Part shown: one piece after another, positions 1 through 64,000 of the stretch | Layout of the letters: the number at the start of each line of letters is the position of its first letter | How positions within the stretch are numbered: position 1 is the stretch's first letter | Source: Rossellomorea aquimaris | Lineage (GTDB): Bacteria; Bacillota; Bacilli; Bacillales; Bacillaceae_B | NCBI RefSeq assembly: GCF_000935355.1 | Contig: NZ_JXZC01000001.1 | Location: 930,001 to 994,000 of the forward strand | Length of the DNA stretch: 64,000 nucleotides | Direction of reading: 5' to 3' | Notes under the pieces: model-generated | Seen by the model: the letters and a program-made list of their open reading frames with translations, nothing else | What the model was told of the DNA's origin: nothing | The model's database searches: none | Program-made: the position numbers and the translations under genes

Positions 1-2074
1 CGGCGTAGCCGTTTCCAACCATATTGATCTTCAAACCTGCAAGATTCGCCACTTTAAAGACATCTCTTACAGACCATCCCTTCATATCAGGAATCGTGGT
101 GTCTCCGTCTGTTTTGATTACAACCCTTTCCCCTTCGAGTATCGTACTGCCAGCTTTGGGCAGCTGCTTCTGGACCTCCGATCCGTTTCCGACAACAACG
201 GGTGAAGCCCCTGCTTTTTTCAACTCTTCTTTAGCTTCTTCAACACTCATTTCTTTCGTATCAGGGAGAGACCGTTTTTTCAAACTCACTTTTTCCTGAG
301 GTTTGATATTCAAGTATTTCAAGCTATTTTGCATCACGGGGTTGAACACAGCCGCTACGGGATCTGAACCGATTTCAGTCGGTTCTAATTCGGGTTGCTG
401 AACACCTACATAGACGATTAGCTGTGGGTCGTCAGCAGGCGCCATACCCATGAATGAAAATAGATAATTTTCCTTTCCGTACATATACCTTCCCGTTTCT
501 CGGTCAGGTATTTGGGCGGTACCTGATTTCCCTGCAACGCGATAGCCATCGATGGCAAAACGGGTACCTGTGCCATTCTCAGAGGTAACGGTTGATTCTA
601 AGTATTCACGTACTTTTTCAGCAGATTCCTTCGTAATTGGGTTTCCGGCAACTTTTGGTTTTGTTTCTTCAACCACTTTATTCGTATTTGGATCTACTAT
701 CTTCGAGATTACATAGGGTTGCATCATTTTCCCGTCGTTCGCAATGGCCGATTCAGCTTGAATCATTTGAAGCGGGGTAACGGTTGTTCCTTGCCCAAAG
801 ATGGTGGTGTATTTTTCAATCGGGTAATGATAAAGGATAGATCCAGAAGCCTCATGTGGTAACCCCACACCTGTCGGTTCACCAAATCCAAAACTATTTA
901 AATACCCTTCGAACTTCTTGAAACCAATTTTGTCCAATAAATTCGCAAATGCCACATTAGAAGATCTTTGAACGCCTTCTAAATATGAAATCGTCCCCCA
1001 ACCTTCTCCTCCATTATGATCCCGGATGGGATTAGGAACATTATCAACATAATACCTACCAGATTCATAGGCTTCATTCGGATTGAATTTTCCTTCATTT
1101 ACTGCAGCGGCCAATGAAAAAGCCTTCATCGTTGAACCCGGCTCAATTGTTTCCTCCACAATGAAGTTTGTCCAATTATCCAGTAGACCTTCTCTCGTGT
1201 CAGGATGAAAGGATGGTCTTTGAGACATGGCCAGTATCTTACCCGTTTTCGGATCTGATACGATCGCAAATATTTTCTTTGGTTTATATTTCTTTTGTAC
1301 TTCATTCATGGCTTCTTCTAGGAATGTTTGAATTTTCTTGTCAATTGTTAAATAAATATCTTTTCCATCTTGTGGTGATGTTACATGCTCATCTGCATTT
1401 GGCAATAAATATCCCCATACATCACTCTTATATTCCACTGACCCATCCTTGCCGCTTAACACATCATCAAAGCTTGCTTCTACACCCATTTTTCCGACGG
1501 TTTTGGTGTCACCGTTATCTGCAGTGGTTTTTTGCGCAAACCCAATAAGATGAGGCGCGAAAGAACCATTTGGATAAAATCGCTTTGCTTCTTTCCTGAA
1601 TGTGATTCCAGGTATGTTTTCTTCTTTAATCTCCAGCATCAATTGATGGGACAGGTCTCTGCCAGCAGATCCAAATTCCACTTGATACGGTCCATCTTGA
1701 TTAAGGCGTTCATAAATTTCGCTCTCCTTCATTTCAAGATATGGAGCCAGAGCCTTTGCTGTTTTCCTGGGATCTGTCACATGCTTAGGCTTTTTCGGGT
1801 CACTTGTGATGCTGGGATCTAAAATGGCTACGAGTGTATAGGCAGAAGTATCCTCTGCAATGACTTCTCCTTTCCCGTCAAAGATCGTTCCCCTGTGGGC
1901 TTCCAAAATGTGACTCTTTATATATTTTTTTGCCGCTTGTGATGCCAGGACCTTTCCTTCAGCTTCCCCGGTGACCTGAATCGTGACAAAGCGAACCATC
2001 AATACAAAAAAGAGCAAGCCGAAAATCCCGAAAAGGATGGCTGCCCCTATGTTCATACTTGGTCTTTTTTTCAT
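1..2074 (-). CDS. pbpB: Penicillin-binding protein 2B, septal transpeptidase (3' end cut by window)
   Basis: Class B penicillin-binding protein that cross-links septal peptidoglycan together with FtsW. About 691 residues are present; the C-terminus lies beyond the left edge. Visible in order: a short cytoplasmic tail, one membrane segment (about residues 8-28), the dimerisation region, then a transpeptidase domain with STMK (nucleophile Ser314), SSN (371-373) and KSGTA (516-520), and after that at least one PASTA repeat. The ATG overlaps the ftsL stop codon in a TAATG arrangement, so the two are translationally coupled. It lies downstream of mraZ, rsmH and ftsL, the standard start of the division and cell-wall cluster. 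The PASTA tail separates it from elongation PBPs of the PbpA type. Confidence 0.96.
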   Translation of the reverse strand, partial: MKKRPSMNIGAAILFGIFGLLFFVLMVRFVTIQVTGEAEGKVLASQAAKKYIKSHILEAHRGTIFDGKGEVIAEDTSAYTLVAILDPSITSDPKKPKHVTDPRKTAKALAPYLEMKESEIYERLNQDGPYQVEFGSAGRDLSHQLMLEIKEENIPGITFRKEAKRFYPNGSFAPHLIGFAQKTTADNGDTKTVGKMGVEASFDDVLSGKDGSVEYKSDVWGYLLPNADEHVTSPQDGKDIYLTIDKKIQTFLEEAMNEVQKKYKPKKIFAIVSDPKTGKILAMSQRPSFHPDTREGLLDNWTNFIVEETIEPGSTMKAFSLAAAVNEGKFNPNEAYESGRYYVDNVPNPIRDHNGGEGWGTISYLEGVQRSSNVAFANLLDKIGFKKFEGYLNSFGFGEPTGVGLPHEASGSILYHYPIEKYTTIFGQGTTVTPLQMIQAESAIANDGKMMQPYVISKIVDPNTNKVVEETKPKVAGNPITKESAEKVREYLESTVTSENGTGTRFAIDGYRVAGKSGTAQIPDRETGRYMYGKENYLFSFMGMAPADDPQLIVYVGVQQPELEPTEIGSDPVAAVFNPVMQNSLKYLNIKPQEKVSLKKRSLPDTKEMSVEEAKEELKKAGASPVVVGNGSEVQKQLPKAGSTILEGERVVIKTDGDTTIPDMKGWSVRDVFKVANLAGLKINMVGNGYA

Positions 2075-2436
2075 TATTGTTCAACAACCTTAACATTCTT
2101 TTCTTTCAAATTAAGTCCAAGCTCTTTTGCTTTTTCAAGAATACGTTCATACGTACTTAGCTCACTCACTTGAAGCTTAAGGTCATTATTTGCCTTTTCC
2201 TGCTTTTCAATGGTTGATTCTACGTGCTGAACATCTTTATTCACATCATAGATAGCAGCTTGTGTTGTAACAATTTGAACGGCTAGGAAGCAAAAAACTG
2301 CTGCGAAAATCGCCACAAGGATCTTTTCCCCTGGTGTAATGACGGATCTTCTCTCTTCACTCAGGCGCTTAGGTTTGGCTTGAACGGATTGATTCTCAAC
2401 TTTTTGCTGCTCGTACTTTCTGGCTAAGTTACTCAA
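2074..2436 (-). CDS. ftsL: Cell division protein FtsL
   Basis: Small bitopic division protein (120 residues) that works with DivIC and DivIB in the septal complex. It has a basic cytoplasmic N-terminus, one membrane segment (about residues 36-58) and an extracytoplasmic coiled coil rich in Glu, Lys and Leu, which is the usual FtsL layout. The start is TTG, preceded at good spacing by an AGGAGGG ribosome-binding site. Position between rsmH and pbpB supports the call more than sequence does, since FtsL sequences diverge quickly. Confidence 0.92.
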   Translation of the reverse strand: MSNLARKYEQQKVENQSVQAKPKRLSEERRSVITPGEKILVAIFAAVFCFLAVQIVTTQAAIYDVNKDVQHVESTIEKQEKANNDLKLQVSELSTYERILEKAKELGLNLKEKNVKVVEQ

Positions 2437-2462
2437 AATTCTCCCTCCTATTTCCTTCTATA

Positions 2463-3398
2463 TTATATATTTTTTTCTGCGATTCTTAATTTAGCTGACC
2501 TAGCGCGATTATTTTCTTCCAATTCTTCCTCACTAGGCAGGATCGGTTTTCTTGTTATAAGCTTCAGCTCCGCTTCATATCCCTCTGGAATAATCGGTAA
2601 ACCCGGAGGCAAATCAGGACCTGATGCCTTCTCTTTGAACATCGTTTTGCAAATACGGTCTTCGAGGGAATGGAAGGTAATGACACTTACTCTTCCTCCT
2701 TTATGAAGAAGCTCTATCGCTTGTTCGAGAGAATCCTCAAAGGCTCCCAGTTCATCGTTCACGGCGATTCGTATGGCTTGAAAGACTCTCTTAGCCGGGT
2801 GGCCACCTTTTCGTCTTGCAGGTGCAGGAATACCATCCTTAATGAGTTCAACAAGTTCACCCGTTGTTTCAATCGCCTTGATATCTCTTGCCGCTTCTAT
2901 CTTTCGCGCTATTTGCTTTGAGAACTTTTCTTCCCCATATCGATAAAATATCCGAACTAAGTCTTCAAACGACCAATGATTAACCACTTCATAAGCAGTT
3001 ACTTCACCTTGCAAGTCCATTCTCATATCGAGAGGAGCATCATGGTGATAACTGAAACCTCTTTCCGGAGTATCCAGCTGAGGCGATGATACACCGAGGT
3101 CGTAAAGAATCCCGTCCACACTATGTACTCCAAGTTGCTCAAGTTCTTCCTTTAGATTCCTGAAATTTGATTGAACGAATGTAACCCTATCCTGATAGGA
3201 TGAAAGCTTATCTTTTGCATGGCCGATGGCTGTTTCATCCTGATCGAAGCAATACAGATGCCCTTTCGGTGATAACTGGCTAACAAGATACTCGCTATGT
3301 CCTGCTCCACCCAGAGTACAATCCACATACACTCCATCTTCTTTAATATTCAGGCCATCCACCGTTTCCTTCAATAATACAGTTGTATGTTTAAACAT
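2463..3398 (-). CDS. rsmH: 16S rRNA (cytosine(1402)-N(4))-methyltransferase RsmH
   Basis: SAM-dependent methyltransferase (formerly MraW) that modifies C1402 of 16S rRNA. The protein is 311 residues, usual for the family. The N-terminal Rossmann part contains the SAM loop [10 protein letters not shown], and later [11 protein letters not shown] and RGFSY are typical RsmH segments; [10 protein letters not shown] lies near the C-terminus. I chose the ATG at 3398 rather than the longer frame starting at 3446 because AAAGGTGA sits just upstream and family members begin with this MFKHTTVLL-type sequence. The gene follows mraZ by 37 bases. Confidence 0.96.
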
Positions 3399-3435
3399 GT
3401 TGATTTCACCTTTCCAATCGAACGTTTTGTGGGGG

Positions 3436-3867
3436 TTAAATATCAAACCCTACCATATTCTCTGCAAGCTCAGCAAATGAATCTTCAGACTGTGTGAAAT
3501 AGTCTTCCCATAATGATTTACTCCAAATCTCAATTCGATTGGAAACTCCTAAAATAATGCATTCTTTATCTAATTGTGCATAATTCACAAGCGAAGCAGG
3601 AATATTCACCCTGCCTGTCTTATCTAATTCGCTCTCAGTCGCACCAGAGAAGAAGAATCGAGTGAAGGCACGGGCATCTTTCTTTGTCAGTGGTAGGGCT
3701 TTGAGCTTGTCTTCAAGAACTCGCCACTCATCCATGGGATAACCAAATAAACATTGATCCAACCCTCGGGTGATGACAAATGAATCTCCGAGGTGATCAC
3801 GGAACTTGGCAGGTACGATTAAACGGCCTTTATTATCAATGTTATGTTGATATTCGCCCATGAACAT
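3436..3867 (-). CDS. mraZ: Division/cell wall cluster transcriptional regulator MraZ
   Basis: DNA-binding AbrB-like protein of 143 residues, first gene of the cluster and in other bacteria a repressor of its own operon. Two SpoVT/AbrB-type half domains are visible, with [12 protein letters not shown] near the N-terminus and the second motif [13 protein letters not shown] around residue 83. The start is placed at the ATG at 3867, five codons inside the open frame, because the protein family begins with MFMGEY. A GTGGGGGC purine-rich site precedes it. The promoter of the cluster should lie in 3868-4030. Confidence 0.95.
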
Positions 3868-4030
3868 ATGCACTGCCCCCACTTTCTAACACAAATGTAC
3901 CACATCCCCCCACTTTTCTCCACTCTTTTCTAAATTCTTCACTTGCAAATTATTTCCTCTATTTTTCATTAGTCTTTTTCTCTCTTTTCCAGACAATTTT
4001 TCACCGTTGAAATTTGTCTTTATACAACGT

Positions 4031-4080
4031 AAAAAGGACCTAATTCGCAATAAAAAACGAATTAGGTCCTTTTATTTTTT
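4031..4080 (-). terminator. Terminator after bshC (works on either strand by sequence)
   Basis: A perfect 16-bp inverted repeat (4032-4047 with 4058-4073) with a 10-base loop. T-rich runs lie on both sides, so it can act as a bidirectional terminator. In context it ends the panE-DUF3397-bshC transcript before the mraZ promoter region. Confidence 0.8.
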
Positions 4081-4116
4081 TGATTGTCGACTGGTAATAT
4101 TGCAAATGGCTTCTAA

Positions 4117-5736
4117 TCAGATATATACCACTTTATGAGTTCCGTCAAAGGTGAAATCTTGAAGTGTCAGATCTCTTACGAAGTCGGGTCCGTATTTGTT
4201 TAAGAAATAGAGAACATTCCACGTTCTTTCCTGTGGCCCTCCATTTGGCCTGATGCTGTTTTCCACCTTCATAAACTGATTAAATGTTAGCGAGTGCTTA
4301 TCTTTCAGGGCTTTATCCACTTTGTTGCGTAGATAATCGAACTGACTCAAGTGGAATTCAAGGTTCTTATCAACAATCGGTTCTAATCCTTGATCAATAC
4401 TAACAGCCTGTTCGCGAATCCTCTTATATTTCCGTTGGAGTTCTTCCTGGATCTCTTTCATTCCCAACTCTAGAGTGGGACGCTCGAGGGATTTCCAAAA
4501 GGCATCACGAGCAGTAGAAACACCTTCTGTAATCACACCATGTAGAGTCAATTGAAGGTCGTGAATCCTCTTATCTATTTCACGTTCCACAATGGTTATA
4601 TTTAGCCTCGGGACGACTGGCGGCATTTTTAGATCCACAAATTCAAAGGCTCTTTTTAATTCGCCCCAATAGGCAATTTCGCCAGGTCCGGCAACAAATG
4701 CGAGGGTTGGAAATAACCATTCCTGCATCATAGGTCTCGTGACCACATTATTACTGAATGATTCTGGACTATCTTCAAGAATGGATAGCAGCTCCACATT
4801 TGAAAATGTTTTACCACTATTCTTCTCGAAAAACATATTCCCTTCTCTTTCTAACAAAGCCCTTTCGTCCTTAATTTGAATAAAGAGATTGGCTGCTGCA
4901 GGGGAAATATCTAATTGAGTGCTATATCCTTTTTTACGGATTTCATCTTGTTGCTTAAACACCGCATCCGATATGGATTGACTGCTTTCGATCAAATGAT
5001 GAAAATGTCTCGATTCAAGTTTCCTTAGTAATGGATAGGCCGAATCAATGACCAATAAGCCGAAATCTTTAAATAAGCTCATTACAAAGTGGGCAAAGAA
5101 TCTAACAATATCCTCTTCTTCGTCAATCATTTTAGTAAGGTCCGATGCCAGTTGTTTTGTATGCTGTGTTTCTCCCAGCATCACTAGTATGTCATCAAGC
5201 CATTTCTTCATCACTGGTTTTGTATACGTAATATGAGAGGTCATTTTCTTTTCTACTATTCTCTCCGGATATCCGACCTTTTCAATCTTTGATCCATTCT
5301 CTACATATATATGATTTACTTCTTGATAATCATGATCTTCTCCTGCAATCCAAAAAACAGGAACCACAGGATGCTTTAACTCAGCTTCCTGCTGTCTGGC
5401 TAATTGAATGACAGAAATGATCTTATGTATCGTGTAAAGTGGGCCGGTCAGCAGACCTGCCTGTTGGCCAGCAATGACGGTTACGGCATTGTTCCTCAGT
5501 TTAGCCAACGATTCTTCAACCTTCTTGGATGACGGCAATGGCTTCATGTAAGAAGATATACATTCTGCAAGATCCTCTCTCTGAAACTGTCTGGAATCTA
5601 GATCTTTCATGCGGTCTAAATAGACTGAAGAACTGTTAACATTATAGTGAAAAAAAGAAGTGACGGGCTCTTCTTGTTTTAAGTATTGAGAGGCAAACTG
5701 ATTTATTGCTGGAATGTTTAAGCTTTCCAATTCCAT
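4117..5736 (-). CDS. bshC: Bacillithiol biosynthesis cysteine-adding enzyme BshC
   Basis: Last enzyme of bacillithiol synthesis: it adds cysteine to glucosaminyl-malate to give the low-molecular-weight thiol of Bacilli. The protein is 539 residues, the usual size. A nucleotide-binding-like core carries VIAGQQAGLLTGPLYTIHK and VPVFWIAGEDHDYQEVNH, segments typical of BshC, followed by a C-terminal coiled-coil region. The ATG at 5736 is preceded by AGGAG; the longer frame to 5793 lacks this. It is encoded directly before mraZ, as in B. subtilis (yllA). Confidence 0.95.
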   Translation of the reverse strand: MELESLNIPAINQFASQYLKQEEPVTSFFHYNVNSSSVYLDRMKDLDSRQFQREDLAECISSYMKPLPSSKKVEESLAKLRNNAVTVIAGQQAGLLTGPLYTIHKIISVIQLARQQEAELKHPVVPVFWIAGEDHDYQEVNHIYVENGSKIEKVGYPERIVEKKMTSHITYTKPVMKKWLDDILVMLGETQHTKQLASDLTKMIDEEEDIVRFFAHFVMSLFKDFGLLVIDSAYPLLRKLESRHFHHLIESSQSISDAVFKQQDEIRKKGYSTQLDISPAAANLFIQIKDERALLEREGNMFFEKNSGKTFSNVELLSILEDSPESFSNNVVTRPMMQEWLFPTLAFVAGPGEIAYWGELKRAFEFVDLKMPPVVPRLNITIVEREIDKRIHDLQLTLHGVITEGVSTARDAFWKSLERPTLELGMKEIQEELQRKYKRIREQAVSIDQGLEPIVDKNLEFHLSQFDYLRNKVDKALKDKHSLTFNQFMKVENSIRPNGGPQERTWNVLYFLNKYGPDFVRDLTLQDFTFDGTHKVVYI

Positions 5737-5826
5737 TTGAATTACTCCTTTTCTAGCTCTTAATATCCTAACGATGAGTATATCATTCCACATTAAGAAA
5801 AGGAAAAAACTTGCCTGTTCTTTTTT

Positions 5827-6213
5827 CTAATATAATTCTAGGATGCGGAGGATCAATCCTGTTATCATTAATGCAATATAGGCCGTAAAGAATAACAGAA
5901 AGTTCATCCTCCAGAAACCCCTCAATACCTTGGGATAATGGATTTCCCCCTTAGCCTTCCAATACATGATGGCAAATAGAATGCCAATGGAGCAAATCAC
6001 AAGGAAAATAAGCCATAGATACGAAGTTTGCCAAATGGCAATCACAATAAAGTGAACAGAGACAATAAGTAGAAAGGTTGTAATATCAATGGCCAAATGT
6101 ACGGCTTTCCGATGGTTTTTCATGATTTCTTTCGCTAGAATGAAACTAATGAAATATCCTAAAAATGGAATCAATACAAAGATGGCAATGATGGTCGAAA
6201 AAATCGAAGCCAT
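5827..6213 (-). CDS. DUF3397 family membrane protein
   Basis: A 128-residue protein with four predicted membrane segments (about residues 2-26, 39-60, 63-84 and 101-125). This size, topology and position beside panE and bshC match the uncharacterised DUF3397 family of Bacilli. Its ATG lies one base after the panE stop, and its ribosome-binding site (GGGGGGAT) is inside the panE 3' end, so the two are coupled. No function is known. Confidence 0.8.
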   Translation of the reverse strand: MASIFSTIIAIFVLIPFLGYFISFILAKEIMKNHRKAVHLAIDITTFLLIVSVHFIVIAIWQTSYLWLIFLVICSIGILFAIMYWKAKGEIHYPKVLRGFWRMNFLLFFTAYIALMITGLILRILELY

Positions 6214-6214
6214 T

Positions 6215-7111
6215 TTATCCCCCCAGACCTTCTCTTTCTATTCCTTTAACTAATCTGTAAACTATATTCATGATGGGTACAAAATGGTGTTCTTTATATG
6301 CTTTTTCAACTAGAACGCCTAAGATAGATTCTATTTCCGTTTTCCTGCTGGATTCAATGTCTTTTAACATGGAAGATCTGTTTTGATATGTATTGGTGCA
6401 AATTTCTTCAACCCTTTCAAAGGAAATAATCCCTTCCATTTGAGGAAAGAGGAGAAGCAGTTCCTGAAATAAATCTTTTTGTAATTGATGCAAGTGTGGG
6501 TTTTCAACCAGCTTCCCGTTGGTTATCCGGGTTATAGCCGTTAGAGGGTTAATTAGTACATTTACGAATAGCTTGGTTAGGAGCATTTCCTCGAAGTCTT
6601 GTTTTAGTAAAAATGGAAATGAAGGAATGCTCTGTGATACTAATTCTTCTACAACTCCCCATTCTCCTCTAATTAAAGCGAGATTTGTCTTACCTTCTCC
6701 TGAATGAAGGAGAGTATGGTCGTTTTCTTTCAGCGCTCCGTGTTCTACCGAACCAGCAAGCAAATTCTGGTGGGGCAATGATTTCACCCAATCCAAATGT
6801 CCAATCCCATTTTGAAGGAATAGTAGTGGTTGATTCTTATCCATAAGCACTAACACATTTTCCAAGGACTTTAAATCATATCCCTTTACTGCCACAATCA
6901 CTAGGTCAAACTTCAAGGGAACTTCAGTAAGTTGATCGGACCGGACCTGCGTTGTGAATGAAGAACTTTCCTTATGTACATTTATACCGTTCATTGATAG
7001 GGACTGAACCTGTGCCTCTCTCCTTACAAAGAGAGTGACATCAAACTTCCGGCCCAAATAACCCGCAAATAGAAGTCCGACTGCTCCTCCTCCGATGATT
7101 CCTATTTTCAT
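6215..7111 (-). CDS. panE: 2-dehydropantoate 2-reductase
   Basis: NADPH-dependent ketopantoate reductase of the pantothenate/CoA pathway, or a related reductase of the same family; equivalent in position to B. subtilis ylbQ. The 298-residue protein starts with a Rossmann nucleotide loop (GIIGGGAVGLLFAG), has the mid-protein LFLQNGIGH and LVNVLINPLTAI type motifs, and ends in the helical C-terminal domain. The catalytic Lys of the family is plausible in the LLTKLFVNVLINP segment. It is the first gene of a panE-DUF3397-bshC unit. Family members have varied substrates, so the specific reaction is inferred. Confidence 0.88.
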   Translation of the reverse strand: MKIGIIGGGAVGLLFAGYLGRKFDVTLFVRREAQVQSLSMNGINVHKESSSFTTQVRSDQLTEVPLKFDLVIVAVKGYDLKSLENVLVLMDKNQPLLFLQNGIGHLDWVKSLPHQNLLAGSVEHGALKENDHTLLHSGEGKTNLALIRGEWGVVEELVSQSIPSFPFLLKQDFEEMLLTKLFVNVLINPLTAITRITNGKLVENPHLHQLQKDLFQELLLLFPQMEGIISFERVEEICTNTYQNRSSMLKDIESSRKTEIESILGVLVEKAYKEHHFVPIMNIVYRLVKGIEREGLGG

Positions 7112-7204
7112 AAAGACTCCTTTTCGAACATGTTTTTAAGAATAGTTTACCAAATTCCCCGGAACTAGAAAACTATAGGCTAAAAGAATCAGTCCACGTT
7201 TAAA

Positions 7205-7239
7205 AGAAAGGGCCCGTCCCTAAGGAGCGAGCCCTTTCT
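7205..7239 (-). terminator. Terminator of the acyl-CoA carboxylase operon
   Basis: Perfect 9-bp arms (7205-7213 and 7231-7239) around a 17-base loop. On the minus strand it is followed by a TTTCTTTT-like tract, immediately after the carboxyltransferase gene. Confidence 0.75.
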
Positions 7240-7247
7240 AACTATCA

Positions 7248-8789
7248 TTAAACAGGATATACGGGATGTTTTCTCTCACTAAATTGAACTTCTTTGGTTT
7301 CATAGAGCTTATAACGTTGAATTAAAACAGAACGTAACTCATTAGGAGCTGTAATTTCATCGACTATTAATTCCGAAGCCAGTTTATAGATATCAATGTG
7401 TTCTTTATATTCTTTTTGCTTTTCTTGAACATATTGAATTCTCTCCTTGGGGTCTTCGATAGCTTGTATCTTATTTGAATAAACGGCATTTACCGCTGCC
7501 TCAGGCCCCATTACGGCAATTTGAGCTGTAGGGAGGGCAATACAAACATCAGGATCAAAAGCTGGACCTGCCATTGCATATAGACCGGCGCCGTATGCCT
7601 TTCTTACGATGACAGAAATCTTCGTAACCGTTGCAGAGCTCATGGCAGCGATCAACTTAGCTCCATGGCGAATAATACCTGCTCTCTCCACTTTCGTCCC
7701 TATCATGAAACCAGGGACATCTGCAAGGAATAATAAGGGAATATGGAATGCATCACATAACTGGATGAATTTTGCCCCTTTGTCTGCAGAATCGTGGAAA
7801 AGTACTCCTCCCTTTACCTTTGGCTGATTGGCAATGATCCCGACCACTTTTCCATCCATTCGCCCGAAACCTGTTATTAATTCAGGTGCAAAGAGTTTTT
7901 TCATTTCAAAGAAGCTGCCTTCATCAATCAATGTATCGATGCAATCGTACATATTAAAAGGTGCATTTTGATGTTCCGGGATAATGTCTTCTAACAGCTT
8001 CTCATGCTTAGGAGCGAGACCATCCTTGACGGCAGGCTTGTGTTTATAATTCGCCGGGAAATAACTTAAATATCTCTTCGCTTCTTCAATCGCTTCCTCT
8101 TCAGATGCTGCAAGAAGGTCTCCGCATCCACTGACAGTACAATGCATTCTTGCACCACCCATCTCTTCGAGTGTCACTTTTTCGCCGATTACTTTCTCAG
8201 CCATACGAGGAGAACCGAGATACATAGATGCATTTCCATCAACCATAATCACTATGTCACAAAAAGCAGGGATATACGCGCCACCAGCTGCCGACGGTCC
8301 AAAAAGTACACAAATTTGTGGAACCATCCCTGACATTTTCACTTGATTATGAAAGATTTTACCGGCACCGCGTCGATTAGGGAACATATCTAACTGATCG
8401 GTAATGCGAGCTCCGGCTGAATCTACTAAATAAAAGATAGGCACTTTTAAATTCAGCGCGGTTTCTTGAATCCGGATGATTTTCTCAACGGTTCTTGCTC
8501 CCCATGATCCTGCTTTAACTGTAGAATCATTGGCCATCACACAAACAGTCTGGCCTCCAACCTTTCCAATTGCCGTTACGACTCCATCCGCCGGCAGATC
8601 TTCTGCCTTATTGTTTGCAAACATACCATCTTCTTGATAATCCCCATTATCAAATAACTGTTGAAGCCGATCACGAACAAACATCTTTTTCTGTTCTTTC
8701 AATTTCTCGTGATATTTCGGCTGACCACCCGAAGTAATCCTTTCTCTCGTTTGTTCGAGAGTATTGATGATCGTTTTAGATGTCGACAT
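7248..8789 (-). CDS. Acyl-CoA carboxylase, carboxyltransferase subunit (YngE/propionyl-CoA carboxylase beta type)
   Basis: Transfers the carboxyl group from carboxybiotin to an acyl-CoA. The 513 residues hold both carboxyltransferase halves in one chain, as in propionyl- and methylcrotonyl-CoA carboxylase beta subunits and B. subtilis YngE, and not as in the split AccA/AccD. Oxyanion-forming glycine stretches are visible: GPSAAGGAYIPA near residue 163 and RKAYGAGLYAMAG near residue 398. GGAGGGGAT precedes the ATG. Downstream partner of the biotinyl protein (8875-9090) and the biotin carboxylase (9167-10516). Substrate cannot be read from the sequence; branched-chain or odd-chain acyl-CoA catabolism is likely by family. 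Confidence 0.9.
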   Translation of the reverse strand: MSTSKTIINTLEQTRERITSGGQPKYHEKLKEQKKMFVRDRLQQLFDNGDYQEDGMFANNKAEDLPADGVVTAIGKVGGQTVCVMANDSTVKAGSWGARTVEKIIRIQETALNLKVPIFYLVDSAGARITDQLDMFPNRRGAGKIFHNQVKMSGMVPQICVLFGPSAAGGAYIPAFCDIVIMVDGNASMYLGSPRMAEKVIGEKVTLEEMGGARMHCTVSGCGDLLAASEEEAIEEAKRYLSYFPANYKHKPAVKDGLAPKHEKLLEDIIPEHQNAPFNMYDCIDTLIDEGSFFEMKKLFAPELITGFGRMDGKVVGIIANQPKVKGGVLFHDSADKGAKFIQLCDAFHIPLLFLADVPGFMIGTKVERAGIIRHGAKLIAAMSSATVTKISVIVRKAYGAGLYAMAGPAFDPDVCIALPTAQIAVMGPEAAVNAVYSNKIQAIEDPKERIQYVQEKQKEYKEHIDIYKLASELIVDEITAPNELRSVLIQRYKLYETKEVQFSERKHPVYPV

Positions 8790-8825
8790 ACTATCCCCTC
8801 CGTCGTTTTATGTAAATGCGTAAAC

Positions 8826-8856
8826 AAGTCAGAGATGTTCAAATCATCTCTGACTT
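8826..8856 (-). promoter_or_regulatory. Intercistronic hairpin between biotinyl protein and carboxyltransferase genes
   Basis: Perfect 12-bp stem (8826-8837 with 8845-8856) and a 7-base loop in the gap between the second and third gene of the carboxylase operon. On the minus strand it is followed by TTGTTTA, a weak T-tract, so it could be a partial terminator or an mRNA-stability hairpin. Confidence 0.5.
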
Positions 8857-8874
8857 AATGTTTGCATACTCGAT

Positions 8875-9090
8875 TTAACCTTCAATAACGAGTAATACAT
8901 CCCCTTCATTGACAAAATCCCCTACACTCACCTTAATTTCCGAAACTTTCCCACCCGCTTCAGCTTCCACAGGAATTTCCATTTTCATTGATTCAAGCAT
9001 TAATACAGTATCCCCACCAGACACTACTCCGCCTTGTTCTACAAGTACATTTAAAACCGTTCCTGCCATTGTTGATGTAATTTCCTTCAT
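8875..9090 (-). CDS. Biotinyl (biotin carboxyl carrier) domain protein
   Basis: A free-standing 71-residue biotin attachment domain, the mobile arm that carries CO2 between the biotin carboxylase and the carboxyltransferase. The biotinylation motif is ESMKM with Lys36 as the attachment site, flanked by the usual hammerhead glycines. It matches B. subtilis YngHB in size and in place within the operon. A lipoyl domain would have a DKA-type motif, so biotin is the right cofactor. Confidence 0.92.
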   Translation of the reverse strand: MKEITSTMAGTVLNVLVEQGGVVSGGDTVLMLESMKMEIPVEAEAGGKVSEIKVSVGDFVNEGDVLLVIEG

Positions 9091-9166
9091 GATCGATTCC
9101 TCCAGTTTGTTCTCTTTTAGTTGAATTCTTATCAGTGTCTAACATAATGCCCAATGCCCATTCTTC

Positions 9167-10516
9167 TTACGTGCGGTTGGCTGTCAAGAAGTCCTGAAGC
9201 CATTTCGTGGTGTAAGATCCTTCGATAAAGCCTTTATCTTCAATGATATTCTTGAATAGAGTGACATTCGTCTTTACTCCTTCAATGGTTACCCCTTCAA
9301 AGAAGACCTTGGCTTTATGTAATGCATCTTGACGATCTTTTCCTTCGATGATGCATTTAGAAATCATCGGATCATAGAATGGAGTAACCTTGTTTCCTTC
9401 TGCGTATCCGCTATCAATTCGAACACCTTCTCCTTCTCCCCATTGCAAGGTCGTTAATTGACCTGGAGACGGGTAAAACGTCTTCGGATCCTCGGCGTAT
9501 ACTCTAAACTCAATTGCATGACCGTTCACAGGGATTTCCTCCTGTTTGCATAGAGGGAGAGGGTTTCCTGAAGCTACTAAAAGCTGCCACTTCACTAAAT
9601 CTAATCCCGTGATGGTTTCAGTGACCGGATGTTCTACTTGTAGTCGGGTATTCATTTCCAGAAAATAAAAATTTTCATCTTCATCAACAATGAACTCAAC
9701 TGTTCCGGCATTCGTATAGCTGACTGCCTTCCCTGCCTGTACAGCAGAGGCAAACATCTTCTCCTTCGTTTCTTGAGAAAGCCCGGGAGAAGGTGATTCT
9801 TCTATCACTTTTTGATTTCTTCTTTGTACAGAACAATTCCGCTCAAAAAGATGCACCAAATTCCCATGATGATCCCCAAAGATCTGAACTTCAATATGTC
9901 TCGCATTCTCAATACATTTTTCAAGAAAGACTTCCTCTTTCCCGAAATAGGCTTTTGCCCTATTTTTAGTAGAGTCGAAGCTTTGAACGAGCGCTTGCTC
10001 ATTTTCACAGCGGATCATACCGATTCCCCCGCCTCCACCACTGGCCTTCAACATAACGGGGTAGCCAATATCAATTGCTACACGCTTGGCAGCATCAAGG
10101 GTTTCGACACCTCCATCACTTCCAGGTACGACCGGTACAGACGCTTCTTGCATCACCCTTCTAGCCTCTACCTTGTCGCCCATCTTTTCGATAATGTCAT
10201 GAGCAGGACCAATGAAGGTGAAACCTTCTTCTTCAACTCTTCTGGCGAAGTCTGCATTTTCTGATAGCAGACCATACCCGGGATGAATTCCATCCACCTT
10301 TTCCTTTTTCGCTACGTCGAGTATATTGTCCACTACCAAGTATGAGCGATTCACTTGTGATTCACCTATGCGGTGTGCAATATCCGCTTCTTTAACGAAG
10401 GGCATATCCTGATCTGCATCGGAATAAACCGCGACTGTTTGAATGTTTAATTGTTTACAGGTTTTAATGATTCTTGAAGCAATTTCTCCCCTATTTGCAA
10501 TTAGAATTTTTCGCAC
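9167..10516 (-). CDS. Acyl-CoA/acetyl-CoA carboxylase, biotin carboxylase subunit (AccC/YngH type)
   Basis: ATP-dependent biotin carboxylase of 449 residues. It begins with KILIANRGEIASRII, has the ATP-grasp glycine loop (MLKASGGGGGIGMI, about residues 157-170), FLEKCIENARHIEVQIFGD, the catalytic EMNTRLQVEHPVTE, and a C-terminal biotin carboxylase domain. I set the start at the GTG at 10516, preceded by GAAAGGGGAGAG; the frame upstream has no such site. It is the first gene of the carboxylase operon. This is a second biotin carboxylase system for the cell if a normal accBC pair is present elsewhere; pyc is also in this window. Confidence 0.92.
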   Translation of the reverse strand: MRKILIANRGEIASRIIKTCKQLNIQTVAVYSDADQDMPFVKEADIAHRIGESQVNRSYLVVDNILDVAKKEKVDGIHPGYGLLSENADFARRVEEEGFTFIGPAHDIIEKMGDKVEARRVMQEASVPVVPGSDGGVETLDAAKRVAIDIGYPVMLKASGGGGGIGMIRCENEQALVQSFDSTKNRAKAYFGKEEVFLEKCIENARHIEVQIFGDHHGNLVHLFERNCSVQRRNQKVIEESPSPGLSQETKEKMFASAVQAGKAVSYTNAGTVEFIVDEDENFYFLEMNTRLQVEHPVTETITGLDLVKWQLLVASGNPLPLCKQEEIPVNGHAIEFRVYAEDPKTFYPSPGQLTTLQWGEGEGVRIDSGYAEGNKVTPFYDPMISKCIIEGKDRQDALHKAKVFFEGVTIEGVKTNVTLFKNIIEDKGFIEGSYTTKWLQDFLTANRT

Positions 10517-10595
10517 AATCTCTCCCCTTTCTTCATAGAACACCTCTGTTCATATTACGAATTCTACAAAAATCGTCGAAATCCTTCTTCTTTAT

Positions 10596-10609
10596 TGTAA
10601 ACGTTTTCT
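10596..10609. promoter_or_regulatory. Candidate CcpA-binding cre site
   Basis: TGTAAACGTTTTCT; with the preceding T it satisfies every position of the consensus WTGNAANCGNWNNCW used for Bacillus cre sites. It lies 80 bases upstream of the biotin carboxylase start on the minus strand and 140 bases upstream of ylbP on the plus strand. Carbon catabolite control of the acyl-CoA carboxylase operon is the more likely role. Confidence 0.6.
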
Positions 10610-10748
10610 TAATTAAGTGCAGAATTTTTTGTTTATTTGTTATATAATAATAGTAAATACTTGCATGATCATTAGATCCGTTACAAACGGATCCATGATT
10701 CACCATGTTTTCTCAAACATATTTTTTAGCATTCTAGGAGGTTATACG

Positions 10749-11225
10749 ATGGCTGTTAAAGTGGAAAAATTAAAAGTAAATTATAAAACTCTTGAAGAGT
10801 TTAAGAAATTTAAAGAATATGGTGTACAGGAATTATCCATGCTGGAAGACTTACAAGCAAACATTATTGAAAACGATAGCGAGTCACCTTTTTATGGAAT
10901 TTACTTTGGAGATACCTTGGTTGCCAGAATGAGCTTGTATCAGCGCAATGCCCGTTTTGATCAGTACTTCGATCCTCCCCAAAATTACTTGGAACTATGG
11001 AAACTTGAGGTATTACCAAAATATCAGAACAAAAGTTACGGAAAAATGCTCGTAGAATTTGCGAAAAGCTTTGGTTTACCCATTAAGACAAATTCCCGTA
11101 TTAAATCCCAGGGATTCTGGGAGAAAATGGGGTTCGAAGCCGTTACGTACGAAGTGGAAAGAGATTTAGGTGAAAATCCATACGTATGGTTCCCAGAAGG
11201 GGTTAAAGAACAGAAAATCAGTTAA
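10749..11225 (+). CDS. ylbP: GNAT family N-acetyltransferase YlbP
   Basis: A 158-residue acetyltransferase of the GNAT fold; substrate unknown. The acetyl-CoA-binding region is seen as LEVLPKYQNKSYGKMLVEFAK, followed by the strand-helix GFWEKMGFEAV near residue 122. The ATG at 10749 has a strong TAGGAGG site eight bases upstream, whereas the open frame extends 44 codons further without one. It sits in the same place as B. subtilis ylbP and converges on ylbO across the 126-bp repeat array. Confidence 0.88.
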   Translation: MAVKVEKLKVNYKTLEEFKKFKEYGVQELSMLEDLQANIIENDSESPFYGIYFGDTLVARMSLYQRNARFDQYFDPPQNYLELWKLEVLPKYQNKSYGKMLVEFAKSFGLPIKTNSRIKSQGFWEKMGFEAVTYEVERDLGENPYVWFPEGVKEQKIS

Positions 11226-11896
11226 CTACTAAAGCGGAGGCGGCTTGACCAGAGGCGACAAGCATAAGGCAGACCCACTGGAAAGGCGTCCTTTGCCTTT
11301 TTGGTGGGTCTGACTTATGACCTCGAGCCTCTAGCCGCCGGAGCTGGATGATAACTAATGCGGAGGCGGCTCGAACAGAGGCGACAAGCATAAGACAGAC
11401 CCACCGGAAAGGCGTCCTTTGCCTTTTTGGTGGGTCTGACTTATGACCTCGAGCCTCTAGCCGCCGGAGCTGGATGATAACTAATGCGGAGGCGGCTCGA
11501 ACAGAGGCGACAAGCATAAGACAGACCCACCGGAAAGGCGTCCTTTGCCTTTTTGGTGGGTCTGACTTATGACCTCGAGCCTCTAGCCGCCGGAGCTGGA
11601 TGATAACTAATGCGGAGGCGGCTCGAACAGAGGCGACAAGCATAAGACAAACCCACCGGAAAGGCGTCCTTTGCCTTTTTGGTGGGTCTGACTTATGACC
11701 TCGAGCCTCTAGCCGCCGGAGCTGGATGATAACTAATGCGGAGGCGGCTCGAACAGAGGCGACAAGCATAAGACGAACCAGCCGGAAAGGCGTTCTTTGC
11801 CTTTTTGGCTGGTTTGACTTATGACCTCGAGCCTCTAGCCGCCGGAGCTGGATGATAACTAAAGCGGAGGCGGCTCGAACAGAGGCGACAAGCATA
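11225..11896. repeat. Tandem array of a 126-bp hairpin repeat (five full units and a half unit)
   Basis: Six units begin (at GCGGAGGCGGCT) at 11234, 11360, 11486, 11612, 11738 and 11864, an exact 126-bp spacing. The sixth stops after GACAAGCATA. In unit 2 five helices stack on one axis: 11365-11371 with 11459-11465; 11377-11382 with 11453-11458; 11389-11394 with 11440-11445; 11396-11405 with 11429-11438; 11408-11413 with 11421-11426. Units 2 and 3 are identical, unit 4 differs by one base, unit 5 differs in the central helix on both sides so that pairing is kept. The array fills the gap between convergent ylbP and ylbO. The same repeat type recurs at 32726-32881. Confidence 0.95.
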
Positions 11897-11918
11897 CGAT
11901 AACCATTATCACAATGAA

Positions 11919-11964
11919 CAAAGATAGGCTGGCTAAATGAATTCATTTAGCCAGCCTATCTTTG
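11919..11964. terminator. 46-bp perfect palindrome between convergent ylbP/repeat array and ylbO
   Basis: Both 23-base halves are fully complementary with GAATTC at the centre. It starts four bases after the ylbO stop codon, so termination of ylbO (minus) and of ylbP or repeat transcripts (plus) is likely. The T-tracts on both sides are weak, which is unusual for an intrinsic terminator. Confidence 0.65.
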
Positions 11965-11967
11965 TCT

Positions 11968-12588
11968 TCATTTATTCAACCGCTGTAGGTTCCCGTTTTT
12001 ATCCATCTGAAACTTCACTTTATCTTCATTCCCTTGCAAAAGAGCCATTTTCCTTGCTTTTTCAAAAATAGCTAATAATGACTTATGATCTTCTTCAAGA
12101 AGATTATATTTCGCTTCATACTCTTTCAACTCCCCTTCAACCTCTTGGAGTTTTTCTTTCAAAAAAGAGATTTGTCCATGAAGCTGTGTATTTTCATTCC
12201 TTACTTTTTCACCGTTACGAACGGCTTCTTCAGCTTTTTGAAGATAATTTATCATACTGCCCATTGAAAACACCTCAGGGGCTTCATGCTCTGGAGAACT
12301 CTCTACCTGCTTCGGCAATTCTTGTTTATCTTCATTTACCTTACCTATTGGAGAATCCTTCTTAGATTGCTTTCTCTGCTTTTTAGCAAGTTCAATTCCG
12401 GATTTATATTGTTTACGAACAAATGAGTTCCAACGAAAGCCGCAAGCCGCTGATGTTCTTGATAGTTTCCTTCCTACCTCTTCAAATGCTTGAAGCTGGG
12501 TACCGCCTTCTCGTATATGACGTAATACCACTTCCGCTAACAACACATCTTCATCTTGACTCCATGCATCCTGTCTATTTGAAGACAT
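11968..12588 (-). CDS. ylbO: RsfA/YlbO family Myb-like transcriptional regulator
   Basis: A 206-residue DNA-binding protein; the family includes the prespore regulator RsfA, which adjusts sigma-F/sigma-G gene expression in B. subtilis. The N-terminus is a Myb/SANT-like domain ([18 protein letters not shown], then [12 protein letters not shown] at about residue 51), followed by a basic linker and a C-terminal coiled coil rich in Glu and Lys. I place the start at the ATG at 12588: the AGGGGGG site is directly before an upstream in-frame ATG and too close to it, but well spaced for this one. Expression in sporulating cells is expected from the family, not visible here. Confidence 0.85.
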
Positions 12589-12676
12589 TTCCATCCCCCC
12601 TGTAAGATCCAGTTTATCCATACATATGCGCTTACTAGAGAAGATAGAATCTGCATCACTATTTTTTTATCCATAC

Positions 12677-12711
12677 AAAAAGGAACAGGTTTTCTGAACC
12701 CGCTCCTTTTG
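12677..12711 (-). terminator. Terminator after enoyl-CoA hydratase gene
   Basis: Imperfect 14-bp stem (two mismatches) closed by a TTCTG-type loop, followed on the minus strand by TTTTTGT. Confidence 0.7.
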
Positions 12712-12718
12712 GCATGGT

Positions 12719-13477
12719 TTATTTATTAAAGAATCTCTCCACTGCCTCGTGATGCTCATCACTCGCCCAAAGCTTTGCACACTGGCTGATTTCCTTCATT
12801 ATATTCTCTTCTACTCTTTTTTCATCCCATTTCCTCAGGAGTTGCAGCTTATATGCCTTCAAGACCCCCTCTGATTTCAGTGAAATCATCTTAATAAGGG
12901 GAATTTCATGGATTGGGACATTGGTATCAACTAATTCATCTATAAACCCTATATCATGAAGGACTTCTGCTTCTTCCACCCTCGCTGTCATCAGTAACGA
13001 GAGTGCTTTAGACGCTGAAAGCCTTTCAAAAAGTAAGGTCCCCCCTCCCCAGCCTGTGGTGATGGCCAGATTCCCTTGAACGAAACCCATTTTAGAGGTC
13101 CTTTTGGCAATTCTAAAATCACAAGCTGTGGCAATCTCACACCCTCCGCCAATCGCCGTTCCGTTAATAAAGGCGATTGTAGGTTTTGGTAGAAAGGCTA
13201 GTTTCATAATGAGGCTGCCCATTTTACTGAGCATTCCATAACTTTCACTTTCAGTTTTCAGGTTATAAAATTGAGATAAATCCCCTCCTGAGCAAAAAGC
13301 CTGATCACCACTACCAGTAATAAGCAGCGCTTTCACATGATCATTATGAATACACTCATTTAACGCTTTTTCGAGTCCTTCCATAATTTCATAACTCACT
13401 GCATTTCGCTTTTCCGGACGATTGATGATAAACTGCAGGATCCCATCTTCATTCATATGTATCATATATTCTCCCAA
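12719..13477 (-). CDS. Enoyl-CoA hydratase/isomerase family protein
   Basis: Crotonase-fold protein of 252 residues that acts on an acyl-CoA. Visible are NRPEKRNAVSYEIM near the N-terminus, GDQAFCSGGDLSQF and the oxyanion-hole segment FINGTAIGGGCEIATACDFRIA around residue 104. The usual second catalytic Glu position (QGNLAITTGWGGG) has an altered context, so hydratase, isomerase and hydrolase activities cannot be separated. The start is a TTG with AGGAGAGG six bases before it; an ATG four codons later is the alternative. The gene lies between ylbO and rpmF, where B. subtilis has none. Confidence 0.85.
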   Translation of the reverse strand: MGEYMIHMNEDGILQFIINRPEKRNAVSYEIMEGLEKALNECIHNDHVKALLITGSGDQAFCSGGDLSQFYNLKTESESYGMLSKMGSLIMKLAFLPKPTIAFINGTAIGGGCEIATACDFRIAKRTSKMGFVQGNLAITTGWGGGTLLFERLSASKALSLLMTARVEEAEVLHDIGFIDELVDTNVPIHEIPLIKMISLKSEGVLKAYKLQLLRKWDEKRVEENIMKEISQCAKLWASDEHHEAVERFFNK

Positions 13478-13553
13478 ATCAGACCTCTCCTTCCATACTT
13501 ATAGTGTATGGTTTTATAAATGGGTTGAACAGAGATTTCTTTAAAATGACAAT

Positions 13554-13597
13554 AAAAAAAGCGTGAAGAGCCATGGCCTCTTTCACGCTTTTTTTGT
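13554..13597 (-). terminator. Terminator after rpmF
   Basis: Stem GCGTGAA-AG against CT-TTCACGC around a GCCATGGC centre, with seven or more A/T bases on each side. It closes the ylbN-rpmF operon. Confidence 0.85.
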
Positions 13598-13606
13598 TAT
13601 AAACAA

Positions 13607-13780
13607 TTATTTGTTTACAACTTCTTTTCCTTTATACGTTCCGCACTCTTTACAAACACGGTGTGCTAGTTTCATTTCACCACAGTTTGGGCATGCTACC
13701 ATACCAGGTACACGTAGTTTGAAGTGTGTACGACGTTGTCTTTTTGCTGTTTTAGATGTTCTTCTAAAAGGTACTGCCAT
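13607..13780 (-). CDS. rpmF: 50S ribosomal protein L32
   Basis: 57-residue ribosomal protein with the conserved N-terminus [19 protein letters not shown] and a zinc-binding pair CPNC and CKEC (about residues 30-33 and 43-46). This is the cysteine-containing (C+) form of L32. The ATG at 13780 follows AAGGAGGTGGGAAGA. It is co-transcribed with the DUF177 protein YlbN, an arrangement kept in most bacteria. Confidence 0.97.
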
Positions 13781-13844
13781 TCTTCCCACCTCCTTAAAAG
13801 AGATTCATACTCATTATGAAGCCAGTCGAACTGGTACTTCGCTT

Positions 13845-14387
13845 TTAAGATTTCTTGTTTTGATCAAGAAGTTTTGCTAAGTCAGCGAGACGAGGATCAA
13901 CCTTTTTCTCTTCCTCTTGCTCGACTTGATAAGCTTGTTCTTCCGTCAGAACTTCCCAGTTCTTACCAGAAGGCATCTCATCTTGTTCTCTCGCTTCATC
14001 ACTGATTACTTGCATCGGAATCTCAAGTAACAGCAATTCTCTTATAGCAGGTTTTAAATCAATAACATCACCTTGGATTCGATGTACTTCCTCTTCCTCA
14101 TACTGATCATAATCACTTTCATTTAGAAGATAGGTTTCGATCGTTTTAATGTCAACTGGTAAATCAACATCCACAAGGGTTCTTGAGCAAGGTAATACTA
14201 ACTTTCCTTCTATATGAAGATGGAAGGTGACCCGGTTTGATCCGATATCTGCCTTTCCAGACACTCGAATAGGTGAGACTTCTATAATTTGGGGATCGAT
14301 TTCTTTCAATTCATCCAAATTAATTGTTTCGTCAATGGAAAGTCCCTTGTCTCTAAATTTTTGTAATTGTATTATTGACCATTTCAA
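13845..14387 (-). CDS. ylbN: YlbN / YceD family DUF177 protein
   Basis: About 180 residues, acidic towards the C-terminus. Family members are encoded with rpmF almost everywhere and have been linked to 23S rRNA or ribosome assembly; the biochemical role is not settled. The central LPCSRTLVDVDLPV segment (about residue 73) is the family signature Cys motif. I chose the TTG at 14387, since the GTG at 14396 that opens the frame is itself part of the Shine-Dalgarno sequence GAGGTG. A consensus sigma-A promoter lies directly upstream. Confidence 0.9.
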   Translation of the reverse strand: MKWSIIQLQKFRDKGLSIDETINLDELKEIDPQIIEVSPIRVSGKADIGSNRVTFHLHIEGKLVLPCSRTLVDVDLPVDIKTIETYLLNESDYDQYEEEEVHRIQGDVIDLKPAIRELLLLEIPMQVISDEAREQDEMPSGKNWEVLTEEQAYQVEQEEEKKVDPRLADLAKLLDQNKKS

Positions 14388-14414
14388 TGTAATCACCTCA
14401 AGGCAACAAAGGTA

Positions 14415-14443
14415 ATTATAGCTTTCATAATACCGTTTGTCAA
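14415..14443 (-). promoter_or_regulatory. Consensus sigma-A promoter of ylbN-rpmF
   Basis: On the minus strand TTGACA (14443-14438) and TATAAT (14420-14415) are separated by exactly 17 bases. Transcription should start near 14408, about 20 bases before the ylbN start. A full consensus match fits constant, strong expression of a ribosomal protein operon. Confidence 0.85.
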
Positions 14444-14626
14444 TATTTTTTCTTTACACTCTTTACAACCATAGTGTTGTAATTATAACGTTTAAATATA
14501 AGGATTTTCAAATATTTTATAATATTAGTTATGATTATGTTATAAAAGGAGAGAATCTATATCATTTCCTTATATAATGAACTAAATAGCAGATAGTTCC
14601 GACTTAGAAAGGATGTGGAGAAATTC

Positions 14627-15838
14627 ATGAAAGCAACAGGAGTAGTAGTAGAGTATAATCCCTTTCACAATGGTCATTTACATCATTTAAGGGAAACGAG
14701 AAGAACCACTGGAGCGGATGTGGTGATTGCGGTTATGAGTGGGCATTTCCTTCAACGTGGAGAGCCAGCACTGGTCTCAAAATGGTCCCGCACCAAAATG
14801 GCATTGGAAGCAGGGGTTGACGTTGTCATTGAGCTTCCTTATTGCTTTGCAACACAGCATGCTGAATTTTTTTCCAGGGGAGCCATTTCTCTCCTTGAGG
14901 CCATCGGCTGTGAAAGCTTTTGTTTCGGCAGTGAAGATGGAGATATCGATACTTTCGAGAAAACGGTCCAATTCATCCAAGCGAATAAGGAGAAATACAA
15001 TACATATATAAGTGAGTTTATCCAGGAAGGCACGAGCTATCCTTCTGCTCTGGCCAAAGCCTTCCAAAGGTTAGGGAGCGGGGATTCGGTCATCGATTTA
15101 AGTAAGCCGAATAATATACTGGGATTTCACTATATGGAAGCTAGAAATCAGCTTCACACGCCATTAAAAGCTTACACCATCACAAGAGAATCTGCCGGAT
15201 ACCATGACGAGCACTTTTCTTCTCCTTCGATTGCGAGCGCTACAAGCATCAGGAAACATATTTTCAGCAGTGAGGGTGATAGCAAGATTGACTCCTATCT
15301 CCCCTCTACTTCTGTTGATCAATTATCTCAGTACCGACTCGAGTACGGGGAATTCCATCGCTGGGAAAATTACTGGACATTTTTGCAGTATAAGCTTCTT
15401 TCGTCGTCCAAAGAGGAGCTGAAGGAGATATATGAAATAGAAGAAGGTATAGAGAATCGGATGATAGAGTTAGTTAAAAGCTCGACTTCCTTTGAAGAAT
15501 TCATGATGAAGCTTAAAACAAAACGATATACTTGGACGCGGCTTCAACGAATGCTCCTTCATGTTTTAACCAGTACAAAAAAGGTAGAGATGCGAAGCAG
15601 ACATAACTCTCCACGCTATATTCGCCTACTTGGAATGAATAAGACAGGGAGGGAATTTATCCATTCTAAGAAAAAAGAAATGCCTTTGCCTTTAATCAGC
15701 AAGCTTTCCAGTGCAAATCAATGTGATATAACCTTAGATGTCAGAGCGGCTGAAATTTATTCATTAGGTTTAGAAAATGCGGCAGCCCGAAAAAAATTAC
15801 TTCATCAAGAATGGTCTCAACCGCCAATTATTATATAA
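14627..15838 (+). CDS. tmcAL: tRNA(Met) cytidine acetate ligase TmcAL
   Basis: Makes N4-acetylcytidine at the wobble base of elongator tRNA-Met from acetate and ATP (B. subtilis ylbM). 403 residues. The N-terminal nucleotidyltransferase domain has the ATP-binding HNGH motif in VVEYNPFHNGHLHHL, then VMSGHFLQRGEPAL and KWSRTKMALEAGVDVVIELP. ATG at 14627 is preceded by GGAG; an in-frame GTG four codons earlier is inside the ribosome-binding region. It is transcribed away from ylbN. Confidence 0.95.
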   Translation: MKATGVVVEYNPFHNGHLHHLRETRRTTGADVVIAVMSGHFLQRGEPALVSKWSRTKMALEAGVDVVIELPYCFATQHAEFFSRGAISLLEAIGCESFCFGSEDGDIDTFEKTVQFIQANKEKYNTYISEFIQEGTSYPSALAKAFQRLGSGDSVIDLSKPNNILGFHYMEARNQLHTPLKAYTITRESAGYHDEHFSSPSIASATSIRKHIFSSEGDSKIDSYLPSTSVDQLSQYRLEYGEFHRWENYWTFLQYKLLSSSKEELKEIYEIEEGIENRMIELVKSSTSFEEFMMKLKTKRYTWTRLQRMLLHVLTSTKKVEMRSRHNSPRYIRLLGMNKTGREFIHSKKKEMPLPLISKLSSANQCDITLDVRAAEIYSLGLENAAARKKLLHQEWSQPPIII

Positions 15839-15843
15839 ATAGA

Positions 15844-15871
15844 AAAGAGGCTGACAGAAGGCAGCCTCTTT
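15844..15871. terminator. Terminator between convergent tmcAL and ylbL
   Basis: Perfect 10-bp stem AAAGAGGCTG with CAGCCTCTTT, 8-base loop, with T-rich sequence downstream on the plus strand. Confidence 0.75.
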
Positions 15872-15873
15872 GT

Positions 15874-16914
15874 TTATTCTAATGTTTGTAAAAATGCTAA
15901 TGCTTCATCAAATGTTTTCACGGGTATTACTTTCATGTCCGTATCAATGTCTTCAGCCGTTCTTTTGGCAGCAATATAGTTTGATTCAAGATCAGGATAT
16001 TTTTCTTTCATTTCCTTTGTAACTGTTTCATGTGGAGCAAGAAAATACTCTGCACCCGCCTTGTCAGCAGCAATGATCTTTTGTTCAATACCGCCAATGC
16101 GCCCAACTTCCCCATTTTCGGAAATCGTACCGGTTCCCGCAATGGAATACCCTTTCGTGAGGTCATCCTTCGTTAATTGATTATAAATCTCCAAGCTAAA
16201 CATCAATCCTGCGGAAGGGCCACCTATTTCTTCAGTATCCAGTTTCACCGTCGGGTTGGTTTTGATTTCTTTATCATCACTGAGGGTAATTCCAAGACCT
16301 ATTTTATCCGGCAGATCTGGAAAAGATTGAAGAGAAATCGTTTCAACCATCTCCTCCTTATCCCGAACGAAAGTAATCTTCACGCTATCCCCACTTTTTT
16401 TCTTACTGACATATTCGATAAATTCCTCTGAGGATTGAAATGCATTGCCATCAACAGCAGTAATTCGATCACCAGGCTTCAAGACTTCTTCTGCTGGCAT
16501 TGAAGGATAAATATTTAACACATATATTCCTTTATATGTGTATTTATAGGGTTTACCTGCTTTTTTGAAGGCAACTTCAATGGCATGGTTTTGAGAGTCG
16601 GCCATAAGGTGAAGTTGACGAAGATTATACTCCTCGTCACTTTCATGAGGACTTCTGATTTCCTCAACCGGAAAGATGTATTCGTATTTTCTTAAGCTTG
16701 CTATAAGATAGGCATAGATATTTGCTCTTCCCATCCTGACGGTTGTAAGCATTAATTCACCTTCGTCCTCATATCCATCCTTCACATCAACGATCGGATC
16801 CAGTTCATGTGCACCTCCCGGCTTCGTTACATAGAATGGAAGATAATAAAAGGATGTAGCAACCATAATAATGGTCATGATGACTAGGGTCCTGATTAAT
16901 GTTTTCGTTTTCAT
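15874..16914 (-). CDS. ylbL: YlbL/SepM family PDZ and Lon-like serine protease
   Basis: Membrane-anchored protease of 346 residues. Order: N-terminal membrane segment (about residues 8-28), long extracellular part, PDZ domain (about 120-205; GDRITAVDGNAF), then a Lon/S16 protease domain with the serine in IGGPSAGLMFSLE (about residue 235) and the catalytic lysine likely in EQKIIAADKAGAEYF. B. subtilis YlbL cleaves the DNA-damage division inhibitor YneA; the streptococcal SepM matures a competence pheromone. Only four bases separate it from ylbK, and its AGGAG site is inside the ylbK end. Confidence 0.92.
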   Translation of the reverse strand: MKTKTLIRTLVIMTIIMVATSFYYLPFYVTKPGGAHELDPIVDVKDGYEDEGELMLTTVRMGRANIYAYLIASLRKYEYIFPVEEIRSPHESDEEYNLRQLHLMADSQNHAIEVAFKKAGKPYKYTYKGIYVLNIYPSMPAEEVLKPGDRITAVDGNAFQSSEEFIEYVSKKKSGDSVKITFVRDKEEMVETISLQSFPDLPDKIGLGITLSDDKEIKTNPTVKLDTEEIGGPSAGLMFSLEIYNQLTKDDLTKGYSIAGTGTISENGEVGRIGGIEQKIIAADKAGAEYFLAPHETVTKEMKEKYPDLESNYIAAKRTAEDIDTDMKVIPVKTFDEALAFLQTLE

Positions 16915-16918
16915 GTTC

Positions 16919-17698
16919 TTACTCCTTCCAATTATCTAAAGCCTTCTGAATAGAAGGAATAACCTTCTTCGCCTCTTCCTCTCCCATATCTATAATTTCT
17001 TCAATATTTTTGAATGCTCTGGTACTATACATTTCTACATGTGGTCTTATCATAAAGTCAGAAGCAAATTCCCTGTGTGCGACGATTTCTAGTTGAAGGA
17101 TATCGATGCTTTGCATAATCACATCATAAATCGTTGTGATTTCTGCATTACGTTTCACATGAGATACATCGACTCCTATGACGATATCAGCACCCATCTC
17201 TTTTACAACGGAAACTGGTACCCGGTCAATGACTCCTCCGTCCACGAGTAAACGGCCGTTTATTCTTTCAGGTACAAATATACCAGGAATCGCGATACTT
17301 GCCCTGACCGCACTTGAAATAGGTCCAGTCGTAAATACTACTTTTTCCCCATTTGTAATGTCTGTGGCGACTACACTTACCGGGATGTTTAAATCTTCAA
17401 TATTTTTATTATGTGTGAAAAGCTGAATGAATTCTTTTATCCTTTTACCCGAAATAAATCCCATCTTCGGAACTGTAAAATCTAAATAATATTTTCTTCT
17501 GAAAGTGGCAGAAAGTTTGTAAAGATCTTCCATCTTATGCCCTACCCCATAAAAGCAGCCGACCAAAGCGCCCATACTGCTCCCTGCTATCATATCAATC
17601 GGAATCTTTGCATCATCAAATGCCTTTAACACACCTAAATGTGCAAAACCTCTTGCCCCACCCGAGCCGAGGGCTAATCCAATTTTCGGTCTCTCCAT
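16919..17698 (-). CDS. ylbK: Patatin-like phospholipase family protein YlbK
   Basis: Predicted lipid acyl hydrolase of 259 residues, related to RssA. The oxyanion loop GSGGARGF, the nucleophile elbow GSSMG (about residue 40) and the aspartate motif DGGVIDRVP (about residue 152) make a complete Ser-Asp dyad. Substrate is not known. Cotranscribed with ylbL. An AAGGGGGAAGGGC-type site precedes the ATG. Confidence 0.9.
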   Translation of the reverse strand: MERPKIGLALGSGGARGFAHLGVLKAFDDAKIPIDMIAGSSMGALVGCFYGVGHKMEDLYKLSATFRRKYYLDFTVPKMGFISGKRIKEFIQLFTHNKNIEDLNIPVSVVATDITNGEKVVFTTGPISSAVRASIAIPGIFVPERINGRLLVDGGVIDRVPVSVVKEMGADIVIGVDVSHVKRNAEITTIYDVIMQSIDILQLEIVAHREFASDFMIRPHVEMYSTRAFKNIEEIIDMGEEEAKKVIPSIQKALDNWKE

Positions 17699-17875
17699 GC
17701 CCTTCCCCCTTTTCCCGAGTTATCGGTACATTTCATCATATGGTCTATTTCAATTATGTATGAGTATATTGAGTAATATGAGGACAAGTTGAATTAATCC
17801 CATTTTATCATTCTTTTCCCATTTCACAAGGAATTGATATAGCAGGAACTTATTTCATAAGAGGGGGAAGTCCGG

Positions 17876-19096
17876 TTGTTTAAATCGAAAATCAAAACCT
17901 TGGCTTTATCCATAAGCGTGACTGTGTTTGCGGTATCTCTCATCATAATGCCCGGAGAATCTCTTGAGGCGTCCATACGTGGATTAGATATGTGGTGGGA
18001 GATCGTTTTCCCTTCCTTACTACCATTTTTTATCGTGTCTGAAATGTTGATTGGATTTGGGGTAGTCAGGTTTATCGGGGTCATGCTTGAGCCCTTGATG
18101 AGACCATTATTCCGGGTTCCCGGGGTCGGAGGATTTGTGTGGGCAATGGGAATGGCATCAGGTTTTCCATCGGGAGCAAAATTGACGGCCCGCCTGAGAC
18201 AAGAAGAACAAATCACCAAATTGGAAGCTGAGCGCCTTGTTTCCTTCACGAACTCTTCCAATCCTTTGTTCATATTCGGAGCTGTGTCAGTCGGGTTCTT
18301 TCAAAACGCTACACTTGGTATCGTTTTAGCTGCCGCTCATTATATTGGAAACATCTGTGTAGGTGTCGTCATGAGGTTCTATGGTGGAAAAGAAAAGGAA
18401 GAAATGAGGAATTCCTCTTCGGGGAAAAAGGGCTTTATCATTCGGGAAGCCTTTTCTGCTCTTCATCGAACAAGACTTGAAGATAAGCGCCCTATAGGGA
18501 AACTCTTGGGAGATGCTGTCACCTCTTCTATCCAAACCTTACTAATGATTGGTGGTTTCATAATCTTATTTTCAGTCATAAATAAAATGCTTTACCATCT
18601 TCACATAACGACCTTTTTTGCAGAAGGCTTTTCAACTCTATTTATTCTGCTTCAATTACCGGAGCAGTTAAGTATTCCTTTTATATCCGGATTATTTGAA
18701 ATTACGTTAGGTTCAAAGCTGACAAGTGGAGTGAATGAAGCCACTCTCCTTCAACAAGCCATCATTACAAGCTTTATATTAGGATTCAGTGGATTTAGTG
18801 TCCAAGCACAAGTTGCAAGCATCTTAGCCGAAACCGATATACGGTTCAAACCTTTTTTCTATGCCCGTTTTGTTCACGGAATAGCGGCGTCCGTCACGAC
18901 CATTCTTATTTGGAAGCCGATATATGAGAGATTTTCCGATGAGCAGCTCTCAAATGCCATACCCGTTTTCGCCATGAAAAATAATGCATTCTGGACGGAA
19001 ATGCTATATTGGTTTAAGACTGCAGGTCCAGTGGTCACTATTTTCAGTTTGATACTCTACATCGTTCTGTATGCAAGAAGACAAGTGTATAAATAA
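17876..19096 (+). CDS. ylbJ: Sporulation integral membrane protein YlbJ
   Basis: Polytopic membrane protein of 406 residues with two nucleoside-recognition (Gate) type halves and about nine hydrophobic segments. In B. subtilis it is made in the mother cell under sigma-E and is needed for normal spore cortex. PGVGGFVWAMGMASGFPSG and SFTNSSNPLFIFG are characteristic Gate-domain segments. The start is TTG, preceded by GAGGGGG at eight bases. Transported substrate unknown. Confidence 0.9.
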   Translation: MFKSKIKTLALSISVTVFAVSLIIMPGESLEASIRGLDMWWEIVFPSLLPFFIVSEMLIGFGVVRFIGVMLEPLMRPLFRVPGVGGFVWAMGMASGFPSGAKLTARLRQEEQITKLEAERLVSFTNSSNPLFIFGAVSVGFFQNATLGIVLAAAHYIGNICVGVVMRFYGGKEKEEMRNSSSGKKGFIIREAFSALHRTRLEDKRPIGKLLGDAVTSSIQTLLMIGGFIILFSVINKMLYHLHITTFFAEGFSTLFILLQLPEQLSIPFISGLFEITLGSKLTSGVNEATLLQQAIITSFILGFSGFSVQAQVASILAETDIRFKPFFYARFVHGIAASVTTILIWKPIYERFSDEQLSNAIPVFAMKNNAFWTEMLYWFKTAGPVVTIFSLILYIVLYARRQVYK

Positions 19097-19102
19097 AAAA
19101 TG

Positions 19103-19177
19103 GGGTTGATCCCTTTGCCTATGCCAGTTATCTTCCACATCATGTGAAAGGTAAGGTCCAGACTCTGGGATCAACCC
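19103..19177. terminator. Extended two-stem terminator-like structure between ylbJ and coaD
   Basis: Outer perfect 11-bp stem (19103-19113 with 19167-19177) encloses a 53-base insert that itself forms a second hairpin, TATCTTCCACAT with ATGTGAAAGGTA (one mismatch-like wobble pair and one more non-canonical pair). Lies between convergent genes and is longer than a usual intrinsic terminator. Confidence 0.6.
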
Positions 19178-19184
19178 TGTTTCA

Positions 19185-20266
<1,082 letters not shown>

Positions 20267-20502
20267 AATCATCCACCAAATATGTATTTTTTCTTCACTA
20301 TCCTATCATATCTCGACAGATATCGCTACATACTGAAATTGTTCTAAAAATGTATAAAATCATTTTGATAGGTGATAATGGAAGTAACAGCATCCTAACT
20401 GATGTTGTTGCCAACCGCGGAGAAGACTTACGATTCCCCATAAGTTCTTCCTCCGGTTTCTCCTCTCCCTTTGCCTTCTTTCCAGAAATGGATATAGAAG
20501 GA

Positions 20503-20523
20503 CCCTGCAGAATTTCTGCAGGG
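20503..20523. terminator. Hairpin after the stalk-domain gene
   Basis: 21-base palindrome with 10-bp arms (20503-20512, 20514-20523) starting a few bases after the minus-strand stop codon. On the plus strand it is followed by a run of T. Confidence 0.6.
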
Positions 20524-20527
20524 CTTT

Positions 20528-21937
20528 TTACATTTCTTCTTTGATTTCGATTGAGGTTTCTTTTTTCAACACTTTTACCTTAAACAATTTCTCAAACCAC
20601 TGAACATCCATATAATGGTAGCCCCCAATCGATTGGACAGGTTTCGTTAATAAGCCGTAATTTTCTTCATTGTAAATAAAATAATCTTCATTTACATAAA
20701 ATCTGAATGAATTTCCATTCATTGATGTAAAGAATACGTTGGGTTGAATCTCTTTGATATTCAGTCCAAGAGCCTTCACGGCTTGTGGGAATTGAATGTA
20801 CTCTTTCTGTTTATAAGAAATGTATGACAGGTTATGTGATTTCTTGTTGATGACCACTGGGTGATCGGCTTTAAATACCATCGGGACATTCTTTTTCCCT
20901 TTTGTATTTTCAGTGAAAAATGTAGAGTCAAAGCCTGTAACCGCTCCTACTGTCATATCTAATTTTAATGCATCGACGGATTTTGTCTGATCCTTCTCAA
21001 TTCTTCGCTTAAATTCATCCAATTGGAGGGATGTTAGTCCTTCCATTATTTCTTTATAAGCCCATGCGGATTTTGAAGTGAGCGGTTGTTTTTTTAAGCT
21101 GATGCCAACGATAAACTCTTTGAGCCAAACCTCTTCATCAGCGGTTTCATGCTGTTGGTAAAGTAAGCCGCCTTTCACTTCATTCAGGAGCTCCCCGTCA
21201 GCTGTATTCCTCACAATCAAATATGGAGATCGATAGGGCTTTATTTTGTTCGTGATGATGACCGTCACAAATCCTTTAAAGGAACTCAGGGAAGCCCCCC
21301 GGATACCTTCAATGTCAGTCGTGTCGTACAACATTCTCACAGTAGATGACTTTTTTTCCATCATCGTTTCTCTTGTCCAATATAAAGCGGATGGCTCCCC
21401 TCCACCACTGAAGAAATAGTAATCAATATAATTCATTTTTTTATGGCTGGCATATTTATATCCTGCTATCCATTTTCCAGTCCTGAAGTTCTTTTCCGTT
21501 ATATGAATATCTGTATTTATTGTAGTAACAGAAGAAAGTGTAGGATGCCACTCTTTTACTAACATTACTTCTGTTTCTAGTGGCTGTTCAAATGAATAGG
21601 AAATCGTGATTTCCTGAAGCTCATTGTGGAGATTGCTTAGTAGGAATTCCCCGTTTTGTTTGGTTAAACAATTTTCCCCTCTATCATTTACACATGTAAA
21701 ATCCATTGCACCATCCGGCCATTCAATTGTTATTTGTTTGGGAATCGTTGATAAAAATTGAATGGTTTGTGTAACAAGAAAATTTTTTTCCTTATGCGTA
21801 ATGAAATAAGACTGATTCACTTTTACAGTTCCGGACTCTTCGGCACTTTCCGTCGTAAATCCCATCCATTGAAAGAAAAGGATGCCAGAGCTGATCAGAA
21901 CCATAAGTAGACCAAATGTAAATAGAACGCGTTTCAT
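20528..21937 (-). CDS. Exported protein with C-terminal stalk (copper amine oxidase N-like) domain
   Basis: I do not recognise a named gene. 469 residues: one N-terminal membrane segment (about residues 5-25) leaves the rest outside the cell. The last 110 residues resemble the stalk/copper-amine-oxidase N-terminal-like domain found on many Firmicute surface proteins: an inverted pair of short strands around a conserved YISYKQKEYIQFPQAVKAL segment and a final YHYMDVQWFEKLF. The middle part has no motif I can name. It has no counterpart between rsmD (ylbH) and ylbG in the B. subtilis order. Confidence 0.7.
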   Translation of the reverse strand: MKRVLFTFGLLMVLISSGILFFQWMGFTTESAEESGTVKVNQSYFITHKEKNFLVTQTIQFLSTIPKQITIEWPDGAMDFTCVNDRGENCLTKQNGEFLLSNLHNELQEITISYSFEQPLETEVMLVKEWHPTLSSVTTINTDIHITEKNFRTGKWIAGYKYASHKKMNYIDYYFFSGGGEPSALYWTRETMMEKKSSTVRMLYDTTDIEGIRGASLSSFKGFVTVIITNKIKPYRSPYLIVRNTADGELLNEVKGGLLYQQHETADEEVWLKEFIVGISLKKQPLTSKSAWAYKEIMEGLTSLQLDEFKRRIEKDQTKSVDALKLDMTVGAVTGFDSTFFTENTKGKKNVPMVFKADHPVVINKKSHNLSYISYKQKEYIQFPQAVKALGLNIKEIQPNVFFTSMNGNSFRFYVNEDYFIYNEENYGLLTKPVQSIGGYHYMDVQWFEKLFKVKVLKKETSIEIKEEM

Positions 21938-22027
21938 ACCATACTCCTTAACTCCGTCTGCTACATAAAGAATAGCAGATTCAGGCAGAGAGTGGTGGGA
22001 TATTTTAAGGAGATTACCATTTTTTAT

Positions 22028-22342
22028 TCATCCAATATCCAGATCTTTACTGTCTGTGAGAAAAGGGGAGTCGCCTAAATGATCGTTCATTAAATGATTC
22101 CATTCAATTTCATCGACCAAACCATTACTGAGAAGAGTTTCTTGTAAATCTTCAAGTGAAGAGTTTTGCAGTTCATTTTCTTCCATGAGAGATAAGATTC
22201 CGTGAGCCGCCAGTGTCGACAGGATTGCTGTCACGATAAAGGAATCACTATTCTTTATCTCAATGTCTTTCCTTTCCTGCCTCCCTCCGATTACATATAA
22301 ACATGATAATCCCAGGACGAGAAATAGAAATAACCATACCAT
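22028..22342 (-). CDS. Small hypothetical membrane protein
   Basis: 104 residues with an N-terminal membrane segment (about residues 1-18) and an acidic soluble tail. No known family recognised. The ATG at 22342 is used because the GTG that opens the frame three codons earlier belongs to the AGGGGTGA ribosome-binding site. It stands alone, upstream of the stalk-domain gene on the same strand. Confidence 0.65.
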   Translation of the reverse strand: MVWLFLFLVLGLSCLYVIGGRQERKDIEIKNSDSFIVTAILSTLAAHGILSLMEENELQNSSLEDLQETLLSNGLVDEIEWNHLMNDHLGDSPFLTDSKDLDIG

Positions 22343-22441
22343 TACGATCACCCCTATAAGTTATTTAGAATCTTTACTTATCACTATATGTTTGAAATAA
22401 TAAGGAATTGATAAACTCGGTAAGAAAAGGAGATTGAATGA

Positions 22442-22831
22442 ATGATTCAACGTTTTATTGAATTAGGAGAAGGATATTCAGATATTTATGAACTTATGGA
22501 GCTTGCAAAAGCTAATAAAGAACGATTACAGCATATGATGGCATTTCATACAATTGTTAATAACCGGGCCGTATCGTCCCTGGCTCTTGTGATGAAACCT
22601 ACAGAACAGGGGAAATTCCAAGCAATCTATGTGTGCAGGGAAGGAATTCCAAACCCGAACATCACACCGAATCAGCGCTACTCCCTTTTTGAAGAAACGG
22701 CTAACGAATTAGACAAGGTCATCATCCAAATGGATGTGAAACCCTCCAGTCTCTATCCAGAAAAAGAATTGTACTATCAACATCTGATCGCGATACTGCG
22801 CTTAAATCATTATATACTGCCTTTGCAATAA
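22442..22831 (+). CDS. Conserved Bacillaceae protein of unknown function
   Basis: 129 residues, no membrane segment, mixed alpha/beta composition. The N-terminus MIQRFIELGEGYSDIYELMEL is one I associate with a conserved uncharacterised family next to ylbG in Bacilli, sometimes given an unsupported kinase name. AGGAG precedes the ATG at nine bases. It is transcribed opposite to its neighbours. I would not assign a function. Confidence 0.65.
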   Translation: MIQRFIELGEGYSDIYELMELAKANKERLQHMMAFHTIVNNRAVSSLALVMKPTEQGKFQAIYVCREGIPNPNITPNQRYSLFEETANELDKVIIQMDVKPSSLYPEKELYYQHLIAILRLNHYILPLQ

Positions 22832-22917
22832 AGGATATTAATCGTGCAGTTTTTTGTAACAGGGGGCTTATACCCAAAGAAAAAAGCTGCCAAAACAACA
22901 CTCTTTGGCAGCAAACA

Positions 22918-23193
22918 TTAAAATCCCATTTTGTAATCATATTCCTTTGCCTTATCCGGGCGGGAATTTTCAAAAACAGACTTAATAAATGGCTTAAATG
23001 AAGGATCTACTTTTTTCACATAAGAATAGGTAGATATTCGTTCCATTACCGAGTCAATTTCATCTTGATTACAATAAAGTACAACATATTTCATTTTCTT
23101 CGAAACATAGTGAACATTCCCAAATCGTCTCAGGGATTTGGCATGTTTCAAACTATGTAACCAAACAACTAAACCTTGTCTCTCTGTTAACAT
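22918..23193 (-). CDS. ylbG: DUF2129 family protein YlbG
   Basis: 91 residues, UPF0298/DUF2129 family, role unknown. [27 protein letters not shown] and the following [10 protein letters not shown] are typical. Position upstream of rsmD and close to ylbF agrees with B. subtilis. No membrane segment or catalytic motif seen. Confidence 0.9.
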
Positions 23194-23331
23194 ATAGTTT
23201 CCCCTCTAGGAATCACTTTTTTCTAAGTCTAGCATAATAATGTGGGGGTAAGCAATACGTAATGGTGTGAACATTCAATAATTAAGCTGACAGTGAATAC
23301 TACATAACGAAGTAGAGAATGGAGGGCCACC

Positions 23332-23646
23332 ATGGACTTAAATGTGATTTGGGACTTTTTTATCGACCAGCTTCGGCAAGAAGATGGGATTGAGGATGCT
23401 CATGTGAAATGGAGCGCAGGCATTCCATTTATCTATATACAATCCAAGAAAGAGAAAAGTGACATTGAATACTCCATTAAAAAGTGGTCGGCTAAAGCGA
23501 TGCGGGGAAAAAGATTGCACTCAGATACGATTTTTTTCAGGGAAGATGAATCAATATATGTATATCGCCACCGGTTCTATGTTCCGCAGGAAAAGATGTT
23601 TTGCTGCGGGAACCTCTGCGTGGATTGTGTTAGGTTAAGGCAGTAG
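23332..23646 (+). CDS. Hypothetical protein with C-terminal cysteine cluster
   Basis: 104 residues, unknown family. A strong ribosome-binding site (GGAGGGCC) precedes the ATG. The first 80 residues look like a compact alpha/beta domain; the last 20 hold MFCCGNLCVDCVRL, four cysteines in a CC-x3-C-x2-C pattern that could bind zinc or an iron-sulfur cluster. It faces ylbF, which also ends in a cysteine-rich tail. Confidence 0.65.
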   Translation: MDLNVIWDFFIDQLRQEDGIEDAHVKWSAGIPFIYIQSKKEKSDIEYSIKKWSAKAMRGKRLHSDTIFFREDESIYVYRHRFYVPQEKMFCCGNLCVDCVRLRQ

Positions 23647-23713
23647 GTATAGGTTTTGATCTTCTCTAAATGAAAGAAGAGCAGACGCATTGTCCGCTCT
23701 TCTTTCAACTTGT

Positions 23714-24160
23714 TTACGCTGAACAGCCGCAGCTTCCGCCAGAACCGCAGCCTCCTCCGCATGACCCTCCGCTTGAAAAGAAAGGATTCCCTGAAGGAAC
23801 CTTTACATTTTTTGATACAGAATGGCCGATTAGCAGGCTCACTTGATCAAGGAGATCTTGCAATTCGTTTTCCGCACGCCGGAATTCTGCTACATTTTCA
23901 TCAAGATCCATTTCTCTTTTCACTTCACGGATCTCTTTCATGATGGTTTTGTAGTCAGGGTGGTAACGGCCGAAACGCTGAACTTCTTCGTAACTTTCCT
24001 TCATCCGCGCAAAGGTTTGTACTTTTCGCTGAGTTTCAGAATGATTACGAAGTTTATATAAAGACTTACGATAATTTTCTGCCACATCAGATTCTAAAAT
24101 CCACTGAGATAATTCGTCAGCTGAATCCAATATTTCCATTCTTTCTATAGTAGCAAGCAT
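23714..24160 (-). CDS. ylbF: YlbF/RicF, subunit of the Fe-S containing RicAFT (Y-) complex
   Basis: Member of the YlbF/YmcA family, 148 residues, mostly helical. In B. subtilis it joins RicA (YmcA) and RicT (YaaT) in a complex that binds [4Fe-4S] clusters and is needed for RNase Y-dependent mRNA maturation, biofilm formation, competence and sporulation. The C-terminal 18 residues are Gly, Ser and Cys only, with four cysteines (SCGGGCGSGGSCGCSA), fit to bind a cluster. ATG at 24160; the GTG three codons earlier is part of GGAGGTG. Confidence 0.93.
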   Translation of the reverse strand: MLATIERMEILDSADELSQWILESDVAENYRKSLYKLRNHSETQRKVQTFARMKESYEEVQRFGRYHPDYKTIMKEIREVKREMDLDENVAEFRRAENELQDLLDQVSLLIGHSVSKNVKVPSGNPFFSSGGSCGGGCGSGGSCGCSA

Positions 24161-24285
24161 AATGCTCACCTCCGTAACGACATTTTAACATGTTTTACGA
24201 AAGGAAGCGAATATACAAATTGATTTTTTAGATTTGCTCACTTAATGGAATGCCTGGCCAACTTTAAATTATCCTGCATCAAAAA

Positions 24286-24309
24286 CGCCGTGAAATAATT
24301 TTCACGGCG
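24286..24309 (-). terminator. Terminator after the 24327-24722 lipoprotein gene
   Basis: Perfect 10-bp stem (24286-24295 with 24300-24309), 4-base loop, followed on the minus strand by TTTTTG. Confidence 0.85.
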
Positions 24310-24326
24310 GTCAATGATAAATAATA

Positions 24327-24722
24327 CTACTGAATCGTCACATAAAACTGCTTTTTCATCCCTAAAGGTTTGTTATTCGTCCCTACGATTTCCACGTTGA
24401 GAAGATGTACACCTTTTGGTAATCCTTTTACAACAAAGGCAGCTGTATGATATTCCTTATACAAATTTCCTGTATTTGAACGAACGACAATCTTCCCTTT
24501 TTTTGCTCCGCTTTTTTCTGAAGTGAAAGTTACATTGGGAACGATACATTCAATATACACTTGACTTCCTTGTACCATATGTTTGATGGAAAGAGGTTTT
24601 TGTTCAGTGTTTGCTGCTTCTACTTTTTTTGTGAACGTAAAGCTTTCTGGTTCAGGCATTTTTTCCTTACAGCCGCTTAATACAATAAGTAACGCAATGG
24701 ATAGAAAAATGATTTTCTTCAT
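24327..24722 (-). CDS. Small hypothetical lipoprotein
   Basis: 131 residues. The signal peptide ends in a lipobox, LIVLSGC (Cys at about residue 18), so it is lipid-anchored on the outer face of the membrane. The remaining 110 residues have a beta-rich pattern (IECIVPNVTFTSEK, AAFVVKGLPKGVHLLNVEIVG) that suggests an Ig-like or FixH-like sandwich, by inference only. AGGAGTGG precedes the ATG. No counterpart in the B. subtilis ylbE-ylbF gap that I know of. Confidence 0.7.
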   Translation of the reverse strand: MKKIIFLSIALLIVLSGCKEKMPEPESFTFTKKVEAANTEQKPLSIKHMVQGSQVYIECIVPNVTFTSEKSGAKKGKIVVRSNTGNLYKEYHTAAFVVKGLPKGVHLLNVEIVGTNNKPLGMKKQFYVTIQ

Positions 24723-24839
24723 CGTGTACACCACTCCTTACTAATAGCCTTGCCCTATCCACATGAATTTTACTCATAATATTTGATGGGAGGGGGTGAT
24801 GAAGTATTTAATGCATGCCCACAACAAAAAAATAGCACC

Positions 24840-25082
24840 TCAACTATCGGCACTATTCATTGATTGAAACATACTGATCATCATGGAAGCCATTTGCACT
24901 CCGTTTGAGAATTTTTGTACTCGATGAGGAATCGTCTTTTGAAAATGGTTGATGGAGGCAATTTCGAATTTCTCTAATTCATTGGGATTACGTGAAAGGG
25001 TGCGATACCACTGTGGCTGATCCCTTAAAAATAATTTCAGATCTTCTTTGGCATAAATATACTCAATAATATCTGCTCTCAT
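24840..25082 (-). CDS. ylbE: YlbE-like protein
   Basis: 80 residues, YlbE-like family, unknown role. IIEYIYAKEDLKLFLRDQPQWYR is the family N-terminus. It follows ylbD by 14 bases, so the two form an operon; the order ylbD-ylbE is that of B. subtilis. Confidence 0.88.
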   Translation of the reverse strand: MRADIIEYIYAKEDLKLFLRDQPQWYRTLSRNPNELEKFEIASINHFQKTIPHRVQKFSNGVQMASMMISMFQSMNSADS

Positions 25083-25096
25083 ATTTCGTCGCCCTC

Positions 25097-25513
25097 CTAA
25101 TCTTTTCGGAATGAAAATGGATGGGAGGGTTTAGATGGTGTTTCTGTTTTGGTCGCCGTTTTTGATCCCCTATTGTTATTTGACTGAAATTGACTAAGTA
25201 CACCTTGCACGGCTCCCAGGGCTTCGCTTAAGCTGTTAATATGTTGCTGCAATTGATTAGCGTCCATTTTTTTCACCATTTCTCCTACTTGATCCATCCA
25301 GCCGTTTTTACTTACCTGGTTTGTTGCTGTTGTTTCTTTGGTGACTTGGTCTCTATACTTATCCCATTTTGTATCATCCTCCCCAAGTAAGTACCAGTCT
25401 TCAAAGAGATCTTGCCAATTAGCATCGCCATTCCGTACATCCCTTACAATTTTTGGGTGCTTCTTCACAAATCCTTTAAACTCTTTTACCTTTGGGTGTA
25501 GTGATTTACCCAT
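25097..25513 (-). CDS. ylbD: YlbD, putative spore coat protein
   Basis: 138 residues, hydrophilic, strongly charged, no membrane segment. HPKVKEFKGFVKKHPKIVRDVR at the N-terminus and QDLFEDWYLLGEDD identify the YlbD family, described as a coat-associated protein in Bacillus spores. The C-terminus is low-complexity (Ser, Asn, Lys, Thr). Operon with ylbE. Confidence 0.88.
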   Translation of the reverse strand: MGKSLHPKVKEFKGFVKKHPKIVRDVRNGDANWQDLFEDWYLLGEDDTKWDKYRDQVTKETTATNQVSKNGWMDQVGEMVKKMDANQLQQHINSLSEALGAVQGVLSQFQSNNNRGSKTATKTETPSKPSHPFSFRKD

Positions 25514-25677
25514 TTTATGAACACCTCCATTACAGGCATCTACCTACTATACTTTATGAAGGATTGAAAAGAATGGTGATACATTCCTTTTTGTAGTAAT
25601 ATTTACATGTATATTAAAGTCGATTTTCAACAAAACAGTTTCCATGAACAGGCTGCTGTGAATAGAGAAAAGGATGT

Positions 25678-26172
25678 ATGAAGATGAAAGAACGGGTACA
25701 ACAGTTATTTGATGAATGTCTTTCAGGGGCAACGGATGAGGAACTTCTTATATTGAAGCAGCTTCTTGAAGGAGTAAAACGTAAGAAAGAAAATGAAAAT
25801 GGATCAATCATTGGCGGAATATTTGCAATGGACCGTGAAGTAAAAGACGGGAATTTCGAAATAAGCATTCCGATAACCCCAGTTACACATAATTCCCTGA
25901 AGATCGTTCATGGAGGAGTAACGGCTACTTTGGTTGACTCAGCTATGGGGACATTGGCCAATATGATGCTTCCAGAGGGTTATGGTGCCGTGACCACAAA
26001 TTTAAATGTTCACTACTTGGCCCCAGGTAAAGGAGAACGATTAACTGCTCATGCAACAGTGGTTCATCAGGGCAGCAAGACAATTGTTGTGGATGGGAAA
26101 GTTGTATGTTCAGACGGCAAGATTGTCGCTCATTCTACCGGATCCTTTTTTATATTCAAAAAGAAACAATAG
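25678..26172 (+). CDS. PaaI-type hotdog thioesterase
   Basis: 164 residues. The second half is a hotdog domain of the PaaI/YdiI thioesterase family, with the active-site stretch VHGGVTATLVDSAMG (about residues 77-91) and the later strand YLAPGKGERLTAHA. It should hydrolyse an acyl- or aryl-CoA; the substrate is unknown. An N-terminal helical extension of about 45 residues is longer than in the minimal family. Two in-frame ATGs, two codons apart, both fit AAAAGG. Converges on ylbC. Confidence 0.85.
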   Translation: MKMKERVQQLFDECLSGATDEELLILKQLLEGVKRKKENENGSIIGGIFAMDREVKDGNFEISIPITPVTHNSLKIVHGGVTATLVDSAMGTLANMMLPEGYGAVTTNLNVHYLAPGKGERLTAHATVVHQGSKTIVVDGKVVCSDGKIVAHSTGSFFIFKKKQ

Positions 26173-26193
26173 ACGAGCTTTTTTTCCAAAAGA

Positions 26194-26230
26194 AAGGTTG
26201 ACTCCCCTTTTAGCGTTGGGAATCAACCTT
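26194..26230. terminator. Bidirectional terminator between thioesterase gene and ylbC
   Basis: 13-bp stem with one or two mismatches (26194-26206 with 26218-26230), 11-base loop, T-rich on the plus side (CCTTTTATT) and A-rich upstream. Confidence 0.7.
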
Positions 26231-26234
26231 CCTT

Positions 26235-27284
26235 TTATTCGTTTTCGAATTTCTCTATAAAGTTTTGAGTGTAGTACCTTTTGTATACCCCGACACCAAG
26301 ATGAGTGAATTGTTGTTCCAATAGTATCTTTCGATGTCCTTCAGAATTGAGCCAGCCATGAACGGCTTCGGGAGCATCGGTGTACTGGGAAGCAATGTTT
26401 TCCCCTGCTGTTTTGAACATAACGTTTTCACTTTCCAGGCGCTCGGAAAGGTTTCCGAAGGTAGGTGAATCATGTGAGAAATAGTCCTCTTCATACATTT
26501 CCCTACTATGCCCTCTTGCTACCTTTGCCGTTTCTTCATCCCATTTTAAGGTACCTTCCTCAAATTGATGCCTGAGCACATTGGTAATATCGAAGATCTG
26601 CTGTTCACTGGCACTATTCACTTTATCCCATTCATCTTCACTCGGGTCCTCTGCTTCTGCCAATTCCCCTCGATACATCATTTCATATGGATGCATCTCA
26701 ATCAATGTTTGGCTATCCAGAAAGCGGATACTCGTAAGCTTACCGGTGAATTTGTCTAAATAAAGCTGTGCATAAATATCTCCGAGGGATATGAGTAGCC
26801 GTGTATTCAGGTCTTCTTCATTCAGTTCAAATTGATAAGCCCCTGAATCATCATTTACCACGATTTCGGAATCAACAATTGTAAAACGGTATATGTCTTC
26901 CAAGCTTTGCCCCAATTTATAAGGGGACACATCCACTTGATTCCCAATGGCAAACAGCGTAACGACTTTATCATTATTAACGCCCATTTGTATGTACTGC
27001 TTATCCGAAATCGGGTAGATCCACCATTCATAACCATAGGAGCTTGGTTCAACCCGCTCAGGGTCCCCAAAAGCTTCTATTACCTTTTTTGTATCCTTAC
27101 CAATCCAGGTAGATAAACCGGATGTAGGACGTTCACCTGAAGTTTCGATTGATTGGTTCAATTGGTTTTCGTTGTCTTCTTTAAGAGTTTGGGTTTCTGG
27201 TCCTTTTAGAGGTTCATTTTCTTGTTTTTGACCTTGATAAATACCAATAAATAAAATAATGACAAGAATGATCAAAATACGCAA
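26235..27284 (-). CDS. ylbC: YlbC, CAP-domain protein with CAP-associated N-terminal region
   Basis: 349 residues, exported or membrane-tethered through an N-terminal hydrophobic segment (about residues 2-17). The centre is a CAP-associated domain (GKDTKKVIEAFGDPERVEP onward), and the C-terminal 130 residues are a CAP/SCP domain with HSREMYEEDYFSHDSP, AGENIAS and GWLNSEGHRKILL, which hold the conserved His and Glu residues. Role in Bacilli unknown; sporulation has been suggested. The open frame starts at a TTG that is 18 bases from the nearest good ribosome-binding site; a CTG at 27296 is better spaced (see findings). Confidence 0.88.
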   Translation of the reverse strand: MRILIILVIILFIGIYQGQKQENEPLKGPETQTLKEDNENQLNQSIETSGERPTSGLSTWIGKDTKKVIEAFGDPERVEPSSYGYEWWIYPISDKQYIQMGVNNDKVVTLFAIGNQVDVSPYKLGQSLEDIYRFTIVDSEIVVNDDSGAYQFELNEEDLNTRLLISLGDIYAQLYLDKFTGKLTSIRFLDSQTLIEMHPYEMMYRGELAEAEDPSEDEWDKVNSASEQQIFDITNVLRHQFEEGTLKWDEETAKVARGHSREMYEEDYFSHDSPTFGNLSERLESENVMFKTAGENIASQYTDAPEAVHGWLNSEGHRKILLEQQFTHLGVGVYKRYYTQNFIEKFENE

Positions 27285-27466
27285 AACGGTTCTCAGAAAT
27301 TTCCCTCCTCTCTACTTTCTCTATCAAGATATGCTGCATATACTAGAATTATTATACCATTGTTCATGATTCTAAAACTTCAGTCTAGTATAAAGGATAG
27401 CATATTTTCATGCCTTCTAAAACAAATGAATCTCTTTAGGGAAAGGTTTCTGCCTGAAATAAAATA

Positions 27467-27487
27467 GAGATGATCATAGATCATCTC
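27467..27487 (-). terminator. Terminator after ylbB
   Basis: Perfect 9-bp stem (27467-27475 with 27479-27487), 3-base loop, followed on the minus strand by TATTTTATTT. Confidence 0.7.
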
Positions 27488-27497
27488 ATCATCAGGA

Positions 27498-27932
27498 TTA
27501 AAACGGTTTATTTCTGAAATTCGATTCAGATATATTTTCTAACGCAACGTAGGCCTGTCTGCCCAGTGATTCCCTTATAGCAAAATCACCTAAAGAGATC
27601 ATCCCGACCAATCGGTCTCCATCAACAATAGGGAGTCTGCGGATCTGATTCTCGGCCATGATATAAGCCGCTTCTTCCGCTTCGGCTTCAGGTCCTACAG
27701 TTATTAAATGTGTACTCATAATATCCTCTACCTTCGATGAAGCAGGGTGCTTTTCAGCAATACAGCGGAGGACTATATCCCGGTCCGTCATCATTCCAAC
27801 AATCTTCTCACCATCCACGATGGGAATGGATCCTACATTATGTTCCTTCATTTTAAGAGCAACCTCATAAACATTATCCAGTAATGAACAGGTTTCAACA
27901 TCTTTTGTCATTATATCTTTGATTTGTGTCAA
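27498..27932 (-). CDS. ylbB: CBS domain pair protein YlbB
   Basis: 144 residues made almost entirely of two CBS domains (about 5-62 and 70-127): MTKDVETCSLLDNVYEVAL and MSTHLITVGPEAEAEEAAYIM with the later VDGEKIVGMMTDRDIVLR and VDGDRLVGMISLGDFAI strands. CBS pairs sense adenine nucleotides or SAM; the ligand and target here are unknown. Start is a TTG behind AGGAGG at six bases. Confidence 0.9.
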   Translation of the reverse strand: MTQIKDIMTKDVETCSLLDNVYEVALKMKEHNVGSIPIVDGEKIVGMMTDRDIVLRCIAEKHPASSKVEDIMSTHLITVGPEAEAEEAAYIMAENQIRRLPIVDGDRLVGMISLGDFAIRESLGRQAYVALENISESNFRNKPF

Positions 27933-27957
27933 ATTTATCCTCCTCATGTGTTCAGAA

Positions 27958-28167
27958 TTACTTTCTATATTTTTCACTTTCTCCTGAAGGATATTCACCT
28001 TTTATAAAATTGCCATAATCAAATGCTTCAAGACATTGCAAGATAAAGGTTTTTCCACTATTATTAAGAATGAGAAATACCGCATTAGTATCATTGTACA
28101 TACACCGATATAAATGCTTCAACCATACGTACAGCATGAGTGCTTTTAGAGCCATCATGCCAGACAA
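27958..28167 (-). CDS. Possible small protein upstream of ylbB
   Basis: An open frame of 69 codons whose stop lies 26 bases before the ylbB start. Its composition (mixed hydrophobic and charged, one possible amphipathic N-terminal helix) looks protein-like. Against it: there is no purine-rich ribosome-binding site before the ATG, and the divergent ylbA promoter would have to lie inside it. I do not recognise the family. A start further inside, at MYNDTNAVFL, is possible. Confidence 0.3.
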   Translation of the reverse strand: MSGMMALKALMLYVWLKHLYRCMYNDTNAVFLILNNSGKTFILQCLEAFDYGNFIKGEYPSGESEKYRK

Positions 28168-28184
28168 TATAGGAGGGAATTATT

Positions 28185-28544
28185 ATGCGATTTGAAGGAA
28201 CAGAATTTGAAAGCTTAAAAGTGGATTTAAACCGATTAGACGAAATTATGGAATCTCATGGTCTAGTTCGTGCAGGGCAATGGGATTACGAAAGAGTAAC
28301 GTACGATCGCAAATTCGAAATTAGAGAAGGCATTTTCTACTTGCGAATCCAAGGTCTTGCTGTTGAAGGAGATATCGGTAAGCATGACGCAGTTATCCAA
28401 TTAATGACCCCACTATTAGGTAAGCACTATTATCCACATGGTGTAGAATACGGTGAAGGTGAAGAATTCCCTAAACACCTGGTCACTTCTTGTGAAAAAC
28501 TTATTACGGATGTCAAAAAAGAAGCAACGAATTTCGCTTGGTAA
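28185..28544 (+). CDS. ylbA: YugN-like family protein YlbA
   Basis: 119 residues, YugN-like family, unknown function. MRFEGTEFESLKVDLNRLDEIM and WDYERVTYDRKFE are family hallmarks. A TAGGAGGG site precedes the ATG at nine bases. It marks the end of the ylb block next to ctaG, as in B. subtilis, but a permease and an acetyltransferase gene lie between here. Confidence 0.85.
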   Translation: MRFEGTEFESLKVDLNRLDEIMESHGLVRAGQWDYERVTYDRKFEIREGIFYLRIQGLAVEGDIGKHDAVIQLMTPLLGKHYYPHGVEYGEGEEFPKHLVTSCEKLITDVKKEATNFAW

Positions 28545-28555
28545 TAGTTGAATTT

Positions 28556-28587
28556 AAAAAGACTGTCTATCTTCAGACAGTCTTTTT
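28556..28587 (+). terminator. Terminator after ylbA
   Basis: 13-bp stem including flanking A/T (28556-28568 with 28575-28587), 6-base loop, ending in TTTTT. Confidence 0.85.
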
Positions 28588-28759
28588 CTATGTCTTAATT
28601 AGAGTGTGCAATACCTCAATCTCTCCTGTTCAACAATCGATAAACATGCATGTAAACAGAAAAATATCCTTTAAAATTTCATTTTCTTCCTACTGTTCAT
28701 TCTCCCCATTCTCTCATATAATATATAGTAAGAGGTTTTTGTTAGAAAGGGGTACACAA

Positions 28760-29818
28760 TTGTCCAAGTTTTTCACGAAAAAAGTATTAATGATTACGCT
28801 TATCATCTTAATACTTGCTATAGTTGCTTTTTTTATTTTACCTGTTTCCGTTCCCCTCATTACTGCGATTATTACTGCTCTTTTCCTGGAGCCAGCCGTT
28901 AGCTTTATTCAAAAGCGTTTTTCGGCAAAACGTAGAATTGCTGTACTTTCTGTTTTTATACTATTTCTACTTCTTATTAGCGTTTCCTCGTTCTTCGTAA
29001 CTACGAAAGTCGTAGGTGAGGGTATTAAGCTCATAGAAGATGCACCGAAATATGTTAACCAATTAAGCGATATATGGCTTGATTATGAGGATAGGCTATT
29101 GAACGCGACGGAGGATCTTCCTGATGAATTAGTGAAAAGCTTCAGTGAAGACGTTCAAAACTTCCTGAATAGTGGGAAGACGAAGATTCTTAACTCTGTC
29201 AATATTGAAAAGATAAGCGTATTTTTATCTTATATACCCAATTACTTAGTCAGTTTTCTAGTTTACTTAATTGCTCTCTTTCTTTTCATGTTGGATTTAC
29301 CACGCATTAAGAAATCCATTTATGGTCACCTGACAGAAAGAACTGCAGAGAAAGTAGCGTTTATGACTTCCCGGCTCACTTATGTTATTTTTGGATTCTT
29401 TAAAGCTCAATTCCTGGTGAGTATTATCATCTTTATCGTTTCCTTAATTGGATTATTATTTATATCTCCCGATGTTGCAATCGTAATGTCGATTATCATA
29501 TGGGTGATTGACTTCATTCCTTTGATAGGGTCCATCGTCGTTTTGGGCCCCTGGGCTATTTTCCATCTCTTAACAGGAAATATAGCATTAGGAACTCAAC
29601 TTGCTGTTTTAGCTGCCATTCTTCTTATTATTAGAAGAACGGTAGAGCCTAAAGTGATGGGAACCCATATTGGTCTATCCCCGCTTGCTACATTGATCGC
29701 CATGTATCTTGGGCTTAAACTCTTTGGTGTATTGGGCTTTATCATAGGTCCATTACTACTCATTGTTTTTAACTCCGCTAAAGAGGCAGGTATTATAAAA
29801 ACGAATTTCAAGTTATAA
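28760..29818 (+). CDS. AI-2E transporter superfamily permease, sporulation YtvI type
   Basis: 352 residues with about eight membrane segments, DUF20/AI-2E exporter family. B. subtilis YtvI, a sporulation membrane protein, is the nearest type I recognise, but the family also holds general exporters. GTHIGLSPLATLIAMYLGLKLFGVLGFIIGPL (about residues 300-330) is the C-terminal family signature. The real start is the TTG at 28760 behind AAAGGGG; the open frame upstream overlaps the ylbA terminator and is not coding. Substrate unknown. Confidence 0.85.
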   Translation: MSKFFTKKVLMITLIILILAIVAFFILPVSVPLITAIITALFLEPAVSFIQKRFSAKRRIAVLSVFILFLLLISVSSFFVTTKVVGEGIKLIEDAPKYVNQLSDIWLDYEDRLLNATEDLPDELVKSFSEDVQNFLNSGKTKILNSVNIEKISVFLSYIPNYLVSFLVYLIALFLFMLDLPRIKKSIYGHLTERTAEKVAFMTSRLTYVIFGFFKAQFLVSIIIFIVSLIGLLFISPDVAIVMSIIIWVIDFIPLIGSIVVLGPWAIFHLLTGNIALGTQLAVLAAILLIIRRTVEPKVMGTHIGLSPLATLIAMYLGLKLFGVLGFIIGPLLLIVFNSAKEAGIIKTNFKL

Positions 29819-29822
29819 TTTT

Positions 29823-29859
29823 AAGGACAAATCCTGTCGACCAGGATTTGTCCTTTTTT
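29823..29859 (+). terminator. Terminator after the YtvI-like gene
   Basis: Perfect 14-bp stem (29823-29836 with 29842-29855), 5-base loop GTCGA-like centre, and a TTTTTT run. Confidence 0.9.
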
Positions 29860-29924
29860 GAATCACCGATTAAAATTCCTTTGACTATGTTCACATTATT
29901 GTTGATCTGTTAAGTTGGACCTCA

Positions 29925-31076
29925 TTAAAAGAAATCATAAAAAAACGGCTGTTTCCCCTGAGAAAAGGCTTGGAGCTTATGAAGCTCTCCTTGCCCTTGC
30001 CCGCATTGAAGTTTTCCCATTTGCAATAGGGCCTGTGGGGTATGTATTCCAAAAACTAACCCCGTGAAAGCGTTTATATCCATTGAGACCGGATCCTCCA
30101 TCTTTTCTCCCACAATCACTTCATTTTTATTTACAAAAAAGGTATTGGTATTCCATGCGGCTGTCGGATCCGTAATGGAGAGTGACAGTTGATACGAAAA
30201 ATCGATTTCTTTTAAATATTTCTTCAAGAAGTTTTCCACATCGACGATTCTTGCCATGAAGTATGGGTACTTTTCCATCTTAACTGCAGGGTCCCTCAAC
30301 ATATACAGTAATGGTTCACACGGGTTCAAAATAAGTTCTGCCTCTTTCACCATAGAGTCGTGCTGACAAATAAAGTTCCATAATCCAATTCTTGCATCAC
30401 TTGTAAGGGGAACAAATTCTTCAACCTTTATCTTTTCCTTTTTCACTTCATATGTAAGGTATCCGGTTGCCTCAGCTTGTTCGTTATAATATATGGCTAT
30501 CCACAAATCCGTGATGCTTCTTTCCCTCCACCAGTTTTCTGAACGGACGAGCATGCCATTATATTCTTCAGCGTAGCGATTATAAATCGATTCTAATTCA
30601 TTAGGATACGTATCCTTCGTAAATCTTTTAATTTGTCCATTATGAGGCTTTAAAGGGACTAGGTCCTTCTTCTCCAGCTGTGCCTTGTGGAAATACGTAA
30701 ATACCTCCCAACCAAATTTGCGATAGAAATCAATATAAAATGGATGGAGCATGGATAAGACTTGGCCATCTTCCTTCATCTTTTGTAATGAATGGTTCAT
30801 CAATCGACGTACGTACCCCCTCCTCCTAAACTCCGGATAGGTGGCGACTCCTGCAATGCCCCCCATGGGATACACATGTTTACCCATCTGTATTTCCAAA
30901 GGTATCAAATGAAGCTTTGCAGCTAATTTCTCTTCTTCATATATTCCATACACAGTATGGTTCTTAGTCTGTTGAATACGTCTCTCCCTGTCTTCTCTTG
31001 GTACAGTATATTGAAACGCATATTCAGATAACTGTAAAGATTCTTCAAGCTGATTGTGTTCTAACTTAGTGATCAT
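29925..31076 (-). CDS. Eis-like GNAT family N-acetyltransferase
   Basis: 383 residues. Two GNAT-like regions and a C-terminal sterol-carrier-like domain are the layout of the Eis (enhanced intracellular survival) family. The acetyl-CoA-binding segment is AGVATYPEFRRRGYVRRLM (about residues 74-92), followed by FYRKFGWEVF. Eis proteins acetylate amines such as aminoglycosides or peptide lysines; the target here is not known. Acquired relative to the B. subtilis ctaG-ylbA junction. Confidence 0.87.
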   Translation of the reverse strand: MITKLEHNQLEESLQLSEYAFQYTVPREDRERRIQQTKNHTVYGIYEEEKLAAKLHLIPLEIQMGKHVYPMGGIAGVATYPEFRRRGYVRRLMNHSLQKMKEDGQVLSMLHPFYIDFYRKFGWEVFTYFHKAQLEKKDLVPLKPHNGQIKRFTKDTYPNELESIYNRYAEEYNGMLVRSENWWRERSITDLWIAIYYNEQAEATGYLTYEVKKEKIKVEEFVPLTSDARIGLWNFICQHDSMVKEAELILNPCEPLLYMLRDPAVKMEKYPYFMARIVDVENFLKKYLKEIDFSYQLSLSITDPTAAWNTNTFFVNKNEVIVGEKMEDPVSMDINAFTGLVFGIHTPQALLQMGKLQCGQGQGELHKLQAFSQGKQPFFYDFF

Positions 31077-31153
31077 TCTTCATCTGCTCCTTTCTCCTAT
31101 ATTTACATTCGACGAATATCCGTTATCCCCTTTTGAGACCAAGCAAAAAATAA

Positions 31154-31186
31154 AAACCTATTATGCGGTAAACGCATAATAGGTTT
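31154..31186 (-). terminator. Terminator after ctaM
   Basis: Perfect 14-bp stem (31154-31167 with 31173-31186), 5-base loop, TTTTATTTTTT on the minus strand. Confidence 0.9.
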
Positions 31187-31189
31187 AGA

Positions 31190-31651
31190 TTAGTACCCCA
31201 GTATTGCCCTGATGACCGAAGTGGTTTCCCCACCCTTATAAAATACGTATAGAAGGAGGTAAACTGCAACGCCTGTAATCGCTGTGAAGAACCAGATAAG
31301 GCTCGTTATCGGTCCTAGTTTTCGATGCCTTGCTAAACGGTCTTTATAGCCTGTCCACAAACTCATTAAGCCAAACACTGCCCCGGTTGTTGCCAATGTA
31401 ATATGGAAAACCAGGAATATCGTATAATAAATCTTGATGCTATCGGGACCGCCAAAGGACGTATTCCCAACAAAAATCGTTCTGCTCATATAAATGATGA
31501 AAAAGATAAGCGCAAAAACACCTGCAAGTGTCATGGTTTTCTGATGTTGCTCAATCTTTCTCTGTTTAATCTGCCACCATCCAATTGCGACTGTCACTGC
31601 ACTTAATACGATAAAAGTGGTACTAATTGTAGGTAAAATAGGTAAACCCAT
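31190..31651 (-). CDS. ctaM: DUF420 membrane protein CtaM (YozB)
   Basis: 153 residues with four membrane segments (about 8-25, 40-60, 78-100, 118-140). DUF420/YozB family; the Staphylococcus aureus member CtaM is required for a functional aa3-type heme-copper oxidase. Conserved histidines lie at HQKTM, FHITL and RHRKL. Placed last in the cytochrome oxidase cluster, after ctaG, which fits an assembly role. Confidence 0.88.
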   Translation of the reverse strand: MGLPILPTISTTFIVLSAVTVAIGWWQIKQRKIEQHQKTMTLAGVFALIFFIIYMSRTIFVGNTSFGGPDSIKIYYTIFLVFHITLATTGAVFGLMSLWTGYKDRLARHRKLGPITSLIWFFTAITGVAVYLLLYVFYKGGETTSVIRAILGY

Positions 31652-31724
31652 CTCTAATCCTCTCTTTTCTAAAGATACTAAGCTATGTAATTAAAGGAAT
31701 GACGTTTAATCATCCCCTGATTCG

Positions 31725-32630
31725 TTACTGTTCTGTCAACTTGGGATCAATAGGATCATACGAGAGCTTTTCCTGTTTCTCCTGATCTTTACGATACCAT
31801 TGAAAGAACAAGTTGAAGAGCATAACTCCAAATACAATCTCCTGAACAATCTTCATGATCACACCGCCAAGCTGCTGATCATTTTGTGTTGACATATCCG
31901 TAAATAATTCCGGCCCAGTCAACGTCAAGCCTTCAAGAGTAGTAACGGGCACACATAGTGCCAGCGCTTTAAGAAACTCCTGTGGATCATAATAAGGGGC
32001 ATATAAAGGATTCTCGGCAAAAATAATCAAACCGCATGCCGGAGTCAATAAGACTGCACTACCAAGAATATATCCGATACGCTTGAGCCCACTTAGATCA
32101 ATATCGTCATCCACCGGATTCAGTAAAGGCCACCACATGAATAAGGCCAACAAGAATAGAATGATGGTTGCCAAACCGTGAAGAGTAGCATCGGTCCTGA
32201 CATTATCAAACACTAAAGGGATATGATAAATCGAAAAGATGATATTGAAAGATAGTAAAGAGATCAATGGTTTTGTCATAAACTTAAATACTTGCTTAAC
32301 CACCGGTAACTCAACTGCAGCCTTCCAGACCCATTTAGGAATTCCCAATACAAGCAGGGGAGTGACCACTAAATATAGTAACGCCATTTGTGCCATGTGA
32401 GCTGAAAATAAAATTGTGCTCATAATTTCTACCGGCGAACCCTTAATGCCATATAGTAGAACCATTGATAAAATAAAATAAGTGGCTTCTTTGCGGGTCA
32501 GCTTTTTACTTTCTTTAAAGCTGTCTCTCCATTTGATCGTGATTAAGAAATACACGACCGTGATAAATGCTAAAGCCAAGAGAAAAAACGGGCTCCATAA
32601 AGCCATAAAACCAAAAATACCCAAAGGCAT
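31725..32630 (-). CDS. ctaG: Cytochrome c oxidase assembly factor CtaG (caa3 type)
   Basis: 301 residues, seven or so membrane segments. The caa3_CtaG family is needed to form active caa3 oxidase in B. subtilis, presumably in copper insertion. HMAQMALLYLVVTPLLVLGIP and the HGLATIILFLLALFMWWPLLNP segment are typical. It is separated from ctaF by a terminator and by a copy of the dispersed hairpin repeat, so its expression may be uncoupled from ctaCDEF. Confidence 0.93.
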   Translation of the reverse strand: MPLGIFGFMALWSPFFLLALAFITVVYFLITIKWRDSFKESKKLTRKEATYFILSMVLLYGIKGSPVEIMSTILFSAHMAQMALLYLVVTPLLVLGIPKWVWKAAVELPVVKQVFKFMTKPLISLLSFNIIFSIYHIPLVFDNVRTDATLHGLATIILFLLALFMWWPLLNPVDDDIDLSGLKRIGYILGSAVLLTPACGLIIFAENPLYAPYYDPQEFLKALALCVPVTTLEGLTLTGPELFTDMSTQNDQQLGGVIMKIVQEIVFGVMLFNLFFQWYRKDQEKQEKLSYDPIDPKLTEQ

Positions 32631-32715
32631 TTCTTCACCTCATTTCACGTTTCCTATCCCCATTATACTGACAACCCTCCCCCACTTCAATGTAAGGTAA
32701 TGACAAGTTCTTGAC

Positions 32716-32881
32716 AATTAGAAAAGCGGAGGGGCTTTGCCCAGAGGCGACAAGCATAAGTCGGGAATGCCGGAAAGGCGCTTTTTGCCTTTTGGGCATT
32801 CCCGACTTATGACCTCGAGCCTCTAAGCCCCGTAGCTGGACAATGAAAAGCGGAAGCGGCTGGGTAGGCCCGACAAGCATA
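32716..32881. repeat. Dispersed hairpin repeat: one full unit and one half unit, between ctaG and ctaF
   Basis: Same family as the array at 11225-11896. Full unit from 32726, half unit from 32850 (spacing 124). Helices: 32731-32737 with 32825-32831; 32743-32748 with 32819-32824; a continuous 17-bp helix 32755-32771 with 32795-32811; tip 32774-32779 with 32787-32792. The half unit stops after GACAAGCATA, exactly where the array's last unit stops. Relative to the array the outer and central helices have different bases but remain paired. Confidence 0.92.
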
Positions 32882-32898
32882 TCTAGAAATCCACAACC

Positions 32899-32935
32899 AA
32901 AAAAAAGCCAGCCCTCCGGCTGACTTTTTTCTTTA
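32899..32935 (-). terminator. Terminator after ctaF
   Basis: On the minus strand GTCAGCC pairs with GGCTGGC (one G-T pair) around GGAG, followed by eight T. It overlaps the last bases of ctaF and closes the ctaCDEF unit before ctaG. Confidence 0.8.
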
Positions 32936-33265
32936 GATCCATACAATCGTTACAAATGCCAATACTGTGATAAATGCAACAAGTGCACCAGAGTACAGGA
33001 ACAATGCAGGAGCTTCATGACCTTTATGACTCATATGCATGAAGTAATAAAGTTGAAAAATTAGTTGAACGACTGCAAGTAAGAGGATGAAAGGTACAAT
33101 AAAGTACTTATCAAAATCTCCTGCGACTGCAATGAACGCCACTAATGTTAAGAAAATCATTAACATGAAGGATGTAACCTGCATTCTCATGTCTTCTGCA
33201 TTTTTCTTACGACGATATTCGTAATCTACACTTGGGTTACCTGAATTTGATTGTTGATTCGCCAT
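32933..33265 (-). CDS. ctaF: Cytochrome c oxidase subunit IV (CtaF)
   Basis: 110 residues with three membrane segments (about 30-50, 52-75, 82-105), prokaryotic subunit IV (COX4_pro) family. Small stabilising subunit of the caa3 oxidase. FQLYYFMHMSHKGHEAP is the family signature around residue 70. Four bases after ctaE. Confidence 0.93.
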   Translation of the reverse strand: MANQQSNSGNPSVDYEYRRKKNAEDMRMQVTSFMLMIFLTLVAFIAVAGDFDKYFIVPFILLLAVVQLIFQLYYFMHMSHKGHEAPALFLYSGALVAFITVLAFVTIVWI

Positions 33266-33269
33266 CAGT

Positions 33270-33899
33270 TTATCCCACCATTCCCATTAAGTATACTACT
33301 GTAAAGATGAATACCCATACAACGTCGATAAAGTGCCAGTATAGAGAAGCTAAATAGAACTTTGGAGCATTGTAAAGGTTTAAACCGCGTTTAGCGTTAC
33401 GAAGCATTAAGCTTACAATCCATAGAAGACCGAAAGCTACGTGTCCTCCGTGGAATCCAACTAGCGTGTAGAAGGCTGAACCAAATGCACTACTAGTAAA
33501 TGTATGCCCGTATTCATGTACGTAATGATTAAACTCATAAATCTCTAATCCAAGGAAAGCTGCACCTAGAAGAACCGTTACTAACAACCAAGCCTGCATG
33601 CGTTGGAAGTTATAGTTCTTCATATGATACATTGCATAAACACTTGTTAGAGAACTAGTTAAAAGTAACATAGTTGCAATAAATGCAAGTGGTAAATCAA
33701 AGATGTCAGCAGCAAGTGCATGACTGTCACTAGGAACTTTGTCTTTAAGCGCTAAATATGTTGCGAAAAGAGATCCGAAAAGAACCGTTTCTCCACCAAG
33801 GAAAAACCAGAAGCCCATGAACTTGTTTTTCCCCTCAAGGGTCGCCTTTTCAGGGGAGGCTGGCCAGGTCTTTGGCGTGAATTTTTCTTCAGCGTGCAT
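33270..33899 (-). CDS. ctaE: Cytochrome c oxidase subunit III (CtaE)
   Basis: 209 residues, five membrane segments as in prokaryotic subunit III. FWFFLGGETVLFGSLFATY at the N-terminus and GFHGGHVAFGLLW and YWHFIDVVWVFIF near the end carry the conserved His and Glu residues. Its ATG overlaps the ctaD stop in TAATG, so translation is coupled. Confidence 0.96.
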   Translation of the reverse strand: MHAEEKFTPKTWPASPEKATLEGKNKFMGFWFFLGGETVLFGSLFATYLALKDKVPSDSHALAADIFDLPLAFIATMLLLTSSLTSVYAMYHMKNYNFQRMQAWLLVTVLLGAAFLGLEIYEFNHYVHEYGHTFTSSAFGSAFYTLVGFHGGHVAFGLLWIVSLMLRNAKRGLNLYNAPKFYLASLYWHFIDVVWVFIFTVVYLMGMVG

Positions 33900-35770
33900 T
33901 ATGCCTTACCCCCTTTATCATCATCCATTAAATCTTCTTTGTGAACATGATATCCATGATCATCAATTACTGAACGGAAGAACATTGCACCTAATGTGAT
34001 AAGCATACCAATTACCAGAACAGGGATTGCCCATGCTTTATCACCATCCGGATGATACATAGCACCAAAGGCTGCGATGAATAATCCAAGAGAAATGATT
34101 ACCGGTAAGATGGAGTTATTCGGCATATGAATGTCTCCGATTGGTTCTGCTGGAGTTAAGTCTTTCTTACCTTCCATCTTTTCTAACCAGTAGGCATCCA
34201 AACCACGGATAAGTGGAGTTTGCTTAAAGTTATAGAATGGAGGTGGTGATGGAATCGCCCATTCAATCGTACGTCCATCTCCCCAAGGGTCATTAGAAAC
34301 CTTAACAGCTTTAACTTGGGTCATGATGACATTAACAAGAAGAACAATAACCGCAACTCCCATGAAGCCTGCTCCAATGGAAGAAATCAGGTTTCCTGTT
34401 TCTAATCCTTGTCCAGGCAAGAACTTCCAGATACGACGAGGCATACCCATTAAACCAAGGAAATGCTGAATAAAGAATGTTAAGTGGAATCCGATAAAGA
34501 ATAACCAGAAAGTGATTTTCCCTAAGAATTCATTTAACATTGTCCCGAACATTTTTGGCCAGTAATAGTGAGTACCTGCCAACAGGGCAAATACTACCCC
34601 ACCTACGATAACGTAGTGGAAATGGGCAACAACGAAATACGTATCATGGAACTGATAGTCAGCTGTTGCAGCTGCATTCATGATTCCAGTAACCCCACCT
34701 GCCACGAAAGTAGGGATAAACGCTACTGCGTAGAGCATTGGAGTCGTGAAGCTGATACTTCCTCCCCACATCGTAAGGAGCCAGTTAAAGATCTTAATTC
34801 CTGTTGGAACGGCAATGGCCATTGTCGCAACAGCGAAGATTGCATTTGCGATTGGACCAAGACCTACTGTAAACATATGGTGAGCCCAAACCATGAATCC
34901 TAAGAAACCGATAAGCACGGTCGCAAATACCATGGATGAGTAACCGAATAGACGTTTTCTAGAGAAGTGCGGAATGATCTCAGAGAAAATTCCGAAAGCA
35001 GGTAATACAAGGATGTATACCTCAGGGTGCCCAAAAATCCAGAAGAAATGCTCCCAGATAATGGTGTTACCGCCATTCGCTACATCAAAGAAATTCGAAC
35101 CGAACATACGATCAAATAACATTAAGAATAATCCTACCGTTAATGCAGGAAACGCGAATAAAATAAGTGCAGAGGTAACAAATACTGTCCAGGTAAATAG
35201 CGGCATACGCATGTATGTCATACCTGGAGCACGCATATTAATGATGGTTACAAGGAAGTTGATCCCACCAATCAGTGTTCCTGCACCTGAAATCTGTAAA
35301 CCTAGTACATAGAAATCAATACCATGTCCTTTAGATGCCATTGAAAGTGAAGCATATGACGTCCACCCTGCATCTGGTGCTCCCCCTAAAAACCATGAGA
35401 GGTTAAGGAAAACCCCACCTGCGAAGAATAACCAAAAGCCTAATGAATTCAGGAATGGAAATGCAACGTCACGAGCACCGATTTGTAATGGTACAACCGC
35501 ATTCATGAATGCGAAAATCAGCGGCATGGCCGCTAAGAAAATCATCGTTGTACCGTGCATTGTTAAAACTTCGTTGTATAAGCCTGCACTAACAAAGTCA
35601 TTGTTAGGAACAGCCAGCTGTATACGAATGATAAGAGCTTCCAATCCACCGAGCAGGAAGAAGAATCCTCCGGCCATAAGGTAAAGGATGGCGATCTTTT
35701 TGTGGTCTACTGTTGTTAAGTAATCCCAAAGAGTCGCGCCGAAGCCTTTTTTCTGTGCATAGCTACTCAC
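33899..35770 (-). CDS. ctaD: Cytochrome c oxidase subunit I (CtaD)
   Basis: Catalytic heme-copper subunit, 623 residues with about fourteen membrane segments. Heme and CuB ligands are in clear motifs: the low-spin heme His in TMHGTTMIF (about residue 70), CuB and cross-linked Tyr in WIFGHPEVYILVLP (about 246), the HH pair in VWAHHMFTVG (about 295), and the heme ligands in DTYFVVAHFHYVIVGG (about 378-384). Extended C-terminus as usual for Bacillus caa3. Reduces oxygen to water with proton pumping. Confidence 0.98.
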   Translation of the reverse strand: MSSYAQKKGFGATLWDYLTTVDHKKIAILYLMAGGFFFLLGGLEALIIRIQLAVPNNDFVSAGLYNEVLTMHGTTMIFLAAMPLIFAFMNAVVPLQIGARDVAFPFLNSLGFWLFFAGGVFLNLSWFLGGAPDAGWTSYASLSMASKGHGIDFYVLGLQISGAGTLIGGINFLVTIINMRAPGMTYMRMPLFTWTVFVTSALILFAFPALTVGLFLMLFDRMFGSNFFDVANGGNTIIWEHFFWIFGHPEVYILVLPAFGIFSEIIPHFSRKRLFGYSSMVFATVLIGFLGFMVWAHHMFTVGLGPIANAIFAVATMAIAVPTGIKIFNWLLTMWGGSISFTTPMLYAVAFIPTFVAGGVTGIMNAAATADYQFHDTYFVVAHFHYVIVGGVVFALLAGTHYYWPKMFGTMLNEFLGKITFWLFFIGFHLTFFIQHFLGLMGMPRRIWKFLPGQGLETGNLISSIGAGFMGVAVIVLLVNVIMTQVKAVKVSNDPWGDGRTIEWAIPSPPPFYNFKQTPLIRGLDAYWLEKMEGKKDLTPAEPIGDIHMPNNSILPVIISLGLFIAAFGAMYHPDGDKAWAIPVLVIGMLITLGAMFFRSVIDDHGYHVHKEDLMDDDKGGKA

Positions 35771-35799
35771 GATTAAACCTCCCTTTAACTAATCCCCAA

Positions 35800-36876
35800 T
35801 TAATCTTGAACTTTTAACCCCATTAAATATTCTGCAAGGGCATCAAGTTCGTCTTCCTTCAGGTTACCGTATGTACCTGTCATTTTATTTCCTGGCTTGT
35901 ACTGCTCAGGGTCAACTAACCAATTTTTCAATTCTTCTTCATTGTGATCTAAAATACCTGCGATTCTGGTACGCTCACCAAAGTTTGCTAAGTTCGGAGC
36001 AAGACGAGCTGATTCCGGACGTCCATCCTGAGGTGATACTGCGTGACAGCTTAAGCATTTTTGGTTGAAGATTTCTTGTCCTTGTTGAGCTAAATCAGAA
36101 GTCGGTTTAGGTTCTCCTGCATTTTGCATATCTTCTACCCATGCCGTAAACTCGTCCTTAGGAAGCGCTTTTACTTTAAAGTCCATTAAAGCATGAGAAG
36201 GTCCACAGAGCTCAGCACATTTTCCGTAGAATAACCCACCTGCTTCTTCAGACTTTTCTCCATCAAACTCAAGGAAAAATGTGTTTACGTTATCGACGTT
36301 AGTATCAATCTTTCCTCCGGCAGCTGGAATCCAGAAGGAGTGCTTAACGTCAGAAGCTGTGACATTGAAATAAACCTTTTGATCAGTTGGCACAACTAAA
36401 TCCTGGGAAGTGATGATTTTTTGATCCTCATATTCGAATTCCCACCAGTAAAGGTTAGCGCGAACGTTTACAACTAGTGCTTCGCGATTCCCGTCTGCGT
36501 CTTTCTTATCCATAGCTTTAGTATCAGCTAATTCAAATGTAGACGTAACGGTCGGAACAGCCAGGATAAGAAGAAGGATGATCGGAATAACTGTCCACAC
36601 AATTTCAAGTGTGTGACTTCCTTCAACTTGTTTGGGAATAGTAGTATCTCCTTTTTTTCTACGGAAACGAATAATCGCAACCATATAGACGATTACTACT
36701 ACAATGATTACTAATACCATTATTAATGTAGACAGTATCATTAAATCATATTGTGTCTGTGCTACTTCACCAGCTGGCTGTAAAGTGGAGAGAAATGGCT
36801 CTCCACAACCAGAAAGAACTAGCGCTAACATTGCTACAATTGAGAATAAGCGCCACTTAGATAGCCTTGCTTTCAT
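35800..36876 (-). CDS. ctaC: Cytochrome c oxidase subunit II with fused cytochrome c (CtaC)
   Basis: 358 residues. Lipobox LVLSGC near residue 24 followed by two membrane helices, the CuA domain (ligands in the CAELCGPSHALMDF segment, about residue 215, and the earlier HSFWIP His), and a C-terminal cytochrome c domain with the heme motif CLSCH (about residue 271) and axial Met near the end (KMTG). The fused cytochrome c defines a caa3 oxidase. The nearest AGAGGGG site is 13 bases from the ATG, a long spacing. Confidence 0.97.
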   Translation of the reverse strand: MKARLSKWRLFSIVAMLALVLSGCGEPFLSTLQPAGEVAQTQYDLMILSTLIMVLVIIVVVIVYMVAIIRFRRKKGDTTIPKQVEGSHTLEIVWTVIPIILLLILAVPTVTSTFELADTKAMDKKDADGNREALVVNVRANLYWWEFEYEDQKIITSQDLVVPTDQKVYFNVTASDVKHSFWIPAAGGKIDTNVDNVNTFFLEFDGEKSEEAGGLFYGKCAELCGPSHALMDFKVKALPKDEFTAWVEDMQNAGEPKPTSDLAQQGQEIFNQKCLSCHAVSPQDGRPESARLAPNLANFGERTRIAGILDHNEEELKNWLVDPEQYKPGNKMTGTYGNLKEDELDALAEYLMGLKVQD

Positions 36877-36979
36877 AGCTTAATCAAACCCCTCTTTCGT
36901 GTAATATACTTTTGAATAAAACAAGGACTCATAAAAAATATCTATTTGGATTTCTTATCAGAAAGAATTCCCACTAATC

Positions 36980-37891
36980 TTAAATTACGGTAACGATTAC
37001 CATCGCTACGAACAAGATAGTTAAATAATTGAGTGAATAGACAAACATAAGTTTCGACCACTTAATATCATCTTTCATTTTGTAACCGGCTAAGCCCAGT
37101 GCAAGCCATCCAATATTAAAGGCTGTTGCAAGAATAAAGAAAAACATTCCTAAATCCAACAAGAAGAATGGCAGGGGCAGTAATGCTGCAACCCATGCAA
37201 CGATATGGTGCTTTGTTGTAGCAAATCCCTTTACTACTGGAAGCATCGGTATATTCGCTGCTCTGTATTCTTCCACTCTCTTCATCGCTAAAGCGTAGAA
37301 ATGAGGGGGCTGCCAGATAAACATCATTAGGAACAGAACCCATGCGATGATATCCAGATTTGCATCTACAGCCGACCAACCAATTAGTGGCGGGACCGCA
37401 CCTGAGATACTGCCTACAATCGTATTGCTTACATATTTCCTCTTAGACCACATTGTATATAATACAACATAACTAAAAACCCCAATGATTCCTATCACAC
37501 CTGCAGTGACGGTAGTCATAAATAACATTATAATTCCCACTGCAATCATAATTAATCCCAGAGACAACGCTTTAGGAGCATTGATCTTACCTGTTACGGT
37601 AGGGCGTCCCTTCGTACGTTCCATCAGAGGATCGATGTCTCGATCATACACATTATTTATGGAGCAGGAACCCGCAATAATAAGGGAAGAACCTATCAAC
37701 GTCAGGAACATTGTATCAAGAGAATTTAGAAAGTGTGTATTCGTAAAGTAAAACGCTAACCACATACCTGTAAAGGTTGTAATTAAGTTTGAATTAACGA
37801 TACCAATTTTGATTAATGCTAAGAAATCCTTCCAAGCAGTTGAGGTTGTCAAATCTGCTTCTTGAGCGTTAGTCATCATTCGACTAGACAT
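36980..37891 (-). CDS. ctaB: Protoheme IX farnesyltransferase (heme O synthase)
   Basis: UbiA-family prenyltransferase of 303 residues with eight or nine membrane segments. It adds a farnesyl group to heme B to make heme O. The Asp-rich motifs are NNVYDRDIDPLMERTKGRP (about residues 83-101) and the second loop KRVEEYRAANIPMLPVVKG. I use the ATG at 37891 behind AGGAGGAAGAGT; the longer frame has no such site. Upstream of ctaC in the same direction and divergent from ctaA. Confidence 0.96.
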   Translation of the reverse strand: MSSRMMTNAQEADLTTSTAWKDFLALIKIGIVNSNLITTFTGMWLAFYFTNTHFLNSLDTMFLTLIGSSLIIAGSCSINNVYDRDIDPLMERTKGRPTVTGKINAPKALSLGLIMIAVGIIMLFMTTVTAGVIGIIGVFSYVVLYTMWSKRKYVSNTIVGSISGAVPPLIGWSAVDANLDIIAWVLFLMMFIWQPPHFYALAMKRVEEYRAANIPMLPVVKGFATTKHHIVAWVAALLPLPFFLLDLGMFFFILATAFNIGWLALGLAGYKMKDDIKWSKLMFVYSLNYLTILFVAMVIVTVI

Positions 37892-38382
37892 ACTCTTCCT
37901 CCTCTCTATAAAAAGCAAGAGGCAAATTACCACCTCTATACTATATAGGAAATGATTCTCTATTTCTATATCCATCTGCTAATTCATACACAGATAAGAA
38001 ATAGTATATATGCTATCAATATTATATTAAACCATATATTTTTTCCTTTTTGGGGAAGAATTAAACAATAATGTGAAGAAATTGTGAAGAAAGAAAATCG
38101 CAGACGTTTCTTCATATTTCTACAAACATTTTAAATCCATCATACCATAAAACGAAGCTAAGCGCTTACAGATTTTGTTTTTCTGTAAATTAGTCATTAT
38201 CTACTAATACCTATTCTCTTCATATAAATAATTATCATCCTCATAATGCTCATAATTCTGTAACATTTTATCGGTTGAGTTTTACTTACCTTTTATGTAT
38301 TATCGTAGGGGCATATATATTTTTCTACTATATTTATAAATTAGAAAGTGTGTAGAGTCTATTAATTAAGAAGGTGAATAGA
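37892..38382. promoter_or_regulatory. Divergent ctaB-ctaA control region
   Basis: 491 bases without a gene. Two copies of TGTGAAGAAA at 38072-38081 and 38083-38092 resemble the ResD target TTTGTGAAT, and in B. subtilis ResD activates both ctaA and ctaB. A partial cre-like palindrome, GCTAAGCGCTTACA (38157-38170; minus strand TGTAAGCGCTTAGC), matches the CcpA consensus except at its last two positions. The rest is AT-rich, with no further open frame or strong hairpin seen. Confidence 0.5.
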
Positions 38383-39303
38383 TTGCATAATAAAGGTGTC
38401 CACAAAGGATTAAAGTGGCTTGCCGTTCTCACTACTCTTGGTATGTTATTTGTTCTATTGGGAGGAGCCCTCGTTACGAAGACCGAATCTGGTATGGGCT
38501 GCGGTCGATCTTGGCCATTATGTAACGGACAATTGATTCCAAGCGACATAACGTTCGAGCTTGTTATAGAATTGGCACACCGGGTTGTCTCCGGTGGTGT
38601 AGGGTTATTAGTATTAGCATTATCGATATGGTCATGGAGAGCGATTGGATATAAGCGTGAAACAAAATTCCTTGCTGCACTCTCTTTCTTTTTCTTAGTA
38701 TTACAGGGTCTAATCGGAGCTGCTGCTGTACTCTGGGGTCAATCAGACTTCGTACTTGCGCTGCATTTCGGGATTTCCCTTATATCATTTGCTTCAGTTC
38801 TATTGTTAACACTTCTGATTTTTGAAGTCGATCAGAAATTTGATGCCAACTCATTGGTTATTAATAAACGTATGAGATTCCATACAATAGGAGTCACTTT
38901 ATATAGTTATATTGTGGTTTATACCGGTGCTTTAGTCAGGCACACGGATTCGAGCTTAGTCTGTAAAGATTGGCCGTTATGCGTTAACTCGTCCCCGGGT
39001 CTGCCCGCAAATCTCTATGAATGGATTCAAATGGGACATCGAGCGGCAGCAGGACTCATTTTCTTATGGATCGCATATATCACCTATATTGCAATTAAAG
39101 AGCACAAACATCAAAAGGTTATTTATTGGGGATGGATCATTGCATTTACGCTGGTATCCCTTCAGGTCATGTCTGGAGCACTCGTTGTGTTCACACGATT
39201 GAACCTTGGGATTGCTTTATTACACGCATTGATCATCTCTTGTTTATTCGGATTACTATGCTACTTCATTTTACTTGCTTCAAGAAGTAAACTTAAAGAA
39301 TAG
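38383..39303 (+). CDS. ctaA: Heme A synthase CtaA
   Basis: 306 residues, eight membrane segments, COX15/CtaA type 2. Oxidises the C8 methyl of heme O to give heme A. Conserved histidines are in [10 protein letters not shown] (about 61), [24 protein letters not shown] (about 190) and MGHRAAAG; cysteine pairs GCGRSWPLC and VCKDWPLC mark the extracellular loops. The start is the TTG at 38383, behind AGAAGGTG; the GTG three codons upstream is part of that site. Confidence 0.95.
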
Positions 39304-39335
39304 AAAAAGGATTCCGGATTTATCCGGAATCCTTT
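39304..39335. terminator. Bidirectional terminator between ctaA and pyc
   Basis: Perfect 15-bp stem AAAAGGATTCCGGAT with ATCCGGAATCCTTTT and a 2-base loop, T-rich on both strands, between convergent genes. Confidence 0.9.
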
Positions 39336-39338
39336 TCT

Positions 39339-42300
39339 TTATGCTTTTTGCACTTCAATTAATAGATCTCCAGGATTAATGGCATCGCCGTTTTGTACAT
39401 AAATGTCTTTCACTACCCCTGCAAACGGTGCTTGAACGGTCGTTTCCATTTTCATGGCTTCTGTGATCATTAGATGATCTCCTTTTTCAACCGTTTCACC
39501 TTTTTCTGCAATGACCTTTATAACGGTTCCTGGCATGGAAGCCCCGATATGATTTTCATTCTTCACATCAGCCTTCATCTTGGCTGCGACTGTTGATTTA
39601 ATACTCTCGTCCTTAATGACAACTTCACGGGCCTGGCCATTCAGCTCGAAATAAACAATACGGGTACCATCTGCCTGAGCCTGACCAATCGAAACAAGCT
39701 TAACAATCAGTGTTTTCCCAGTTTCAATTTCCACTTCTATTTCCTCACCCAGTCTCATCCCGAATAAGAATGTCGGGGTATCAAGAACTGAAATATCTCC
39801 AAACTGATCCATTGTTTGTGCGTATTCCATGAACACTTTCGGATATAGGGCATATCCAAGGGCATCAAAGCTCGTGACAGGTCGCTGAAGATCCTCGAAG
39901 AGCTTTTCTTTAAGGGCGGTAAAGTCAACATCATCAAGGAGCTCCCCTGGGCGAACGGTCAATGGAGTGCGCCCTTTCAGAATCACATTTTGTAAATCTT
40001 TCGGGAATCCTCCATGAGGTTGCCCAAGATACCCTTCGAATAATTCCACCACTGAGTCAGGGAAATCGATCTTTTCACCCTTCTCGATTACATCTTCTTC
40101 CGATAAATCATTCTGAACCATAAATAGCGCCATATCTCCAACGACTTTAGATGAAGGAGTAACCTTTACGATATCCCCAAAGAGATGGTTGACCCTTGCA
40201 TACATTTCTTTCACTTCTTCCCAACGATGCCCGAGTCCTACAGCTTTTGCCTGCTGCTGAAGGTTACTATACTGCCCCCCTGGCATTTCGTGCTTATACA
40301 CCTCTGAATGTGGGGACATCATGCCGCTTTCAAAGTCTGTATAATACTTTCGGATGTCTTCCCAATAGTGAGAAAGAGTTTCAAGGGAGTCAATGTTTAC
40401 ATTCGGTTCTCTTTCGGTTCCTTTTAATGCGTAGAATAGCGTATTGGCACTTGGTTGAGATGTTAGTCCCGACATGGTGCTCAGTGCTGTATCGACGATA
40501 TCTACACCGGCTTCAATGGCTCTTGCGTAAGTGTATATTCCGTTACCGCTCGTGTCATGAGTGTGTAGGTGGATAGGCAGGCTAACCGTATCTTTAAGTT
40601 CCGAAATAAGGCGGTAGGCAGACTGTGGTTTTAAGAGCCCTGCCATATCTTTGATCGCTAAAATATGCGCGCCGCTTGCTTCTAACTCTTTTGCCATATC
40701 CTTGTAGTAATCAATACTGTACTTTGTCCGGGTAGGATCTTCTATGTCACCGGTATAGCAAATGGCAGCCTCTGCGATTTTTCCACTTTGCCTTACAGCA
40801 TCAATGGCTACTTCCATACCCTTGACCCAGTTTAAGCTGTCAAATATCCTGAAGACGTCTATTCCTGCAAATGCGGATTTCTCAACAAATTCTTTAATGA
40901 CATTATCAGGGTAGTTCTTATAACCAACAGCATTGGAAGCTCTCAGAAGCATTTGGAAAAGAACATTTGGAATGCGCTCTCTCATTGTTAATAATCGATT
41001 CCAAGGATCTTCCTTCAGGAAACGATAGGCTACATCAAACGTTGCACCTCCCCACATTTCAAAGGAGAACATATCGGGAAGTAAATGAGATGTAGGCTCT
41101 GCAATTTGCTTGAGGTCATTTGTTCTGACACGCGTAGCAAGTAAAGATTGATGTGCATCCCGGAAAGTGGTATCAGTCAGCAGTACTGAGTTTTGTTCCT
41201 TGACCCAATTAACCAACCCTTCGGCACCATGTTGATCTAAAATTTGCTTTGTCCCCGGTTTAAAATCTTGTTTTAAGTCAAGGACTGGAATCCTTGGCTT
41301 AGAGAATACAGGCTTTTTCTTCTTCTCGATACCCGGGAAACCATTTACGGTTACATTTCCGATATAAGTAAGCATCTTCGTACCACGGTCTTTTCTTTTC
41401 GGAAAAATAAACAATTCAGGTGTCGTATCAATAAAGGAGGTATCATATCTGCCTGTAATAAAGTTTTCATGCTTAACAACATTTTCTAAGAACGGAATAT
41501 TCGTCTTTATTCCACGTATTCTAAATTCTTGAAGATTTCTGACCATTTTTGATGCAGCTTGTTCAAAGGTTAAGGCCCACGTAGACAGTTTAACAAGAAG
41601 TGAATCATAATATGGAGTAATGACTGCTCCCTGGAAGCCGTTACCTGCATCCAATCGAACCCCGAATCCGCCTCCTGAACGATAAGCCATGATCTTCCCG
41701 GTGTCAGGCATAAAGTTATTTAATGGATCTTCTGTTGTAACACGGGATTGAATCGCAAACCCATTTGTCCGGATCTCTTCTTGAACAGGGATCCCAAGCT
41801 TACTGCTATGTAAGGCATGACCTTCTGCAATCATCAATTGAGACTGAACGATATCCACACCTGTAACCATTTCCGTGATCGTATGCTCTACTTGAACGCG
41901 AGGGTTTACCTCAATGAAATAGAATTGATCATTTGCTACCAGGAACTCAACCGTTCCGGCGTTCACATACTTTACATTATCCATCAAACGGACGGCTGCC
42001 TCACAAATATCTTCACGCAGCTGATCACTCAAAGATACGGATGGTGCGATTTCAACTACCTTTTGGTGACGTCTCTGGATGGAACAATCACGTTCATATA
42101 AGTGAACAATATTGCCGTCTTCATCCCCGAGTATCTGGACTTCAATGTGCTTAGGATTCTCCACAAATTTCTCAACATATATTTCATCATTTCCGAAAGC
42201 TGCTTTCGCTTCAGATTTGGCGCGCTCATAAGCTTCTTTTAAGCTTTCCAGGTTACGGACGATGCGCATTCCGCGTCCGCCGCCACCTAATGAAGCTTTA

Positions 42301-42779
42301 ATGATGATTGGGAAGCCATGGTCCTTACCGAAGGCAATGACCTCTTCCAAAGTATCTACGGGGCCATCTGTTCCCGGAATAACAGGGATATTGGCCAATT
42401 GAGCCTGATGTCGCGCCTTGACTTTATCCCCAAACATATTTAAGTGCTCTGAATGAGGCCCAATAAAAGTAATCCCCTCTTCTTCACAACGTCTGGCAAA
42501 ATGAATGTTTTCAGATAGGAACCCATACCCAGGATGGATGGCATCGACATCAGAGTTCTTTGCGATTCGAATGATCCCCTCTATATCTAAATAAGCATCA
42601 ATAGGTTTCTTCCCTTCACCTATTAAGTATGCCTCATCCGCTTTATAACGATGATACGCTCCCGAATCTTCCTTACTGTAAATGGCGACGGTTCTAATAC
42701 TAAGCTCCGTACAGGCACGGAACACACGGATGGCAATTTCACCGCGATTTGCTACTAGTACTTTTTTAATTTTCTTCAA
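39339..42779 (-). CDS. pyc: Pyruvate carboxylase
   Basis: Biotin enzyme of 1146 residues converting pyruvate and bicarbonate to oxaloacetate, the main anaplerotic step in Bacilli. Order: biotin carboxylase (1-460; KASLGGGGRGMRIV, EVNPRVQVEHTITEMVTG), carboxyltransferase TIM barrel (about 530-820; TDTTFRDAHQSLLATR, HLHTHDTSGNG), conserved PC linker, and a C-terminal biotinyl domain with TEAMKMET (Lys1110). Full length, no interruption. It lies downstream of ftsW, as in B. subtilis pycA. Confidence 0.98.
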   Translation of the reverse strand: MKKIKKVLVANRGEIAIRVFRACTELSIRTVAIYSKEDSGAYHRYKADEAYLIGEGKKPIDAYLDIEGIIRIAKNSDVDAIHPGYGFLSENIHFARRCEEEGITFIGPHSEHLNMFGDKVKARHQAQLANIPVIPGTDGPVDTLEEVIAFGKDHGFPIIIKASLGGGGRGMRIVRNLESLKEAYERAKSEAKAAFGNDEIYVEKFVENPKHIEVQILGDEDGNIVHLYERDCSIQRRHQKVVEIAPSVSLSDQLREDICEAAVRLMDNVKYVNAGTVEFLVANDQFYFIEVNPRVQVEHTITEMVTGVDIVQSQLMIAEGHALHSSKLGIPVQEEIRTNGFAIQSRVTTEDPLNNFMPDTGKIMAYRSGGGFGVRLDAGNGFQGAVITPYYDSLLVKLSTWALTFEQAASKMVRNLQEFRIRGIKTNIPFLENVVKHENFITGRYDTSFIDTTPELFIFPKRKDRGTKMLTYIGNVTVNGFPGIEKKKKPVFSKPRIPVLDLKQDFKPGTKQILDQHGAEGLVNWVKEQNSVLLTDTTFRDAHQSLLATRVRTNDLKQIAEPTSHLLPDMFSFEMWGGATFDVAYRFLKEDPWNRLLTMRERIPNVLFQMLLRASNAVGYKNYPDNVIKEFVEKSAFAGIDVFRIFDSLNWVKGMEVAIDAVRQSGKIAEAAICYTGDIEDPTRTKYSIDYYKDMAKELEASGAHILAIKDMAGLLKPQSAYRLISELKDTVSLPIHLHTHDTSGNGIYTYARAIEAGVDIVDTALSTMSGLTSQPSANTLFYALKGTEREPNVNIDSLETLSHYWEDIRKYYTDFESGMMSPHSEVYKHEMPGGQYSNLQQQAKAVGLGHRWEEVKEMYARVNHLFGDIVKVTPSSKVVGDMALFMVQNDLSEEDVIEKGEKIDFPDSVVELFEGYLGQPHGGFPKDLQNVILKGRTPLTVRPGELLDDVDFTALKEKLFEDLQRPVTSFDALGYALYPKVFMEYAQTMDQFGDISVLDTPTFLFGMRLGEEIEVEIETGKTLIVKLVSIGQAQADGTRIVYFELNGQAREVVIKDESIKSTVAAKMKADVKNENHIGASMPGTVIKVIAEKGETVEKGDHLMITEAMKMETTVQAPFAGVVKDIYVQNGDAINPGDLLIEVQKA

Positions 42780-42921
42780 TACTCTCTCTCCTTTAAGCTA
42801 TTCATGATTGAAAATCTCTATAATGCAGTCTATGAAAAAAGGACTGACCCGAAAGATAATTTAGAAGTATCTTAGGGGGCAGACCCTAGACTTAGAGTTT
42901 TAGATACTCTATCAAAGTGAC

Positions 42922-44139
42922 CTACATTTTTACACCATATATTTTTTTGCTATTATCAATATTCTCCGAAGGATAGCCATTTTCCTTCTTTGTTTTATAT
43001 TTTTCTTCATATTTTACAAACATCGACACATTTACAAGGACACCCATCGACAAAGATAGAACCAATAATGATGATCCTCCATAGCTGATGAATGGAAGTG
43101 GGACACCTGTAATCGGAATTAATCCAGATACACCGCCTAAATTAATGAAGGCCTGAATACCGATCATGCTCGATATTCCGATTGCCAGCATCGTTCCAAA
43201 TGGATCCTGACATTTAACCCCAGTATAGATCCCCCGGAGCACGATATAAGACAGACCGAGGATCACAAAGCTTACACCGAATACACCTAATTCTTCAGCG
43301 ATGATAGCCATAATGAAATCCGTTTGTGGTTCAGGCAGATAACCCAGTTTCTGAACACTTTGTCCCAATCCAAGCCCTTTTACCCCGCCGGAACCGATTG
43401 CAAGATAAGAGTTCACTAAGTGATAGCCCTCTCCCTGGGCATATTTAAACGGTGATAGATAAGCTTCAATCCGGCTAAGTCTTTCTCTTGTGAAAATGAA
43501 GCCCCTTGCCAGGTAAATGACAGGTGATAGTACGATCAGCAGCCCTACGCCTAAACCAGCCAGTTTGAAGAATGTCTTATAACTGATCCCGGAACATGAA
43601 ATGACGATTGCTCCAATGGCGAAAATGATCGCCGCCGTACCAAAGTCAGGCTCTAAAAAGACTAAAAAACATATAAAACCCAAAAATAGTAATGGCGGGG
43701 CAAGACCCTTATTAAAATCATCTATGTATGCCTGTTTCTTGGAGTACACAGAGCCAAGATAAATAATGACTGCGAGCTTGGCGAACTCCGATGGCTGAAT
43801 GGGCATGAAGCCTAAATTGATCCAGCTTTTTGCGTTGTTTACTTCATAACCGAAGATATGTACCCCGATTAATAATCCAATAATAATAAACATGAGACCT
43901 TTGATTATTTTCCCCACTTGGAAGGCTTTGTACGGAAACCACGCTGCTACGGTAAAGGCAATGAATCCAATGATGATATTGAGCATCTGCCTTTTATAGA
44001 AATGGTCACTTTCCCAACCAAACCGTTCCACAGCCATGACCATACTCGCACTATAAATCATTACCAGACCAAACAAACAAAGAAATACATATACAGCGAT
44101 TAACGAATAATCATAGGACTTTGCTATTTTTTTAATCAT
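42922..44139 (-). CDS. ftsW: FtsW/RodA/SpoVE family peptidoglycan glycosyltransferase (FtsW)
   Basis: 405 residues, ten membrane segments, SEDS family. Polymerises lipid II at the septum with a class B PBP such as the pbpB product at the left end. SEDS hallmarks: NNAKSWINLGFMPIQPSEFAKLA (about 102-124), and VSGLIPITGVPLPFISYGGSS (about 336-356). The place between ylaN and pyc is that of B. subtilis ylaO/ftsW, which separates it from SpoVE and RodA. Confidence 0.95.
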   Translation of the reverse strand: MIKKIAKSYDYSLIAVYVFLCLFGLVMIYSASMVMAVERFGWESDHFYKRQMLNIIIGFIAFTVAAWFPYKAFQVGKIIKGLMFIIIGLLIGVHIFGYEVNNAKSWINLGFMPIQPSEFAKLAVIIYLGSVYSKKQAYIDDFNKGLAPPLLFLGFICFLVFLEPDFGTAAIIFAIGAIVISCSGISYKTFFKLAGLGVGLLIVLSPVIYLARGFIFTRERLSRIEAYLSPFKYAQGEGYHLVNSYLAIGSGGVKGLGLGQSVQKLGYLPEPQTDFIMAIIAEELGVFGVSFVILGLSYIVLRGIYTGVKCQDPFGTMLAIGISSMIGIQAFINLGGVSGLIPITGVPLPFISYGGSSLLVLSLSMGVLVNVSMFVKYEEKYKTKKENGYPSENIDNSKKIYGVKM

Positions 44140-44206
44140 AACATTTCAATCCTTTTTCTCTTATATCATAGAATAGATCCCAAGCAATCAATATCCTTAA
44201 CAAAAA

Positions 44207-44240
44207 AACTCAAACAACAGATCCATGTATTGTTTGAGTT
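44207..44240 (-). terminator. Terminator after ylaN
   Basis: Perfect 11-bp stem (44207-44217 with 44230-44240), 12-base loop, seven T on the minus strand. Confidence 0.85.
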
Positions 44241-44252
44241 GTCATGACTATT

Positions 44253-44534
44253 TTACTTTTTTGTAGATGCTTCATGAAGGGCAGAAAGTTGTCTTTCTAA
44301 AGAATCAATCAGTTCTTTACCATCATGATCATCCACTAGCCCTAAACGGACTGCAAATTCTATTTCACGAGATAATCCGAACATTTGGGTATCCAATACT
44401 TCCTCATAAAGAGGACATTGGGGCATCGTTAAATTATCCATTTGTACTTTAATAAGTTGTAAAATCTTTTCTGCGTCGGCCTTTAACAGCTCATAGGCTT
44501 TTTCTCGATGATTGATTGTCATTTCTGACGCCAC
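44253..44534 (-). CDS. ylaN: YlaN family protein, iron-homeostasis Fur partner
   Basis: 93 residues, all-helical. In B. subtilis and S. aureus YlaN is needed at low iron and has been shown to act on the repressor Fur. [27 protein letters not shown] and [23 protein letters not shown] are nearly invariant in the family. I set the start at the GTG at 44534, behind GGGGGGAT, giving a protein of the family's usual length; the longer frame adds ten unconserved residues. Confidence 0.94.
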
Positions 44535-44765
44535 AGTGATCCCCCCATTCCGAACAAAGTGCATTCCTGTCTTAAAATTTTATCGTTAAATCAGAGAAAT
44601 TGCAAGAAAAATAAGTGTATTCGGCGGGATTCAATGACAGATTTTCGAATTATTTTTCCGGAGGGATCACCGTGAAAAATCTCTTTTATAACCGCTTTTT
44701 CCAGAACCCGCTAAACAACCAATGCTTTTGATTCATACCCGTATGCGATTGATGGGACCCTTAGG

Positions 44766-45692
44766 TTAAAATATACTCCAGGAATATTCATCACTGAGCA
44801 TTTCAAGGAGCTTTAGCCCTGCATTGCTATTCCCGACATTATCTAGTGCAGGTCCAAAGATTCCGATTCCACACTTCCCTGGAACGGCCCCCATGATTCC
44901 ACCTGACACGCCACTTTTGGCCGGGATGCCCACTTTAATGGCAAATTCGCCAGAGGTGTTATACATTCCACACGTAACCATGAACGTCTTACAAATTCTT
45001 GCAACATCCCTCGTAATAATTTCTCTCCCGCTTTCAGGATCAACGCCATCATTAGCGAAAACAGCACCCATCTTAGCAAGATCGACACAACTCATTTCCA
45101 CGGCACATTGTTTCGTATAGAGAACGAGTAAATCTTCTACATTTCCAGTAATCACTCCGTGCTGCTTCATATAATAACAAAGCGATCTATTTAAATTTGC
45201 TGTTTGGAGTTCTGAATAAGCCACATCTTCATTATATGATACCGTATCACCAGTCATGTGATTGATGAACTCGATTAATCGTTCCCACTTTTCCATTCCA
45301 GTGTTTCCTTTAATCATATTCGTTACAGCTAGTGCACCTGCATTGATCATCGGGTTCAGGGGTTTAGAGGGCTTATGGGTTTCGAGTTTTGCTATGGAAT
45401 TAAAAGGATCACCCGTAGGCTCCATACCAACCTTAGAAAACACATGATCCTCCCCATAGTCCATTAATACAAGGGCAAGAGTAATGACTTTAGATATACT
45501 TTGCAATGTGAATTTCTTTAAGTGATCCCCTGCATAACAAGAGTGATTGTCCAAAGTATATATACTTATTGCCAAATCACTGGGATTTTGATCCTTTAAT
45601 GCAGGTATGTAATCCGCCACCTTCCCCTCTGAAGCAAAAGGCCTTGCTTTCTCCACTAATTCTTCCAAAAGCTCCTGGGTTCTAACCACCAT
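44766..45692 (-). CDS. glsA: Glutaminase
   Basis: 308 residues; hydrolyses glutamine to glutamate and ammonia. Serine-dependent beta-lactamase-like fold with the nucleophile in [10 protein letters not shown] (Ser-x-x-Lys, about residue 67), [12 protein letters not shown] (about 113) and the C-terminal [21 protein letters not shown]. Equivalent to B. subtilis ylaM (glsA2). AAGGAG precedes the ATG. A weak cre-like sequence with one mismatch lies at 45740-45754. Confidence 0.95.
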
Positions 45693-45828
45693 TGTATCAG
45701 CTCCTTTAGTCCTACCTTTAGTTTCCCTACTTTCCCCGATTGAAAACGTTGAAAATGCTTTCAGCTTTGTGTGACAAACTTTAAGATAACGGATATACTG
45801 AAACTATCAGCGAGAGGAGGAATCTAAA

Positions 45829-46326
45829 TTGGAAAGCATAGTACCAATAAAAGGTCAGGTGAAATTCACGATAACCTTGGATTCGGGCGTTTGGATATTT
45901 GATGATCGAAAAGTGGATTTAACTACATATTTTGATGAAACGAATGAGACGATTGATGAATTAGAAGAATATACAAAAGCCGTGTCCAAGCATTGGTCCC
46001 GGGAAATTCAAGAAGGCGCAACTTACCCACCAACACTTAAGACAGAGAAAAAGTATGAAAAGGAAAAGATTTTGAACGGAACATTCGCTATTCCGTTAAA
46101 GCCGTTTCTTACAAATGCTGAACCTCTTGAAAATGCGTCATCTCTTGTAATCGAAACCGACTCGGATGATTATCGCATGGACCTTTCACAGGCAGATCAA
46201 TTACTCATTGGATTCTCAAAAGAAGGAAAGCCCCTAAGGGAAAACGGTCCCGTTCATATCTACTACAAAAACGGATCGAATAGAGACAACCCAATTACCG
46301 ATGTAAGAGCATTTCGGGTAGAATAA
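45829..46326 (+). CDS. ylaL: YlaL-like protein
   Basis: 165 residues, soluble, acidic. VKFTITLDSGVWIFDDRKVDL at the N-terminus and a C-terminal HIYYKNGSNRDNPITDVRAFRVE are what I recognise as the YlaL type; the gene occupies that place between phoH2 (ylaK) and glsA (ylaM). Function unknown. Start is TTG behind AGAGGAGGAATC. Confidence 0.75.
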   Translation: MESIVPIKGQVKFTITLDSGVWIFDDRKVDLTTYFDETNETIDELEEYTKAVSKHWSREIQEGATYPPTLKTEKKYEKEKILNGTFAIPLKPFLTNAEPLENASSLVIETDSDDYRMDLSQADQLLIGFSKEGKPLRENGPVHIYYKNGSNRDNPITDVRAFRVE

Positions 46327-46380
46327 GATCGTATAAGGGATTTGCTACTCAAGGGAGCCCTTAGTTAAAAATGTTTACAA

Positions 46381-46416
46381 AAAACCGGTTCAGGAACCTC
46401 TGAACCGGTTTTTTCA
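46381..46416. terminator. Bidirectional terminator between ylaL and phoH2
   Basis: Perfect 11-bp stem (46383-46393 with 46400-46410), 6-base loop, A-run before and T-run after. Confidence 0.85.
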
Positions 46417-46449
46417 TACGTTATAATTGTGTTTTAAATAATGAAAGTA

Positions 46450-47778
46450 CTAAAGGAGGTCAGCAGCAAGTTGAGCAAGACCGGATCTTTCACCTTTCAT
46501 GAGTTTAACATGTCCGGCTAATTTTTGATCCTTAAATTTTTCTACAACATATGTTAAGCCATTGTTGTACTCATCCAGGTATGGATGATCAATTTGAGCT
46601 GGATCTCCCATCAAAACGATTTTACTTCGTTCTCCTACCCTGGTTAAGATTGTTTTCACTTCATGCTTTGTTAAGTTCTGAGCTTCATCAATGATGATAT
46701 ACTGATCCGGGATGCTTCTACCTCTGATATAAGTTAAAGCTTCCACTTCAATCGATCCCATACCAGCGAGGATATCATCCAGTTCACCTGGCTTCTTTGT
46801 ATTGAACAAGTATTCCAGGTTGTCGTAAATCGGCTGCATCCAAGGTCTGAGTTTTTCTTGTTTTTCTCCTGGAAGATAACCAATATCCTTTCCTACGGGT
46901 ACTATCGGACGAGCAACGAGCAATTTATTAAATTTATTAAAGTCTTCTGTTTGAAGGAGCCCAGCAGCCAGTGCAAGCAAGGTTTTTCCTGTGCCGGCTT
47001 TTCCAATCATGGTGACTAATGAAATATCATCTCTTAGTAACAGTTCAGTTGCCATCGTTTGCTGAACATTCCTGGCCTTGATACCCCACATATGCTCTTG
47101 ATCGTATACCAACTTCTTTACTTTCAGTCCAGTTGCATCCACCATCCCTAATGCAGAAGCAGAGCTTCCAAGTGCATCCTTCATAATAAGGAATTGGTGG
47201 GAGTAAAATCGTTGTTTCGTTATATCAGTAAGGGTCAGTTCCCCTTTATCATAAAATTTGTCAAGTAACTCTCTCTCCGTATATAGTTCAATAAATCCTG
47301 TGTAGATATCATTTACCTCGATAACCCTGTCACTCAGGAAATCCTCTGCCTGTAACCCTAATGCATCAGCCTTTACCCTTACGAGTGTGTCTTTACTAAC
47401 AAGTATGACTGATTTCCCATCCTTTTTTGCTTCTTCTTCGAGAGATAAGTTTTTTGCAACGGCAATAATTCTATTATCATTGGTCTTCTCTACAAATATT
47501 TCTTGAAGCTGATGAAATGAGCGGTGATTCAGTTCAATTCTCAATGATCCTCCCGTATAAAGGGGGATTTTTTCATGGAGCTTTCCTTCTTGCCGTAAAT
47601 TATCTATTAACTTCGATACATGTCTTGCGTTTCTTCCGATTTCATCCATATAACGCTTTTTGGAGTCCACTTCTTCTAAAACGACTGCAGGTATAACCAC
47701 CTCATTATCTTGAAAAGAAAAGATGGCTTGTGGATCTTGTAATAAGACATTGGTATCTAATACATAAATTTTATTCAA
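46450..47778 (-). CDS. phoH2: PhoH2: PIN domain and PhoH-like ATPase
   Basis: 442 residues, the length of B. subtilis YlaK. An N-terminal PIN nuclease domain (YVLDTNVLLQDP, later DNRIIAVAKNL) is fused to a PhoH ATPase with Walker A IGKAGTGKTLLALAAG (about 245) and Walker B IIIDEAQNL (about 345). PhoH2 proteins are RNA-unwinding RNases in mycobacteria, where they form toxin-antitoxin pairs; no antitoxin gene is visible here. Start is the TTG at 47778 behind GGAGGC; the 16 codons upstream are low-complexity and unlike the family. Confidence 0.93.
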   Translation of the reverse strand: MNKIYVLDTNVLLQDPQAIFSFQDNEVVIPAVVLEEVDSKKRYMDEIGRNARHVSKLIDNLRQEGKLHEKIPLYTGGSLRIELNHRSFHQLQEIFVEKTNDNRIIAVAKNLSLEEEAKKDGKSVILVSKDTLVRVKADALGLQAEDFLSDRVIEVNDIYTGFIELYTERELLDKFYDKGELTLTDITKQRFYSHQFLIMKDALGSSASALGMVDATGLKVKKLVYDQEHMWGIKARNVQQTMATELLLRDDISLVTMIGKAGTGKTLLALAAGLLQTEDFNKFNKLLVARPIVPVGKDIGYLPGEKQEKLRPWMQPIYDNLEYLFNTKKPGELDDILAGMGSIEVEALTYIRGRSIPDQYIIIDEAQNLTKHEVKTILTRVGERSKIVLMGDPAQIDHPYLDEYNNGLTYVVEKFKDQKLAGHVKLMKGERSGLAQLAADLL

Positions 47779-47955
47779 ATCGATGCCTCCTGCTCCTGAT
47801 TTCTTATTACTATTGTATGTAGCCAATGTTGTTCCGGTTATTCCCAGCTACTCAAATAGGACGGCCCGTTTCTTAAAATATATGAATAAACGTATAAAGA
47901 TAGAAGAAAATTACACAATAAGAAAGATATTGATTCTAAATCGGGAGGTTTTCAC

Positions 47956-48558
47956 ATGTTTAAACTCATCTCTCTACTTATGGTAACCATCATTCTGGGT
48001 GCATGCGCGAACAAGAATGAGGTCGGGTATAATAATGATTCGAACAGTAAAAACAATAAACCGATCACTGTTCAGGATAGCAATATCCAACATGTTGAGC
48101 GAAAATCAGGACAGCAAATCTCAAAGCATTTAGTTGACCTGACGACTAGTGTACCTGATGTAAAAGACGCAACCGCGGTAGTCTTTGGGAAGTATGCATT
48201 TGTTGGGATCGATATCGATTCCGATATTGAACGTTCTCAAGTCGGTTCCATCAAGTATTCTGTAGCAGAAGCACTTCAGAAAGATCCATATGGTGCAGAA
48301 GCCATTGTCATCGCCGATCCGGACCTTTATGCACGTTTAAATGAAATCAGCAAAGACATTCAAAGGGGCGAACCGGTTCAAGGTATCATGAATGAATTGG
48401 CTGACATATCCGGCAGACTCATGCCTGAAATTCCTAGATCGTTAAAGCAAACAGACCCCGAAAATGCGCCGAATGAACCCAATAAGAAAATGAATAACAC
48501 GAAAGAAAAACAACTTCAGAAAAAACAGGAAAATCAAACGTACGATAAGATTGAATAA
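47956..48558 (+). CDS. ylaJ: YhcN/YlaJ family sporulation lipoprotein
   Basis: 200 residues. Signal peptide ending in the lipobox ILGAC (Cys at about residue 16), Asn-rich spacer, then the YhcN/YlaJ domain (HVERKSGQQISKHLVDLTTSVPDVKDATAVVFGKYAFVGIDID). Ends in a charged Lys/Asn tail. YlaJ and YhcN are spore-membrane lipoproteins in B. subtilis. GGGAGG precedes the ATG. Confidence 0.9.
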   Translation: MFKLISLLMVTIILGACANKNEVGYNNDSNSKNNKPITVQDSNIQHVERKSGQQISKHLVDLTTSVPDVKDATAVVFGKYAFVGIDIDSDIERSQVGSIKYSVAEALQKDPYGAEAIVIADPDLYARLNEISKDIQRGEPVQGIMNELADISGRLMPEIPRSLKQTDPENAPNEPNKKMNNTKEKQLQKKQENQTYDKIE

Positions 48559-48590
48559 TTCTTGGGTATTTAAAGGATGAATGAGAAAAA

Positions 48591-48629
48591 GCCATGAAAA
48601 AGCTTAGGGTCCTAAGCTTTTTTCATGGC
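48591..48629. terminator. Bidirectional terminator overlapping the end of the PNPOx-like gene
   Basis: GCCATG, five A, GCTTAGG pairs over 18 bases with the facing arm (one unpaired T) and a 2-base loop. The arm contains the last four codons and stop of the minus-strand gene. Confidence 0.8.
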
Positions 48630-49067
48630 TTCTATTACTTGGCGGTCCAAACGGTCTGCGGCCGTCTTATCATATGTCTTCTCATAGGCAGGTTCTGACG
48701 ATATTTTCGATCCATAGAACATGACGTCTCTTACTTCATTGATAGCAAGTTTAACTAGCGCCAGCTTTAAAGGGACCCCTTCCAGCTTCTCCTCTTGGAC
48801 CACTGCTTTTCCGCTTATGGAATAGGTCGATTCATTTGCAATCAAATTCACAACTGCAAGGGAATTATTTTTAATATTCTCTACAATCCTGGAACGTTGA
48901 TCAACAGCAAATAGCAACGTGTGTTCATCCATCGCAAGTATCCAGGAAATCGCACTCACATTGGGTCCATGAGTTTCAAAATCAACGGTAGCGAGCGTAA
49001 CAAACCGCTCTGATTGAAGTACATCAAATAGTGCAGGAATTAAGCTTGATTCCACTTGATTAGCCAT
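48612..49067 (-). CDS. Pyridoxamine 5'-phosphate oxidase-like FMN-binding split-barrel protein
   Basis: 151 residues with the split beta-barrel pattern of FMN- or F420-binding proteins: FVTLATVDFETHGPNVSAISWIL, LLFAVDQRSRIVENIKNN and AVVNLIANESTYSISGKAV. No specific reaction can be named. A run of seven G serves as ribosome-binding site. Lies between ylaJ and ylaI. Confidence 0.8.
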   Translation of the reverse strand: MANQVESSLIPALFDVLQSERFVTLATVDFETHGPNVSAISWILAMDEHTLLFAVDQRSRIVENIKNNSLAVVNLIANESTYSISGKAVVQEEKLEGVPLKLALVKLAINEVRDVMFYGSKISSEPAYEKTYDKTAADRLDRQVIEAMKKA

Positions 49068-49254
49068 ACAACCCCCCCTTATGAGGCCTCATTTTCTCTG
49101 TAAGCGTTTCATTTCATTCGTGATTCATCTTGATTATACTATACCAAATTCTAATGATAAAAGCATACAGGAAAGTTAAATAAAGCGTTTGACTTTACTA
49201 CATGATATACTAAAAAGACTAAACTTATGATTAGAACAAATAGAGGTGTAATGT

Positions 49255-49455
49255 ATGAGAGTAAAATGTGCTTTATGTGAAGTGATAGAGAATATTGATG
49301 ATTATTCCCTGCAAGCAAAGAAATTGCGGAACCGCCCCATCCATACGTATATGTGTGACAAGTGCCATGATCGTATCAAAGAAAAGACAGAGGAACGTGT
49401 GTCTACCGGGAATTTCAGATTTTATCGTTCACCTCAAGTAGAAGATGACTTTTAA
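49255..49455 (+). CDS. ylaI: YlaI, DUF2197 zinc-ribbon-like protein
   Basis: 66 residues. Two CxxC pairs (CALC at 5-8 and CDKC at 34-37) make a zinc-ribbon knuckle. YlaI family; no known role. Its last 11 bases overlap the next gene. Confidence 0.88.
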   Translation: MRVKCALCEVIENIDDYSLQAKKLRNRPIHTYMCDKCHDRIKEKTEERVSTGNFRFYRSPQVEDDF

Positions 49456-49888
49456 ACAAATCGGTTCTGGAACTATTATCGGTCTTGTTTCAGGTACCCT
49501 ATTAGGATTCTTCCTTAAATGGATGCAAGGAATGACAGGCATCAAGGTATATGTCCTTTTATTGAATGTTGATTTCATTCCCGTGTTCGGTGATAAAGAC
49601 TTTCCTGAATGGATGGAGTTTTTGTTCCATTTGGTTATTTCATGTGTGATCGGGGTAGTGTTGGTGTACATGATCGAAAGGCTGAACGTTTCTCGTAAAG
49701 GCGCTTGGATCCTTTCCTTTGCCCTAACAGCGCCGACGGTGTTCCTATATTTCCCTCTTTCATACCTGGCGATTAAAGATGTACCCGGTTTACTGTATGG
49801 AGAGGCAATTATCTTGTGGACAGCAGGACACCTTCTTTACGCACTGTCTTTACCCCCGCTTTATTATCTATTTTCTGTACGTGGTTAA
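49445..49888 (+). CDS. Integral membrane protein of unknown function
   Basis: 147 residues, four membrane segments (about 8-28, 52-75, 85-108, 118-142). I do not recognise a named family. The start overlaps ylaI by 11 bases in another frame, with GTAGAAGA as a weak ribosome-binding site, so translation is probably coupled to ylaI. Confidence 0.75.
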   Translation: MTFKQIGSGTIIGLVSGTLLGFFLKWMQGMTGIKVYVLLLNVDFIPVFGDKDFPEWMEFLFHLVISCVIGVVLVYMIERLNVSRKGAWILSFALTAPTVFLYFPLSYLAIKDVPGLLYGEAIILWTAGHLLYALSLPPLYYLFSVRG

Positions 49889-49899
49889 TCCACATAACG

Positions 49900-49941
49900 A
49901 AAAAAGCTGTAGTCTCACCATTAGAGACTACAGCTTTTTTT
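49900..49941. terminator. Bidirectional terminator between the ylaI unit and ylaH
   Basis: Perfect 17-bp stem (49900-49916 with 49924-49940), 7-base loop, poly-A and poly-T arms. Confidence 0.9.
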
Positions 49942-49948
49942 CATATAC

Positions 49949-50257
49949 TTAAAACGTGCCTTTTTTCTTTTCGTTCGTTAGACGCACCTTATATATTATC
50001 AAGATTAGAGCCGCAACGACTAATCCTTCGGCAACCGGCAAGAAAATTCCGAGAAACGTTAATACGGTACATCCCAAAATGAGAAAAGTATAAATCAAAA
50101 TCGATTTCATTACTGGCAGCTTCTTCGCAAAACCGAGCTTGTAAACTAAGATTGAGAGCCCAACTATGGTTATATAAAGCAACCACATACCCATTTCCGC
50201 GTTTTGGTCAACACGGTAAAGGGATGCGAAAAAGGACAAACGCTCTGTTACATCCAT
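49949..50257 (-). CDS. ylaH: YlaH-like membrane protein
   Basis: 102 residues with three membrane segments (about 23-40, 50-66, 70-88). YlaH-like family, function unknown. [31 protein letters not shown] is typical. It lies 23 bases after typA on the same strand, as in B. subtilis ylaG-ylaH. Confidence 0.9.
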
Positions 50258-50280
50258 TTCCTACTCCCCCTTCACTTAGT

Positions 50281-52119
50281 TTATTGAGAAACTTTACTTT
50301 TCTTTTCTGCTCTTTCTCGTTCATTCTTATCAAGAATCTTTTTACGAAGACGGATCGATTCAGGTGTCACTTCGCAATACTCGTCATCGTTTAGGTATTC
50401 AAGAGACTCTTCTAATGTCATGATTCTTGCTTTTTTAATGGTTACGGTTTGATCCTTGTTAGCAGAACGAACGTTTGTCGCTTGTTTAAGCTTTGTGATA
50501 TTAACGGTAATATCATTTTCTCTTGTATGTTCCCCAACAATCATTCCACCATAAATTTCAGTACCGGATTCAACAAAGATAATACCGCGGTCTTCCACTT
50601 GCATGATTCCGTATTGGGATGCTTTCCCTGTTTCCATGGATACTAATACACCTTGACGACGTCCGCCGACTCTACCTTTTTGCAGGGGCTGGTAGCTGTC
50701 GAATGTGTGATTGATGATACCATATCCACGAGTAAGAGTCATAAATTCGGTTGAGTAACCAATTAATCCACGTGCAGGCACCATAAACATTAAACGGACT
50801 TGTCCATTCCCGTTGTTTACCATATCCAGCATTTCACCTTTACGTTGACCAAGGGATTCAATGACTCCGCCCATGTATTCTTCAGGAATATCAATTTGAA
50901 CACGTTCTACAGGCTCACTCTTCACTCCATCGATCTCTTTGATGATAACCTGAGGTTTTGATACCTGTAATTCGTAACCTTCTCGGCGCATGTTCTCAAT
51001 CAGGATTGAAAGGTGCAGCTCTCCACGCCCTGAAACTGTCCATGCATCAGGTGAATCTGTTGGTTCAACACGTAAACTTACATCTGTTTGAAGCTGAGCC
51101 AATAAACGTTCTTCGATTTTTCTTGAAGTAACAAATTTACCTTCTCTACCTGCAAATGGGCTGTTGTTCACTAAGAATGTCATTTGAAGTGTAGGCTCGT
51201 CAATACGAAGAACCGGAAGTTGATCCTGATGTTCAACAGGACAAACCGTTTCACCAACATTAATGTCTTCCATTCCGGAAACAGCGATCAAATCACCCGC
51301 TTTTGCTTCCTGGATTTCTTCACGTTTCAATCCGAAGAAACCGAAGATTTTAGTTACACGGAATTGTTTAACAGAACCGTCAAGCTTCATTAATGCTACC
51401 TGCTGGCCAACCTTCATTGTCCCTCTGAACACACGTCCTATTCCAATTCGACCAACGTAATCATTGTAATCGAGCAATGCAACTTGGAATTGCAGTGGAT
51501 CTTCAGAGTTGTCTACCGGTGCAGGAATGTGCTCAATGATTGAGTCATACAAACACTGCATGTTTTCGTCTTGTTTTTCCGGATCCGGATCTGTACTTGC
51601 TGTACCGTTGATAGCCGAGGCATAGACAACAGGGAATTCAAGCTGTTCATCATTTGCATCCAATTCAATGAATAATTCCAGAACTTCATCGATTACTTCT
51701 TCCGGACGCGCTGAAGGTTTGTCAATTTTATTTACAACTACGATAGGTGTAAGGTTTTGCTCAAGTGCTTTCTTAAGAACGAAACGAGTCTGAGGCATAC
51801 ATCCTTCATACGCATCCACTACTAATAAAACACCATCTACCATTTTCATGATACGTTCAACTTCTCCACCAAAGTCAGCATGTCCCGGGGTATCAAGAAT
51901 GTTGATACGAGAATCTTTATATTGAATCGCCGTATTTTTCGCTAAGATCGTAATACCGCGTTCTCTCTCCAAATCATTTGAATCCATCGCGCGTTCAGAA
52001 ACTGTTTCATTTTCGCGGAAGATTCCAGATTGCTTTAAAAGCTCGTCTACTAATGTCGTTTTCCCGTGGTCAACGTGAGCAATAATAGCAATATTTCTAA
52101 GATCATTTCTTAATTTCAT
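50281..52119 (-). CDS. typA: Translational GTPase TypA/BipA
   Basis: 612 residues, ribosome-binding GTPase of the elongation-factor family (B. subtilis ylaG), involved in ribosome assembly and stress or cold growth. G motifs: AHVDHGKTT (G1), RGITI (G2), DTPGHADF (G3), NKID (G4). The later TypA-specific C-terminal domain ([23 protein letters not shown]) is intact. Start ATG behind GGAG. Confidence 0.97.
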
Positions 52120-52410
52120 ATTTCCACTCCTGAATATTGGATTTCTTTATTATGTTAAAGATAATATATTTCAGTTCAACTAGACCATTATATCACAGCA
52201 TTAAGAAAAGCCCTAATAAATATTTCTTTTACCTATCCGTCAACTATTAGTTTCCGTCATCACTTGGGTCACAACCCTCTCCCTCTTTGTCTACTATACC
52301 CATTGCACATTATCCATTTGATAGGTAGAATTTAATTGGGAGAGCTATAAAATATGTATAATATTAATAAAATCAGGAAAATGATTTTTGATTTTTTTGG
52401 AGGTTTTATG

Positions 52411-52596
52411 ATGGGGAATATTAAATGGATATTTGTATTATTTTCTTTATTAGCTGCCGTTTCCCTTATGGGTATTGCGATATCAATCAGTTTACAAAGC
52501 ATCCTGCTTGCTGCTGTAAGCTTAATTTTTCTATTTATCGTGATGGGATTCGGTTTCAAAACAAAGAAAAAATACCGTGAAGAAGGTCGATTGTAG
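52411..52596 (+). CDS. ylaF: YlaF family protein (DUF5325)
   Basis: 61 residues with two membrane segments (about 5-22 and 26-46) and a basic C-terminus. YlaF/DUF5325 family, unknown role. Two adjacent ATGs (52408 and 52411) follow GGAGG; the second has the better spacing of seven bases. Transcribed away from typA. Confidence 0.83.
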   Translation: MGNIKWIFVLFSLLAAVSLMGIAISISLQSILLAAVSLIFLFIVMGFGFKTKKKYREEGRL

Positions 52597-52607
52597 ACAG
52601 AAGAAGA

Positions 52608-52635
52608 GAGACTCGGCAATAATATTGCCGGTCTC
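52608..52635. terminator. Terminator between ylaF and the inositol monophosphatase gene
   Basis: 13-14-bp stem with one or two mismatches (GAGACTCGGCAATA facing TATTGCCGGTCTC), 1-base loop, between convergent genes. Confidence 0.6.
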
Positions 52636-52641
52636 CCTCCT

Positions 52642-53439
52642 TTAGTTCTTCCGTCCAAGATAGTCAGTCAAGATGGTTTGGTGCAGTTTTGGTTTCCCTA
52701 CAAACACCGAGCTTTTATTCAATGGGTTCAAGGGATCTCCATTAAGGTCTGTCACAACTCCCCCAACCTCTTCAATCATAATCTTTCCGGCTGCGAAATC
52801 CCAAGGAGCCAAACGCATTGTTAAGTAAGCATCCAATCTACCTGAAGCAACATATGCCAATTCAATGGCGGCTGATCCGTAGGAACGAGTTCCCCTTACA
52901 TCCTTCACGAGTGGCGAAAGAATTGTTCGGTCAATTCGTTTATTCTCAGTCACCCAAAGTGCATTCAAAGCTACAATTGCATCTTGAACAGGTACTGGAT
53001 CAAGCTCGGGAAGCTTCACATCATTCATATAAGCCCCATTACCCTTACTTGCAAAATATAGCTCATCATGAACAACATCATATATGTATCCTAATTTCCC
53101 TGCATCTCCATCATAGATGCCGATAGAGATGGCAAAATTCCGTTGTTGGTGAACAAAATTCATTGTTCCATCGATAGGATCGATTATCCACGTTATACCT
53201 GATAACTCCTTAAAGTCATCCCCGTAACCTTCTTCACCGAGGATTTGATGACCAGGGTAAGTATTCCGGATGTTTTCTGTAAAGAAATGCTCTGTTGCTT
53301 CATCCATATCGGTAACCAAATCATTTCGGTTCGACTTTGTCTTGATATTCAATTCTGACTTGAATGATTGACGAATCTTCTCTCCAGCTTCCCGTATCCA
53401 CGTTCTAACATTTTGATCTAATTCCGTCCAATTTGTCAT
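52642..53439 (-). CDS. Inositol monophosphatase family protein (YktC)
   Basis: 265 residues, Li+-sensitive Mg2+-dependent phosphatase fold. Metal ligands are in GEEGYGDDF (about residue 71), WIIDPIDGTMNFVHQ (about 86-100) and APWDFAAG (about 213). Substrate could be inositol-1-phosphate, fructose-1,6-bisphosphate or NADP, as different members do each. B. subtilis yktC is in the same place near yktB. Confidence 0.92.
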   Translation of the reverse strand: MTNWTELDQNVRTWIREAGEKIRQSFKSELNIKTKSNRNDLVTDMDEATEHFFTENIRNTYPGHQILGEEGYGDDFKELSGITWIIDPIDGTMNFVHQQRNFAISIGIYDGDAGKLGYIYDVVHDELYFASKGNGAYMNDVKLPELDPVPVQDAIVALNALWVTENKRIDRTILSPLVKDVRGTRSYGSAAIELAYVASGRLDAYLTMRLAPWDFAAGKIMIEEVGGVVTDLNGDPLNPLNKSSVFVGKPKLHQTILTDYLGRKN

Positions 53440-53751
53440 TGATAACTAGCCTCCAATATGTGTAACAATCAACTTATTACAATTATTAATATGGTCGTTT
53501 TCATTAGATCCGACTCATACTCATTCTCTAAACAAAAATCGCAATACACTTCTTCTTCTATAGCTAAATAGCTTAATGGAAATAAGAGACTGTTTCAAGT
53601 TATTTACCTCGTTGCTCATCGCAAATTAGACATGATCGAAAACGGGAGTATCTATGACCACAAAAAAGCGAACTCTTTATGCCTTTGAGCTCGCCGTTCA
53701 ACTGTTGAATCATGTCAAAATACTTTATACCCACCTGAAAGGATTAAAGCT
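53440..53751. other. Intergenic region between the phosphatase gene and the YkzI-like gene
   Basis: 312 bases, AT-rich. It must hold the phosphatase promoter on the minus strand. A plus-strand frame starting at 53654 runs into the antisense of the next gene and is not supported. I see no RNA gene, long repeat or strong hairpin. Confidence 0.5.
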
Positions 53752-53952
53752 TTATAAGGCCTTCATTTTCATTAGCTCTTCTCGAATACTCATGAGTTTC
53801 TGTTTGGACTTGGTCTGGGTTTCTTTATTCTTCGTTTGAATTGCTTCGAACAAAACAGCTAATTCATAATCCATTTCAAGCCTTAATACATTCATCCTTT
53901 GCTGCTGGACATCACGTTTTTTAGAAGTGTTCATTACTTGTTTCATGGCCAT
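53752..53952 (-). CDS. Small helical protein, YkzI-like by position
   Basis: 66 residues, basic, predicted as one long helical hairpin or coiled coil (RDVQQQRMNVLRLEMDYELAVLFEAIQTKNKETQ). It sits between yktB and yktC homologues, where B. subtilis has ykzI, and is of similar size. AAGGGG precedes two ATGs two codons apart; either may be used. Function unknown. Confidence 0.7.
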   Translation of the reverse strand: MAMKQVMNTSKKRDVQQQRMNVLRLEMDYELAVLFEAIQTKNKETQTKSKQKLMSIREELMKMKAL

Positions 53953-54126
53953 ACACCCCTTCCGAGTTTTCGATTTATCTGATTGTTCTGATAATATTTA
54001 CTACATGTTATGAAATATCCTCTCATCTTGTAACTAAAATGTGCAGACACCCATGGATAAATCAATCGACTACAAGCTCGCACTACATTATGTTAAGATA
54101 TTGGTGGTAAATAAGGAGGATTCAAC

Positions 54127-54747
54127 ATGAAATTCAATGGTTTCAAACAAGAAGATTTTCAAGTTTTCACTATTAATGGGTTAGAAGATCGAATGACTGC
54201 CATTCAGGAACAGATTAGGCCTAAACTTGAAGATTTAGGCGAACATTTCGCCCCCACTTTAAGTGCATTAACAGGAGATGAAATGTTTTACCATGTGGCT
54301 AAACATGCACGTCGATCGGTTAACCCTCCTGATGATACCTGGGTTGCGTTTGCGAACAACAAACGGGGTTATAAAAAACATCCACATTTCCAGATTGGAT
54401 TATGGGAAACGCATGTTTTTATATGGTTTGCAATGATCTATGAAGCTCCAAATAAAGTTGAATTCGGTAGAAACGCTGCAGAAAGTGCGGATAAGATAAG
54501 ATCATTGATCCCTGGTCACTTTGTTTGGTCTGGAGATCATACAAAACCAGATGCTATACCTTTTTCTTCTATGTCACAGGATGAATTCATTGCTTTAACT
54601 GAAAGAGTGCAAAATGTTAAAAAAGCCGAACTTCTATGTGGACTTCATCTTGACCGGGATACAGCTATTAAGCTGAATGGTGATGAATTTATCCAGGAAG
54701 TTAATAGTGCCTTTGAAACACTTTTACCCCTTTATAAAATGAACTAA
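54127..54747 (+). CDS. yktB: DUF1054 family protein YktB
   Basis: 206 residues, UPF0637/DUF1054 family, function unknown. MKFNGFKQEDFQVFTINGLEDRM at the N-terminus, HFQIGLWETHVFIWFAMIYEAPNK in the middle. AAGGAGGATTCAAC precedes the ATG. Full length. Confidence 0.93.
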   Translation: MKFNGFKQEDFQVFTINGLEDRMTAIQEQIRPKLEDLGEHFAPTLSALTGDEMFYHVAKHARRSVNPPDDTWVAFANNKRGYKKHPHFQIGLWETHVFIWFAMIYEAPNKVEFGRNAAESADKIRSLIPGHFVWSGDHTKPDAIPFSSMSQDEFIALTERVQNVKKAELLCGLHLDRDTAIKLNGDEFIQEVNSAFETLLPLYKMN

Positions 54748-54774
54748 ACCATATAAGTGTTGTCAATAATGCAT

Positions 54775-54810
54775 AAAGAACGACTGCTAAAAATAGCAGT
54801 CGTTCTTTTT
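54775..54810. terminator. Bidirectional terminator between yktB and yktA
   Basis: Perfect 15-bp stem (54775-54789 with 54794-54808), loop of four A, poly-T after. Confidence 0.9.
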
Positions 54811-55081
54811 AGTTCATTGAAATTTTGTCAGCGTCTTGAAGTTCTTTCATTTTCTTTACGACTTTATAAGAAGAATAGCCGCTTGATTCTTCAAACTCAT
54901 TACAAATTCTCTTTTCCTCTGCCTTACCTGGTACGATTTCCTTAAATCGCTTATACCTATCCATTAGATCATCTCTTGAGACGCCTTTTTCATAGGCTTT
55001 TTCAATGGCTTCAAAAAAGGCAATAACGTCAATTACTTCTTCCGTAGACCAGTCTATATCGAAAGGGTATTGGTATTCCAT
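54809..55081 (-). CDS. yktA: UPF0223 family protein YktA
   Basis: 90 residues, all-helical, UPF0223. [29 protein letters not shown] is the family N-terminus. Function unknown. AAGGAG precedes the ATG at nine bases. Converges on yktB. Confidence 0.93.
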
Positions 55082-55114
55082 AGTTCAAACAACTCCTTGA
55101 TGAATGATGATGTG

Positions 55115-56071
55115 TTATTTCCATTCCTTACGAATGTTCTCTGATTGGCGGATCATTCGTTGAATGAGATCCTTAACCGATGGGATATCATGGATTAAAC
55201 CCATCACTTGTCCAGCCCACGCAAACCCTTCGTCTATTTCCCCATCGTAAATGTATCGTTTATTGGCTTCACCGCTTATGTATGATTTTAATCCTTCATA
55301 TCCAGCGTCCGATGTTTCAGCATCCAGTATCTGCTTGGTCCATGTGTTGGAAATGGCTCTTGCCGGGGCCCCTAAAGATCGTTTGATGACTACTGTACCA
55401 CTCTCGTCTCCTTCAATCAAGGCACGCTTATAAACATCAGAAGCATGTACACATTCTTTTGTAGCAATAAACCTTGTACCCATCTCAACTCCTTCAGCAC
55501 CAAAGCTGAGGGCAGCCATTAACCCTCTACCGTCTCCAACACCTCCCGAAGCAATGACCGGAATAGAAACAGCATCAACGACCCTTGGAATCAAGACGAA
55601 TGTACCGATATCATCTTTCCCTAGATGGCCTCCCCCTTCCTGTCCGACCACCATAACGGCATCCGCACCTAGTTCTTCCGCTTTGATAGCCTGTCTTTTT
55701 GAGGAAACTAAAACAAGCTTAACAATGTTCTCCCCTTGTAGTTGTTGAAACAGGGGCGTCGGGTTTCCTCCTGTAACGGAAACGACCGGTACTTTCTCTT
55801 CAATGGCAACGTCCACAAATTCGCTAAAGGGGCGTCCATGTTGACCGATGGCAAAGTTTACTCCAAACGGTTTATCTGTTAACGACCTTACTTTTACGAT
55901 TTCTTCACGAAGCTGTTCAGGATTGTCCAGGGACATTGCAGTAATCTGGCCAAGTCCACCCGCATTCGACACTGCCGCTGCGAGTTCTGCATATGCCAGA
56001 TGAGCCAGGCCACCTTGTATAATTGGATATTGAATGTTTAATAACTCTGTTACCCGTGTTTTCCAATTCAA
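55115..56071 (-). CDS. Nitronate monooxygenase / NAD(P)H-dependent flavin oxidoreductase family
   Basis: 318 residues, FMN-binding TIM barrel of the 2-nitropropane dioxygenase family. IQYPIIQGGLAHLAYAELAAAVSNAGGLGQI at the N-terminus, then AVMVVGQEGGGHLG, IPVIASGGVGDGRGL and GAEGVEMGTRF, which hold the flavin phosphate. Related proteins also act as enoyl-ACP reductase (FabK), so the reaction is open. Start is the TTG at 56071 behind TGGAGGG. Not part of the B. subtilis speA-yktA gap as I know it. Confidence 0.87.
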   Translation of the reverse strand: MNWKTRVTELLNIQYPIIQGGLAHLAYAELAAAVSNAGGLGQITAMSLDNPEQLREEIVKVRSLTDKPFGVNFAIGQHGRPFSEFVDVAIEEKVPVVSVTGGNPTPLFQQLQGENIVKLVLVSSKRQAIKAEELGADAVMVVGQEGGGHLGKDDIGTFVLIPRVVDAVSIPVIASGGVGDGRGLMAALSFGAEGVEMGTRFIATKECVHASDVYKRALIEGDESGTVVIKRSLGAPARAISNTWTKQILDAETSDAGYEGLKSYISGEANKRYIYDGEIDEGFAWAGQVMGLIHDIPSVKDLIQRMIRQSENIRKEWK

Positions 56072-56202
56072 TTGAATCCCTCCATTCATTCATCTATTCT
56101 CGATGGAGTGCGTGAAATCCTTTTCTTGGTGGGAGCATAATTAAAAAGATACTTTGAACCTGATTTGTATGAATTACCGCGTTAAAATTGGAGTGTAGTG
56201 CA

Positions 56203-56344
56203 GATTTTTGGCTCATTCGAGTGAAACGTATGTTTCACTCGCCTTTCAGCTATGCTGAAAGGTCGTCCTGTGATAGAGAATCCCCCGCCCAAGCGAGCTT
56301 GGGCGGGGGATTCTCTATCACAGGACGGAAATGAGCCAAAAATC
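56203..56344. repeat. 142-bp element with perfect four-way-junction fold
   Basis: Closing stem P1: GATTTTTGGCTCATT (56203-56217) with 56330-56344, 15 bp. Inside are three hairpins: P2 CGAGTGAAAC (56218-56227) with 56232-56241, 10 bp; P3 CCTTTCAGC (56242-56250) with 56254-56262, 9 bp; P4 56264-56294 with 56297-56327, 31 bp with a 2-base loop and a CCCCCGCCC core. Only three junction bases are unpaired. It lies in the 489-base gap upstream of speA. It contains no coding frame. The remaining parts of the gap (56072-56202 and 56345-56560) are AT-rich and hold the promoters of the two flanking divergent genes. Confidence 0.93.
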
Positions 56345-56560
56345 ATGGGGATCTATTCTTTTGTTTTGTGCTATGAAATACAAAATAAACCCTGGTTAGG
56401 CATATGCCACTATGCAAAGATTTTCTTAAGTGCTATAATTCATTTGTTTGTTGAAATATCAAAAGAAAATGTATGAAATTGTGGTTATAATCCTATATAA
56501 TGATATCTTTAGCAAGTTGGTTAATTGTGTTATCAAGAATATAAAGAGGTGTTGAATGAA

Positions 56561-58030
56561 TTGTCTCAGAATGAAACGCCGTTGTTTACCGGCTTAATTG
56601 AACATAGTAAAAAAAATCCCGTCCAATTCCATATCCCAGGTCATAAAAAAGGGGCAGGTATGGATCCTGATTTTAAGGATTTCATCGGGGAGAATGCTCT
56701 TTCCATCGATTTGATTAACATCGGTCCTTTAGATGATTTACATCAGCCCAAGGGAATGATAAAAAAAGCTCAGGACCTTGCCGCCGAAGCATTTGGTGCC
56801 GATCATACATTCTTCTCAGTTCAAGGAACAAGTGGTGCCATTATGACAATGGTAATGAGTGTATGTGGACCTGGCGACAAGATCATTGTTCCTAGAAACG
56901 TCCATAAATCGGTTATGTCTGCAATTGTATTCTCAGGAGCTATTCCTATCTTTATCCACCCGGACATTGATGAGGACTTAGGTATCTCTCATGGAATCAC
57001 AACAGATGCTGTAGCCAAAGCATTGGACCAAAATCCCGATGCCAAGGGTGTTCTGGTCATAAATCCAACTTATTTTGGGATTTCTGCAGACCTTAAGAAG
57101 ATTGTAGAAATCTCCCATTCATATAATGTTCCAGTACTTGTGGATGAAGCTCATGGCGTTCATATACATTTCCATGACGAGCTACCCCTTTCAGCAATGC
57201 AGGCAGGTGCTGACCTAGCGGCTACCAGCGTTCACAAACTTGGTGGTTCTATGACTCAGAGCTCTGTCCTTAACATGAAAGAGGGACTTGTTTCATCGAA
57301 ACGGGTGCAAACCATTTTAAGTATGTTGACGACCACTTCGACTTCCTACTTATTACTGGCTTCCCTCGATGTTGCCAGAAAACGGCTGGCCACTGAAGGA
57401 CATGAGCTCATCACCAAGACGATTGAACTGTCGCAGGATATTAGAAGACAGATCAACGAAATTGACGATTTGTACTGTGTTGGTGAAGAGATCCTTGGAA
57501 CGAAAGCTACCTATGCCTATGATCCAACAAAGTTGATTGTGTCCGTGAAGGATTTAGGGATCAGTGGATTTGATGCTGAGAAGTGGCTACGGGAAGCTCA
57601 TAATATCGAGGTTGAGATGTCTGACCTTTATAATATCCTTTGCATCATCACACCTGGTGACACCGAGGTTGAGGGAAATCAATTGGTCATTGCTTTAAAA
57701 GAACTTGTGACAAGTCTTAAGAAACAGGGAGAAATGACACCTGTTAAAGTGATGCTTCCTGATATCCCGGTTCTCTCCATTACTCCCCGGGATGCGTTTT
57801 ATGCAGATACCGAGGTCATTCCAATTGATGAGTCTGTCGGAAGAACAATCGCTGAATTTATTATGGTCTACCCTCCAGGAATTCCGATTTTCATCCCTGG
57901 TGAAATCATCACACAGGAAAACATCAATTATATTAAAACCAATATAGAAGCAGGTCTGCCAGTACAAGGACCTGAAGATTATGATTTGCGTCACTTGAGA
58001 GTAATTAAAGAGCACAGAGCTATAAGATAA
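56561..58030 (+). CDS. speA: Arginine/lysine/ornithine decarboxylase family, SpeA
   Basis: PLP-dependent decarboxylase, 489 residues, very close in length to B. subtilis SpeA (arginine decarboxylase, agmatine and polyamine synthesis). FHIPGHKKGAGM near the start, FFSVQGTSGA (PLP phosphate), LVDEAHGVH (PLP-binding Asp, about 218) and SVHKLGGSMTQSS with the Schiff-base Lys (about 239). The start is the TTG at 56561, nine bases after GAGGTG. The encoded N-terminus MSQNETPL fits SpeA. The four-way-junction element is 217 bases upstream. Confidence 0.94.
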   Translation: MSQNETPLFTGLIEHSKKNPVQFHIPGHKKGAGMDPDFKDFIGENALSIDLINIGPLDDLHQPKGMIKKAQDLAAEAFGADHTFFSVQGTSGAIMTMVMSVCGPGDKIIVPRNVHKSVMSAIVFSGAIPIFIHPDIDEDLGISHGITTDAVAKALDQNPDAKGVLVINPTYFGISADLKKIVEISHSYNVPVLVDEAHGVHIHFHDELPLSAMQAGADLAATSVHKLGGSMTQSSVLNMKEGLVSSKRVQTILSMLTTTSTSYLLLASLDVARKRLATEGHELITKTIELSQDIRRQINEIDDLYCVGEEILGTKATYAYDPTKLIVSVKDLGISGFDAEKWLREAHNIEVEMSDLYNILCIITPGDTEVEGNQLVIALKELVTSLKKQGEMTPVKVMLPDIPVLSITPRDAFYADTEVIPIDESVGRTIAEFIMVYPPGIPIFIPGEIITQENINYIKTNIEAGLPVQGPEDYDLRHLRVIKEHRAIR

Positions 58031-58034
58031 ACAA

Positions 58035-58072
58035 AAAAGGATGAAGAAGGTCCCGCCCTTCTTCATCCTTTT
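58035..58072. terminator. Bidirectional terminator of speA and SR1
   Basis: Perfect 16-bp stem (58035-58050 with 58057-58072), 6-base loop. T-runs follow on both strands. Confidence 0.92.
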
Positions 58073-58125
58073 ATTTATTAGAACCCCTTTAAGACACTTT
58101 CACTCCCTGCTCCCCTTAGCAGGTA

Positions 58126-58245
58126 TCAGTCGTCTAATTCTTTGTCGTCGTTGCAGTCACAGCAGTTAGAGAATAAAACAGAAACCTTCTCATCCTCATA
58201 ATGCTCGATAGTGCCAAGACATGATTGACATACAATTGTTCCCAT
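58126..58245 (-). CDS. sr1P: GapA-binding peptide SR1P
   Basis: 39-residue peptide beginning MGTIVCQSCLGTIEHYEDEKVS and ending in NCCDCNDDKELDD. B. subtilis SR1P is also 39 residues, starts MGTIVCQ, has the same EDEKV segment and a second cysteine cluster, and binds GapA to stabilise its mRNA and to affect RNase J1. The ATG at 58245 follows AGGAGAGG; the longer frame to 58317 lies in the promoter region. Cysteine pairs CQSC and CCDC could bind zinc. Confidence 0.9.
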   Translation of the reverse strand: MGTIVCQSCLGTIEHYEDEKVSVLFSNCCDCNDDKELDD

Positions 58246-58273
58246 CTTTTTTCCTCTCCTTCGCGATGTTTTT

Positions 58274-58287
58274 TGTAAACGCTTTAT
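58274..58287. promoter_or_regulatory. Candidate cre-like site in SR1 leader
   Basis: TGTAAACGCTTTAT agrees with the CcpA consensus except for the last two positions. It falls just after the predicted SR1 start, where a bound repressor would block transcription. B. subtilis SR1 is repressed by sugar, mainly through CcpN. Confidence 0.45.
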
Positions 58288-58477
58288 CTTATCTGCTTCT
58301 ATAATAATATAACACATTTAAAATATCAAGCCTAAATTGTATAACATATTTAACTTTTCATTCTTTTAATTAACCATACTATTAAAGATTAAACTATATG
58401 TAAGTGTTTTCATTAACATGAACAGTTTTTAAAGAAATTCAAAGAGTTTTTGCACATTTTCGCAGGCGCAATGAAAA

Positions 58478-58513
58478 AAGCTGCATAAAGAAGAGATTCT
58501 TCATGCAGCTTTA
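58478..58513 (-). terminator. Terminator after the deacetylase gene
   Basis: AAAGCTGCAT pairs with ATGCAGCTTT, with an inner AGAA-TTCT extension; followed on the minus strand by TTTTTTCATT. Confidence 0.85.
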
Positions 58514-58517
58514 AGAG

Positions 58518-59357
58518 TTATTCAATGGTTTTTATTCTATTGGGATCGAGAGTCTCATATCCCTTATTCCGAAGGCCCTTTACAATATCGGATAAGCCCT
58601 CGCTCGTCCACGTGCGATCATGCATGAGAAGATTTGCCCCATCATTCAGGTAAGGGCTGTTAATCATAATATCGGTGATCGCATCTTTGTTCTGATATTG
58701 CTTTTCCCAATCATATCCGTATGTCCAGTTCATCAGTGACATCTTTTCTTCTGCTGCAATTTGGCGGCTATAGTCAGTATTCTGACCAAATGGAGCTCTG
58801 AAGAATTTAGGTCGTTCCCCAATGATGGATTCAATAAGATCATTTAGGGACACGATCTCTTCTTTTTGTTTTTCAGGACTGATTTCTTTCAGACTGCTAT
58901 GACTATACGTATGATTTCCAATCGTAAATCCCATGTCATGAATCTTTTTTAAAGTCTCTTTCTCTTCAGGTGTTTCAAGAAAATGACCATTTACAAAGAA
59001 GATAGCAGGAGCGTTCAGCGCTTTAAGATCTTTTGCCATTTGTAAGGCGTGTTGATCTGGTGCATCATCGATCGTAAGGAGAACTACTTTAGGATTCGCA
59101 TCACCTATAGGATTAATGCTCCAGTTATTTTCATTGATTGTATAGTCCTTTGTTTGAACTACCTCTTCTGAAGGTTCACTTGTCTCTTCCTGTTCAGTGT
59201 TTTTCTCTGCTGAAGAGTCAACCTCAGTTGTCTTGCCGCTTTCTTCTTCCATTTCAGAATGATCGGGTTTCTTGGTTTCTTCGTTGGTGGTTGTTGGTTC
59301 ACCGGAACATGCTGTTAATAGTAGTAGGGTTAAGCCGGTTGCTAAAATCTTTTTCAT
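58518..59357 (-). CDS. Polysaccharide deacetylase family lipoprotein
   Basis: 279 residues. Lipobox LLTAC (Cys at about residue 17) followed by a 70-residue linker of Thr, Glu, Ser and Lys, then a NodB-type carbohydrate esterase 4 domain: LTIDDAP (metal Asp), GNHTYSHSSL (His pair), and FFRAPFGQNTDYSR. Should deacetylate peptidoglycan or another N-acetylated glycan at the cell surface. ATG at 59357; the GTG three codons before is part of AGGTGAG. Sits alone between SR1 and pdhD in this genome. Confidence 0.88.
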   Translation of the reverse strand: MKKILATGLTLLLLTACSGEPTTTNEETKKPDHSEMEEESGKTTEVDSSAEKNTEQEETSEPSEEVVQTKDYTINENNWSINPIGDANPKVVLLTIDDAPDQHALQMAKDLKALNAPAIFFVNGHFLETPEEKETLKKIHDMGFTIGNHTYSHSSLKEISPEKQKEEIVSLNDLIESIIGERPKFFRAPFGQNTDYSRQIAAEEKMSLMNWTYGYDWEKQYQNKDAITDIMINSPYLNDGANLLMHDRTWTSEGLSDIVKGLRNKGYETLDPNRIKTIE

Positions 59358-59422
59358 GTCTCTCACCTTTCCGTATTCACTTTGAATATTTTAACATATT
59401 CTTAAATGAATCTGGGAAAGAA

Positions 59423-59671
59423 TTAAAATATTTCCATTACATTTTCAAATACAACTTTGAAGGCAAAGAAACACGTTAAACTGAAAGATGTAATAAATAA
59501 GGTCAGCTTTCTTGATTGAACGATTTTCTTGGCGGCAATAAAAGCTAAGTAAAAGAATATAACAAACATGATCCACTTATATTCTAAATGATCTTTATCA
59601 GACATCCATTCAGCTATATAGAAAACACTCCATAAAATCATTTGAACCAAAAATGCAATATACGATTTCAT
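59423..59671 (-). CDS. Small hypothetical membrane protein
   Basis: 82 residues with three membrane segments (about 4-20, 32-47, 58-76). No family recognised. A weak GGGTG site precedes the ATG. Same strand as the deacetylase gene, 65 bases upstream of it, so a shared transcript is possible. Confidence 0.6.
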   Translation of the reverse strand: MKSYIAFLVQMILWSVFYIAEWMSDKDHLEYKWIMFVIFFYLAFIAAKKIVQSRKLTLFITSFSLTCFFAFKVVFENVMEIF

Positions 59672-59982
59672 GTTTATTACACCCTTTAAGTGATTTATTT
59701 TAAACTTCCTTCTTTTTATTTACCCCTATTCATGAATTGAAACCTGAATTGAAACCTGACGATTAGATAATAAAGTCTTAGAGCAACCTTCAATCGTCGT
59801 ATTAATATAGTATATTCTTTTAAGATTACTTTCATTATGTATGTCTTTTCAATTATGTAACATTTCAATGACTTGACCCTTTTACGATTTTTCATATGAT
59901 AAAATGTGACGTAAGATCAGTATAAAAGTTATTTATTTACAAATTAAAGTTCATAGCATCGTTTAAGAAAAGAGGATGATGT
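59672..59982. other. Intergenic region between the small membrane protein and the Slp-like gene
   Basis: 311 bases, strongly AT-rich, holding the promoters of two divergent genes. It contains one perfect 12-base tandem duplication, AATTGAAACCTG at 59735-59746 and 59747-59758. I see no gene or stable hairpin. Confidence 0.6.
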
Positions 59983-60375
59983 ATGAAACATACACTCACT
60001 TTATCAATATTAATCATTTCCACGATGTTGCTTTTGACTTCATGTGACTATATTTCTTCGAACAAGGTTGTTTTAGCAGAAGATCAATTTATAGAAAAGC
60101 AGGTTATATTCTTTACGGATGAACGCAACGTTTCTAAAGAAATACCCTATTACGATGCAATCATTGAGCTGAAAAAACAATATCCTGATGACCTTAAACG
60201 TTTGAAGGTTGTCAGCCTCAATACTGAGGCACCTAATGAAATAGCAGATTCTCCCCCGACTTCACCTGCAATCGTAGTCGTAGAAAATAATCAGGTCATA
60301 TGTAAAGTGGAAGGCGATATTTCCAAAGAAGACATTATAAAACCCGTTTCAACTGCAATTGAAAGTTGGGAATAA
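59983..60375 (+). CDS. Small lipoprotein, Slp-like by position and size
   Basis: 130 residues; signal peptide with lipobox LLTSC (Cys at about residue 21). The rest looks like a thioredoxin-like fold without the CxxC pair (VIFFTDERN, LKVVSLNTEAPNE, PPTSPAIVVVENNQVICKVEGD); this is a prediction from the pattern. B. subtilis has the small peptidoglycan-associated lipoprotein gene slp beside pdhD, at this place and about this size. AAGAGGATGATGT precedes the ATG. Confidence 0.75.
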   Translation: MKHTLTLSILIISTMLLLTSCDYISSNKVVLAEDQFIEKQVIFFTDERNVSKEIPYYDAIIELKKQYPDDLKRLKVVSLNTEAPNEIADSPPTSPAIVVVENNQVICKVEGDISKEDIIKPVSTAIESWE

Positions 60376-60387
60376 TAACAATTGTAA

Positions 60388-60425
60388 AAAAGGGATTGAA
60401 GCGCATTATTGCTTCAATCCCTTTT
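60388..60425 (+). terminator. Terminator after the Slp-like gene
   Basis: Perfect 15-bp stem (60388-60402 with 60411-60425), 8-base loop, then TTTTATT. Confidence 0.88.
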
Positions 60426-60447
60426 ATTCTTGGTAACAAATAAAAAA

Positions 60448-60477
60448 AGGATGATCCCAGCAAGCTGGGATCATCCT
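60448..60477 (-). terminator. Terminator after pdhD
   Basis: Perfect 14-bp stem (60448-60461 with 60464-60477), 2-base loop, seven T on the minus strand. Confidence 0.9.
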
Positions 60478-60489
60478 CGATTTGTTACA

Positions 60490-61899
60490 TTATTTTACGA
60501 TATGAATTGGGCTACCCATAGCAACTTCTGCTGCTTCCATGGAAATCTCACCTAATGTAGGGTGAGCATGGATCGTCATCGCAACGTCTTCAGCAGTCAT
60601 ACCTGATTCAATCGCCAGTCCTAATTCAGCTATCATATCTGAAGCACCGGAACCTACGATTTGTGCTCCGATAATTAAACCGTCTTCTTTACGAGTAACA
60701 AGCTTCATGAAACCATCACTCGCATTAAGAGCCAATGCACGGCCATTAGCAGCGAATGGGAATTTAGCAGCGATCACTTCGATGCCTTCTTCTTTCGCTT
60801 GCGCTTCAGAATAACCTACTGTCGCTAATTCAGGATCTGTGAAACACACAGCAGGTATACCAAGGTAATCGATTTCTGCCGGTTCACCTGAGATGACTTC
60901 AGCAGCAATTTTACCTTCGTAAGAAGCTTTGTGAGCAAGTGGTGGTCCATCCACGATGTCACCGATTGCGAAGATGTTAGGGATGTTCGTACGGCACTGC
61001 TTATCAATTTTGACAACACCGCGGTCTGACATCTCGATGCCAACTTCTTCAAGACCGATTTCATCCGTATTTGGACGACGGCCAACTGTTACAAGCACGT
61101 AATCAGCTTCAACCGTTTTCTCTTCACCTTTTACTTCATATTTAACGACAACGCCGCTATCGCTCTCTTCAACGCCTTTAGCCATTGCTTTCGTTACAAC
61201 CTCGACGCCTTTTTTCTTAAGACCTTTTTTCACGACCGTAGTCATTTGCTTTTCGAAACCGCTAAGGATATCGTCGGCACCTTCTAAAATCGTTACTTGG
61301 GATCCAAGGTTTGCGTAAGCAGTACCAAGTTCAGTTCCGATGTAACCTCCACCGATTACCACAAGCTTCTCTGGAATTTCAGTAAGAGCAAGAGCTCCTG
61401 TTGAATCGATGACGCGTTTTGAGAACTTGAAGCTAGGGATTTCGATTGGACGTGAACCAGTTGCAAGGATCAAGTTTTTGAACTTGTATGTTTGAGCAGA
61501 GTTGTCGTCCATCACACGCAATGTATTAGTATCTACAAGGTAAGCTTCACCGCGAACGATTTCTGCTTTGTTTCCTTTAAGAAGACCTTCAACACCGCCA
61601 GTTAATTTCTTAACCACTCCAGCTTTCCACTCTTGAACTTTATCAAAATTCACTTTTACATTTTCAGCTACGATCCCCATGTCATCAGAATGTTGAGCCT
61701 GATGAAAACGGTGACCCGCTGTGATTAGAGCTTTAGATGGGATACAACCAACGTTCAAGCATACTCCACCCATGTTTTCTTTTTCGATGATTGTCACTTT
61801 TTGCCCCAGCTGCGCTGCACGGATTGCAGCAACATATCCTCCGGGACCTGAACCGACTACTATAGTATCTGTTTCAATTGGGAAATCTCCTACTACCAT
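60490..61899 (-). CDS. pdhD: Dihydrolipoyl dehydrogenase (E3 of pyruvate dehydrogenase)
   Basis: FAD enzyme of 469 residues that reoxidises the lipoyl group of the E2 subunit using NAD+. [17 protein letters not shown] (FAD), the redox disulfide [15 protein letters not shown] (about 44-58), [17 protein letters not shown] (NAD), and the catalytic His-Glu in [14 protein letters not shown] near the C-terminus. Four bases after pdhC, with GGAGGCG as ribosome-binding site. Confidence 0.98.
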
Positions 61900-61903
61900 T
61901 GTA

Positions 61904-63250
61904 TTACGCCTCCATTAATAATAATTCTGGATCGTTCAACAAACGCTTGATATGGTTAAGTGCATGTTGAGCAGTAGCTCCGTCGATCATTCGGTGATCG
62001 AAGCTCAATGATAATGCTAACACAGGTGCGGCTACAATTTCACCATTTTTAACTACAGGTTTTTCTGCAATACGTCCGACTCCAAGGATGGCAACCTCTG
62101 GATGGTTGATTACTGGAGTGAACCATTGTCCACCGGCAGAACCAATATTCGTGATTGTACATGAAGCACCTTTCATTTCATCACCTGAAAGCTTACCATC
62201 ACGAGCTTTTCCAGCCAGTTCGTTAATTTCATTTGAAATTGAGAACATGGATTTACGATCAGCATTTTTCACAACAGGTACTAATAGTCCTTTGTCAGTA
62301 TCCGCTGCGATACCAATGTTGTAATAATGTTTTTGTACGATTTCGCTCGTTGAATCATCAATAGATGTGTTTAGAGCAGGGTATTCACGTAATGCACTTG
62401 TTAATGCTTTAACGATGTATGGTAAGAATGTTAATTTAATACCTTTTTCAGCTGCAACTTCTTTGAACTTCTTGCGGTGAGCCCAAAGTTTTGTCACATC
62501 GATTTCATCCATTAATGTTACGTGAGGAGCTGTATGTTTAGAGTTAACCATTGCTTTCGCAATTGCTTTACGCATACCACTCATTTTCTCGCGAGTTTCA
62601 GGGTATTCACCCTCTGGTGCTTTAGGAGCAGCTTTTTTAGAATCAGCTTCTGGTGCTTTTTCTTCTGTTTTAGCTTCTTCAGCAGTTTCAGCCGGCTTAG
62701 AATCTCCGCTTAAGAATGCATCGATATCTTCCTTGACAACACGTCCGTTTTTACCAGAACCGGATACTTGGCGAATTTCCACGCCGTTTTCTCTAGCGTA
62801 TTTACGAACGGAAGGCATAGCGATCACACGCTTATTAGGATCAACTTCAGCATCTTGACCTGTTGATTCTTCCTTTGTTTCAGGAGCAGCTTCTTTCTTG
62901 ACATCTTGTCCAGATTCAGCAGATCCTTGAACTTGACCTTTTGTTTTCTCATCAGCTTTAGGAGCTTCTTTCTTCTCTCCATCGTCACCTTTGAACTGAA
63001 GATCTTCGTATCCAGGAGCATCGAACTTAATCAGTGTGTCACCTACAACCGCTACAGTACCTTCGTCAACAAGAAGTTCTTCAACTGTTCCTGCTACCGG
63101 AGATGGAATTTCTACTACTGCTTTATCATTTTGGACTTCACATAGTACATCGTCTTCTTCAACTTTATCGCCAGGCTTAACAAACCATTTTACGATTTCA
63201 CCTTCATGAATACCTTCACCAATGTCTGGTAATTTGAATTCGAATGACAT
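61904..63250 (-). CDS. pdhC: Dihydrolipoamide acetyltransferase (E2 of pyruvate dehydrogenase)
   Basis: 448 residues. One lipoyl domain with the lipoyl-lysine in [13 protein letters not shown] (Lys44 or so), an Ala/Glu/Lys-rich linker, a peripheral-subunit-binding domain ([21 protein letters not shown], about 140-175), a second linker and the catalytic acyltransferase core with the [15 protein letters not shown] motif (His about 419). Core of the multi-enzyme complex. Start ATG behind AGGAGG. Confidence 0.98.
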
Positions 63251-63342
63251 GGACTCTACCTCCTGTATTGAATAATGATTAAAAATAGATGAATGTAATA
63301 TTTTATCTCTGTCTGATTTTCTTATATCTACAATTGGAAAAG

Positions 63343-63363
63343 AGAAGGGTGGATTGCCCTTCT
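63343..63363 (-). promoter_or_regulatory. Hairpin in the pdhB-pdhC gap
   Basis: Perfect 7-bp arms AGAAGGG (63343-63349) and CCCTTCT (63357-63363), with a CTTTTCC tail on the minus strand. It lies in a 160-base gap between two genes of one operon and could be an attenuator or a processing site. An internal promoter for pdhCD is also possible in this gap. Confidence 0.45.
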
Positions 63364-63410
63364 GTTCTCCTTTGAATATCTAGGGGGGAGCTATAAAAAC
63401 TCCTTACCCA

Positions 63411-64000
63411 TTAAAAGTTAAGTACTTTTTTCGCAGTTTCAAGCACGTCTTTATGGTTTGGTAACCAGATAGGCTCCGCTTGAGAGAAAGAGTAAACTGT
63501 ATCTGGTGCCGCTACACGAAGTACTGGTGCTTCAAGACTAAGAATCGCACGGTCATTGATTTCAGCAACCACGTTCGCTGCGATACCAGCTTGTTTTTGA
63601 GCTTCTTGAACAACGATGGCACGGTTTGTTTTCTCAACAGATGCCATAATCGTATCGATGTCCAGCGGGCTAACAGTACGTAAATCGATTACTTCGACTG
63701 AATGTCCTTCTTTTTCCAGTTCTTCAGCCGCTTTTAATGATTCGTGTACCATTGCTCCGTAAGTAATGATGGAAAGGTCTGTACCTTCGCGTTTAACATC
63801 CGCTTTACCAAGTTCGATTGTGTATTCCTCTTCTGGAACCTCTTGACGGAATGAACGGTATAATTTCATATGCTCTAAGAAAATGACAGGGTCATTATCG
63901 CGGATGGATGAAATTAATAAACCTTTTGCGTCATATGGTGTTGATGGGATAACAACTTTCAGACCAGGTTGCTGAGCCATCAATCCTTCTAAGCTGTCCG
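63411..64000 (-). CDS. pdhB: Pyruvate dehydrogenase E1 beta subunit (5' end cut by window)
   Basis: The last 196 residues of the E1 beta subunit; the N-terminal pyrimidine-binding domain lies past the right edge. Visible are HADSLEGL-type residues [27 protein letters not shown] and the C-terminal transketolase domain with [30 protein letters not shown] and [15 protein letters not shown]. The frame is open to the window end. With E1 alpha it decarboxylates pyruvate onto the E2 lipoyl group. Confidence 0.96.

Follow-up and report, generated by a model that had tools for sequence, protein, structure and literature searches.

A four-armed element upstream of speA

A 142-base element upstream of a speA-like gene in Rossellomorea aquimaris pairs with itself so completely that it raises two questions: where such a structure came from, and what keeps its arms matched. 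A first-pass annotation of the window (the whole stretch of 64,000 nucleotides analysed here) had described a 15-bp closing stem and hairpins of 10, 9 and 31 bp without a mismatch, and had offered both a MITE-like origin and an RNA cloverleaf in the speA leader. Fold prediction reproduced this closed four-way junction at 56203-56344 (Table 1), with the annotated flanks GCA and ATG, one unpaired junction base in the minimum free energy structure of the + strand and a few more in the centroid. The folding energy is -110.9 kcal/mol on the + strand and -111.4 on the - strand, whereas shuffled sequences average -38.5 and -35.8; z is -18.9 and -19.1 respectively, and on neither strand did any of 200 shuffles match the native value. 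Because every arm is palindromic, folding alone is blind to which strand matters. No Rfam family reached its gathering score on the element; a lax setting returned seven matches (five miRNA hairpin models and two weak sRNAs), all far below threshold. We conclude that the element probably derives from an old MITE of ~190-195 bp, whose core became fixed and is kept paired by DNA template switching.

Table 1. Features at and around the four-armed element (window coordinates)
Feature	Position	Strand	Basis
Divergent neighbour gene	55115..56089	-	ORF list; present at the site in relatives
Whole old insertion including two outer parts (approximate)	56186..56390	.	Alignment with relatives' empty sites; length difference between G013 and G032
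Closing stem, 5' half (GATTTTTGGCTCATT)	56203..56217	+	Fold; sequence kept across sites and genera
Hairpin 1, 10-bp stem, 4-nt loop GTAT	56218..56241	+	Fold
Hairpin 2, 9-bp stem, 3-nt loop	56242..56262	+	Fold
Hairpin 3 (long arm), 31-bp perfect stem, 4-nt loop CGAG	56263..56328	+	Fold
Closing stem, 3' half (AATGAGCCAAAAATC)	56330..56344	+	Fold
Conserved block outside the element, probable speA promoter region (CACTATGCAAAGATTTTCTTAAGTGCTATAATTC)	56408..56441	+	Inferred from side-by-side sequences
speA-like decarboxylase ORF, start codon chosen mechanically	56525..58030	+	ORF list

The core is repeated in its genome and widespread in the genus

Searching the genome and its relatives for further copies showed the core to be repeated in the former and widespread among the latter. 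Plain BLAST finds it in 27 of 61 genomes, its own included. A covariance model built from 24 copies detects it in 30 of 36 Rossellomorea genomes at E 0.001 or better, the remaining six having no match at that threshold, and in at least 69 of 397 genomes of the order, distributed over 18 of 135 genera; the order-wide count is a lower bound because eight candidates were scored per genome. In a sample of the phylum, 3 of 398 genomes matched at E 1e-8, all from that order, the genome studied here among them. Among the 80 of 110 matches listed by a pattern scan, core-like stretches also appear in Alkalihalobacillus macyae, Pseudalkalibacillus, Peribacillus and Bacillus. Viral contigs held no match to the exact pattern, and phages and plasmids held none to the window copy by blastn. 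A literature search, weak in that it covered subscription journals thinly, yielded no recognisable description of this element family. Four loci of genus g21 (L251, L257, L260 and L261) form a sub-family with a closing stem like TTTTTGACACATT/AAATGGGTCAAAAA and CCTTTAAGC as hairpin 2; they have a similar right flank (GAACCGCTCCA) and may be one orthologous site.

The core lies within a MITE that has transposed in other genera

Copies in A. macyae and other Bacillales have the core inside an element of ~195 bp whose outer parts end in GGCTATGTTA...TAACATAGCC. Allowing up to two mismatches each, these ends bracket 35 distinct copies, and a perfect target duplication of 8 bp is present in 19 of 34 copies, compared with a shuffled mean of 0.64; duplications of 5, 6, 7, 9 and 10 bp were each found in one of the 34 copies or in none. 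The duplicated sequence is varied and AT-rich. Elements come in a long form of 190-197 bp and a collapsed form of 106-107 bp, with some in between, and both forms are without coding capacity and too short for a transposase. A. macyae carries many copies of the family, with target duplications present. The family, with its ends GGCTATGTTA and 8-bp duplication, is a MITE that has transposed in Bacillales outside Rossellomorea; as no transposase with the family ends was found, this assignment is made on the terminal inverted repeats and the duplication alone.

In the genome studied here, the closing-stem end TTTGGCTCATT was seen only in the elements and at two single sites, and neither there nor in A. 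macyae, searched for the outer end, was an autonomous partner found. None of 420 loci showed an IS-sized pair of ends with a duplication, and a 37-base end used as query against plasmids returned nine records, all at E 0.4 or worse, and no partner. Among the Pfam families, IS1595 gave two matches below cut-off in seven genomes, both in G136; in ten genomes, IS6/IS240 rose above its cut-off in G404 only and ISL3 matched in G136 and G079. A. macyae had none of the three, and the family ends were absent from the ten IS1595, IS6 and ISL3 loci checked.

Like the closest MITEs on record, the family is short, gene-free and intergenic, has terminal inverted repeats and an 8-bp target duplication, and reaches many copies in some genomes. 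It differs in that its four-way palindromic core outlasts the decayed ends and flips in place, and in that the partner transposase was not found. The annotation had likened the element to bcr1 of the Bacillus cereus group. This comparison holds for size and general kind, since the published descriptions available to us present bcr1-bcr3 as short, intergenic, MITE-like repeats (PMC6542083, PMC3446304), and breaks down on the type of duplication: the mobility motif given there for bcr elements is TTTAT (PMC6542083), whereas the present family has 8-bp duplications and ends GGCTATGTTA, as judged by description and not by sequence.

Rossellomorea copies are relics at fixed sites

We picked 100 copies from the matches listed (97 from Rossellomorea and three from another genus), with 2-kb flanks where the contig allowed. 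Grouping by both flanks gave 24 groups, the largest comprising 18 species; once both orientations of one site are merged, about 16 sites remain in the genus, eight of them common to 5-18 species. The most widespread lies between tig and clpX (18 species), followed by pxpB/MFS (15 species); the names of these and the other neighbour genes, assigned from the protein sequences, are presumptive. The neighbours are arranged divergently, in tandem or convergently, and with kinds and directions so mixed, cis-regulation of one kind of gene was rejected.

At speA, the element motif is absent from 17 of 30 loci (the 30 examined out of 36). The filled site of G013 exceeds the empty one of G032 by 198 bp, which corresponds to a MITE of ~190 bp plus its duplication; the borders of the insertion are uncertain by several bases, and AAAAT-type bases are repeated at its edges. 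With up to one mismatch and within 60 nt, GGCTATGTTA was found at none of 194 Rossellomorea ends, those of the window copy included, so that the window copy is a relic with decayed ends. The 15-base ends that the annotation had read as transposon repeats belong to an inner core, whose closing stem they form; the MITE-like label of the annotation is therefore right for the family, as seen in A. macyae and other Bacillales, and wrong for the window copy's own ends. Had the sequence been unique, present at one site in all relatives and free of compensatory change, the annotation would have given up mobility; that objection falls away, since the core is repeated, many speA loci lack the element, and compensatory change is abundant. 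The Rossellomorea copies nevertheless look immobile, with fixed, shared sites and ends that can no longer be recognised.

Shortened and decayed copies are common among those compared. One decayed copy (group 7: L092, L099, L130, L139 and L145) is common to five species and keeps the 9-bp base of the long arm and part of hairpin 2, its closing stem and hairpin 1 being largely broken. Runs of N occur at the arm tops in the G014 and A. macyae copies. Contigs of G007 break inside the long arm (L205 at the start of C5, L176 at the end of C4), and one starts with adapter-like sequence. The palindrome thus seems to disturb sequencing or assembly, and faulty assembly may account for some of the shortened copies in draft genomes, though not for all, because shortened copies are also present in the single-contig genomes G016 and G003. 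Two loci that lack the element (L204 in G012 and L209 in G020) have a different GC-rich, partly palindromic, repeat-like stretch upstream of speA, GACTCCTGCGGGAAA... and TCGAGCCTCCTCGGCG... respectively.

Paired changes accumulate with little sign of selection on RNA

The long arm varies in sequence by site and species, and intact copies stay paired. In hairpin 1, GAAAC..GTTTC is mostly retained between sites, and the outer pairs vary with compensation. Across seven close species pairs (20 comparisons, 1324 base pairs), we counted 56 two-sided changes that still pair, against 5.6 expected, and 85 one-sided changes, against 264 expected, with 8 pairs changed otherwise; the expectation assumes that the two sides change independently at the outer-flank rate, and ignores phylogeny and local rate. 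One-sided differences still outnumber two-sided ones in these 20 comparisons. Over 278 comparisons with flanks at least 80% identical, which are not independent of one another, there were 1137 two-sided changes, 405 to GU, 442 to AC and 962 others.

Such covariation could arise from selection on a structured RNA, be it an sRNA or a cis-acting part of the speA leader, and a possible RNase III substrate. The fold is indeed very stable and paired changes are abundant, and transcription probably covers the copies that follow tig and a lipoprotein gene. The two kinds of mispair bear directly on this idea, because RNA-level selection would tolerate GU and not AC. In the long arm, GU and AC are equally frequent (19 and 20 in 1612 pairs from 57 copies, which are the 100 fetched minus 40 that the pattern did not parse and three short ones), so that evidence for selection at the RNA level is slight; GU makes up 3 of 37 and 13 of 83 predicted pairs in two known RNAs of the window. 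Near equality extends to 1x1 mismatches over all stems in the 74 fetched copies that are at least 135 nt long and lack N (GU 18, AC 21, other 28; 4482 Watson-Crick pairs). When 61 of these 74 copies are divided by gene context, tandem and probably transcribed sites have 5 GU and 6 AC (22 copies), divergent sites 8 and 8, and the convergent site 0 and 1. The small stems are uneven, with 4 GU and 16 AC in the closing stem, 5 and 2 in hairpin 1, and 4 and 0 in hairpin 2. The numbers behind this are small and include inherited changes; taken as an RNA signal, the bias in the closing stem would point to the - strand.

The speA locus itself offers the RNA interpretation little. The downstream ORF is presumably speA-like, as in the first-pass annotation, and its divergent neighbour presumably nitronate monooxygenase-like. 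The block at 56408-56441 contains TATAAT at 56434-56439, preceded by TGC, and is retained in relatives with and without the element, being changed in more distant species; as it is kept regardless of the element, the speA promoter is probably downstream of the element. The best + strand promoter match (56473-56501, 10/12) is also downstream; a weaker one (56112-56141, 9/12) lies upstream and counts in favour of an RNA. No terminator-like site was found at speA, and we dropped a terminator role there. Neither this layout nor the lack of strand bias among long-arm mispairs supports the RNA cloverleaf that the annotation had placed in the speA leader. Considering also that the core flips in place and occurs in divergent, tandem and convergent gene contexts, we regard a structured RNA as improbable. 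Selection on a DNA cruciform is another source from which the paired changes could come.

Two recognisable RNAs lie elsewhere in the window. An SR1 sRNA match (Rfam, 58 bits) at 58033-58297 on the - strand directly follows speA, with a small ORF at 58126-58317, a neighbourhood presumably as in Bacillus subtilis; a ylbH leader match (Rfam, 111 bits) at 20415-20533, also on the - strand, is an ordinary known leader.

Loops and whole cores are inverted in place

Multiple compensatory changes, stem extension and inverted loops have been described as footprints of template switching (PMC8794818), and all three are found in copies of the core. Loops were compared between orthologs with flanks at least 86% identical, using 73 copies with exactly three hairpins, which gave 178 comparisons per hairpin that are not independent. 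Exact reverse complements occurred in 6 of these for hairpin 1, 11 for hairpin 2 and 32 for the long arm; the loops were identical in 46, 55 and 57, of other sequence in 77, 83 and 83, and of differing length in 49, 29 and 6. In G020 and G001 (L132/L160), for example, the same long arm carries the loop CGAG in one and CTCG in the other. Stem extension is seen in the speA copy of G022 (L046/L166/L196), where hairpin 1 has been lengthened by a copy of the closing stem that replaces the first half of hairpin 2, and a fold-back extension of the same kind is present in Bacillus sp. CECT 9360 (L320). Carried to completion, such an extension would yield the collapsed palindrome at speA in G014 and the 106-bp MITEs.

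Inversion also operates on the whole core. At four sites the segment enclosed by the closing stems runs in the opposite direction in some copies, while the outer flanks keep their order. The ABC-F/DUF1232 site and the site between genes for 575 and 179 amino acids have full-length copies in both orientations; at the speA and YkuS/subtilase sites the flipped copies have lost length or contain N, and the near left flank of the latter has diverged. Between G031 and G006, orientation differs at three of the six sites fetched in both, the G006 copies there being shortened. Among fetched copies, orientation is constant at tig/clpX and pxpB/MFS. A probable in-place flip is also seen at L258/L262 (G264 and G305, of a different genus), where the same outer flanks (AAGATTTCTAACTCTGACAAAGATTTTGACTGATC) enclose cores of opposite orientation.

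Two other processes might turn the core. A site-specific recombinase acting on the 15-bp repeats would make it an active inversion switch, as might be suspected from the four flipped sites, of which three differ between two close species. However, the inner loops are inverted as well, and since the arms around them are unrelated in sequence, a single recombinase would not suffice; moreover, orientation is invariant at the two most widespread sites; we consider such a switch very unlikely. Alternatively, the orientations might be independent insertions of a MITE that is still active, in keeping with the many copies and target duplications in A. macyae. This is the least credible explanation, for at the flipped sites the outer flanks keep their order and the inversion is confined to what the closing stems enclose, and none of the Rossellomorea ends is recognisable.

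Behind the footprints we infer template switching in a core that has lost its mobility. The four-armed core would provide a DNA cruciform or hairpin substrate, and during replication the nascent strand would switch template within or between its inverted repeats. A single switch could then copy a change to the opposite arm, invert a loop, extend a stem by fold-back or flip the whole segment, and the long arm would be kept paired without RNA-level selection. The account given of rRNA and microRNA hairpins (Monttinen and Loytynoja 2022, PMC8794818) includes the same paired changes, inverted loops and stem extension; the present case differs in being a non-coding bacterial mobile-element family with little sign of RNA selection, and in its scale, with a 112-bp spacer inverted as well as loops of 3-4 nt. 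Spacer inversion and arm homogenisation are both named for template switching in yeast (PMC8604942), where the accessible text concerns coding genes.

The small stems change slowly

Template switching in its unbiased form leaves one feature over. Within five ortholog groups of near full-length copies, to which these figures are confined, mean pairwise identity is 0.85-1.00 in the closing stem, hairpin 1 and hairpin 2, 0.72-0.81 in the long arm, 0.39-1.00 in the loops and 0.41-0.86 in the outer 60 nt; in hairpin 2, the stem reaches 0.87-0.98 and the loop 0.39-0.89. Unbiased arm-to-arm correction should not slow change, so the conservation of stem sequence is not accounted for by such correction alone, and the small stems may be recognised by a protein. 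Their slow change weakly suggests a sequence-specific one, which could be a host factor or the transposase of the old element. The contrast between stem and flank is weaker in groups 0 and 4, where identity in the 5' outer flank (0.73-0.86) approaches that of the closing stem (0.85 and 0.91).

One could therefore suppose a host-domesticated DNA site, maintained by selection, in which a protein binds the extruded cruciform or single-stranded hairpins through the closing stem and hairpins 1 and 2, and the long arm serves as a structural spacer. The three stems are conserved across sites and genera, most loops and the outer flanks less so, and the long arm is mainly kept paired; the tig/clpX copy is retained in 18 species, and flips are tolerated at four sites. 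On the other hand, there is no candidate protein, copy number and sites vary, six genomes of the genus show no core at the threshold, shortened and decayed copies are common, and the flanks of groups 0 and 4 blur the contrast on which the idea draws. We see domestication as possible, with the odds leaning against it. A combined reading, which we offer tentatively and think rather unlikely, is that the core lost its mobility and persists as a DNA structure under selection, with a protein reading the cruciform or hairpin sites and template switching rewriting the long arm, the loops and the orientation.

Implications

How long the arms of a perfect palindrome stay matched has been asked for a long time, mostly of RNA genes, in which selection for pairing obscures the answer. 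Here, about 16 sites in one genus amount to a record, left by nature, that could serve to measure how fast and by what rules template switching acts in a bacterium, and they caution that pairing covariation by itself is no proof of a functional RNA. If the selected-structure reading is true, the structure would be inherited and much of the sequence would not. We regard these elements as documenting, with unusual clarity, how DNA copying maintains a palindrome.
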